From Helicobacteraceae bacterium (GTDB taxonomy: Bacteria > Campylobacterota > Campylobacteria > Campylobacterales > Sulfurimonadaceae): DNA of 34,045 bases. A program made the translations under genes and the position numbers. The notes under the pieces are model-generated. The model saw only the letters and a list, made by a program, of their open reading frames with translations. It did no database searches and had not been told where the DNA came from. Positions within the stretch are counted from its first letter, which is position 1, and every line of letters starts with the position of its first letter. The stretch spans positions 1-34,045 of the forward strand of contig WGDB01000067.1 in NCBI GenBank assembly GCA_015493495.1, in the 5' to 3' direction. Positions 1 through 34,045 of the stretch are shown here, in pieces.

Positions 1-623
1 TCGCACGAAACTTTGAAGAGAGTGCTATTACGATACTGCGAGCGAATAATGGACTCGAAGCCGTGGAGATGGTAAAAAAAGGTGGTATAGACCTGGTGTT
101 GATGGACATACGTATGCCTGTGATGAATGGATATGAGGCAGCTAAAGAGATTAAGAGCTTTAGTGATGTTCCTATCGTAGCCCTGACTGCTTCTGTTATG
201 GACAATGAATTTGAAAATGGTAAGCGTGAGGATTTTGATGGATATCTTCGCAAACCTGTACTACGTACATCACTCTTTAGTGCGATTGGTAAGTTTTTAA
301 GTTACGAAGAACTTACAATAGAAAATCATGAAGAGAAAGTAGCACTGCTCTCTGAAGATGCCAAACAAGATATAGAGCAGATCCTTCATGAGATGGCAAC
401 GGTAATTACACCTCTCTATGAGAGTGCCAAACGCTCAAATAAGATTACAGACATAAGAGCATTTAACGATGCAGTAGATGCTTTAGCAAACCGTTATAAG
501 CTACCTGCCTTGGAAGTTTATACCACAGAGTTGTATGAAGCTATTGATGCCTTTGATATTATGAAGATGCAAGGGCTTTTAAGAGAGTATGAACGTATAG
601 AAAAAGAGATGACCTCTCACTAA
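1..623 (+). CDS. C-terminal part of a receiver-domain signalling protein (5' truncated)
   Basis: The reading frame is already open at base 3, so the gene starts before the window and only its C-terminal ~207 residues are visible. The first ~100 residues are a CheY-like receiver. The phosphoacceptor Asp lies in LVLMDIRMPVMNG (codon at 105-107), followed by the conserved Thr in ALTAS and Lys in LRKPV. About 100 mostly helical, charged residues follow, ending at TSH; they could be a degenerate Hpt-like or output helix bundle, but no Hpt His motif is clear. A receiver placed this near the C-terminus fits a hybrid histidine kinase, though a stand-alone response regulator cannot be excluded. The receiver assignment is seen in the sequence; the hybrid-kinase call is inference. 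Confidence 0.85.
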   Translation, partial: ARNFEESAITILRANNGLEAVEMVKKGGIDLVLMDIRMPVMNGYEAAKEIKSFSDVPIVALTASVMDNEFENGKREDFDGYLRKPVLRTSLFSAIGKFLSYEELTIENHEEKVALLSEDAKQDIEQILHEMATVITPLYESAKRSNKITDIRAFNDAVDALANRYKLPALEVYTTELYEAIDAFDIMKMQGLLREYERIEKEMTSH

Positions 624-652
624 AGAGTATCTCTAAAATAAAAGGAAAATAG

Positions 653-991
653 ATGGCAATAGCAACATGGGCAATAGAAGTTAAAGATAAAAATAGTTTG
701 AACAAGATGATAGACAAGGTTCAAAAAGGGGAGATCGAAGAGATCTTTTTATGTCAACTTTCACAAGAAGGTGCGGTGATGGAAAACTTGAAAGAGGGCA
801 GTCTTATCGCTATTGTCTCGATTAAAGATAACAAACTAAAAACACCACTTATAAAGTTTGGAAAAAATGTTCTTTTGGATGATCTTGATGACAGTTATTT
901 TGATATAGACGATGAGGGTGCAGCACTTAAAGGGGTTGTCTACCCAGAGTCAGAGGATGACGAACTTAAGATGCTAGAAGGGCTCTCTTAA
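653..991 (+). CDS. Small conserved-looking hypothetical protein, 112 aa
   Basis: I do not recognise a family. The protein is acidic, soluble, and has no signal peptide or membrane segment. The N-terminus (AIATWAIEVKDKNSLNKMI) looks like an alternating strand/helix domain, and the C-terminal third is rich in Asp and Glu (LLDDLDDSYFDIDDEG). An AAAGGAAAA ribosome site precedes the ATG. It starts 30 bases after the receiver-domain gene on the same strand, so the two are probably co-transcribed and it may act in the same signalling pathway, which is inference only. Its stop overlaps the end of the convergent permease gene by 4 bases. Confidence 0.75.
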   Translation: MAIATWAIEVKDKNSLNKMIDKVQKGEIEEIFLCQLSQEGAVMENLKEGSLIAIVSIKDNKLKTPLIKFGKNVLLDDLDDSYFDIDDEGAALKGVVYPESEDDELKMLEGLS

Positions 992-1737
992 GCCACACGC
1001 TTTTTTCTGTCAAACAAGAGTACTGCTGTGACAGCACTAAAAGCACCAAAAAAGACAATAGCGTAGCCTGTTGGCAGATCGAGATAGAATGAGCTTATGA
1101 TGGCGCCTATTCCAAACAGTGAACCACTGAAGAGTGCAACGAAGTAGGGTCTAAAACGTTGCTGGACCATAGCAATAAGTGCTGGAGCGATGAGCAGGAC
1201 GAAGACGACCAAAACACCTGCTAACTGAACAGATGATGTGACTGTTACTGCCAAGAGTACAAAAAAAAGCAGTTCATTTACAAGCCCTTTGGTCCTTGGC
1301 AGCACAAACAGTAAGATCACACCTATGATAGCGTAGATGATGGTGCTGTGAATAATACTATCTGTAGAAGTAAAAAGGATATCAGTAGCGAGAAGTTCTC
1401 GAAAATGCTCCATTCCCTCAGGACTTTGACTTAAGACTAACATCACCCCACTGGCACCCAAAACATACAGCAGTCCTATAAAAGCTTCGATGTAACGTAG
1501 ACGCTGCACCGCAAAGGTAATGAGTCCTGCACCGAGCAGTGCAAAGGCTAAGGTCCAGAGGTAGAGGTGTTCTGCATGAAAAAGTCCAACACTGATAGCG
1601 GAACCGAGTGCGGCGATTTGGCCAATGGCCAGGTCGGTAAAGATGATTCCCCGCTCGATGATACGCAGTCCAAACCAGCTGTGAATGGAGACCAAAACAA
1701 CGACCAGGAATGCGACGGGAGCGAGGATCTCCATCAT
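988..1737 (-). CDS. ZnuB-like metal ABC transporter permease
   Basis: This is an inner-membrane permease of the ABC-3 family (ZnuB/MntB/TroC type), expected to move Zn2+ or Mn2+ delivered by the periplasmic binding protein encoded just upstream. The 249 residues, a normal length, are almost entirely hydrophobic with about seven to eight membrane helices. Family-type stretches include FTDLAIGQIAALGSAIS near residues 32-50 and SSVQLAGVLVVFVLLIAPAL near 167-187. The gene begins ATGATG, and the first ATG shares one base with the stop of the binding-protein gene (TAATG), so translation is probably coupled. No ATP-binding subunit gene lies in this cluster. Metal specificity cannot be read from the sequence. 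Confidence 0.88.
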   Translation of the reverse strand: MMEILAPVAFLVVVLVSIHSWFGLRIIERGIIFTDLAIGQIAALGSAISVGLFHAEHLYLWTLAFALLGAGLITFAVQRLRYIEAFIGLLYVLGASGVMLVLSQSPEGMEHFRELLATDILFTSTDSIIHSTIIYAIIGVILLFVLPRTKGLVNELLFFVLLAVTVTSSVQLAGVLVVFVLLIAPALIAMVQQRFRPYFVALFSGSLFGIGAIISSFYLDLPTGYAIVFFGAFSAVTAVLLFDRKKRVA

Positions 1738-2621
1738 TACTGTGTAATCCGCTTGATCATAGTGTCGTAGAGATGGGTCAATGTGTCCGCTTCGTGAACA
1801 GCATCGACATCATGTGGCATCAAGATCTCTTTGGCTCCTGTTTTCTCTGCAATGTATTTGGCAGTTTTTGAGCTGTGGTAGACATCCTGCAGGATCAGTT
1901 TGACATTATGGGCTTTCATGTACTTTATAAGCTCAAGGGTGTGACGTGATGAAGGGTTGATGCCCGGAAGCGGTTCGATGTTACCAACACTCACCAGACC
2001 ATAACGTTTGAGGAAATAGTTGAAAAGTTCATGATATTGTATAAGCTCTGTCCCTTTCATTGGCGCCATCTCTTTTTCCCATCGCGCCAGATTGATCTGC
2101 CACTTTTTCTCAAAGGTAGTAGCATTATTTTGATACTCAGTACTGTGATCGGGATCTATTTCAGAGAGACGCTGGGCAATAGCATTGGCCAATTTAGGCA
2201 TGACATAAGGATCAGTCACGTAGTGCGGGTTGCCCTCGGGATGAATGTCTCCATTGGCACGGCTGACTGAAGTAGGTTTGTCAATGAGGGTGAGAAACTG
2301 GCTCAGGTCTAAAAAGCCCTTGGTTCCGGGCTGTATGTGACGGTTATGCGACTGACGGATGAGTGGCGGCATCCAACCGATCTCAAGACCTCCACCGTTG
2401 ATGATGAGCAGGTCGGCACGGGAGACCTGACGGATAAGAGAGGGACGCGGTACAACGAAATGTGGATCCCAGTTGCCTTTGGCAAGTGTGACGATCTCGA
2501 CCTTGTCTCCACCGACGGTTTTTGTCAAGGCGGCGATGAACGGGTAGCTGACAGCAACATTGATCTCAGCTAAGAGCGCGCTGTTTAGTAGTAATAGAGT
2601 AAGTAGTATTTTTTTCATCAT
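1737..2621 (-). CDS. ZnuA-like periplasmic metal-binding protein
   Basis: This is a cluster A-I (ZnuA/TroA family) solute-binding protein that captures Zn2+ or Mn2+ in the periplasm. A Sec signal peptide occupies about residues 1-18 (KKILLTLLLLNSALLAE). The three expected ligand histidines are visible: H54 in WDPHFVVPRP, H133 in NPHYVTDPY and H197 in IQYHELF. An acidic residue near 271-274 (MPHDVDAV) may supply the fourth ligand. The His-rich mobile loop of many zinc-specific ZnuA proteins is absent, so Mn2+ is not excluded. Two ATGs occur in tandem, and AAGG lies 4 and 7 bases before them. The gene follows the outer-membrane protein gene by 6 bases and overlaps the permease gene by one base, which indicates one operon. 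Confidence 0.88.
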   Translation of the reverse strand: MMKKILLTLLLLNSALLAEINVAVSYPFIAALTKTVGGDKVEIVTLAKGNWDPHFVVPRPSLIRQVSRADLLIINGGGLEIGWMPPLIRQSHNRHIQPGTKGFLDLSQFLTLIDKPTSVSRANGDIHPEGNPHYVTDPYVMPKLANAIAQRLSEIDPDHSTEYQNNATTFEKKWQINLARWEKEMAPMKGTELIQYHELFNYFLKRYGLVSVGNIEPLPGINPSSRHTLELIKYMKAHNVKLILQDVYHSSKTAKYIAEKTGAKEILMPHDVDAVHEADTLTHLYDTMIKRITQ

Positions 2622-2627
2622 AAGACC

Positions 2628-3824
2628 TTAAAAAGAGTGTGCGCCATGCGAACCAATGGCGAGGTTGATTTCAAGTATAAAGGTGTCAATATCTTTATAG
2701 TTGCCAGTTGTGGTGTCTGTAAATGCGCTGTTGTGGGCATACTGCGCGCGAATACGTGAAAATTCGCTTGGATTGTACTCCAGCATGGCTGTGTAACGGT
2801 TGCGCATTTTGTCAGGATCAAGCTCCTGGCTGTCATGGAAGATGGTGTCAAAACGCAGACCTGTTCGCCAGTTTTGGTTATAGGCGTAGACAAGCTGGGA
2901 GTAGGCACCGCGTTGGGTCTCATCGACAGCAGCAAGTGTCGTGGTGTTGTCACCGCTTGTGTCACGCTGCAGCACTTCACTCTGCCAGCTGAGGTAGGAG
3001 TAACTGTCGAAGTAGTTCTTGACCAAGAGATCGGCACCGTAGACAGTGGTCTTACCGTCAAATCCATCTACTCCAATATCATCAGCTGTTTTGGTTGCAC
3101 CATGTGCAGCACTTAGACCAAAAAGTATGGTGGCATCCCTGATGTCAAAAGAGTTTTTGAGATAACCGATATAGAGTGCAGGCTCTGTTGCAGCTTTGAC
3201 CTCTGTATTACTGGTGCCATCCGTAAAGCTCTCATTAACAAAGCTTCCCTCTTTACCGCTCTGCATCACTTCGACACCGGCCATCATATACCAAGGTGTC
3301 GGTGCGAGCCACTGCAGCTGCAGTCCGATATGGTTGAGCCCTTCAGGGGTTAAAAAAGCATTGTAGACCAAGGGTGCGTCAGCAAAATCCCAGACATGCT
3401 GATGCTGCTTGTTTAGACGACCGAAACTGGACTTGAATTTTCCGCCTTTAAGCTGAAAAGACCAGGGTAGAGAGGTGGTTGTAAAGTATGCCTCCTCAAT
3501 CTCAACGCCTTCTGTATTAAAGTGAAAGACACCGTCAAGTGTGAATGCCTGGTCGACATCGGAGTGTAAAGAGAGTTCCGCGTAGTTGAGGTTTAAGCCA
3601 CTGTTAGCGTTGAACTCGTTGTATTCTGGCAGCTCAGAGCCGGCCAATGCATAGTTTTCCATCTCGTCATCACTGACACTGCGATTAACGTAAGAGCCAT
3701 CGATGATAAGAGAGACATCGGGCACAAAGGCGCTTTGGTTAAAACTGGAACTGTAGTTGGTATAGGTAGATTCTGCACTTAAGAGCAATGGCATCAAGGC
3801 CATGGTTAAAACTGTTTTTTTCAT
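2628..3824 (-). CDS. Outer-membrane beta-barrel protein of the metal-uptake cluster
   Basis: The 398-residue protein has a signal peptide (MKKTVLTMALMPLLLSAES) and then many short amphipathic, aromatic-bounded strands typical of a 14-18 strand outer-membrane barrel. It ends in LAIGSHGAHSF, with the C-terminal Phe used for BAM recognition. Porin-like motifs include ELSLHSDVDQAFTLDGVFHF and LKGGKFKSSFGRLN. There is no TonB box or plug domain and it is too short for a classical TonB-dependent receptor. His clusters (KQHQHVWDF and the GSHGAHSF tail) fit metal contact but prove nothing. Its position directly upstream of znuA-znuB-like genes suggests that it brings metal across the outer membrane (inference). 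Confidence 0.82.
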   Translation of the reverse strand: MKKTVLTMALMPLLLSAESTYTNYSSSFNQSAFVPDVSLIIDGSYVNRSVSDDEMENYALAGSELPEYNEFNANSGLNLNYAELSLHSDVDQAFTLDGVFHFNTEGVEIEEAYFTTTSLPWSFQLKGGKFKSSFGRLNKQHQHVWDFADAPLVYNAFLTPEGLNHIGLQLQWLAPTPWYMMAGVEVMQSGKEGSFVNESFTDGTSNTEVKAATEPALYIGYLKNSFDIRDATILFGLSAAHGATKTADDIGVDGFDGKTTVYGADLLVKNYFDSYSYLSWQSEVLQRDTSGDNTTTLAAVDETQRGAYSQLVYAYNQNWRTGLRFDTIFHDSQELDPDKMRNRYTAMLEYNPSEFSRIRAQYAHNSAFTDTTTGNYKDIDTFILEINLAIGSHGAHSF

Positions 3825-3837
3825 AATAATCCATTGT

Positions 3838-3859
3838 TACTACATAAAAATAGGTAGTA
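3838..3859. promoter_or_regulatory. Inverted repeat before the barrel gene, candidate operator
   Basis: TACTAC (3838-3843) and GTAGTA (3854-3859) form a perfect 6-bp inverted repeat with a 10-bp AT-rich spacer. It ends 14 bases before the ATG of the barrel gene, in a 73-bp gap after the small CxxC protein gene. It could be a regulator site, for example for a Zur/Fur-type protein, but it does not match a consensus I can cite. Chance is possible in AT-rich DNA. Confidence 0.3.
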
Positions 3860-3897
3860 TTAGTTTTGTAAATTGTTGATAATATAGGTTTGGGTAT

Positions 3898-4164
3898 TTA
3901 TGAAAAAAGGGGAGGTGCGCGCGCTGAAAATGCACTGTTTTCTTGGTATAGATAGTTTGTTTTAGGAAGATGGATCTCTTCAAAAAGGGTGGTAAGTGCT
4001 GTTAGGTCGAGTGCTTCTGTCGGAACAAGTCCATTGTCATTTTGCACCAGTGTACATATCTGACAATCACTGCTACTATGATGTGGAGCAAGTTCATGGA
4101 GACTTGTGGCAATGGTGCTGATAACAAAAAGTATCGCTATAAACGACTGTAAAGACCATTTCAT
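3898..4164 (-). CDS. Small exported His/Cys protein at the head of the metal cluster
   Basis: This 88-residue protein has an N-terminal hydrophobic helix (LQSFIAILFVISTIATS), probably a signal peptide or anchor, then HELAPHHSSSDCQICTL with four nearby His/Cys ligands (HH and CxxC), and an ARAPPLFS tail. This layout resembles small DUF2946-like proteins found beside metal-receptor genes, where His/Cys groups and an ARAPP-type end recur; the family assignment is tentative. It lies 73 bp upstream of the barrel gene on the same strand. A periplasmic metal-handling or sensing role is inferred from ligands and context only. No strong ribosome site precedes the ATG. Confidence 0.7.
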   Translation of the reverse strand: MKWSLQSFIAILFVISTIATSLHELAPHHSSSDCQICTLVQNDNGLVPTEALDLTALTTLFEEIHLPKTNYLYQENSAFSARAPPLFS

Positions 4165-4188
4165 AGAGATATTTTAACATAGAGTTGG

Positions 4189-7029
4189 TTACAAGGAGGT
4201 GACGCGATTTTTTCCGGATCGCTTAGCAGCATAGAGTGCTTGGTCTAAACGTTCAAAAAGTGTCTCTTTGGTGTCTTTTTTTCTACATCCTGTGACACCA
4301 AAACTACTGGTGATCTTACAGTCTATACCAATATCAAGTTTACTGATCTCCATACGTAGGATCTCTGCTGTTTTGATCGCATTTTCTTGGGATGTCTGTG
4401 GTAACAGCAGTAAAAACTCTTCGCCACCCCAACGTACAAAAACATCGTCGCGACGGATCTTGTGAGTGATGATATTACTAAGTAAGATAAGTACACGGTC
4501 TCCGGTGAGGTGTCCATAGTTATCATTGACCAATTTAAAGTCATCTATATCTAACAAGATAAAAGCACAGTCAGTGCCCTCTCGAGCATGAGCATCTAAG
4601 TGCTTTTGGTATATGTACTCCAGATAGCTTCTGTTGTAGGCACCGGTGAGTTTGTCATGGTTGGCCTGATACTCAAAGCGTTTGGCTTGCTGTTCTATCT
4701 CTGTGACATCTGTCATGGAGATCAAAAAGCTTTCGTTAGGAAGCTCACTCAGGTTGAGTTTCAGCACTCTTTTTTGCTGAGATGCAGCATGAATGACAAC
4801 TCCTAGAATGTCTTTGTCTTTGATGGTAGAGATACAGGGACACCCTTTTTCATCACTTTCTACCTCCTTGGCTGAGAAGTAGTGCTCCTCCTCTTCAAAA
4901 ATATCCATAACACAGTGAAACTTTTGCCTTAATTGTTCTAGACTTTTGACACCGAAAAACTCTAAAAGTGCTTTGTTGGCATGAACCATTTTAGTTTTAC
5001 GGGTCAGTAAAAAGAGGGTACTGCTGTAGTCAAGAACATTTTCCAAGGTCTCTTTTAGTGCCTGCTCATTGGCCTCTCGTTCTCGCTCTTTTGTGATATC
5101 GGTAGAAAAGATGACATAGGCATTACTTCCAAAGTAATGGGTATGATAAATCTGAGAACGTGTAGGATAGGTACTCCCATCAACTCTTCGGTGCAGGCTC
5201 TCATTAGTGACAACTTCGAGTTTCTCAAGGTATGTTCTGAGTGATTCAACCTGTTCTGTTGTGATTTCTGGATTGATGTCATAAATATCCATCTGTTGAA
5301 ACTTCTCTTTTTCAAATCCTAATGTCTCTACTGCTTTTGTGTTGACATAGAGGTACTTTAAGGTTGCAGTATCTATGACATAAACCTCATTGACTGTGTT
5401 CTCAACAAGAAAAGAGAGTTCTGCATGGCGTTCTTGCTCTTTTTTAAGTTCACTAAGATCATATATAGTTCCGACAGTACGTTCTAGTATACCCTCACTA
5501 TTAAAGTTTAGATGGGTGATGATCTTAATATATCTTGTAGTGTTATCAGCTAGGTTGAAACGGCATGTGAGTTCATAGCCAGTTTGTTTTTTACTTGCTT
5601 CATGTAAGACCTTAATGACATTTTTACGATCGTTTGGGTGAAGCCGTTTTCGGAGTAATACCATTAATACATAATAGCTTCTAAGTGGAGTTGTCTCTTC
5701 TACAACACCAAAAAGCTCTTCAGCAATACCTGAAAAATGGATGCTGTCACGAATATGGTTTTGAACAAAATAGCCGATACGTCCTATTTCTACAACAGTA
5801 TTTAAAAGTTCCTGGTTGAACTCATACTCCTTTTGTGTTGTTTTAAAAAGGTGGCTCAAAGCTCGAAAGGTACGGCTGAAATCGCTGTTAGCATGACTGT
5901 TGTGTAGCACTTTTGGACTGATGTGTTGTTCAATGTTTTCACTGAGTGCTACAAAGGTAAGGGTCTCATTGAAGAGATAGTTTTCGCCTTTATGGTGGTA
6001 AAACTCTCCATAAGTAAAAAAACCTGCGGTAGGCGCGATCTCCGCATAAGGTTCTATTTCGGTATGGATGATATCACTCATAAATCTTCGGCGTGCCATA
6101 CAGGAGTAGAGAAAAAATGTCTCTATGTTCTTTTGGGTATATTTTTGTACTTTTTGAAGGGAGTTGTGGAGTACCTGGTTAATATCTGCAAACCCGAGAG
6201 AGACCTTGTCTCCAAGACTGAGGTTTCCCGCAAAGACGAGGGACCCATCATCAAACTTTCCAACAGCAGCACGTGCATAGAAGTGTCCATTACGCTGTAA
6301 CAGCAAGGGAAATTCTATGCCGATATTTGGCAAGGCATCTTCGATCTCTTTACCAAGGTACTTGCCATAAGCTTTAGTCGCCGGCATATGGTCGATCTCG
6401 TAGACGCGGTTTTGTTTCACCTTAGTCACTGTCATGGCTTTGCCAAGGGGTTGCCACTCAAAACTATAATTGGTCTCGACTTGGAGTTTGTCTGAATTTA
6501 AACTGACACCTACTGCACCGTTGGCGATGATATTTCGTCCATATATGACATAGGTCTGTTCAAAAGTGGCGTTGTCTCCCGCCATACCGCCGGCTACAGG
6601 TGTGTCAGGTGCGATAGCATGGATACCGGAAAGATAGGCTTCACCATTAGAGGTGCCATTACTGAAGGTGATGATGAGTTTGGTACTCTCTGTGAGTATG
6701 TTTTTTACAAGTTGTTGTGCCAGATCTGTTTCTTGAGTACCTTCTACTAAAGTGGAAGAGAGTTGTGTGACTTCAAAACTGCTAAAGGCGATGACAGTAG
6801 AGTTGGTGTAGACGTTACCGGACTCTATCTCCCCATCAGTAGTAGCTCCTATTACTGTGGCAAAAGGAAGCTCTTGGTGTAAGGTATCTAGAAGTTGTTG
6901 CAGATGAGGGAGGTCATCATGAAGTGCAGTAAAAACCTGTATCAGTAAGTTTTGAGATGTTTTAAGATGCGTGAGCTGTGAGGCTTGTAAGGGCTCTGTC
7001 TTAAAAAGTGTCAATGTCTCTGTTTTCAC
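4189..7029 (-). CDS. FIST-PAS-GGDEF sensor diguanylate cyclase
   Basis: The ~946-residue protein probably senses a small ligand and makes cyclic di-GMP. It opens with a FIST N domain (about 25-215) and FIST C domain (about 215-360, with YSCMARRRFM), a ligand-sensing module. Three PAS-type domains follow (about 410-540, 545-660, 665-765) and a GGDEF domain (about 785-946). Counted from the GTG, the active-site motif is GGEEF at 868-872, a catalytically competent variant, and the inhibitory I-site RxxD is present at 859-862 (RRDD). No EAL domain or clear membrane helix is seen, so it is likely cytoplasmic. An upstream ATG at 7044 lacks a ribosome site, whereas AAGGAG at 7035-7040 sits 5 bases before the GTG at 7027-7029, so I prefer the GTG. 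It ends 24 bp upstream of the small CxxC gene on the same strand. Confidence 0.92.
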   Translation of the reverse strand: MKTETLTLFKTEPLQASQLTHLKTSQNLLIQVFTALHDDLPHLQQLLDTLHQELPFATVIGATTDGEIESGNVYTNSTVIAFSSFEVTQLSSTLVEGTQETDLAQQLVKNILTESTKLIITFSNGTSNGEAYLSGIHAIAPDTPVAGGMAGDNATFEQTYVIYGRNIIANGAVGVSLNSDKLQVETNYSFEWQPLGKAMTVTKVKQNRVYEIDHMPATKAYGKYLGKEIEDALPNIGIEFPLLLQRNGHFYARAAVGKFDDGSLVFAGNLSLGDKVSLGFADINQVLHNSLQKVQKYTQKNIETFFLYSCMARRRFMSDIIHTEIEPYAEIAPTAGFFTYGEFYHHKGENYLFNETLTFVALSENIEQHISPKVLHNSHANSDFSRTFRALSHLFKTTQKEYEFNQELLNTVVEIGRIGYFVQNHIRDSIHFSGIAEELFGVVEETTPLRSYYVLMVLLRKRLHPNDRKNVIKVLHEASKKQTGYELTCRFNLADNTTRYIKIITHLNFNSEGILERTVGTIYDLSELKKEQERHAELSFLVENTVNEVYVIDTATLKYLYVNTKAVETLGFEKEKFQQMDIYDINPEITTEQVESLRTYLEKLEVVTNESLHRRVDGSTYPTRSQIYHTHYFGSNAYVIFSTDITKEREREANEQALKETLENVLDYSSTLFLLTRKTKMVHANKALLEFFGVKSLEQLRQKFHCVMDIFEEEEHYFSAKEVESDEKGCPCISTIKDKDILGVVIHAASQQKRVLKLNLSELPNESFLISMTDVTEIEQQAKRFEYQANHDKLTGAYNRSYLEYIYQKHLDAHAREGTDCAFILLDIDDFKLVNDNYGHLTGDRVLILLSNIITHKIRRDDVFVRWGGEEFLLLLPQTSQENAIKTAEILRMEISKLDIGIDCKITSSFGVTGCRKKDTKETLFERLDQALYAAKRSGKNRVTSL

Positions 7030-7034
7030 TACTA

Positions 7035-7040
7035 CTCCTT
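7035..7040 (-). promoter_or_regulatory. Ribosome binding site that decides the FIST-GGDEF start
   Basis: On the minus strand AAGGAG lies inside the longest possible frame, three bases after an ATG at 7044. It is spaced 5 bases from the in-frame GTG at 7029. No Shine-Dalgarno sequence precedes the ATG, so the GTG is the better start. Confidence 0.6.
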
Positions 7041-7148
7041 GCATGTCAATGATTAACAGTTTTATAGTGATTAGTGTTGTTAGTATAATCTATCTAGTTT
7101 ACAATAATAAGATAACAATGTAAAATCACAAAAGTAAAATATTATTGT

Positions 7149-7194
7149 GTAACTCAGTTACTCCTTATATAGAAAAAGGTGTGGGTACTCCTTA
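7149..7194. repeat. Paired 9-bp direct repeat and short palindrome in the divergent spacer
   Basis: TACTCCTTA occurs at 7159-7167 and again at 7186-7194, 27 bp apart start to start (about 2.6 helical turns). The palindrome GTAAC-tca-GTTAC (7149-7161) overlaps the first copy. The site lies between the divergent FIST-GGDEF and barrel genes, just upstream of the barrel promoter, where a transcription factor could bind. Function is inference. Confidence 0.35.
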
Positions 7195-7203
7195 GAAAAA
7201 TCA

Positions 7204-7212
7204 TGGTATTAT
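7204..7212 (+). promoter_or_regulatory. Extended -10 promoter of the 7280 barrel gene
   Basis: TGG-TATTAT matches an extended -10 box (TGN plus TATAAT-like). Transcription would start near 7219, leaving a ~60-nt leader that is mostly occupied by the hairpin at 7225-7264. No convincing -35 box is present, which is usual for Campylobacterota promoters. Confidence 0.5.
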
Positions 7213-7224
7213 CCATTTTATTTT

Positions 7225-7264
7225 TATAGGAGCTTAAGCGGTCGGTACGATAGTCGCTCCTATA
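7225..7264 (+). promoter_or_regulatory. Leader hairpin upstream of the barrel gene
   Basis: TATAGGAGC (7225-7233) pairs perfectly with GCTCCTATA (7256-7264), giving a 9-bp stem and a 22-base loop. It lies within the predicted 5' leader, starting about 5 bases after the inferred transcription start and ending 15 bases before the ATG. No T-run follows, so it is not a standard terminator. It may stabilise the mRNA or control translation. The loop contains the palindrome-like CGGTCGGTACGA. Confidence 0.5.
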
Positions 7265-7279
7265 CTTTAGGTACATATT

Positions 7280-7927
7280 ATGAAATATCTCTATTTTATA
7301 CCACTCTTACAGATGCTCATACCTATCAACACATATGCAGAGAAGATCAGAGAACAGCAGTTTGAGGTCTATTTTGCACCTTATTATGTTGCTTCGACAA
7401 CTTTAAATTTCAAAAAAAATGCACAGCTTGTTTTAAATGAACGTACCGGGTGGAGTCTGGGACTTGGCTTTAATTTTACAGACAATCTAAGTGGTGAGGC
7501 GATGTTTTCCAGCAGCAGTGGAAAATATACAGTCAACACACTTCGAGACGATGGTACACCCTACCAATACATAGAAGAGGCTGAGTATAGCTCTCTTTTA
7601 GTGGGGATGACCTACAACGTCATGGAAGGTCCTTTTACTCCTTATATAAGTGGAAACCTTGGTATCAGTTTTGTGGATACCGGGATCGCTGATGGAGGCG
7701 GATATCAGAGTTGTTGGTATGATCCATGGTATGGCTATATTTGTGGGACATATGAGACCACCAAAACAACCACACAGTTCTCATTGGGTGCGAGTACCGG
7801 TGTCCGTTATGATTTTGATAATAAATTGTTTGTCAAAGGAGGTGTGGGTGTGAATATGACCTATTTTAATTCTAGTAGTCTGCCTTACTTCTTAACAGGA
7901 CAGCTTTTTGTAGGGAGCCGTTTTTAG
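7280..7927 (+). CDS. Small outer-membrane beta-barrel protein, 215 aa
   Basis: The signal peptide covers about residues 1-20 (cleavage near NTYA-EKI). It is followed by about eight amphipathic strands of the OmpA/OmpW/Opa-like opacity-protein type, such as GWSLGLGFNFTDNLSGEAMF and FVKGGVGVNMTYF, ending in QLFVGSRF with a terminal Phe. One long external loop is glycine/tyrosine rich and holds the only two Cys of the mature protein (QSCWYDPWYGYICGTYE), which could form a disulfide-closed surface loop. The specific function is unknown. It is a single-gene unit with its own promoter and leader hairpin, divergent from the FIST-GGDEF gene, and its stop overlaps the convergent small ORF. Confidence 0.82.
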   Translation: MKYLYFIPLLQMLIPINTYAEKIREQQFEVYFAPYYVASTTLNFKKNAQLVLNERTGWSLGLGFNFTDNLSGEAMFSSSSGKYTVNTLRDDGTPYQYIEEAEYSSLLVGMTYNVMEGPFTPYISGNLGISFVDTGIADGGGYQSCWYDPWYGYICGTYETTKTTTQFSLGASTGVRYDFDNKLFVKGGVGVNMTYFNSSSLPYFLTGQLFVGSRF

Positions 7928-8100
7928 TAACCTATCTCAGCGATGATGGACTCATAGACATAATGATCTTGAGGCGTAGGTGTTTCATCTTTTTTTGGTG
8001 AAGAGACCTTCGCCTCTTCTTTTACAACAGCTTTTTTATCTATACGCTTTTCTTTACTCAACCGTAACACTTTTGGCCAAGTTTCTAGGCATGTCGACAT
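7924..8100 (-). CDS. Probable small ORF downstream of glmS, 58 aa
   Basis: An open frame offset from glmS runs past its stop and encodes a lysine/glutamate-rich, low-complexity protein that ends in DHYVYESIIAEIGY. The stretch after the glmS stop (KEKRIDKKAVVKEEAK, then SSPKKDETPTPQ) looks like genuine coding sequence rather than random frame. Possible starts are ATG at 8100 (GGGAA just before it; another ATG at 8103), GTG at 8070, or TTG at 8061, which overlaps the glmS stop and would allow translational coupling. glmS itself ends normally (AKSVTVE), so this is not a glmS frameshift. Its stop overlaps the convergent barrel gene by 3-4 bases. The function is unknown. Confidence 0.42.
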   Translation of the reverse strand: MSTCLETWPKVLRLSKEKRIDKKAVVKEEAKVSSPKKDETPTPQDHYVYESIIAEIGY

Positions 8101-9868
8101 CATTTCCCAAACGTACCGAGATCTCCATAGAGAGCAGTTGCAGTACTACCATCATCTCAAAAAACTCTAACATATAGTGGCCATGTTCTTTGGTCTGAAT
8201 AAAGTCATCAGCCTTATCAAAAGTAACTGGACTGATCGCACAGATGGTACTGTCACGGGCACTTAACTCTTCGACATTGCTTTTGGTCTTGTCGTAGAGC
8301 AGGCCTTTAGGCATGAGGGCTATGGTGAAGAGTTCCGGGTCAGCCATAGCAATAGGACCATGCTTCATCTCCCCACTTGGGTACCCCTCTGCATGAAGGT
8401 AGGTGATCTCTTTGAGTTTGAGTGCCCCTTCAAGTGCGAGTGGGAAGAAGACATCGCGTCCGATGAAGAAAAAGCCATGTCCATGGAGATAGCGCTTGGA
8501 GAGGCGACGGATCTTCTCATGCAGGTTGTCATCGATCTTGACACTGTTAGGGACTTCACGCAGGGCGTGGATCTGATCTTTGATCTTCTCTATTGAGAGT
8601 GTGTTACGAAGTTGTGACACATAGAGGGCTAACATCCAAAAAACAGTCATCTGTGTGGCAAAAGCTTTGGTAGAGGCAACGCCCTTTTCTATCCCGGCAC
8701 GGGTCAAGATACTGGCATCTGCCAAACGTACCATAGAAGAGTTGTCTACATTACAGATGACCAAGGTCTTGAGACCTGCTGCTTTTGCCATCTTAAGGGT
8801 CTCGAGTGTGTCTGCGGTCTCGCCACTTTGGGAGATGACGACAAAAAGGGTGTCTTTAAGAAGCAGAGGTTCTTTGTAACGAAGTTCACTGGCGATCTCA
8901 ACAGAGGTACGCACTTTAGCGTAGCGCTCAAAAAGATAAGATGAGGCGAGCGCTGAGTGATATGATGTTCCACATGCACAGAGTTTGATCTCATTGATAC
9001 CATCAAAAAGGGTAGGATCGAGCTCATCAAAGTTAATGCTCTCATCTTGAAGACGTCCCAGCATGGCATCACTGATCACATCACTCTGCTCATAGATCTC
9101 TTTTTCCATAAAGAAGCGATAGCCCTCTTTTTGTGCGGAGAGTTTAGAGGTGGGTAGTGGTGTGAGAGAAGGCTTGACCCTTTGGTGTCTTTTGTCAAAA
9201 AGCTCCAAAGCAGTAGGAGATACAAATCCATATTCACCATCACCAAGATAGATGACATCTTTGGCGTGACCTATCAGTGGTGCATCAGAAGAGGCAAATA
9301 CCTTTTCTCCCTCATCATTGACACCGACGATCATTGGTGAGCCGTTTTTAGCAAAGAAAATGGTGTCAGGCATTGACTTGGTCGCTAAGAGAATGGCATA
9401 AGCACCTTCAAGTTTTGCAAGTGTCTTTTGGAACGCTTCAAAAGGTGTTGCCTCTGTCGCAAGATACTTTTCAAAAAGGTGGACGATGACCTCGGTGTCT
9501 GTCTGGCTTAAAAAATGTGTTCCTTCTGCCATAAGTTCATTTTTGATCTCTTGATAGTTTTCGATAATACCGTTGTGCACGACGTATGAAGCGTCACCAA
9601 GGTGCGGGTGTGCATTGAGTTCAGTTGGTTTGCCGTGGGTCGCCCAGCGGGTATGTCCAATACCGATAGCAAACCCTTTGGGATCAAAGTCTGCGACTTT
9701 TTGAACCAGGTTGTCCAATTTGCCAACGGCCTTATACGATGAGAACTCTTTGTCTTGTAAAACGGCGATACCTGCCGAGTCATAACCGCGGTACTCTAAC
9801 TCTTTAAGCCCATCCAGCAAGACATCTTTGACTTTGTTCGTTCCTACAAATCCGACGATTCCACACAT
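8054..9868 (-). CDS. glmS: Glutamine--fructose-6-phosphate aminotransferase (isomerising)
   Basis: GlmS converts fructose-6-phosphate and glutamine to glucosamine-6-phosphate, the first step toward UDP-GlcNAc for peptidoglycan and LPS. At 604 residues it has the normal length. The N-terminal Ntn amidotransferase domain begins MCGIVGFVG with nucleophile Cys after Met removal and contains GHTRWATHGKP. Two SIS sugar-isomerase domains follow (CGTSYHSALASSYLFE, SQSGETADTLETL), then EGALKLKEITYLHAEGYPSGE and the typical C-terminus LAKSVTVE. The ATG shares one base with the glnD stop (TAATG), so the two are co-transcribed and probably coupled. No glmS ribozyme is seen, as expected when the start is embedded in an operon. 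Confidence 0.97.
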   Translation of the reverse strand: MCGIVGFVGTNKVKDVLLDGLKELEYRGYDSAGIAVLQDKEFSSYKAVGKLDNLVQKVADFDPKGFAIGIGHTRWATHGKPTELNAHPHLGDASYVVHNGIIENYQEIKNELMAEGTHFLSQTDTEVIVHLFEKYLATEATPFEAFQKTLAKLEGAYAILLATKSMPDTIFFAKNGSPMIVGVNDEGEKVFASSDAPLIGHAKDVIYLGDGEYGFVSPTALELFDKRHQRVKPSLTPLPTSKLSAQKEGYRFFMEKEIYEQSDVISDAMLGRLQDESINFDELDPTLFDGINEIKLCACGTSYHSALASSYLFERYAKVRTSVEIASELRYKEPLLLKDTLFVVISQSGETADTLETLKMAKAAGLKTLVICNVDNSSMVRLADASILTRAGIEKGVASTKAFATQMTVFWMLALYVSQLRNTLSIEKIKDQIHALREVPNSVKIDDNLHEKIRRLSKRYLHGHGFFFIGRDVFFPLALEGALKLKEITYLHAEGYPSGEMKHGPIAMADPELFTIALMPKGLLYDKTKSNVEELSARDSTICAISPVTFDKADDFIQTKEHGHYMLEFFEMMVVLQLLSMEISVRLGNDVDMPRNLAKSVTVE

Positions 9869-12384
9869 TATTTGCTACCTTTGGTGAGTATAGAGATTAA
9901 GTTGGGCGTATTATCGCACATTTTGTTCTGTTTCTCGATTAAAAAGTGGTCACGTACCCGTGTTTTAGTGCTGTGTATTTTTGCGGTGGCGATGTTGATG
10001 TTGAGTTCATCGAAAGCTTGCATAATATAGGCGATAAGGCCACGCTGGTTGGAAGTGTTGATATTCATCTGTGCATAGGTCTTGGAGTGTTCACAGTCGA
10101 GTGTGATCTCTTCAGCTTTGATGTTTACTGTATGCAGATGTGTTTTTTGCTTCATGTCAAATGCATTTTCAATGATCTCTTCCACATGTTCAAGGGAGTC
10201 GAACTCAGGTAGGTGGATGAAGTCGATCTTAAAGAATTTTATGTCATCAAAAAGGGTAAAGACCTCCATAGAAGCTACATCAAGATAGGAGAATTTCCCC
10301 AGAAGATAGGTAAGATTCAGTGGAACTTTGCGGATGATCTGAATGCTCATACCGTCACCCTCAGTGTTGATATTATAGTGAAAATATTTGACATTTCTGG
10401 CCTGGTTGGCCACATCGATGATCTCGTCAGGTGTATGTTTAAAAAAGAAGAGGTTGGACTCGATACTCAGTACCTTCTTTTGCATGGTACGCGGCAGTGT
10501 TTTAAAACTCTCTCTGTGATTGATACGTTTTTCTATGCTTAGGCGTTTGGCTGCGTCACTGATACGCTCTTCCTGCTGAGCAATAGCCATAGATGCGTCA
10601 TAAAGCTCACGAAGCAGGTTGGCAGAGAAGTTGGTCCAGGTCCCACTGCCGACACCGTTGATATCTGCATAGGTAAGAATGTAGAGCATTTTGAGTACTT
10701 TTTCACTTTGGACTTTGGACATAAACTTGTAGAGGGTCTTTTCACTGTTGAGGTTCTCCCTGTATGCCACAGTAGTCATCAAGACATGCTGTTTAACTAA
10801 CAAGGCACCGAGTGCCTGCTCTTCAGCAGTAAAGTTCAGAGCTTTTAAAAAAGGAACAATAAGCTTAACCCCCACATCACTATGGTCTTGGTTACGACCT
10901 TTTCCGGTATCGTGGAGCAGGGTTGCTATTTTAACCAGGGATTTCTCTTTAGTACTCAAAGCAAGGTATAGCTCTTTAATAAAAGGTTCTTGGATGTTTT
11001 CCAAGGATTTAACACACTCTATAGAGTGGAGGTCTACAGGGTAGTGGTGGTAGCCATCAAACTGTGGGAGGTGCAGGACTTTTCTAAAAGCCGGGATAAG
11101 CTCTTGCAAGATCCCCGCATCATAAAAGAGTTGGAAAATAGAAAAACTGTGGTCTCGCTCAAAGAGTTTACGCAGGGTCAGGCGTATCTCTTTACTTAAA
11201 GGGTGGGTGATCTTGGCGTAGGTAAAACGTTTCAGCACACTGGGATCAAAACGCAGTGGCTGGTCTTCAAGTTTAAGTAAGATGTTGAGTAGCGGTTCTA
11301 TAGCATCATTTTTGATCCCATAGACACTAAAGAGACGGTCTTTAATAAGATAAAGGCCTTTACTGACGCGCTCTTGACGGTGTTTGGCAAGGTCGTGTGG
11401 TTCATAAAGGTAAGGGCGGATGATCTTTTTGATAAATATCTGAGAGAAGTTGTCGATACGCCACATCGCTTCAAGTAGCCGTGAGACCATTTTTCGTTCA
11501 TCTTTAAAGCCTAACATCTTAGTCACCTGTGGCATGCGGTCGAGTACCAGTTGGTCTTGTTGTTTATTGGTGACCAAATGCAGTGCAGAGCGTACACGGA
11601 AGATCAATTCCAGTGCGATGCGGTACTCGCGGTACTCCTCTTCAGTAAAAACAGTACCAATAAGGTCTTTTTGGGAGGTGACGCCATAGATGGTAGAAGC
11701 GATCCAAAACAGAAGATTGGAGTCTCGAAGTCCTCCCACACTCTCTTTGACATTGGGTTGCATAGAGGTAGGGTACTTGTGTCTTCGGGTGTGCGCCTCT
11801 TCGATCTTGGCTAAGATGAAGGCTTTGGGTTTGGTGTTACGAATGTTGGTAAAAGCCTGTTGAGAAGCGTGCCAGGTAAAGGGTGAACCGATGATGAGCC
11901 GGGCCTCCATAAATGAGGTTCTGATGGTGATGTCTTCGGCTGCCGCCTTTTCGATGTCACTGACCTCATGGACTCTGTGCCCAAGTTTAAGACCTGCATC
12001 CCAAGCCAGGTATAGGAGTTTTTCGATGATGGCATCAGTGTTGTAGCCATCACACTTTCTAAAGACAATCATCAGGTCGATGTCGCTGTGTACTGCCAAC
12101 TGTTCACGGCCGTAACTTCCGAGTGCAATCACAGCGATAGGGATAGAAGATCGCATTGGCAGATAGTTCCCAAACATCTGTCTCAGTACCGTCTTGTACA
12201 TCAATGAGATGATCTTGTCGAGCTGTTTGGTGTGTTTGACCAAAAAATCTTTGCCTTGTGTGTTCTCAAATAGTTCGGGTAGGGAGGCTTTATAGTCATT
12301 TATATGGTTTTTAAAGAGTTTGGAGATCTCGAAATCTTTGGCATTTCTGTCGAGAAGGTCTTCGATGGCGATATTGAGGTTCAT
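9868..12384 (-). CDS. glnD: [Protein-PII] uridylyltransferase / uridylyl-removing enzyme
   Basis: GlnD senses glutamine and uridylylates or de-uridylylates PII to control nitrogen assimilation. The 838 residues show the expected order. The nucleotidyltransferase domain has GSYGREQLAVHSDIDL (GSxGR at 89-93, catalytic D101 and D103). The linker motif NVKESVGGLRD lies at 211-221, and the HD hydrolase domain carries LLHDTGKGRNQDHSD (H491, D492). Two C-terminal ACT regions lie at about 680-838 (for example NTSNQRGLIAYIMQAFDEL). The gene heads the glnD-glmS unit and diverges from mqnE across a 102-bp spacer. Linking nitrogen sensing to the glutamine-consuming GlmS makes metabolic sense but is inference. 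Confidence 0.95.
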   Translation of the reverse strand: MNLNIAIEDLLDRNAKDFEISKLFKNHINDYKASLPELFENTQGKDFLVKHTKQLDKIISLMYKTVLRQMFGNYLPMRSSIPIAVIALGSYGREQLAVHSDIDLMIVFRKCDGYNTDAIIEKLLYLAWDAGLKLGHRVHEVSDIEKAAAEDITIRTSFMEARLIIGSPFTWHASQQAFTNIRNTKPKAFILAKIEEAHTRRHKYPTSMQPNVKESVGGLRDSNLLFWIASTIYGVTSQKDLIGTVFTEEEYREYRIALELIFRVRSALHLVTNKQQDQLVLDRMPQVTKMLGFKDERKMVSRLLEAMWRIDNFSQIFIKKIIRPYLYEPHDLAKHRQERVSKGLYLIKDRLFSVYGIKNDAIEPLLNILLKLEDQPLRFDPSVLKRFTYAKITHPLSKEIRLTLRKLFERDHSFSIFQLFYDAGILQELIPAFRKVLHLPQFDGYHHYPVDLHSIECVKSLENIQEPFIKELYLALSTKEKSLVKIATLLHDTGKGRNQDHSDVGVKLIVPFLKALNFTAEEQALGALLVKQHVLMTTVAYRENLNSEKTLYKFMSKVQSEKVLKMLYILTYADINGVGSGTWTNFSANLLRELYDASMAIAQQEERISDAAKRLSIEKRINHRESFKTLPRTMQKKVLSIESNLFFFKHTPDEIIDVANQARNVKYFHYNINTEGDGMSIQIIRKVPLNLTYLLGKFSYLDVASMEVFTLFDDIKFFKIDFIHLPEFDSLEHVEEIIENAFDMKQKTHLHTVNIKAEEITLDCEHSKTYAQMNINTSNQRGLIAYIMQAFDELNINIATAKIHSTKTRVRDHFLIEKQNKMCDNTPNLISILTKGSK

Positions 12385-12446
12385 GGTGAAAATCGTCCTT
12401 AAACTTATAAGTAATCACATTTTAGCATATTGGGCTCAAAAGCTTT

Positions 12447-12455
12447 TGCTATAAT
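12447..12455 (+). promoter_or_regulatory. Extended -10 promoter of mqnE
   Basis: TGC-TATAAT is a perfect extended -10 box 31 bases before the mqnE ATG. The surrounding bases (GCTTTTGCTATAATGCGACGATA) are almost the same as those before trpG at 14062-14083, which supports both as promoters. There is no clear -35 box. Confidence 0.65.
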
Positions 12456-12486
12456 GCGACGATAATTAAGAATAGGATAGGGTAAG

Positions 12487-13548
12487 ATGAACGTAGTTGA
12501 AAAGATCAAAGCCGGTAAACGTATAGATTTTGATGAGGCTTTGGGCCTCTATGAGATGGACCTTTTCGAGCTGGGTGCTCTGGCAAATGAGAGACGTCTG
12601 GAGATGCATGGTAAAAAGACCTACTTCAACATCAACCGCCATATCAACCCAACCAACATCTGTAAAGATGTCTGTAAGTTCTGTGCCTACTCTGCAAGTC
12701 GTAAAAATCCTAAGCCTTATACATTAAAACATGAAGAGATCATGGAGATCGTCGATGATATTGCTGGACGTGGTATAAAAGAGGTACACATCGTCTCTGC
12801 GCATAATCCTGAGACCGGACTGGATTGGTATACAACAGTTTTTTCCAAGATCAAAGCGAAGTATCCCCATCTTCATATTAAAGCCTTGACGGCAGCAGAG
12901 ATCCACTTTCTTTCAGAAGAGTATGACAAGTCGTATGACGAGATCATTGATATTATGATAGAAAATGGTGTTGACTCGCTTCCAGGCGGGGGAGCAGAGA
13001 TCTTTGATGAAGAGGTCCGTGACTATATCTGTAAAGGTAAGGTTACCTCTGCACAGTGGCTCGAGATCCATGAAAAATGGCATCAACGGGGTCGTAAGTC
13101 CAATGTTACCATGCTTTTTGGACATGTTGAAAAACGTAAAGACCGGGTAGACCATATGCTGCGTATTCGTGATCTTCAAGACAAAACAGGTGGGTTTAAC
13201 TGTTTTATCCCTCTTGTCTATCAGAGTGAAAATAACTTTTTAAATATTAAAGAGTTTATGACAGCACATGAGATCTTAAAGACTATGGCTATAAGTCGTT
13301 TGGTTTTAGACAATGTTGCCAATCTTAAAGCGTATTGGGTGACATCAACCGTTAACTTAGCGCTTCTTTCACAAGAGTTTGGAGCCAATGATCTTGACGG
13401 TACTATAGAAAAAGAGTCCATCAACTCAGCAGCCGGTGCTAACAGTGCCAATGGTGTTGAACTGCAAGAATTTATCGACCAGATCAAAGATACCGGATTT
13501 ATTCCAGTAGAACGTGACAGTCTCTATAATGAACTTAAGGTATGGTAG
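12487..13548 (+). CDS. mqnE: Aminofutalosine synthase (radical SAM)
   Basis: MqnE joins a SAM-derived radical to 3-(1-carboxyvinyloxy)benzoate and adenosine chemistry to yield aminofutalosine in the futalosine route to menaquinone, the quinone of Campylobacterota respiration. The 353-residue length fits. The radical-SAM cluster motif CxxxCxxC is at C59, C63 and C66 (ICKDVCKFCAY), preceded by HINPTNI. Later family-like segments include GVDSLPGGGAEIFDEEVR and the C-terminal GTIEKESINSAAGAN. It resembles MqnC and CofH, but the HINPTN/CKFCAYS pattern favours MqnE. It has its own extended -10 promoter, and the next gene begins 6 bases after its stop. Confidence 0.9.
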   Translation: MNVVEKIKAGKRIDFDEALGLYEMDLFELGALANERRLEMHGKKTYFNINRHINPTNICKDVCKFCAYSASRKNPKPYTLKHEEIMEIVDDIAGRGIKEVHIVSAHNPETGLDWYTTVFSKIKAKYPHLHIKALTAAEIHFLSEEYDKSYDEIIDIMIENGVDSLPGGGAEIFDEEVRDYICKGKVTSAQWLEIHEKWHQRGRKSNVTMLFGHVEKRKDRVDHMLRIRDLQDKTGGFNCFIPLVYQSENNFLNIKEFMTAHEILKTMAISRLVLDNVANLKAYWVTSTVNLALLSQEFGANDLDGTIEKESINSAAGANSANGVELQEFIDQIKDTGFIPVERDSLYNELKVW

Positions 13549-13554
13549 CGAGCA

Positions 13555-14061
13555 GTGAAGATATCAGTCATCATATCTGCGCATAATGATGTTGCGACTC
13601 TGGCTAAAGCGATCCGCTCAGTGCTAGAGCAGTCGTATCAAGCTGATGAGATCATTGTCGTTGATGATGGCTCCCGTGATGCAACTAATGAGGTGGCTAA
13701 AAACTATGAGCGTGTCTCTCTCTTGCGTCAAAAAGAGATGGGACGCTTTTCAGCCTGGAACAACGGTGTGATGATGGCTGAAAATAGCTGGATCGCTTTT
13801 TTGGATGCTAAAGAGCGTTGGAATACTCACAAACTAAAAGAGCAGGTAGCATTTCATAACAAGAATCAAAATGTAAAGGCGAGTGTCTTTATAGACAAGG
13901 GTGTTGCAACCTTGGAAGAGGCTATGTCTAAAGGCCGTATAAACACCTCTCAAATAGTCGTTGAGAAGAAACTCTTTGAGAAAGAGGGCGGTTTCGATGA
14001 AGCTTTTGAAGTTTTAGAAGATGAAGAGCTTTGGCTGCGTGTGGTTGAAGCTGTAAAATAA
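13555..14061 (+). CDS. Short family-2 glycosyltransferase-like protein
   Basis: The 168-residue protein has a GT-A nucleotide-sugar fold: ISVIISAHNDVATLAKAI, then DEIIVVDDGSRDATNEV (DDGS at 37-40). The metal-binding DXD motif, usually LDADDxW here, reads LDAKERW (D84, K86), so the second Asp is replaced by Lys. The ED-x-W-like acidic site is kept near the end (LEDEELWLR). The protein is much shorter than typical GT2 enzymes (250-350 aa) and lacks C-terminal extensions. It may be metal-independent, inactive, or act with a partner such as the GT-C-like protein two genes downstream. The GTG start lies 6 bases after the mqnE stop, with no good ribosome site, suggesting coupled translation. Confidence 0.78.
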   Translation: MKISVIISAHNDVATLAKAIRSVLEQSYQADEIIVVDDGSRDATNEVAKNYERVSLLRQKEMGRFSAWNNGVMMAENSWIAFLDAKERWNTHKLKEQVAFHNKNQNVKASVFIDKGVATLEEAMSKGRINTSQIVVEKKLFEKEGGFDEAFEVLEDEELWLRVVEAVK

Positions 14062-14065
14062 GCTT

Positions 14066-14074
14066 TGCTATAAT
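14066..14074 (+). promoter_or_regulatory. Extended -10 promoter of trpG
   Basis: TGC-TATAAT lies 34 bases before the trpG ATG, within a stretch nearly the same as the mqnE promoter. It would allow the amidotransferase and the following membrane protein to be transcribed separately from mqnE. Confidence 0.6.
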
Positions 14075-14108
14075 GCCACGATACAATATATTATAAAGAA
14101 GAAATCTT

Positions 14109-14678
14109 ATGGTTTTAATGATAGACAATTATGACAGTTTCACCTATAACATCGTGCAGTATTGTTTGGAACTTGGTGCTGACTTGAAGGTGATCCGTAA
14201 TGATGAACTTACAGTTGATGAGATCGTTGCACTTAAGCCTGATAAGATCATACTCTCTCCCGGACCAGCAACACCTGATGATGCCGGAGTGACATTGGAA
14301 GTGATTGAGCATTTTAAAGATGTATTACCGATCTTTGGTATCTGTTTGGGCCATCAGAGTATTGCACAGGCTTTTGGTGGGGAGGTGGTACGGGCCAAGC
14401 GTATGATGCATGGCAAGACCTCTATTGTCGAGACCAAGGGTGACTGCGCTATCTTTAACAAGATGCCAGAGACTTTTAGAGCGACACGCTATCACTCTTT
14501 AGTGGTAAAACAAGAGACATTGCCAGAGATCATTGATCCTAAAGCTTACAGCACAGATGACAGTGAGCTCATGGCCTTTCAGATAAAAGATCGGCCCATT
14601 TATGGTGTACAGTTCCATCCTGAGTCCATTATGAGTGAGTTTGGACACGAAATGATAGGAAACTTCTTAAAGATATGA
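14109..14678 (+). CDS. trpG: Anthranilate / aminodeoxychorismate synthase glutamine amidotransferase subunit
   Basis: This class-I glutamine amidotransferase releases ammonia for anthranilate synthase (TrpE) or aminodeoxychorismate synthase (PabB). The 189 residues include MIDNYDSFTYN at the start, LSPGPATPDDAG, the catalytic Cys79 in GICLGHQSIAQAFGG, and the His170/Glu172 pair in QFHPESIMSE. The domain is complete. No trpE or pabB gene lies nearby, so it may serve both pathways, as one amphibolic TrpG/PabA does in some bacteria; the sequence alone does not decide. An ATG at 14118 is a possible alternative start that matches the usual family N-terminus. The stop overlaps the next ATG by 4 bases (ATGA). 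Confidence 0.92.
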   Translation: MVLMIDNYDSFTYNIVQYCLELGADLKVIRNDELTVDEIVALKPDKIILSPGPATPDDAGVTLEVIEHFKDVLPIFGICLGHQSIAQAFGGEVVRAKRMMHGKTSIVETKGDCAIFNKMPETFRATRYHSLVVKQETLPEIIDPKAYSTDDSELMAFQIKDRPIYGVQFHPESIMSEFGHEMIGNFLKI

Positions 14679-15859
14679 GCCCTCGCATCATTCTCTTTTT
14701 AATATTAGGGCTTGATGCTACGGTACTTTTTTATGAGGTATCCACGATCTCTATTACGGTAAATGAGGCAAACCTCCTTTATCATTCCCACTCTTTTATC
14801 CATTACATAACCGAGTTTTCTTTAACACTTTTTGGTCATAACGACTATGCCTTGCGCCTGCCAATGGTACTTTTTAATCTTCTCTCTATACTACTGCTTT
14901 ATAGTGTCTCTAAACCTTACGTCAAACGTGATACTGACCGCTTGTGGCTGGTTTTTGTCTACAGTCTCTTACCCGGTGTCATGAGTGCAGCACTATTGGT
15001 AAACAGTGCTGGGTTTATCATTTTTTCACTCTTTTTACTGCTCTTTTTATACCAACGTGATTCTCGATTGTTACCACTGTTTTTGGTACTGCTGGTGTGG
15101 GTAGATGGTGCGTATTCGATGCTTTACTTCGCTCTTTTAGTTTATGCTTTTAATCGTGATCATAAGTACTATATGGTACTAAACGCCATATTGTTGGTGG
15201 TCTCTTACACACTTTTTAGTTTCGATACCATGGGTAGGCCAAGTGGGCACTTTTTAGATACATTGGGGCTTTATGCCACTATATTTTCTCCTGTTATCTT
15301 CATATTTTTGGTTTACGTTCTCTATCGGAAAATGGTGACTAAAGAACAAGATATTACACTCTATATCAGTGGTATTGTCTTTGTACTTTCACTGCTGCTC
15401 TCATTTAGACAGACGATCCATATAGAAGATTTTGCACCCTATATGATGTTACTGCTCCCTTTAGCTGCACAGACATTTTTTAGCTCTTATCGTGTGAGAT
15501 TACGAGAGTTTAGAGGACGGTATCGCATGTTGTTGACTGTAGGCTTTATACTTCTGGCCATGCATTTCTTTTTGTTACTTTTTAACAAAGCACTCTATTT
15601 GGCCTTGGATGATCCCCATAGACACTTTGCTTACAAGACACATATCGTGAAAGAGTTGGCTTCAACATTAAAGATAGAAGGTATAAACTGTGTATCTGCA
15701 CAAAGAGAGAATTTACAGATGCGTTTACGTTTTTACGGCATTGGTGAATGTGATGCACATGTTTTATATGAAGTTCCGAGTGATATCGATGCAGATGTTA
15801 CGATACGTTACTTTGGCAAGAAGGTGGCAGCCTTCAATGTTACTAATTCTCCCATTTAA
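14675..15859 (+). CDS. Polytopic membrane protein, GT-C glycosyltransferase-like (PMT/ArnT type)
   Basis: The 394 residues contain roughly ten hydrophobic helices and a ~75-residue soluble C-terminal tail. The first loop (SITVNEANLLYHSHSFIHYI) and the following FGHNDYALRLPMVLFNLLSI resemble the acidic loop and RLP segment of PMT_2/ArnT-type GT-C enzymes, which use polyprenyl-phosphate sugars in the periplasm. The acidic catalytic motif is reduced to NEA, so activity is uncertain. It is translationally coupled to trpG by ATGA overlap, which looks like an accidental operon partner. It may belong with the short GT2-like protein upstream, which could supply a lipid-linked sugar (inference). Confidence 0.7.
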   Translation: MSPRIILFLILGLDATVLFYEVSTISITVNEANLLYHSHSFIHYITEFSLTLFGHNDYALRLPMVLFNLLSILLLYSVSKPYVKRDTDRLWLVFVYSLLPGVMSAALLVNSAGFIIFSLFLLLFLYQRDSRLLPLFLVLLVWVDGAYSMLYFALLVYAFNRDHKYYMVLNAILLVVSYTLFSFDTMGRPSGHFLDTLGLYATIFSPVIFIFLVYVLYRKMVTKEQDITLYISGIVFVLSLLLSFRQTIHIEDFAPYMMLLLPLAAQTFFSSYRVRLREFRGRYRMLLTVGFILLAMHFFLLLFNKALYLALDDPHRHFAYKTHIVKELASTLKIEGINCVSAQRENLQMRLRFYGIGECDAHVLYEVPSDIDADVTIRYFGKKVAAFNVTNSPI

Positions 15860-15909
15860 ATAATTGAAAAGCATAGACTTTAATTTGAAGTGAGTGCATA
15901 GTTAAGCCA

Positions 15910-15918
15910 TGATATAAT
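15910..15918 (+). promoter_or_regulatory. Extended -10 promoter of aclBA
   Basis: TGA-TATAAT is a perfect -10 with the TGN extension, 29 bases before the aclB ATG. There is no -35 at the standard distance. A strong GAAGGAG ribosome site follows at 15936-15942, 5 bases before the ATG, consistent with a highly expressed operon. Confidence 0.65.
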
Positions 15919-15947
15919 CCATTCAAAATATTTTTGAAGGAGTTGCA

Positions 15948-17279
15948 ATGGCTCAAAAAGCGATACGCGAATATGACGGTAAAGCACTTTTTTCCAAGCA
16001 GTGGGAAAATTATTTTAGTGGGTTCCACTACGGATTTAAATCGGTCCTCGTTACGAGTGGGGCTGAACTTTTAGCAAAAGCTGAAGAACACGGGTTTGAG
16101 TGGTTAAAACAAGAACCTCTAGTGGCTAAGCCGGACATGTTGTTTGGTAAGCGTGGTAAAAACGATCTTGTACTATTTAAAGATCAAAAGCCAGGTGATG
16201 TTTCTTTAGAAGTCGCTGCTAAGTGGATCGATGAGAAAATCTCTCATACAACGACACTGCTTACAGGTCAGCACGGTACATTGTCACACTTTATTATTGA
16301 GCCATTTACACCACACTCTCAAGAACAAGAGTACTACATCTCTGCAACATGTGTTGGTGAAGATGATGTACTTTACATGTCTGCCGAAGGTGGAATGGAA
16401 GTAGAAGAGGGTTGGGACGAAAAAGTAAACGAAGTCGTTATCCCTATCGACATGGACGATGCAGACATGGAGCGTGAAGTTAAAGCTAATGTTCCTGCTG
16501 ACATCCCTGCACAAGACAAAGCAAAATTTGTATCTTTCGCGATCGCTTTCTTCAAGTTTTACCGCGACATGAACTTCGCATACCTTGAGATCAACCCGAT
16601 CGTTATGCTTGACAACAACGAAATGGCGATCCTTGATCTTGTAGCACGTCTTGATGATACTGCAGGTTTTATGATGAAAGAGACTTGGGGAGACATTGAG
16701 TACCCTACAGCATTTGGTATGGAAGACATGACTCCAGAAGAAAAAGCTGTAGCTCTTGCTGACTCTAAGTCAGGTGCTTCACTTAAGCTTACGATCCTTA
16801 ACCCAATGGGTCGTGTTTGGACGATGGTTGCCGGTGGTGGTGCTTCAGTTGTTTATGCTGACACGATTGCTGACTTTGCAGAGGCTAACGGTGGTTCTAT
16901 TGCTGACCTTGCAAACTATGGTGAGTACTCAGGTGGTCCAACAACTGGTGAGACAAAGTTTTATGCAGACACTATTATTGATCTTATGACACGTCATAAA
17001 GATCCTAAGGGTGAAGACAAGATCATGATCATTGGTGGTGCGATCGCTAACTTTACGGATGTTGCAAAAACATTTACAGGTATTATCCAGTCTTTCGATG
17101 CTAACGCTGAGAAGATGAAAGAGCACAACACTAAGATCTATGTACGTCGTGGTGGACCAAACTACGAAAAAGGTCTTAAAGACATCAAAGAAGCTGCAGA
17201 CAGACTTGGTCTTTACATCGAAGTATACGGACCAGAGACACACGTAACTGATATCGTGCGTATGGCACTAGAGAAGTAA
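15948..17279 (+). CDS. aclB: ATP citrate lyase, small (ATP-grasp) subunit
   Basis: ATP citrate lyase splits citrate with CoA and ATP into acetyl-CoA and oxaloacetate, the key step of the reverse TCA cycle for CO2 fixation. The 443 residues correspond to the N-terminal half of eukaryotic ACLY, an ATP-grasp/succinyl-CoA-synthetase-beta-like subunit. Visible segments include KQEPLVAKPDMLFGKRGKN, YLEINPIVMLDNNEMAILDL, and the citrate-binding-side region MVAGGGASVVYADTIADF. The gene precedes aclA by 9 bases in one operon. Codon use is strongly biased (GGT, GCT, CTT, AAC), unlike neighbouring genes, which points to high expression. The assignment as AclB rather than citryl-CoA synthetase rests on its pairing with a fused AclA. 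Confidence 0.95.
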   Translation: MAQKAIREYDGKALFSKQWENYFSGFHYGFKSVLVTSGAELLAKAEEHGFEWLKQEPLVAKPDMLFGKRGKNDLVLFKDQKPGDVSLEVAAKWIDEKISHTTTLLTGQHGTLSHFIIEPFTPHSQEQEYYISATCVGEDDVLYMSAEGGMEVEEGWDEKVNEVVIPIDMDDADMEREVKANVPADIPAQDKAKFVSFAIAFFKFYRDMNFAYLEINPIVMLDNNEMAILDLVARLDDTAGFMMKETWGDIEYPTAFGMEDMTPEEKAVALADSKSGASLKLTILNPMGRVWTMVAGGGASVVYADTIADFAEANGGSIADLANYGEYSGGPTTGETKFYADTIIDLMTRHKDPKGEDKIMIIGGAIANFTDVAKTFTGIIQSFDANAEKMKEHNTKIYVRRGGPNYEKGLKDIKEAADRLGLYIEVYGPETHVTDIVRMALEK

Positions 17280-17288
17280 GGGGTAGAG

Positions 17289-19103
17289 ATGGAAAAATTA
17301 TATACAAGAGACACACAAGCGATCTTCTGGAACAACAACAAAACTGCGATCCAAAGAATGTTGGACTATGACTACACGATCAAGCGTGATACACCATCAG
17401 TAGCTGCTATTGTTGCACCTACTAGCGGTAACAAGTTCGAGAAATTTTTCTGGGGTCCGGATGAGATCATGATCCCTCTTTACAAGTCAACTGCTGACGC
17501 ACGTAAAGAGCACGAGAACACTGACGTTCTTTTGAACTTTGCATCTTTCAGAACAGCATATGATGTGACTATGGAAGCGATCGAGATCGGTGGTTTCAAG
17601 TCTATTATGGTGACTGCTGAAGGTATCCCTGAGCGTCTTGCTCGTAAGATGAACAACACAGCACGTAACGCTGGTGTTACTGTTATCGGGCCTGCTACTG
17701 TTGGTGCGATCGCTCCAGGTGCATTCAAGATCGCTAACATTGGTGGAACGATCGAGAACATCGTAAACTCTAAGCTTCACCGTGCAGGTTCTTGTGGTCT
17801 TGTAACACGTTCAGGTGGTCTTTTCAACGAACTTTCCAACATCATTGCTATCAATGCTGATGGTATTGCTGAAGGTGTTGCTATTGGTGGTGACCGTTTT
17901 GTTGGTTCTGTTTTCATTGACAACATGCTTCGTATGGAGAAAAACCCTGAAGTTAAATACATGGTTCTTCTTGGTGAAGTCGGTGGTACTGAAGAGTACA
18001 AGATCATCGAAGCTATCAAGGCAGGTCAGATCACTAAGCCGGTTATCGCATGGTGTATCGGTACGATCGCTAAGCACTTTTCTTCAGGTGTACAGTTTGG
18101 TCACGCCGGTGCTTCTGCAAATGCTGACGCTGAGACTGCTGCTGCGAAGAACAAGGCAATGGCTGAAGCTGGTATCTATGTTCCGGCATCGTTCAACGAC
18201 CTTCCTGGAACAATCAATGAAGTGTATGAGAAGCTAAGAGCTGAAGGTACAATTCAAGAGATTCCAGAGCCAGATATGAACGTTGTTCCTAAGGTAAGAA
18301 GAAGCAAGCAGTTTATCTGTACGATCTCTGATGACCGTGGTGAAGAGTGTACTTATGCTGGTTTCCCTATCTCTAGTGTTGCTACTCCTGACACTGGTAA
18401 GGGTATTGGTGATGTTATTTCACTTCTATGGTTCAAAAAACAGTATCCAAAATGGGCGACTGACTTTATTGAGACAGTGATCAAAACTGTTGCTGACCAC
18501 GGTCCGGCAGTTTCTGGTGCGCACAATGCTAAGGTCACTGCACGTGCGGGTAAATCAGTAGTTGAGTCACTTGTAACGGGCCTTCTTACTATTGGACCAC
18601 GTTTTGGTGGTGCTATCGATGGTGCGGCAGAGCACTTCAAGTATGCTGATGACAACGGTTTGACTCCAGCAGAGTTCCTAGGTCACATGAAGAAACAAGG
18701 GATTCCAATCCCTGGTATCGGTCACCGTATCAAGTCTCTTAAGAACCCGGATCTTCGTGTTACAGGTCTTATGAACTATGCAGCAGAGAACTTCCCATCT
18801 ACACCACTTCTTGATTATGCAAGAACGGTAGAGGCACTGACAACATCTAAGAAAGAGAACCTTATTCTTAATGTTGATGGTACCATTGGTATTCTTATGG
18901 TTGACATGTGGCGTGCACTTGGTTACTCAGAAGATGAGATCAACGAGTTCATCGCTTCCGGTACACTGAACTCATTCTTCATCGTTGGCCGTACGATAGG
19001 TTTCATCGGTCACGTACTTGATGAAAAACGTCTTGCAATGCCAATGTATAGACACCCAATGGACGACATTCTTTATGACGTTCCAGAAGCAGAAGAGATC
19101 TAA
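17289..19103 (+). CDS. aclA: ATP citrate lyase, large (CoA-ligase plus citrate-synthase-like) subunit
   Basis: AclA carries the autophosphorylated His and the citryl-CoA cleavage domain. The 604 residues match the usual ~608 of Chlorobium-type AclA. The N-terminal succinyl-CoA-synthetase-alpha-like half includes TVIGPATVGAIAPGAFKIAN, RSGGLFNELSNI and the phospho-His motif QFGHAGASAN (H272). The C-terminal half is citrate-synthase-like, with GPAVSGAHNAKVTARAGKS, GPRFGGAIDGAAEHF and PGIGHRIKSLKNPD. The fusion of both modules separates it from split citryl-CoA synthetase/lyase systems. It has the same biased codon use as aclB. A terminator-like hairpin follows 8 bases after the stop. Confidence 0.96.
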   Translation: MEKLYTRDTQAIFWNNNKTAIQRMLDYDYTIKRDTPSVAAIVAPTSGNKFEKFFWGPDEIMIPLYKSTADARKEHENTDVLLNFASFRTAYDVTMEAIEIGGFKSIMVTAEGIPERLARKMNNTARNAGVTVIGPATVGAIAPGAFKIANIGGTIENIVNSKLHRAGSCGLVTRSGGLFNELSNIIAINADGIAEGVAIGGDRFVGSVFIDNMLRMEKNPEVKYMVLLGEVGGTEEYKIIEAIKAGQITKPVIAWCIGTIAKHFSSGVQFGHAGASANADAETAAAKNKAMAEAGIYVPASFNDLPGTINEVYEKLRAEGTIQEIPEPDMNVVPKVRRSKQFICTISDDRGEECTYAGFPISSVATPDTGKGIGDVISLLWFKKQYPKWATDFIETVIKTVADHGPAVSGAHNAKVTARAGKSVVESLVTGLLTIGPRFGGAIDGAAEHFKYADDNGLTPAEFLGHMKKQGIPIPGIGHRIKSLKNPDLRVTGLMNYAAENFPSTPLLDYARTVEALTTSKKENLILNVDGTIGILMVDMWRALGYSEDEINEFIASGTLNSFFIVGRTIGFIGHVLDEKRLAMPMYRHPMDDILYDVPEAEEI

Positions 19104-19111
19104 TCTCTTTT

Positions 19112-19131
19112 TGAAAAGCTTCGGCTTTTCA
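19112..19131 (+). terminator. Hairpin after aclA
   Basis: TGAAAAGC pairs with GCTTTTCA around a TTCG tetraloop (8-bp stem, cUUCGg type), starting 8 bases after the aclA stop. The T-run lies before rather than after the stem and further T-rich DNA comes at about 19150-19170, so it may end transcription or protect the 3' end. Confidence 0.55.
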
Positions 19132-19442
19132 TCGCTTCTAGAATAACTTCCTACTTTTTCTTTTTTATACCTTTTTCAACTTTCTTAAAACATTAATAAA
19201 TTAATCATTTGTTCTGTTCTGCACATAAATTTTTTAGTAGAAAACACCACGCAACCTTATTGCATTTATTGAACTGTAATTAATATAGTTAAAAAGTAAT
19301 GTTACAGAATATAACTGTGCAGTATAGAGTATAAGTATAGATGTTGAGCATATTAGCGTGTAAAAGTGATATTACAAGGTTATAGTATATTGATAATGAC
19401 TGTAACATTAATGTGAAATTTATTAAATGAAGATTTTGAAAG
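19132..19442. other. Non-coding spacer between aclA and tRNA-Pro with a long inverted repeat
   Basis: This AT-rich stretch has no credible gene on either strand. TAATGTTACAG (19297-19307) and CTGTAACATTA (19400-19410) form a perfect 11-bp inverted repeat 92 bp apart, just downstream of the 3' end of the minus-strand tRNA. It could fold into a ~114-nt hairpin RNA, hold paired operator sites, or be a remnant next to a tRNA attachment site. None of these is shown. Confidence 0.4.
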
Positions 19443-19520
19443 TGGTCGGGGCGAAAGGACTCGAACCTTCGACCCCCTGGTCCCAAACCAGGTACTCTAA
19501 CCAGACTGAGCTACGCCCCG
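19443..19520 (-). tRNA. tRNA-Pro (anticodon UGG)
   Basis: On the minus strand the acceptor stem CGGGGCG/CGCCCCG is perfect. The D-loop region is TAGCTCAGTCTGGTTAGAG, the anticodon stem-loop is CCTGG-TTTGGGA-CCAGG with anticodon TGG, and the T-loop is GGTTCGAGTCC. A discriminator A and a genome-encoded CCA end the gene. It stands alone, not in a tRNA cluster. Confidence 0.96.
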
Positions 19521-19708
19521 ACACTGAGCGGCATTATACTCTGGTAATTATTAAATAAACATTTATTACTGGTATAAGAGGTGTTTTGAACTACTGTTTG
19601 GATTTGTCATAGTAAAATCAGTAGTTAAAAAAAGGGGGAGGCTCTTGTTATGTGTTAAATCATATAAAATAATAATAAGCTATAATTAGCAAAAGTAAAG
19701 GACTAAAT
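19521..19708. promoter_or_regulatory. Spacer with candidate -10 for the VWA lipoprotein gene
   Basis: TATAAT at 19681-19686 lies 22 bases before the ATG at 19709, and AAAGGA supplies the ribosome site. The rest of the spacer is AT-rich and I see no further structure in it. Confidence 0.4.
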
Positions 19709-21829
19709 ATGAAAAAGATTTCCCGTTCTAAAAATATAATATTAATTACCATATTGACGCTAAGTAGTACCATGATCTTAACGGGCTGTTCAGACAATCC
19801 AGATCCAGATCCTATTGTTAAAAAGAAAGATAACAACGCATCAGCAGGTGATGATATCAACATCTCTAAATATGAGGATCCTGGTGTGGATGTGCCTAGA
19901 AGTAGTCTTAAGCCTGTGAGCGCACGTACGGTGTTACCCGCAAAGGTCAGGATTGTGTTTCAGGCTTTTGATGAATTGGGTAATCCTAAGAAGGGACTTA
20001 ATAAGTCTGACTTTGCTATTGAAGTAGATGGTCGTGATATCAGTAATGACTCAGAATCATATGCGGATATTGTTTCAGTTACAGGACTTGGGTTTTCCCT
20101 GCCTACTATTTTTGTCCTTGACATATCATCGAGTATTTCTGACGCAGACTACTTGGCAAGTATTCAGGGACTTAGAAGCCTATTGCTTGATGAGAATAAC
20201 AATAGTAAGCTCATCGATGGGCAGTCGGTGGCAATTGTGGTCTTTGATGGTGATGTAACGCCGGTATTGCAATTAACGAAAACAGCGACGAGGATCAAGG
20301 CCTCTTTGGATGAACTGCAGACATTACAGCGTGCTGGCCGTCGGGATAACAGTTCTACCAATCTTTATGGTGCAGCTGAGTTTGGCCTTGGACTCTGGGT
20401 AAACTCATTTAAACGTACCAACATTACGGAAGGATACATGGTCATCATCGGTGATGGTGCCGACACTGCAAATAAGGTTTCTAAAGATGTGTTGCTTAAT
20501 ACGATAGCAACGAGTGGAAAAAAGGTCTTTACCATACCTACAGGTGGTATCTCTGCTGAGGGTATAGCCGATCTTAACTCTTTGGCAAGCAGTACGAAGT
20601 TCGCTGCGGATAAGATCGATTTTAGTGCTTTGGAAACACAGCTTACCAATGTAGGTAATGATATTATCGATATTATCAATGCAATCTATTTAATGGAGTT
20701 TGTAACCTCAAGTCGATCAGGAGATGAGGATATAGCTATCAAATATATGACTGGTCTTGGTGAACCAACTATCACAGGAACTTATGCGACGGATGGTTTT
20801 AGTGGTGTACCAAGAGAGTTGTGGATTAACAATATGCCTATTGTTAACCATGATTTGCTCAACACAGATATGAATATTCCACTTGGTGCGCAGATGACTT
20901 ATCGGGTTAAGACAAAGTGGAGTAATACCTTACCCTCGTATGAGTGGAATACCACAGCAGTCTCTTCTTATATAACTTTTGACATGAACTCGACAGCCAG
21001 TGAACTCAATGTTACGGGTACGAGTGTTGGTAGCGAAGACCTGGTCATAACTGATCTGAATAACATTGTAGGTGCAGGAAGCGTTGCTCAACTCTCTGAG
21101 ACACTCAGGGTCAATGTAACGCAGATCGATGTTTCTGCATCGAGTCTGAGTACAAATGCCGGTGGTACGATCTCGCTTGATGCAATCTCTTCTGCAACAA
21201 ACCCGCCTTCGTTTATCTGGTCAAATGACAATGAAGGTAAGTGTACACTTTCATCCTCCAGTGGTCCTGAAGTGAGTGTTCATACCGAGAGTTATTATGA
21301 TTACTATACGTGTGGTATCAAAGTAGTAGATATTAACAACAGCAACGATACTTACTATTTACGTTTAACAATTGGTTCAGAAGGTACATCATTCACAGCA
21401 CAAGGTAGTACTCAGGCAGTAGATTTTGATTTTGAAAGTGGTGAAGTTGAAGCTGGAAGATTTGGTGACTGGGAAGTTGTAGAACTCTCAGAACTTCCCG
21501 TGACATCGACTACCAATGGAAACTATCTTCTTAAAGCCAATTCTATTGGTGACAATGGGATTACTAACTTTACTATTACGTCTGCGTTGACGACAAAAAT
21601 ATCGTTTGATTATTATGTATCAAGTGAAGGATATGCTGATTATTTCACGTTCTTTATCGATGGTATTGCAGTTTTGATGAAGAGTGGAACCGATGATACA
21701 GCTGTATCGACTTTTATAAGTGACCAGCTTTCTGATGGAAACCATACATTTACCTGGGAATATACAAAAGATAGTTATGATGATAGGGGATATGACACTG
21801 TATATTTGGATAATTTTATTTTTGAATAG
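19709..21829 (+). CDS. VWA-domain lipoprotein, 706 aa
   Basis: The N-terminus has a lipoprotein signal with lipobox LTGC (lipid-attached Cys27), so the protein is anchored in the envelope. After an Asp/Pro-rich linker, residues ~75-125 form a small beta domain (VRIVFQAFDELGNPKKG). Residues ~130-330 are a von Willebrand A domain with a complete MIDAS: DxSxS at 138-142 (DISSS), Thr217 in SSTNLYG, and Asp249/252 in GDGAD. Ig-like or beta-sandwich repeats follow. The last ~140 residues (VDFDFESGEVEAG to DTVYLDNFIFE) resemble a jelly-roll, carbohydrate-binding-like module. Metal-dependent adhesion or protein binding is likely from the VWA family, but the ligand is unknown. It stands alone between tRNA-Pro and cbpA. 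Confidence 0.85.
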   Translation: MKKISRSKNIILITILTLSSTMILTGCSDNPDPDPIVKKKDNNASAGDDINISKYEDPGVDVPRSSLKPVSARTVLPAKVRIVFQAFDELGNPKKGLNKSDFAIEVDGRDISNDSESYADIVSVTGLGFSLPTIFVLDISSSISDADYLASIQGLRSLLLDENNNSKLIDGQSVAIVVFDGDVTPVLQLTKTATRIKASLDELQTLQRAGRRDNSSTNLYGAAEFGLGLWVNSFKRTNITEGYMVIIGDGADTANKVSKDVLLNTIATSGKKVFTIPTGGISAEGIADLNSLASSTKFAADKIDFSALETQLTNVGNDIIDIINAIYLMEFVTSSRSGDEDIAIKYMTGLGEPTITGTYATDGFSGVPRELWINNMPIVNHDLLNTDMNIPLGAQMTYRVKTKWSNTLPSYEWNTTAVSSYITFDMNSTASELNVTGTSVGSEDLVITDLNNIVGAGSVAQLSETLRVNVTQIDVSASSLSTNAGGTISLDAISSATNPPSFIWSNDNEGKCTLSSSSGPEVSVHTESYYDYYTCGIKVVDINNSNDTYYLRLTIGSEGTSFTAQGSTQAVDFDFESGEVEAGRFGDWEVVELSELPVTSTTNGNYLLKANSIGDNGITNFTITSALTTKISFDYYVSSEGYADYFTFFIDGIAVLMKSGTDDTAVSTFISDQLSDGNHTFTWEYTKDSYDDRGYDTVYLDNFIFE

Positions 21830-22162
21830 ATCGTATAGCTTTATAACAAAGAGTCAGAAGTCTTTCTGTTATCAGGTAAGATCACTTCTGAGTTGTGCCA
21901 ATAGGAAAGACCTCCACATATTGTTTTGAGAACGTAATACTACTCCATACTCGTTGGCCTTATCATACATCACCCCTGTTCCTGGTCAATAGTACTATTG
22001 ATCTGGCTACACTTAATAGGACACAGAAATGGTAGAATCTAAGTACTTCATAATCCAAACTTCTCTTATGTTTACCTAATATTATTATAACAATAAAGTG
22101 TTTCAATAGCATCACCTTTGTGAGTGTTTATCTTTACACAATGAAAAAAAATTAAAATAAGA
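21830..22162. other. Structured non-coding spacer before the cbpA promoter
   Basis: No convincing gene is present. ATAACAAAGAG/CTTTCTGTTAT (21843-21872) forms an imperfect hairpin 14 bases after the lipoprotein stop. TCAGAAGT (21854-21861) can instead pair with ACTTCTGA (21884-21891), so two mutually exclusive folds exist. A perfect 16-bp palindrome lies at 21986-22001. A minus-strand frame from about 21969 to 21874 encodes only ~32 residues and may be a gene remnant. No T-run marks a standard terminator. Confidence 0.4.
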
Positions 22163-22183
22163 CTTGATTGACATAGGCTCAAC
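22163..22183. promoter_or_regulatory. HAIR-like HspR operator
   Basis: CTTGATT-N7-GCTCAAC matches the HspR operator consensus CTTGAGT-N7-ACTCAAG at 11 of 14 positions with the exact 7-bp spacer. It covers the -35 box of the cbpA promoter, and the hspR gene is second in the same operon, so autoregulation as in Helicobacter pylori cbpA-hspR is likely. Confidence 0.7.
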
Positions 22184-22197
22184 CTTTTTGTTATAAT
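22168..22197 (+). promoter_or_regulatory. Sigma70 promoter of cbpA-hspR
   Basis: The -35 box TTGACA (22168-22173) and the -10 box TATAAT (22192-22197) are both perfect, with an 18-bp spacer and a TGT extension before the -10. It is the strongest consensus promoter in the window. An AAGAAGGAA ribosome site follows before the ATG at 22235. Confidence 0.78.
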
Positions 22198-22234
22198 TCT
22201 GTCAAATAATAATTTATGTAAAGAAGGAACAATA

Positions 22235-23122
22235 ATGAGTAAAAGTTTATATGAGACACTTGGTGTGAGTGATAATGCAACAGAATCAGAGATTAAAAAG
22301 GCCTATCGAAAACTGGCACGTCAATATCATCCGGATGTCAACAAAGATCCGGATGCAGAAGATAAGTTCAAAGAGATTAATGCCGCGTATGAAGTCTTAA
22401 GTGACAAAGAGAAAAAGGCACAATACGATATGCATGGTGACCAGATGTTTGGTGGTCAGAATTTCCATGACTTTGCACAGGGACAGGGGCAGGGTGTTGA
22501 CCTTGATGATATCCTGCGTCAGATGTTTGGTCAAGGCGGTGGCGGTTTTGGCGGACAGGCAGGTGGCTTTGGAGGTGGTGGCTTCGGTGGCTTTAGTGGT
22601 CACCAACAGCAGCAGGTCAACCTTGATGTAGAAGCTAATATCACGATACCCTTTGCAACAGCGATCCTTGGTGGTAAACACAATGTCTCTCTTCAAGGAG
22701 ACAGTTTTGATATTAAGATCCCTGCCGGTATCAAAGATGGTGAGAAGATGCGTGTGAAGGGTAAGGGTAAGAGTATGCAAGGACAGAAGGGTAATCTGAT
22801 CTTGCATATTAAAGTAGCACCGTCTACAGATTACGAACGTGATGGTGACAATCTTATCAAGACTTTTGACGTGCCGCTTCATGCAGCACTCTTTGGCGAC
22901 AAGATCGCTATAGAGACCTTGGAAAAAGAGATCAACCTAAAGATTCCAAAAAACACTAAAAATGGACAACGCTTTAGAGTTAAAGAGATGGGTGCGATGA
23001 ATCGTAAGACAAAGGTGAGAGGTGATCTTTACCTGAAAGCAAATATTGTTTTACCTAATGTTGATGATCTTGATGAAGATCTGGTAACATTGATGAAAGA
23101 GAAATTACCTAAAACGGTTTAA
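22235..23122 (+). CDS. cbpA: DnaJ-family co-chaperone CbpA
   Basis: CbpA is a J-domain partner of DnaK in protein folding and heat-stress recovery. The 295 residues begin with a J domain (about 1-70) with the catalytic HPD at 32-34 (YHPDVNKD). A Gly/Phe-rich region (about 80-125) follows, then two C-terminal substrate-binding beta domains ([18 protein letters not shown] onward). The zinc-finger CxxCxGxG repeats of DnaJ are absent, which gives CbpA rather than DnaJ. It is the first gene of a two-gene operon with hspR, 10 bases apart, under a promoter overlapped by a HAIR-like site, so it is expected to be induced on heat shock when HspR releases. Confidence 0.94.
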
Positions 23123-23132
23123 GGAGTAGGAG

Positions 23133-23513
23133 ATGATGCATACATATGATGAACCTGTATACCTGATCAGTATCGTTGCAAAGATACTGGACATTCATCC
23201 ACAGACGCTGCGTCAGTACGAGCGTGAGAATCTTGTAACACCATCACGTTCAAACGGTAGGATCCGTCTCTACTCACAACGTGATATTGATCGTATTAAG
23301 ATGATATTGCGTTTAACACGAGAACTTGGAGTTAACATAGCTGGTGTGGATGTAGCGTTAAGACTTAAAGAGCAGATGGAAGTGATGGAGGTTGAGATCG
23401 CTGAGCTGCGTCATGAATTGGCAGTAGCGAAGAACAAGGGGTCTGTTGCACCGGAGAAATCCCTGGTAACAACCAGAAGTCAATATGATCTAGTAATCTT
23501 CACCGACGATTAA
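23133..23513 (+). CDS. hspR: MerR-type heat-shock repressor HspR
   Basis: The 126-residue protein has an N-terminal MerR winged helix-turn-helix (about 8-78): LISIVAKILDIHPQTLRQYE, then NLVTPSRSNGRIRLYSQRDI, which carries the HPQTLRxYE signature of HspR. A helical region (KEQMEVMEVEIAELRHELAV) suited to coiled-coil dimerisation follows. It lacks metal-binding Cys. HspR represses chaperone operons and binds HAIR sites, one of which is predicted upstream of its own operon. The gene begins ATGATG, with AAGGAG and AGGAG in front, so either ATG may be used. It lies 10 bases after cbpA. Confidence 0.93.
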   Translation: MMHTYDEPVYLISIVAKILDIHPQTLRQYERENLVTPSRSNGRIRLYSQRDIDRIKMILRLTRELGVNIAGVDVALRLKEQMEVMEVEIAELRHELAVAKNKGSVAPEKSLVTTRSQYDLVIFTDD

Positions 23514-23517
23514 AACT

Positions 23518-23623
23518 AAAAGTTCCAGCTGCGGCGCGATTTGCACTTCAGCTCACCACTCCACGCACAGCAGTGCGCTATCGGGATCGCTTCAGCACAA
23601 CTCACACCACATCTGAAACTTTT
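23518..23623. repeat. 106-bp element with near-perfect terminal inverted repeats after hspR
   Basis: AAAAGTTCCAG (23518-23528) and CTGAAACTTTT (23613-23623) are inverted repeats with one mismatch in 11. They enclose a GC-richer, C-rich segment unlike the flanking AT-rich DNA, and the right arm ends in a T-run. It may be a large terminator-like hairpin or a small miniature element. No target duplication is evident. Confidence 0.35.
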
Positions 23624-23642
23624 TTCTAGACATTAACTTTTT

Positions 23643-23664
23643 AAGATGCGCTTCGCTATCTTTT
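23643..23664 (+). terminator. Hairpin downstream of hspR (first)
   Basis: AAGATGCG pairs with CGC-t-ATCTT around a CTT loop with one bulged T, followed by a short T-run. It is a plausible but weak factor-independent terminator. Confidence 0.35.
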
Positions 23665-23703
23665 GCTGTTAGCTATTTGATTTATAGATTAATGCTCTTG
23701 CTC

Positions 23704-23732
23704 TAATCTGTGAAATCTGCGTAATCTGTTGA
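23704..23732. repeat. Three tandem 9-bp AATCTG-type units
   Basis: The stretch reads aatctgtga, aatctgcgt, aatctgttg in tandem, flanked by two copies of GCTCTTGCTCT (about 23692 and 23738). Such AATCTG tandem strings look like an intergenic repeat family. Copies elsewhere in the genome cannot be checked here. Confidence 0.4.
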
Positions 23733-23749
23733 CAAACGCTCTTGCTCTT

Positions 23750-23771
23750 AAGATGACAAAGTCATCTTTTT
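23750..23771 (+). terminator. Factor-independent terminator after hspR
   Basis: AAGATGAC/GTCATCTT is a perfect 8-bp stem with an AAA loop, followed by TTTTT. It is well formed for the plus strand, 236 bases after the hspR stop. On the minus strand no T-run follows, so it does not serve murA well. A tandem AAAAACTA repeat lies directly after it. Confidence 0.6.
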
Positions 23772-23795
23772 AAAAACTAAAAACTAAAAACTAAA

Positions 23796-25061
23796 TTACT
23801 CGCTAAGTCTCTCGATCTTAGCTCCAAGATCACCCAACTTTTTTTCCAAGTTTTCATAACCTCTGTCCAAGTGATAGATACGGTGGACCTGTGTGGTGCC
23901 TTCGGCTATATTGGCAGCGATGACCATGGCACTTGAGGCGCGGAGGTCAGTTGCCATGACATCAGTTCCGGAGAGGGCAGAGGGACCTATGACTGTCGCG
24001 GTGTGTCCGCTGAGCTTGATGTCGGCACCGAGACGTTGGAGTTCACTGACGTGCATAAAGCGGTTTTCAAAGAGACGTTCTTCTATGGTCGAGGTTCCAT
24101 TGGCTTGGGTAGCAAGGGCCATAAACTGCGCCTGCATGTCTGTTGGAAAGGCAGGGTATTCCTGGGTGATAATGTTGACAGGTTTTATTTCGTCTGTTGG
24201 ATGGAGTGTCATGGTCTGCTCTGTAACATCTATCTTAAAGCCCATCTCCTCTAGTTTGCCTGTGACCGCTTCTAGGTGGTCATGTCTGACATTTTCAAGA
24301 GTAATAGTAGAGTTACTTATCGCTGCAGCACACAAGTAGGTGCCGGCTTCAATACGGTCAGGAATGACATCAAAGGCTAAAAAATCAATGAGTTTGCGTT
24401 CTCTACCTTCAATTGTCAATTCTGCAGTACCGATCCCCTCTATCTGAACACCACTGTCACGGAGTACCTCACAGAGTTGTACCACTTCGGGTTCTCGCGC
24501 TGCATTGGTGATCTGTGTGGTTCCTGTTGCCAAGGCTGCAGCCATAATGATGTTGGCGGTGCCTGTCACAGTGATCTTGTCGAAGATGATGTGAGCACCT
24601 TGTAGACCCTCTGGTGCTTCTGCCTGAACGTAACCGGCATGAATGGTGATCTTGGCACCCATCTGCTCTAGCGCTTTAAGATGCAGGTCTATAGGACGTT
24701 GTCCAATAGCACAGCCTCCAGGCAGGGAAACTTCACAGTGGCCAAAACGAGCAAGCAGGGGACCTAGAACCAAGATAGAAGCACGCATTGTTTTGACGAT
24801 GTCGTAGGTCGCTTTGGTGTTGGTCAAACAACAGGTGTTGATCTCTACACTGTTTTTATCTGTAAAGGAGAATGTACCTCCCAGGTTTTCGATCAATTTT
24901 AAAAGTGTGTTAATGTCAACAACAGCAGGCATGTTACCTATTTTGACAGTGTTGTTAGCTAAGAGTGTCATCGCAATGATAGGGAGGGCGGCATTTTTTG
25001 CACCCGAAATTTTTACATTGCCTTCAAGTGAAGTGGGGCCGGTAATTTCTAAATAATCCAT
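23796..25061 (-). CDS. murA: UDP-N-acetylglucosamine 1-carboxyvinyltransferase
   Basis: MurA transfers enolpyruvate from PEP to UDP-GlcNAc, the first committed step of peptidoglycan synthesis. The 421 residues are the normal length. [11 protein letters not shown] holds Lys22. The catalytic Cys117 is in [16 protein letters not shown], so the enzyme has the fosfomycin-sensitive Cys form rather than the Asp form. The conserved [17 protein letters not shown] and [12 protein letters not shown] segments are also present. It is monocistronic on the minus strand and diverges from the unknown gene at 25255. Only a weak AAAAGAG ribosome site precedes the ATG, next to a palindrome at 25076-25088. Confidence 0.97.
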
Positions 25062-25075
25062 GTGACTCTTTTGAA

Positions 25076-25088
25076 GACTCTAAGAGTC
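25076..25088. promoter_or_regulatory. Palindrome in the murA leader
   Basis: GACTCT-a-AGAGTC is a perfect 13-bp palindrome 15-27 bases upstream of the murA ATG. A further direct copy of GACTCT occurs at 25064-25069, next to the start. It may be an operator or a small leader hairpin, and the role is inference. Confidence 0.35.
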
Positions 25089-25254
25089 CTTTAGTTGCGC
25101 AAGTATAAAACAGAGTTGGTTTAATAGAGGTAAAATTAGGATGTTTTGAAGTGATATTTTTATATATTAATAGTATACTGCAGGTGATTATTATGAGACG
25201 TTAGACAGAAGATTGTTTTATGTTTTACTGCGTGTTAGAAATTAAAGGAGAGTC

Positions 25255-25704
25255 TTGAGCTCAGCATTAGAGAGATTAAAAGAACTGACATCGAAAATAT
25301 CGAGTTATGAGATAACACGCAAAGAGAACATGCGTACCTTGGCGAGACTTTTTGACGAACTTCAGCTTAGTGATAAAGTAGGTGGTTTTCATGATATTTT
25401 CGAGTTTAAAGCTATTAACCTCTCAGGCATATCTTTAGCTGAAGGAGATTTGGGGAGCATCAAAGAGGGGAAATACCTTCAGATCATCGGGATAAAGTAT
25501 GATAAAACAGCCAAGGTCAAAAACAGAAATATCTCTTTAGGCTATTACGGTAGGGTAGAAAAGGTGGCACCAGAAATACGAAACACCATCGTAAGGTTTA
25601 TCATCTCTTGGCGTTTTGAAAAGAGTTTTCGTACATTGGAACATTACTATACCATGTTAGAATGCCTCCCGGAAGGTTCACAAAACAGTGCTCCTTTATC
25701 TTGA
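25255..25704 (+). CDS. Hypothetical protein, 149 aa, TTG start
   Basis: I do not recognise a family. The N-terminus is helical and charged (SALERLKELTSKISSYEITR), and the middle looks alpha/beta (INLSGISLAEGDLGSIKEG). The second half has YYGRVEKVAPEIRN and an aromatic, basic end (WRFEKSFRTLEHYYTMLE). There is no signal peptide. A strong AAAGGAG at 25244-25250 lies 4 bases before the TTG at 25255, which decides the start. The gene overlaps the start of the following exonuclease by 17 bases and probably shares its operon, so a link with nucleic-acid metabolism is possible but unproven. Confidence 0.75.
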   Translation: MSSALERLKELTSKISSYEITRKENMRTLARLFDELQLSDKVGGFHDIFEFKAINLSGISLAEGDLGSIKEGKYLQIIGIKYDKTAKVKNRNISLGYYGRVEKVAPEIRNTIVRFIISWRFEKSFRTLEHYYTMLECLPEGSQNSAPLS

Positions 25705-26398
25705 TGTCGAGACGACAGGTCTTGAAGCCAGAGACCGTATTTGTTCACTTGGCCTGATTACAGTTGATGAAAATGGCGCAGTGGAGACCTTTAATGCTTT
25801 GGTTAAACCTCCACTTAAGGTCTCGACAGAGGCTATGGCTGTACATCACTTGACAAATGAGATGTTAAAAGAGGCACCATGTATAGAAAAAAGTGAGACC
25901 TGGGATGTTTTACAAAAATATAACAGTGTGGATGATGTTCTTGTATCCCACAATGTGAATTTTGAGTTAGAGATGCTGGCTAAAGAGGGGCTGTTGTGGA
26001 GGGGTGGTCTATTAGACACGATGAAGTGTTCTAAGCATCTCATAGGTGAGATAGATCGTTTTTCACTGCAGTACTTGCGATATGAGTTAGGATTATACCG
26101 TTCTGAACAAGAGGAAGCTGAAAAAGTAGGTGTCACTCTAATAGCACATAATGCACTGAGTGATGCTTTTCATACTAAAATGCTGCATGCCTATCTTACT
26201 GAGATGGCAGACGATGAACGTTTGATGGAACTTAGTGTGACACCTGTACTCATAAAAAAACTAAACTTTGGTAAGTACAAAGGGCACTATCTTGAAGAGG
26301 TGGCGATGCAAGATGCCGGTTACTTGCAGTGGTTGTTCAAACAAGAGATAGATGAAGACCTGACCCATAGTATCAATGTATATTTAAAAGGATTATAG
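25688..26398 (+). CDS. DnaQ-type 3'-5' exonuclease with a C-terminal FGKYKG module
   Basis: Residues 1-170 are a DEDDh exonuclease fold. Exo I is YLDVETTGL (D6, E8), Exo II is SHNVNFELEML, and Exo III is AHNALSDAF (H154, D159). In Exo II the usual Asp of HNxxFD is Glu93, a conservative change that may alter metal binding. The last ~45 residues (LNFGKYKGHYLEEV, then YLQWLFKQEID) match a DUF3820-like module often fused to such exonucleases. It is not the polymerase III epsilon subunit itself, since there is no beta-clamp or alpha-binding tail, and a repair or RNA-processing nuclease is likely. The GTG start overlaps the previous gene by 17 bases. Confidence 0.85.
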   Translation: MLLYLDVETTGLEARDRICSLGLITVDENGAVETFNALVKPPLKVSTEAMAVHHLTNEMLKEAPCIEKSETWDVLQKYNSVDDVLVSHNVNFELEMLAKEGLLWRGGLLDTMKCSKHLIGEIDRFSLQYLRYELGLYRSEQEEAEKVGVTLIAHNALSDAFHTKMLHAYLTEMADDERLMELSVTPVLIKKLNFGKYKGHYLEEVAMQDAGYLQWLFKQEIDEDLTHSINVYLKGL

Positions 26399-26401
26399 AC
26401 G

Positions 26402-26992
26402 ATGGCCAAACCGATTACAAAAAAGATAGTCTCTGGAAAGTTTAAAGGAAAGCAGCTTGATCTGCCCTCTTTGAGCACAACCCGAAGCTCCAAAAATATT
26501 GTTTTAGAGTCTTTTTACAACACCATACAGTTTAATATTATTGATGCGACTTTTGTGGAACTTTTCTCAGGAAGTGGCTCTATTGGGCTTGAAGCACTGA
26601 GTCGTGGTGCCAAACAGATTCTTTTTATGGAGCGTGATCGTAATGCTTTAAAGGTACTAGAACAAAATATAGCAAGAACAGACCCTTCTGCCTGCGAGAT
26701 ATACAGAGGGGACACCTTTGCCAATATTGGTGCTGTTGTCAAACGTCTTAAAAGTTTAGAGACTCCTGCTTACTTCTATGTAGATCCTCCATTTTCGATT
26801 CGAGAAGGGCATGAAGATATTTATCAGAAGATGATCAAACTCATATCAGAGCTTCCTGAAGCTTTGGTTGAGATGGTCATTGTAGAACACATGACAGGGT
26901 TGGAGCTTCCTGAGAGTTTAGGTTCTTTGCTCAAGTTGAAATATAAAAAGTTTGGTAAGACTTCACTGACTTACTATGGTGTTCAAAATTAA
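26402..26992 (+). CDS. rsmD: RsmD-like 16S rRNA (guanine-N2)-methyltransferase
   Basis: RsmD methylates G966 of 16S rRNA using SAM. The 196 residues begin ITKKIVSGKFKGKQLDLP, as RsmD proteins do (IxxGxxrGrkL), followed by TRSSKNIVLESFYNTI in place of the family's RPT-x-R-ES-FN segment. Motif I is VELFSGSGSIGLEALSRGA (about 52-70). The catalytic motif IV is DPPF at 128-131, matching N2-guanine methyltransferases. It starts 3 bases after the exonuclease stop and ends the 25255-26992 operon. The usual partner coaD is not next to it. Confidence 0.88.
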   Translation: MAKPITKKIVSGKFKGKQLDLPSLSTTRSSKNIVLESFYNTIQFNIIDATFVELFSGSGSIGLEALSRGAKQILFMERDRNALKVLEQNIARTDPSACEIYRGDTFANIGAVVKRLKSLETPAYFYVDPPFSIREGHEDIYQKMIKLISELPEALVEMVIVEHMTGLELPESLGSLLKLKYKKFGKTSLTYYGVQN

Positions 26993-27028
26993 GAGGTTCC
27001 TTAAGAGTGATACTAAGCAACTTCTTAT

Positions 27029-27034
27029 TATAAT
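27029..27034 (+). promoter_or_regulatory. -10 box before the first caspase-like gene
   Basis: TATAAT at 27029-27034 lies 34 bases before the ATG at 27069, in the gap after rsmD. It supports the downstream ATG as the true start and a separate transcription unit for the caspase-like genes. Confidence 0.45.
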
Positions 27035-27068
27035 TTCAAATATTAATTTCCAAAGGTTAGGTAGTGAA

Positions 27069-28187
27069 ATGCATCATAGAACTGTGCTCTCCATTTTAAT
27101 AACACTGATGTTTAGTGTCATGCTAAATGCTGCAACAGCTTTAGACAATACTTTTGTTGAAATACCAACACTCCCCAAATTTGAAAAGCCCCAGTTAAAA
27201 GAGGGTGAAAGTGCAGAAGCTTTTGAACAGCGTGTACGAAAACTACATGAGCAGCGCATCGAAGATGTGTTTGAGATTCAAAAGGCTTTTCGTTTAGAGG
27301 TTGAAGATAGAAACAGACGGTTACTAAGAGGAGAAGAACGACAGAGTCCTAGTCTTGTTGACCCCTACGATCCCCTTTTTACAGCTTATGCGTCAGAGAG
27401 CTTTATAGTAGAAAACAGTCCTCAGTTTGAAACACTTTTAGAGCGTGATCAAAAACGCTATAAAGGGCATAACTCATGGTTATTTATAGTCTCCATAGAA
27501 AAGTATCAGCATACAGATCCTGTGCTGTTTGCACGACGTACTGCTGAAATTGTAAAAGCAACTTTTCAAAAGAAACTGGACATTTCAGAACGTAATATTG
27601 TGACTCTGTACAACAAAAATGCTACACTAAAAAATATTGATCAAGAGTTACGAAAACTGTTAAGAAGAGTCCAGCGTAATGATGTGGTCTATTTTTATTA
27701 TTGTGGACATGGACTGAGTAACAAGGCTGGTGAGCAGCTGATCTTGCCTTATGATGGCATGCCTGACTTCTTAGACTCCAAAAACACTCTAAAGCTAGAA
27801 CGTATGTATAATAAGTTTCTAAACTCAAGAGCACTGCGTACCTTCTCTTTTATAGATGCAAGTTTCAATGGTATTACTGAAGGTGTGCCCATACAAAAAG
27901 GTCTTGACAAGGTTGAGATGAGACCTCGTGCAGAAGGTTATCATAAGCGCCTCAACATTTTGAACAGTGCCAGAGGACAAGATACTGCCAATGCCTACCT
28001 TGAAAAGGGATATCGTCTTTTTAGCTATTTCTTGGCACAAGAAGTGTTGACTAAAGAGCAAAATGCAGGGGCACTTTTTGATAGTATTCGTACGATGATA
28101 AGAGAGGTTTCGTATAGTTATGGTGAAGCTTACCTGCAAGAACCGGAGTTCTTTGGTTATAGAGAACTGATGTTAAAAAGTAAATAG
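27069..28187 (+). CDS. Secreted caspase-fold (C14-like) protein with Cys-to-Ser active site, paralogue 1
   Basis: The 372 residues begin with a Sec signal (VLSILITLMFSVMLNAATA). A charged helical region (about 20-125) is followed by a caspase-type p20-like domain (about 130-330). Strand SWLFIVSIEKY comes first, then YFYYCGHGLS with the catalytic His214. FSFIDASFNG follows, where the nucleophile position is Ser265 (AGT) instead of the usual Cys of DAC-F-SG. Either it is a pseudo-protease or it uses Ser. The conserved tail is LQEPEFFGYREL. A longer frame back to 26976 overlaps rsmD and would hide the signal peptide, so I use the ATG at 27069, which also follows a -10 box. It lies 202 bp before its paralogue. 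Confidence 0.82.
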   Translation: MHHRTVLSILITLMFSVMLNAATALDNTFVEIPTLPKFEKPQLKEGESAEAFEQRVRKLHEQRIEDVFEIQKAFRLEVEDRNRRLLRGEERQSPSLVDPYDPLFTAYASESFIVENSPQFETLLERDQKRYKGHNSWLFIVSIEKYQHTDPVLFARRTAEIVKATFQKKLDISERNIVTLYNKNATLKNIDQELRKLLRRVQRNDVVYFYYCGHGLSNKAGEQLILPYDGMPDFLDSKNTLKLERMYNKFLNSRALRTFSFIDASFNGITEGVPIQKGLDKVEMRPRAEGYHKRLNILNSARGQDTANAYLEKGYRLFSYFLAQEVLTKEQNAGALFDSIRTMIREVSYSYGEAYLQEPEFFGYRELMLKSK

Positions 28188-28389
28188 AACCGCCTCTTTA
28201 AAAGTTATAATTGCATAAGTAAAAGATATGATTTTAATAGGCTTAAATCATACTTTAATCTTATACCCCTGAAATGATGTTCTTTATAGAAGTTTTGTGT
28301 AAAATAGCCTCGAACGATATCTTGAGTGATTTCTATGATAAAGTCATATTGACAGACCAACGTAAAGTTGGCTTGTATAAAGAGTAATA
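28188..28389. other. Spacer between the caspase-like paralogues
   Basis: The spacer carries no gene. A possible -10 (TAAAAT near 28308) and a small hairpin CCAAC-gtaaa-GTTGG (28357-28371) lie before the second ATG. The hairpin is 18 bases from the start and could affect translation. Confidence 0.3.
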
Positions 28390-29700
28390 ATGCATAAAAT
28401 ATTTCTAATACTTCTAATAGCAGGTGTGACGTTTCTGTCAGCATCTCCAACAAATGAGAACTATGTTCCCTTGGACATCTCTCAGGTCGAGTTTGAGTCT
28501 ATGGCGGCTTTTCCCAGTACGGAACGCATTAATGTCCCTGAGTTTAAAAAGCTTAAGCCCTTAAAACAAAAACGAAAAGAGCGTAATGCAGCATTTTTAA
28601 GACGGGTAAAAGAGGCTACTGCTAAACGTCAAGAAGAGACCTACCCTATACAAGAGAAGTTCCGTTCAGAAGTTCTTCACCGTAATAATATCGCCAACAG
28701 CTCTAAAAAAGAGTTTGATGAATTGGTCTCGAGTTACAACAAAAAACTGGAGAAGTTTCGTAAGTTTATTGACTATGATGCGAAGGTTCATGGTGGTCCA
28801 AAGGTCTCTCAAAACTATCCACAACTTAAAAATGTTTCAATGGTCTTTGACAACTCGCAACAAGATCCTAACCTTAATGACCCATATCTTCCCCTTTTAA
28901 CAAGCTATGCGCATAAAAAGTACAGTGCTAAAAATGATGAACTTGAGAAGTTGATCAAACGGACTAAAAAAGCTTTTTCAGATTATAAGTCATGGCTGTT
29001 TGTAGTGTCGATCGAAGAGTATAAAGAGGCAGACAGAGTTTTGTTCGCTGACCGTACCGCCAAGGTGATGATCAAAGCATTTCAAAAAAAACTTGGTATT
29101 CCTAAACGTCATATTATTCATTTGGCAAACAAAGAAGCGACTGGTGCCAATATCATTACCCAGTTAGAAAAACTGGTCAAACGTATACAGCCTAAGGACA
29201 CGGTCTATTTCTATTTTGTTGGTCATGGTATTTCTGGGCCTTCTGGTAAAAACTTTTTGTTGGCATATGATGGCTCTGTGGATATGATGAATACACATGG
29301 TTTGGTGAGTATGGACCGTCTCTATAACACTTTTCAGCGTTCTAAGGCAGGACGTACTTTCGCTTTCATTGATGCAAGTTTTATGGGTGTGAGTGATGGT
29401 ATACCTCTTCGAAAAGGTGAGAAGTACACTTCGCCTGTCAAAAAGACCAAGTACCACAAACGTCTTAACATCATCAACGGTGCCCACCGTGACCAGATGT
29501 CCAATGCCTATTTTGAAAAAGGGTACCGCCTCTTCAGTTATTTCTTGATAAAAGGCTCTTTAGCCGAGAAAGAGCAAGACGCTGGGGAGATGTTTGACAC
29601 CTTGCAAAAAGAGATCATGCAGATATCTCAGAGTTACGGACCTGACTTTGCTCAAGAGCCAGAATTTTATGGATATCGCAATCTTGCGATGCACAAGTAG
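28390..29700 (+). CDS. Secreted caspase-fold (C14-like) protein with Cys-to-Ser active site, paralogue 2
   Basis: The 436 residues share layout and motifs with the gene upstream: signal peptide (IFLILLIAGVTFLSAS), a charged helical region (longer here, about 20-190), SWLFVVSIEEY, then YFYFVGHGIS with His279, and FAFIDASFMG with Ser330 (AGT) at the nucleophile position. NIINGAHRDQMSNAYFEKGY and the tail AQEPEFYGYRNL follow. The matched Ser in both copies argues against a random error in one gene. The protein is expected in the periplasm or outside the cell. The barrel gene follows almost directly, so this gene and the barrel form an operon. Substrate and role are unknown. Confidence 0.82.
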   Translation: MHKIFLILLIAGVTFLSASPTNENYVPLDISQVEFESMAAFPSTERINVPEFKKLKPLKQKRKERNAAFLRRVKEATAKRQEETYPIQEKFRSEVLHRNNIANSSKKEFDELVSSYNKKLEKFRKFIDYDAKVHGGPKVSQNYPQLKNVSMVFDNSQQDPNLNDPYLPLLTSYAHKKYSAKNDELEKLIKRTKKAFSDYKSWLFVVSIEEYKEADRVLFADRTAKVMIKAFQKKLGIPKRHIIHLANKEATGANIITQLEKLVKRIQPKDTVYFYFVGHGISGPSGKNFLLAYDGSVDMMNTHGLVSMDRLYNTFQRSKAGRTFAFIDASFMGVSDGIPLRKGEKYTSPVKKTKYHKRLNIINGAHRDQMSNAYFEKGYRLFSYFLIKGSLAEKEQDAGEMFDTLQKEIMQISQSYGPDFAQEPEFYGYRNLAMHK

Positions 29701-29711
29701 AGGTGGATGTG

Positions 29712-30791
29712 ATGACTGTTAATATAAGAATTCTAATTATTTTAGCCCTTCTCTCTAGTGTAGTTCAGGCAGATGACACAGAGAAAAAGATCGTAAAGCA
29801 AGATGGCATTGAAGTGTATGTCGAAACAGATAGAGATGAAAATTTAACAGACAGTGACTATGATGATGAAAAAGATCATGTCTGGGATGTGACAGAAGAC
29901 TATAATCTAAGTGCTGAGTCAGACTTTTATCTAGATGCTGCCTTAGTAGACTATTCTGAATTAACAGACTGTGAAGAGGATGCTAAAGACCAGATGGCAG
30001 ATGAAGCGATGGCTACTGTTGACCTTTGTCCTACGCGTAACATCGATATAAGACTTGGAAATCCTATAGAGATCAAAAAGATCAAAGTCTTGAGTAGAAA
30101 GCTTAGCAATGAGGAGTGTCAGTTAGAAGCAACCTACACGTTAAGTACCTTACCTCCAGAAGAGATGAAAGAGATCGATGCAGTTTGTCAAGATGAGTAT
30201 GATGGTTATGGGGCCTCTTTAATGCTTCAAGATGGGTTGTGGCAAGGTTTACAATTAAGTTTGGGCCTTGGATACTCTGGTGGTGGTATTGGTACCTTCA
30301 ACGTTGATCTACCAGGATTCCCTCCCCAAGTTGAATACAAATACTATTCAGCCCCTATGATCACTACTGATGCCGCATATTTGTACAAGATACCAGTTCC
30401 AAATATGTATGTACTCGCAGGTACTGAGTTAGGGTGGATATTTGAACAGACTAATCAATATACACCAAACATTACAGTGACACCCTTAGATGATGGCGGC
30501 AGTCCATACATCTTCCGTTTTGGTCTCTATGGCGGTTTAGGTTATCGATTTTTTATGAAGTATGATATTCAAGCTCAAATGGGCTATCAATTCCAGTATT
30601 TACATCGAACTATTAATGGGTTTCCTAGTAAAGGTGTGACAACAACATTTGATGGCTTTGAAAACAATATTTTATTTGCACTTCGTGGTGCTTACCATTT
30701 TCATGAGAACTTTGCCGTATGGGTAAAGGGTGAGCATAATACTGTAGCGGCAACAGGAACATTTGGTTTAACTTATGAGTTTTGGGATTAA
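29712..30791 (+). CDS. Outer-membrane beta-barrel protein with acidic periplasmic domain
   Basis: The 359 residues start with a signal peptide (RILIILALLSSVVQA). A very acidic stretch (about 20-75) and a small Cys-containing domain follow, with four Cys in the N-terminal half (LTDCEEDAKD, VDLCPTRN, NEECQLEA, DAVCQDEYD) that could form two disulfides. From about 155 onward it is an eight- to ten-strand barrel of OmpA/OmpW style (QLSLGLGYSGGGIGTF, FRFGLYGGLGYRFFMKY), ending TYEFWD. The ATG at 29712 has GAGG 8 bases upstream. The GTG at 29703 would extend the protein by three residues but lacks ribosome-site room. It directly follows paralogue 2 and probably acts with it at the outer membrane (inference). 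Confidence 0.78.
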   Translation: MTVNIRILIILALLSSVVQADDTEKKIVKQDGIEVYVETDRDENLTDSDYDDEKDHVWDVTEDYNLSAESDFYLDAALVDYSELTDCEEDAKDQMADEAMATVDLCPTRNIDIRLGNPIEIKKIKVLSRKLSNEECQLEATYTLSTLPPEEMKEIDAVCQDEYDGYGASLMLQDGLWQGLQLSLGLGYSGGGIGTFNVDLPGFPPQVEYKYYSAPMITTDAAYLYKIPVPNMYVLAGTELGWIFEQTNQYTPNITVTPLDDGGSPYIFRFGLYGGLGYRFFMKYDIQAQMGYQFQYLHRTINGFPSKGVTTTFDGFENNILFALRGAYHFHENFAVWVKGEHNTVAATGTFGLTYEFWD

Positions 30792-31055
30792 TGTACATAT
30801 TTTTAAAAAAACATGGTATCATTAATTATTAAATAAAGTTATTATCTACACAAATGTAGGGTATGCTTATCTCTCTTATATATTGGTGTTATACTGCAAC
30901 TTCAAGTTGTAGCATAATCTCTTCTCTAGCTCGTTTTTATCATATTTTTAATACCTATTTAGTCCAGAAATGTTATATTAAAGTAAGTTATAGATACTGA
31001 TCACATTGTTGATACACTATTTGTATTTATGATGTGATAGATACAAGGATTTAAT
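30792..31055. other. Non-coding spacer with small hairpins and an inverted repeat
   Basis: Hairpins CTACA-caaa-TGTAG (30846-30859) and CTGCAAC-ttcaa-GTTGTAG (30894-30912) follow the barrel gene but lack T-runs. ATCACAT (31000-31006) and ATGTGAT (31032-31038) form an inverted repeat just upstream of the lipoprotein ATG, and TAGATAC is repeated at 30991-30997 and 31038-31044. These may be regulator sites. AAGGA at about 31044-31048 is the ribosome site. Confidence 0.35.
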
Positions 31056-34045
31056 ATGTCAAAATTAATTAAAAAATTATTAGTGATAACTTTTTTAGGA
31101 ATGCTTCCACTTCTCTATACAGGATGTGATAGCGGTGAAGCAAACTATTCGCTAGAAGATGTACTCAAGGACCTAAATAACGCACAAGACCTGATCAATG
31201 GTGATATTACATTTAGTACGCCAAGTACCTTGGTAGTAAATGATCAACAGTCAGATGTGACAACAGTACGTTCAAACAGTCCACTGAACTTAGAATACAG
31301 TATAGTAGGTGGTGATGATAAAGAGCTGTTCATAATAGACCCACGTACTGGTAAACTCTCTTTTAAAACACCACCCCTCTACGATGCTCAATCACTTAAC
31401 ACTTATGATGTCATTATCGGTGTTACAACACTTTCAGGTGAACTTTCAACACATGCAATGCTCATCGTTGTTGTTGCAGACATTACAAAAGAAAAGCCTC
31501 TTGTTGATTATGTTGTAGACCGCGTACAAGCAGTTTTGGGTGATGGCCCTATTACCCAGATCAATGCCCGTCCGGCAGATGAGAGTAGTAGTGTTACCTT
31601 TGCGTTGACCGGTAGCGATAAAGATCTTTTTGAGATCGATAAAGAGGGTGTCATCACCTTTAAAAAACCATTACCAATAATAGAAGATGATACAGCTGCA
31701 AGTTACAGTGTCAGTGCTGTAGTGACAGATGGTTATGGAAATAAGATGGTGAGCGATCCTATTACTATCAGTATTGTGGCGAACCCAGACAAGATCCAAC
31801 CTATTATTGTGACGAAGAGTATCGATATTGTAGAAAACTCTTTAGGTGGTATACATATCGAAGTGAGTACTCCAGGTACAGGTGTTGTGAACCAATACAT
31901 CTTAGATGGCACTGACAAAGCACTTTTCGAGATCTCTGATACGGGTCTTTTAAGTCTAAAAGAGGCCAACGATTATGAGAGTGCGCCTAATACTTTTCAT
32001 ATCACACTACAAGTAGGTGATGATAAAGAGAACCTTAGTGAAGTGCAGGCCATCGTAGTGAATATCAAAGACCTTGATGAAGGGTTCACTTTTGAGCATA
32101 TTGGTAATTTTACAGCGATGGTGGGTCAGACTAAAGTGGGACAGATGCTGGCCACTCCAAACACGATCACCAATGTTGATGTCAACTATACGCTGATGCA
32201 GGGAAACTCGCTACTACAGATTGATGACGAAGGTTACATAAGTTTTAAGTCCCCAGCTGTAAAAACACCTAGCTTTTATGTTCAAGTGAAAGCCTACAGT
32301 CAGCTCAATGGTTCTGAGACATTGAGTGATGTCTTTAGTGTAGAGGTCGTAGATGATCCTAGTAAGGTCCCACCTTCTATTGATCAGAACTATCCACGTT
32401 CGACTTCAGTAGTCTCTCCTGCAGACATGACAGTAGCTGTGATGAAGGTTCAAGCTTCTGCAGAGGGCAATGCAACAACATTGAGTTATACTCTTAACGG
32501 TGTAGATGCTACTATGTTCACTATAGATGAAAATGGTAGTCTTTTCTTTGCCAGTGGCATAGAATTTGACCCTAATATAGACAACATCTATGAAGTAGTT
32601 GTCGATGTAAGTGATGAATATGGCAATGAGAAGTCGACAGAGGTGATCTCTGTAGTTGTGCTTGAAAATCCGGACACTATGATTCCTATTATTACCTCTA
32701 GTACATTTAGTGTAGATGAAAACAGCCTGGGTAACCTCACGGTGACAGATTTCGAACGTGGTTCAGGTAAGATCAACAGTTATAGTATTGTAGGGGGCGC
32801 GGATTCCGCACTGTTCACTTATGACAATAAAGTGTTACGTTTTAAAAGTGCTCCTGACTTTGAGTCTGAAGCTTCTGCCAATGGTACTAACACCTACAAC
32901 GTGACCTTAGAGGTGAGTGATGATCTTGGAAACATCAGTGAACCAAGAGAGATCATTGTCAATGTACAAGATGTCAATGAAAAGTTGACTTTTACTTCAT
33001 TAGTGAATTACAACCAGACAGAAGGTACCACTTATGTAGGAACGGTGACAGCAGGACCTGTTTTAGAGATGCCTGCTGAGATTAGCTACAGTCTAGTTGA
33101 CAGTACAGATACCTTTACGATCACAGCTGCTGGTGCTCTGAGTTTTATTGATGCTCCAGTGTATGTTTCTGGCGGTACTAACATTTATACAGTGAGTGTA
33201 GCAGCACACAGTCAGTACAATGGCTCCCTAACTACGCAAGACATCACTGTAAAAGTCTTTTCTGCAAGTTATGCGATTACTTTTGACTCGAACCAGTCAG
33301 AAGCATGGTTTGATCAAAATGTTGTTATGAGTTTTCCTATGACTGCAACTTCAGCTGCAGGAGAGACATTGACTTATAGTATTGAAGACTATACGGGTCC
33401 TGTCTTTAGTATTGATGCCATTACAGGGCTGTTGACAGTCAGTGCCCCTGCTTACAGTTGGGATACAACTGGTGAAGCAAATACTTATCGTGCAACAGTT
33501 GTCGCAACCGACACTAATGGAAATAGTGCAAGAAGACAAGGTGTCTTATATATCAATTCTATTGACGGCACACCGAGTATCAGTACAAGTAGCGATCTCT
33601 CTGTTAACGAAAATGTAAAATCTATTGTGAATCTGGCAGGATTAAGTCTTGTTGGCGGTACTTTAAATTATAGTGTTACAGGTGGTGCAGATGCCAACAC
33701 GTTTGATATCTTAAACAACCTTACTTTAGTGTTTAAAGATGCATCAGGTAAAAACTTTGAAGTCCCTAACGATGCTAATACAGATAATGTTTACGAAGTG
33801 GAGATCACAGCAACAGACAGTGTGAGTCATGTGACAACAACTAAACTGATAACGGTAAGTGTTAACAATGTTACTGAACTACCTAGCAATCTTCTTTTCT
33901 CTTCGATTGAAGATAATGATGGAAGAAGCAGTTATGTCAATATAGCAGATACAACACATCTGCAAGTTGATTCTGATACTTCACTGTTTTTTGCAGGCAG
34001 TAGAAGATATAAAGTGCAATTGGATGCTACTGCATTTAGTGGCCA
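31056..34045 (+). CDS. Large cadherin-repeat lipoprotein, 3' end outside the window
   Basis: An uninterrupted frame runs from ATG 31056 to the window end (about 996 codons, no stop), so the C-terminus is unknown. The signal peptide ends in a lipoprotein-type site (PLLYTGC, Cys24; Tyr at -3 is unusual). About nine cadherin/Ig-like repeats of ~95-100 residues follow. Each has a core of the form Y-SI-GG-D--LF-ID---G-L-FK, a DFE or DYES loop, and Y-VTLEVSDD-GN-S. Repeat ends such as VQDVNEKLTF keep the DxNE calcium site, while others are degenerate (IKDLDEG). The final segment (LLFSSIEDNDGRSSY) departs from the repeat. A calcium-stiffened adhesion or surface stalk is likely; the ligand is unknown. 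Confidence 0.85.
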   Translation, partial: MSKLIKKLLVITFLGMLPLLYTGCDSGEANYSLEDVLKDLNNAQDLINGDITFSTPSTLVVNDQQSDVTTVRSNSPLNLEYSIVGGDDKELFIIDPRTGKLSFKTPPLYDAQSLNTYDVIIGVTTLSGELSTHAMLIVVVADITKEKPLVDYVVDRVQAVLGDGPITQINARPADESSSVTFALTGSDKDLFEIDKEGVITFKKPLPIIEDDTAASYSVSAVVTDGYGNKMVSDPITISIVANPDKIQPIIVTKSIDIVENSLGGIHIEVSTPGTGVVNQYILDGTDKALFEISDTGLLSLKEANDYESAPNTFHITLQVGDDKENLSEVQAIVVNIKDLDEGFTFEHIGNFTAMVGQTKVGQMLATPNTITNVDVNYTLMQGNSLLQIDDEGYISFKSPAVKTPSFYVQVKAYSQLNGSETLSDVFSVEVVDDPSKVPPSIDQNYPRSTSVVSPADMTVAVMKVQASAEGNATTLSYTLNGVDATMFTIDENGSLFFASGIEFDPNIDNIYEVVVDVSDEYGNEKSTEVISVVVLENPDTMIPIITSSTFSVDENSLGNLTVTDFERGSGKINSYSIVGGADSALFTYDNKVLRFKSAPDFESEASANGTNTYNVTLEVSDDLGNISEPREIIVNVQDVNEKLTFTSLVNYNQTEGTTYVGTVTAGPVLEMPAEISYSLVDSTDTFTITAAGALSFIDAPVYVSGGTNIYTVSVAAHSQYNGSLTTQDITVKVFSASYAITFDSNQSEAWFDQNVVMSFPMTATSAAGETLTYSIEDYTGPVFSIDAITGLLTVSAPAYSWDTTGEANTYRATVVATDTNGNSARRQGVLYINSIDGTPSISTSSDLSVNENVKSIVNLAGLSLVGGTLNYSVTGGADANTFDILNNLTLVFKDASGKNFEVPNDANTDNVYEVEITATDSVSHVTTTKLITVSVNNVTELPSNLLFSSIEDNDGRSSYVNIADTTHLQVDSDTSLFFAGSRRYKVQLDATAFSG

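Follow-up and report, generated by a model that had tools for sequence, protein, structure and literature searches.

Tandem exported caspase-fold proteins with serine at the nucleophile position, and a putative envelope partner, in a Campylobacterales genus

The window analyzed here, a 34,045-nucleotide stretch of contig WGDB01000067.1 from a Helicobacteraceae bacterium, contains two adjacent genes, copies A and B, whose products carry a caspase-like domain with serine at the column of the C14 nucleophile cysteine. Have these proteins exchanged one nucleophile for another, or are they caspase folds kept for something other than cutting? The original prediction offered both options, pseudo-enzymes acting as binding proteins or serine-dependent hydrolases.

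A caspase fold with serine at the nucleophile column

27069–28187, forward strand: copy A (P0001), 372 aa; from the ORF list, Pfam and an AF2 model
27861–27863, forward strand: AGT codon of copy A Ser265, at the C14 nucleophile Cys column; coordinate computed from the ORF start
28390–29700, forward strand: copy B (P0002), 436 aa; from the ORF list, Pfam and an AF2 model
29377–29379, forward strand: AGT codon of copy B Ser330, at the C14 nucleophile Cys column; coordinate computed from the ORF start

Both ORFs lie where they were originally placed, and the window sequence bears out the reported nucleophile motifs and the AGT codon in each. Copy A (YYCGHG...DASFNG; His214, Ser265) consists of a signal-like N terminus, a short helix, and a caspase-like domain at about 136–369. 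Copy B (YFVGHG...DASFMG; His279, Ser330) has a signal-like N terminus, a predicted long helix at 66–133, and its caspase-like domain at about 200–434. The two share 39% identity (E 4e-96). Each N terminus (MHHRTVLSILITLMFSVMLNA; MHKIFLILLIAGVTFLSA) opens with a short run of basic residues that leads into a hydrophobic core and then a cleavage site with small residues, which supports the proposal that both proteins are exported. That export would be unusual is a suggestion that we do not uphold. Under a simple hydrophobicity rule, as opposed to a signal-peptide predictor, the N terminus is hydrophobic or of lipoprotein type in 52 of 61 family rows other than A and B, most of the misses being truncated or having uncertain starts, and exported cyanobacterial pseudo-orthocaspases are known (PMC6426788).

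As far as prediction allows, it is settled that both copies have a caspase fold and that serine occupies the nucleophile column. Both exceed the curated cut-off of Pfam Peptidase_C14 (PF00656; E 1.9e-8 for A and 4.1e-9 for B), with matches covering most of the profile. The structure prediction and structural search proposed at the outset agree with this assignment. AF2 models built from a 13-row alignment (pLDDT 76.5 for A, 78.4 for B) have a confident core, with blocks of pLDDT 80–96 over much of the fold and low values in the loop that follows the nucleophile. In Foldseek, these predicted models match the paracaspase MALT1, metacaspases, and caspases (best E 7.3e-13 for A, 1.4e-11 for B). 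A single-sequence phmmer search against the PDB returned nothing significant for either copy, whereas a profile search reached metacaspases. The serine aligns with the cysteine of relatives reading DSCFSG, DACYTG, and DACHSG, and by hhalign with that of DACFSG. A nucleophile elsewhere in A or B was ruled out, since the serine column is unambiguous in the alignments and there is no alternative conserved cysteine.

Among known classes, active orthocaspases (C14B) are defined by the histidine of GHG, the cysteine of D-x-C-x-S-G, and cleavage following Arg or Lys; unlike metacaspases, orthocaspases have no separate p10 domain. The histidine is present in all 11 A/B copies; the cysteine is serine in all 11, and the next conserved serine is lost too. 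Copies A and B do have sequence features of pseudo-orthocaspases, namely a p20-type domain, a substituted His-Cys dyad, and homology to orthocaspases, and would be expected to share the proteolytic inactivity of that class. Their scores against the EACC1-associated caspase model NF047832 (37.8 and 40.0 bits) fall under the NCBIfam cut-off of 140 bits. The PADLOC anti-phage caspase model PDLC02987 matches them at E 4.3e-12 and 6.2e-10 in the caspase domain only, and their neighbors are rsmD, P0003, and a cadherin-repeat protein. A phage origin was rejected, because viral contigs held no A/B relative and the synteny murA–exonuclease–rsmD–A–B is conserved.

One ancestral change, and its maintenance

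Relatives were searched in 228 family genomes and 399 order genomes, and many further distant relatives were found. The proposed tabulation of cysteine and serine by lineage gives a sharp division. Within the window genus, whose named members are MAGs labeled Helicobacteraceae or Campylobacterales, serine is present in 11 of 11 copies from six genomes (AGT in ten, AGC in one) and thus reflects neither chance nor sequencing error. The 58 comparison rows, comprising 57 from other genera and one distant paralogue in genus member G001, have cysteine in 57 cases and glycine in one, and the newly added order-level rows all have cysteine. Five of the eight genus genomes have copies A and B side by side. 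A sixth, G002, has only B intact, and in the other two (G003 and G007) rsmD sits at a contig edge, so the absence of A and B there is uninformative.

The glycine row, from G215 (L073:1498–3189), is a lone relative in another genus, on a long branch; it reads DSGFSC, with a cysteine three residues on from the glycine. Genome G153 (L082, L083, L084) carries six Cys-type orthocaspases of the A/B-related family, and a stretch of about 13 kb holds four of the six.

In the tree, which was rooted at the midpoint for drawing only, all 11 serine rows form one clade (support 100/100; stem of 1.64 changes per column), within which copy A is supported at 89/96 and copy B is the starred clade. Cysteine is the state of every group outside this clade, among them the rows L051 and L052 from other phyla. 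Two independent Cys-to-Ser changes were rejected, since the serine copies form a single clade. Thus, the serine common to A and B is one inherited ancestral change, and its presence in both copies does not carry the implication of selection first drawn from it. The simplest history suggested by these sequences would be a single Cys-to-Ser change and a burst of change, with duplication afterwards.

Selection rather than decay is nonetheless the correct conclusion, on the different ground that A and B have been retained across species. Both are maintained under purifying selection. Between the two closest species, A has a dN/dS (NG86) of 0.099 and B one of 0.032, beside 0.068 for rsmD and 0.023 for murA, and serine is kept in every copy. 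Where the site can be read, in six genomes, B is intact in all six and A in five. In the exception, G002 (one contig, 100% completeness), the interval L078:9387–9906 between rsmD and B holds a frameshifted remnant of the C-terminal part of A (tblastn E 2e-9). Copy A can therefore be lost; no loss of copy B was seen.

A third caspase-like family offers an internal comparison. Its window-genome member lies on another contig than A and B:

L005:1908–3092, reverse strand (genome G000, contig C151): third caspase-like gene; orthologues L152–L156, L158, L160

This family, which has a signal-like N terminus, is present in all eight genus genomes. Its nucleophile column reads alanine in five, glycine in two, and serine in one, against LDAC in the Cys-type relative L137, and the histidine is kept in all eight. 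Judged from these sequences, its cysteine was lost independently of that of A and B. Thus, the genus has retained Cys-less caspase folds twice, and retention of the histidine is not evidence for catalysis here. In the window genome, A, B, and this one distant caspase-like gene were found. A Cys-type C14 protein was not found there or in G002, G004, G005, or G006, four more genus genomes with copy B; some of these genomes are incomplete, although G002 is 100% complete. G001 does carry a Cys-type paralogue (L035).

A partner gene and the envelope setting

Downstream of copy B, the window continues as follows.

29703–30791, forward strand: partner gene P0003, up to 362 aa, with an ATG possible at 29712; TIGR04565 at E 1.7e-4, below its cut-off
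31056–34043, forward strand: cadherin-repeat protein with a lipobox-type start (LLYTGC), running off the contig end

P0003 has a signal-like N terminus, an N-terminal domain with conserved cysteine, and an outer-membrane-barrel-like C terminus. The weak profile match suggests that it forms a barrel, and the gap of 2 bp after copy B suggests that the two share an operon. Promoter and terminator scans at the locus gave results at chance level, and no relative of P0003 was found among solved structures. Across the 228 family genomes, a single-sequence search with P0003 hits the six genus genomes that carry copy B and no others. With the homologous G023 protein added, a profile finds those six and G023 only, always directly after a caspase-like gene. 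As an independent test, a profile built without the G023 protein recovers it at E 7.2e-5. The G023 homologue of P0003 has a 4-bp overlap with the stop of a Cys-type caspase gene, the one closest to A and B in the tree. Since this caspase with its cysteine also adjoins a P0003 homologue, the association of caspase and partner probably predates the loss of the cysteine.

Similar arrangements recur. A cadherin-repeat protein occupies the same position in the remaining copy-B genomes of the genus, and the cadherin-repeat proteins downstream of P0003 have lipobox-type starts. More broadly, in L139, L140, L142, and L143 (G281, G113, G054, and G086), an exported Cys-type orthocaspase overlaps by about 4 bp a downstream envelope protein with an LPP20 domain, one of these domains scoring just under the Pfam cut-off. 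The Campylobacterales caspase family thus looks, from gene order and predicted signals, like an envelope pair of exported orthocaspase and exported partner, and the Cys-type orthocaspase and LPP20-domain protein may be a conserved protease–partner pair in the order. A separate observation concerns the cadherin-repeat runs downstream of P0003 (window 31056–34043; L047, L049), which have similar starts after the lipobox cysteine, G-E-A/T-x-Y-S/T-L, in one to three copies per genome.

A binding role, its rivals, and known systems

Among columns at least 90% conserved in the comparison rows, A and B keep those of the scaffold: Tyr146, Tyr208, His214, Asp229, Asp263, Phe266, Gly268, Arg316, Gln357, and Pro359. 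Along with Cys265, they have lost or vary at Pro217, the serine two positions on from that cysteine, two residues of the KGVAA loop (Val279 and Ala281), Ala300-Gly301, and Asn364. At position 267, serine in 57 of 58 comparison rows has become Met, Asn, Thr, or Asp; at 217, proline in 57 of 58 has become Ser or Ala. The GHG motif, originally described as intact, is so in both window copies, but across the genus the glycine after the histidine is alanine (GHA) in four of six copy-B orthologues. The residue preceding GHG, which lines the S1 pocket in metacaspase structures, is Ser, Asn, or Ala in Cys-type relatives; it is Cys in all A copies (Cys212 in the window) and Val in all B copies. From these columns, the groove looks as if it had been rebuilt after the loss of catalysis, although altered specificity could give a similar pattern.

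We favor, with a probability of about 0.7, the reading that A and B are exported His-Ser pseudo-orthocaspases, binding or scaffold proteins on a catalytically dead fold that work with P0003 at the outer membrane. Both would then lack proteolytic activity and have a periplasmic or outer-membrane location. The old substrate groove, which retains Asp263, Phe266, Gly268, and His214, may serve them for binding peptides or other proteins. The best candidate for such a partner would be the adjacent outer-membrane-like P0003, possibly together with the downstream cadherin-repeat lipoprotein, and A and B could scaffold or sense a surface module without cutting it.

Of the two options first offered, the pseudo-enzyme is therefore favored, on the loss of active-site columns, with the histidine uninformative. 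The other, in which the nucleophile switched from cysteine to serine and a His-Ser dyad would cleave peptides or esters, seems unlikely on the sequence evidence. Such a working dyad needs both residues, and both are invariant in 11 of 11 copies, whereas the nucleophile column of the third family drifts; Asp263, Phe266, and Gly268 around the nucleophile are kept, and purifying selection is strong. However, about a third of A/B domain columns are invariant, so that the invariance of serine and histidine is a weak point. Neighboring active-site columns that are nearly invariant in the Cys family have been lost or vary, among them the glycine after the histidine in four of six B copies; the third family keeps its histidine when the nucleophile column holds Ala or Gly; and the serine variant TbMCA4 is described as inactive yet functional (review, PMC6657590). 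It is doubtful, more specifically, that A and B are Ser-His hydrolases acting in the envelope on the outer-membrane partner, which would make them a natural Cys-to-Ser nucleophile switch in clan CD.

Alternatively, A and B might regulate an active caspase paralogue as decoy or dimer partner, in the manner of cFLIP-L toward caspase-8 or of TbMCA4, which TbMCA3 processes. Such roles are known for other pseudo-caspases (PMC6426788, PMC6657590), and G001 has the Cys-type paralogue L035, but we consider this a long shot because no such paralogue was found in the other five genomes with copy B, some of them incomplete. Finally, that A and B are decaying leftovers of a former protease is very improbable: the copy A remnant in G002 and the long stem under the serine clade could be read that way, but the intact copies and dN/dS of 0.03–0.10 cannot easily be.

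Pseudo-orthocaspases are already known as a kind; what is new here is the HS form, the tandem arrangement, the lineage, and the linked partner. One survey covered 671 prokaryotic metacaspase sequences: serine was the most frequent substitute for cysteine (43% of substitutions), a single N-terminal helix, perhaps a signal peptide, was present in 46, and very few came from Epsilonproteobacteria (PMC3501461). In a larger survey, pseudo-forms made up 858 of 9,994 orthocaspases, mostly from phototrophs and most commonly YS, and a role in photosynthesis was proposed (PMC6426788). Of the papers listed in searches of an open-access library, none dealt with caspase homologues in Campylobacterota. Pseudo-orthocaspases have been tied to photosynthesis on the ground that most reports of them come from phototrophs (PMC6426788); here, one Campylobacterales genus keeps three exported Cys-less caspase-like proteins, through two separate losses.

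It is useful to compare A and B with three known systems. Trypanosoma brucei MCA1 (HS) and MCA4 (YS, a pseudopeptidase) likewise have serine at the nucleophile position of a caspase fold (PMC6426788, PMC6657590), but they are eukaryotic metacaspases without a homologous partner gene, and MCA4 is membrane-linked and processed by MCA3. The cyanobacterial and alphaproteobacterial pseudo-orthocaspases (YS, YA, YN, FS, QC, and HA dyads; PMC6426788) share with A and B a p20-type domain without the His-Cys dyad, serine being common for cysteine, and the cyanobacterial YS forms share an export signal, which is of Tat type. In contrast, A and B keep the histidine, occur in a Campylobacterales host outside the phototroph groups named in that study, and are tandem genes linked to an outer-membrane-like gene. 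Closest of all is the exported Cys-type orthocaspase of G023, from a sister genus (C12; L055:1498–3288, DACFSG), a full-length homologue (hhalign probability 100, E 1.3e-46, 402 columns) with a signal-like N terminus, a QNPNL-type linker, and a P0003-like partner downstream. Unlike A and B, it is single-copy, keeps the cysteine and the SGHGIP, CFSG, KGVAA, and TAG motifs, and has an extra middle region of roughly 160–220 residues. Since homologous partners thus lie beside a Cys-less caspase in one case and a Cys-type caspase in the other, the role of a dead caspase in the bacterial envelope becomes directly testable.

Follow-up and report, generated by a model that had tools for sequence, protein, structure and literature searches.

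Caspase-fold proteins that lack the catalytic cysteine have been described in prokaryotes. In prokaryotic metacaspases this residue is most often replaced by serine (PMC3501461). The pseudo-orthocaspase clades described in PMC6426788 are mostly of the Tyr-Ser, Tyr-Asn, Tyr-Ala, Phe-Ser, Gln-Cys, and His-Ala types and come from Alphaproteobacteria and Cyanobacteria; His-Ser is absent from the common dyads given there. The cyanobacterial members retain an acidic pocket (PMC6426788), and this is likewise the case for the two caspase-fold proteins encoded in the gene block reported here. As far as these sources describe them, pseudo-orthocaspases resemble the block proteins in having a caspase fold, a replaced Cys, and a kept acidic pocket Asp, fixed through the clade (PMC6426788, PMC3501461). 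Unlike the pseudo-orthocaspases described there, however, the block caspases contain a His-Ser dyad, are exported and duplicated, and belong to an outer-membrane locus of Campylobacterota.

The other products of the block also have partial counterparts. LPP20, FlgP, and FlgT have a common SHS2-like fold, and some of these proteins build outer-membrane-associated rings (PMC12222027). Domains of this type (PF02169) are similar to the N-terminal domain of sister proteins of the block barrel; unlike LPP20, FlgP, and FlgT, the domain of the barrel family is fused to an 8-strand barrel and contains conserved cysteines. The barrel itself has the same fold as the OmpA, OmpX, and OmpW type (Z of 15 to OmpA), but it carries its soluble domain at the N-terminus, and this domain differs from the peptidoglycan-binding one of OmpA. 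In the Slam translocon an outer-membrane protein is likewise encoded next to lipoproteins (PMC9090332). However, Slam is a large barrel with a TPR domain, whereas the block barrel is small and OmpA-like, and Pfam matched it to neither Slam nor TPR families. The lipoprotein export signal of Bacteroidota is also a short motif directly behind the lipidated Cys, but it reads K-(D/E)2 or Q-A-(D/E)2 (PMC5080379) and not G-E-[AT]-x-Y as in the block. In the control of LapA by LapG and LapD, a periplasmic cysteine-protease-type protein is likewise combined with a large repetitive surface adhesin (PMC3032553). LapG is a transglutaminase-like cysteine protease, whereas C14 is the only Pfam peptidase family in the block and the block caspases have no Cys nucleophile; a LapD-like gene was not seen adjoining the block. 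Slam, the Bacteroidota export signal, and LapG/LapD are all distinct from the block locus. It was hypothesized that the locus resembles a lipoprotein-display system, and no membership of such a system is claimed.

The window, the whole stretch of DNA analysed here (34,045 nucleotides), is the entire contig C67 of genome G000, a 2.57-Mb assembly of 173 contigs. From position 27069 to the contig end it contains four ORFs on the same strand (cas1, cas2, barrel, and lipoprotein), all of which are predicted to encode exported proteins based on N-terminal signal sequences called by eye, as the initial annotation had proposed. The features are the following.

26402..26992, + strand: rsmD-like methyltransferase gene, bordering the block upstream in every genome and outside the system (PF03602 3e-35; synteny)
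27069..28187, + strand: cas1, exported caspase-fold protein of 372 aa with His214/Ser265 instead of His/Cys (PF00656 1.9e-8; dyad; dN/dS 0.10)
27861..27863, + strand: Ser265 codon (AGT) of cas1 at the catalytic Cys position (dyad alignment)
28390..29700, + strand: cas2, exported caspase-fold protein of 436 aa, a long coiled N-region followed by the caspase domain, with His279/Ser330 (PF00656 4.1e-9; model and PDB matches; dN/dS 0.03)
29377..29379, + strand: Ser330 codon (AGT) of cas2 at the catalytic Cys position (dyad alignment)
29703..30791, + strand: barrel protein of 362 aa with a signal sequence, an acidic N-domain with four invariant Cys, and a C-terminal OmpA-like 8-strand barrel (structure match and relatives)
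31056..34043, + strand: cadherin-repeat lipoprotein, 996 of 1060 aa inside the window, remainder on contig C19 of the same genome (PF00028 1e-23)
31125..31163, + strand: lipidation Cys and tag CDSGEANYSLEDV, common to all block lipoproteins (tag comparison)

The barrel gene starts with GTG at 29703 or ATG at 29712. The lipoprotein ORF runs off the window end, which has an exact 151-bp end overlap with C19, and this overlap completes the lipoprotein at 1060 aa. Beyond it, C19 contains the gene of a second lipoprotein (430 aa), the fifth gene of the block, and then an ABC permease gene. The bridge between the two contigs is an assembly overlap, and the same gene order in genome G049 supports it. 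Sequence beyond 34045 thus holds both the lipoprotein C-terminus and a further member, as the initial annotation had anticipated; the cadherin repeats it described were also found, although "giant" proved too strong a word for a protein of this length. The composition of the block is well supported.

Both cas1 and cas2 matched Peptidase_C14 (PF00656) above the curated Pfam cut-off (1.9e-8 and 4.1e-9), with the match reaching 211-224 of 233 positions. NCBIfam models gave matches far below their cut-offs. The AlphaFold model of cas2 (pLDDT 76) matched MALT1, metacaspases, and caspases in Foldseek (best E 2e-11, others below 1e-8), and the C14 proteins have the caspase p20 fold. In both, the catalytic Cys is replaced by Ser while His is retained, in line with their earlier description as pseudo-caspases. 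Among 72 caspase-domain relatives, His-Ser was found in 11 of 11 block proteins, while 60 of the 61 others had His-Cys and one had His-Gly. Judged by this dyad, the block proteins do not appear to be active caspases, metacaspases, or orthocaspases. In a maximum-likelihood tree all His-Ser proteins lie on one side of a single branch (support 100/100), with cas1 and cas2 as sister groups within, and therefore a single Cys-to-Ser change before the cas1/cas2 duplication suffices; sequence comparison thus points to a single origin of the nucleophile loss. The two paralogues are 42% identical.

Three further positions are invariant in 11 of 11 block caspases, namely Asp at Cys-2, Gly at His-1, and Gly at Cys+3. 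By contrast, catalytic-loop positions fixed or nearly fixed in active relatives are relaxed: Cys+2 is Ser in 58 of 60 active relatives and N, D, T, or M in the block, and His+1, which is Gly in all 60, is Ala in four of six cas2 proteins. The kept Asp and Gly positions together with the relaxed loop are read as loss of catalysis with retention of the pocket. With Ser for Cys and Asp at -2 throughout, the cas proteins are probable pseudo-orthocaspases by the features tested. The top-scoring relative outside the genus (G017:C12) has a His-Cys dyad and a related barrel adjoins it.

Further genomic analysis revealed that cas2, barrel, and lipoprotein are kept together in all six genus genomes with a readable locus, from eight genus genomes in total, and that cas1 is also present in five of the six. 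The order rsmD-like gene, cas1, cas2, barrel, and cadherin lipoprotein was found in G049, G035, G043, and G007. G025, a single-contig genome, no longer has cas1, and a 0.5-kb gap contains frameshifted remains of it (GELF, EPEF, and GYREL pieces), which indicates that cas1 was lost through decay. In G055 and G060 (72% and 56% complete) the contig stops within or just after the rsmD-like gene, and G055 still has a cas N-terminal fragment; the missing matches are therefore due to contig ends and not to loss, making both genomes uninformative. The genome contig scan gave matches only in MAGs of the same genus and in distant relatives.

Spacing between cas2 and barrel is 1-13 bp in 6/6 genomes, and the barrel and lipoprotein genes nearly touch in G007 and G025, which supports co-transcription. 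Promoter and terminator scans gave background level only, and the evidence for an operon comes from gene spacing and synteny. Between the window and G049, dN/dS was 0.10 for cas1, 0.03 for cas2, 0.07 for barrel, and 0.10 for lipoprotein, compared with 0.02 for murA. These values and the retention of the block across the genus argue against a chance assembly, and at the level of codon substitutions the caspases remain under strong purifying selection despite having lost their nucleophile. The view of the initial annotation that these genes form a unit holds as far as co-inheritance is concerned (6/8 genus genomes), but not as a closed set of four, since cas1 is dispensable, further lipoproteins follow downstream, and the caspase-barrel pair also exists elsewhere. 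Independent occurrence of the parts, which it had taken to speak against a unit, was not seen within the genus; in other genera the caspase-barrel pair occurs with a His-Cys dyad and different lipoproteins.

The barrel protein was identified through structure. A Pfam search returned no family for it and no PF02169 match up to E 1, and PDB sequence searches with barrel profiles gave nothing useful. Residues 176-358 of its model superpose on the OmpA barrel (1qjp) with a Z of 15.1 over 134 residues at 2.0 A. The model has a pLDDT of about 85 in this C-terminal part and under 50 in the N-domain. The protein is predicted to contain an 8-strand OmpA-like outer-membrane barrel, which agrees with the earlier assignment; the Cys-rich periplasmic domain assigned at the same time is borne out as sequence by the four invariant Cys of the N-domain. 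Outside the block, a similar N-domain with a barrel-like C-terminus was found beside His-Cys caspases in G017, G013, G173, G151, G009, and a second G043 locus. A profile of the window-type barrel matched only the six genus copies, and one built from five sister barrels gave no further strong match in 228 genomes. Homology of the window barrel to these sisters is modest (hhalign 91.6% to G017 and 86.5% to the five-member profile). All 12 barrel relatives adjoin a caspase gene on the same strand with a gap of at most 20 bp, a count to be read with the fact that the five sister barrels were first spotted by this adjacency and that divergent members could be missed; on this evidence the family appears to occur only beside caspase genes. 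The lipoproteins at the sister loci differ, containing PPC or kelch/collagen domains. In G013 the composition matches that of the block, with LPP20, a His-Cys caspase, a protein whose C-terminus is barrel-like, and a lipoprotein of 1101 aa with cadherin/Big_5 domains.

LPP20 may connect these loci to other caspases. The N-domain of the sister barrels aligned to the LPP20/DUF4384 partner with a probability of 89 (E 2e-6). Compared directly with LPP20, the window barrel N-domain gave no match (probability 3), and direct membership in PF02169 was rejected; the link is only stepwise through the sister barrels (86.5, then 89). The block N-domain may thus be distantly LPP20-like. An LPP20/DUF4384 protein neighbours 29 of the 72 caspases, more than any other type of neighbour, and is also the most frequent one beside those without a barrel; 27 caspases have LPP20 only, 10 a barrel only, and 2 both. 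This frequency and the LPP20-like N-domain of the sister barrels suggest a unifying idea, in which a caspase is paired with an LPP20-like domain, be it free or outer-membrane-tethered.

The cadherin lipoprotein has PF00028 domains in 5 stretches (Pfam), predicted to lie behind a lipobox Cys read from the sequence (LLYTG-C). Directly after the lipidated Cys, 12 of 12 block lipoproteins contain the tag C-x(0-2)-GE[AT]xY, in the fuller form GE[AT][NDS]Y[STN][LF]. The corresponding DNA pattern gave 10 matches in the eight genus genomes, 9 of which are inside the block, against a background of 10 matches in total in 220 other family genomes. The tag is matched within genomes: A-N is found in both copies of G000 and G049, A-D in all three of G035, and T-S in all three of G043, a pattern based on three multi-copy lineages. 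Of 8 codons, 2-5 differ synonymously between the copies within a genome. The tag is also present on the last lipoprotein of the block, even though its body is unrelated and non-cadherin-like. The matching suggests either that a common partner imposes selection on the tag or that gene conversion took place long ago, with synonymous drift thereafter. The initial annotation had suggested a role of the unit in surface assembly, adhesion, or signalling; the shared, block-specific tag favours display or assembly of surface lipoproteins.

How these lipoproteins relate to the rest of the block can be explained in more than one way. They may be structural or adhesion proteins facing the periplasm, whose neighbourhood reflects operon hitch-hiking and whose common N-terminus is a duplication relic. 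Lipoprotein bodies evolve fast (dN/dS up to 0.26), each genome has one to three, and lipoproteins 1 and 2 are both cadherin-like in G035 and G043, all of which fits this explanation. Retention of the tag at the protein level despite synonymous divergence, even on the unrelated last lipoprotein, argues against it, and it is considered possible but doubtful. In a related manner, all tags may simply have been inherited from a single ancestral lipoprotein, with no receptor specific to them.

Other explanations concern the caspases. It may be that a His-Ser dyad retains catalytic activity, in which case the cas proteins would be active proteases with a Ser nucleophile that process lipoproteins or other envelope proteins. 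Invariant His and Ser in 11/11 proteins across paralogues this divergent, the kept Asp near the nucleophile, and the strong purifying selection on cas1 and cas2 are consistent with this. However, the catalytic-loop positions fixed in active relatives are relaxed here, including the His+1 Gly to Ala change, and a Cys-to-Ser change in caspase-fold enzymes usually abolishes activity, which makes a serine protease improbable. Pseudo-enzymes commonly regulate active paralogues, and G043 encodes an active-type His-Cys caspase at another locus; the cas proteins could then act as decoys for active caspases at other sites in the cell or regulate them, and the lipoproteins would not be clients of the cas proteins. 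Against this, G043 is the only genus genome in which a His-Cys relative was seen, and in the window genome the sole other C14 match (contig C151) also lacks the catalytic Cys. A decoy or regulatory function is considered just as improbable as proteolysis. Anti-phage defence was not favoured either, since all parts are exported. PADLOC matched a generic caspase model only, and a PHROGs search gave no match and thus no phage link.

The preferred explanation, held tentatively at a probability of about 0.4, is that a non-cutting caspase and an LPP20-like domain tethered to the outer membrane bind tagged lipoproteins and stage them for the surface. The block would then be a co-inherited envelope module for surface lipoprotein placement, in which cas2 is the core copy of the duplicated cas1/cas2 pair. 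As periplasmic binders with a retained specificity pocket, the caspase-fold proteins would dock on the LPP20-like domain, which the barrel would hold at the inner face of the outer membrane. The tagged lipoproteins would be recognised or held by caspase and barrel, and this would bring their cadherin modules and other beta-rich parts to the cell surface, with adhesion as the probable purpose. In the sister loci, the active His-Cys caspase would process or release its client instead. Because the tag is acidic and basic side chains are what the retained pocket would accommodate, it is probably not the pocket itself that reads the tag. An 8-strand barrel is too narrow for protein export, which counts against this explanation. 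A more specific version is rather unlikely at present. In it, Campylobacterota would have an undescribed system that sorts surface lipoproteins and displays them: the tag would mark clients, the LPP20-like domain on the barrel would be the docking site, and the caspase would gate placement or release, as a cutter in the sister loci and as a binder here.

To our knowledge, no role has been established for exported bacterial caspases, and the discussion of pseudo-orthocaspases has been mainly on phototrophs. The findings suggest an undescribed envelope system whose former protease acts by binding and no longer by cutting. His-Cys and His-Ser versions are found in comparable loci with related barrels within one bacterial family, and they represent a natural experiment on the function of the fold when it cuts and when it does not. 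Moreover, the block supplies concrete candidate partners for such proteins, namely the barrel N-domain and the tagged lipoproteins. Campylobacterota include important pathogens, and should the tag serve as a sorting signal, this phylum would have a lipoprotein export code.

A second caspase-type gene of the genus and three further features stand out:

contig C151 of the window's genome (locus L039), 5907-7091: second exported caspase-type gene, distinct from cas1 and cas2, with orthologues at L181, L182 and L183
genome G126 (locus L052), 8647-10338: lone caspase that has Gly in place of the nucleophile
contig C79 of the window's genome, 21142-25014: additional open frame of 1635 codons with cadherin-like repeats
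contig C1 of genome G025, about 2018387-2018911: frameshifted cas1 relic between rsmD and cas2, at the L037/L038 junction

In L039 and its three orthologues, which the 72-protein dyad census leaves out, the catalytic Cys is absent (LDTGF, LDTAF, LDTAY) and His is retained. In G000 (the window's genome), G060 and G035, this caspase gene adjoins one that encodes a lipoprotein of about 380-395 aa. The L052 protein, which forms a long branch in the tree, is an independent loss of the dyad. The block's lipoprotein tag pattern was not found in the cadherin-like frame.

Many His-Cys caspases are adjoined by small exported proteins (about 155-215 aa) with a C-terminal VRC[VA]R, as seen at L040 and L041 (both G139), L120, L130, L151, L156, L164 and L166; the caspase genes at such loci sometimes form tandem arrays. 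In L082, from a Nautiliales MAG, a His-Cys caspase lies C-terminal to fused repeats of the type VGKKDVWVIKIDKNGNKIW, which probably form a beta-propeller.

Within the block itself, the frameshifted cas1 remnant in G025 shows that one pseudo-caspase was lost recently.
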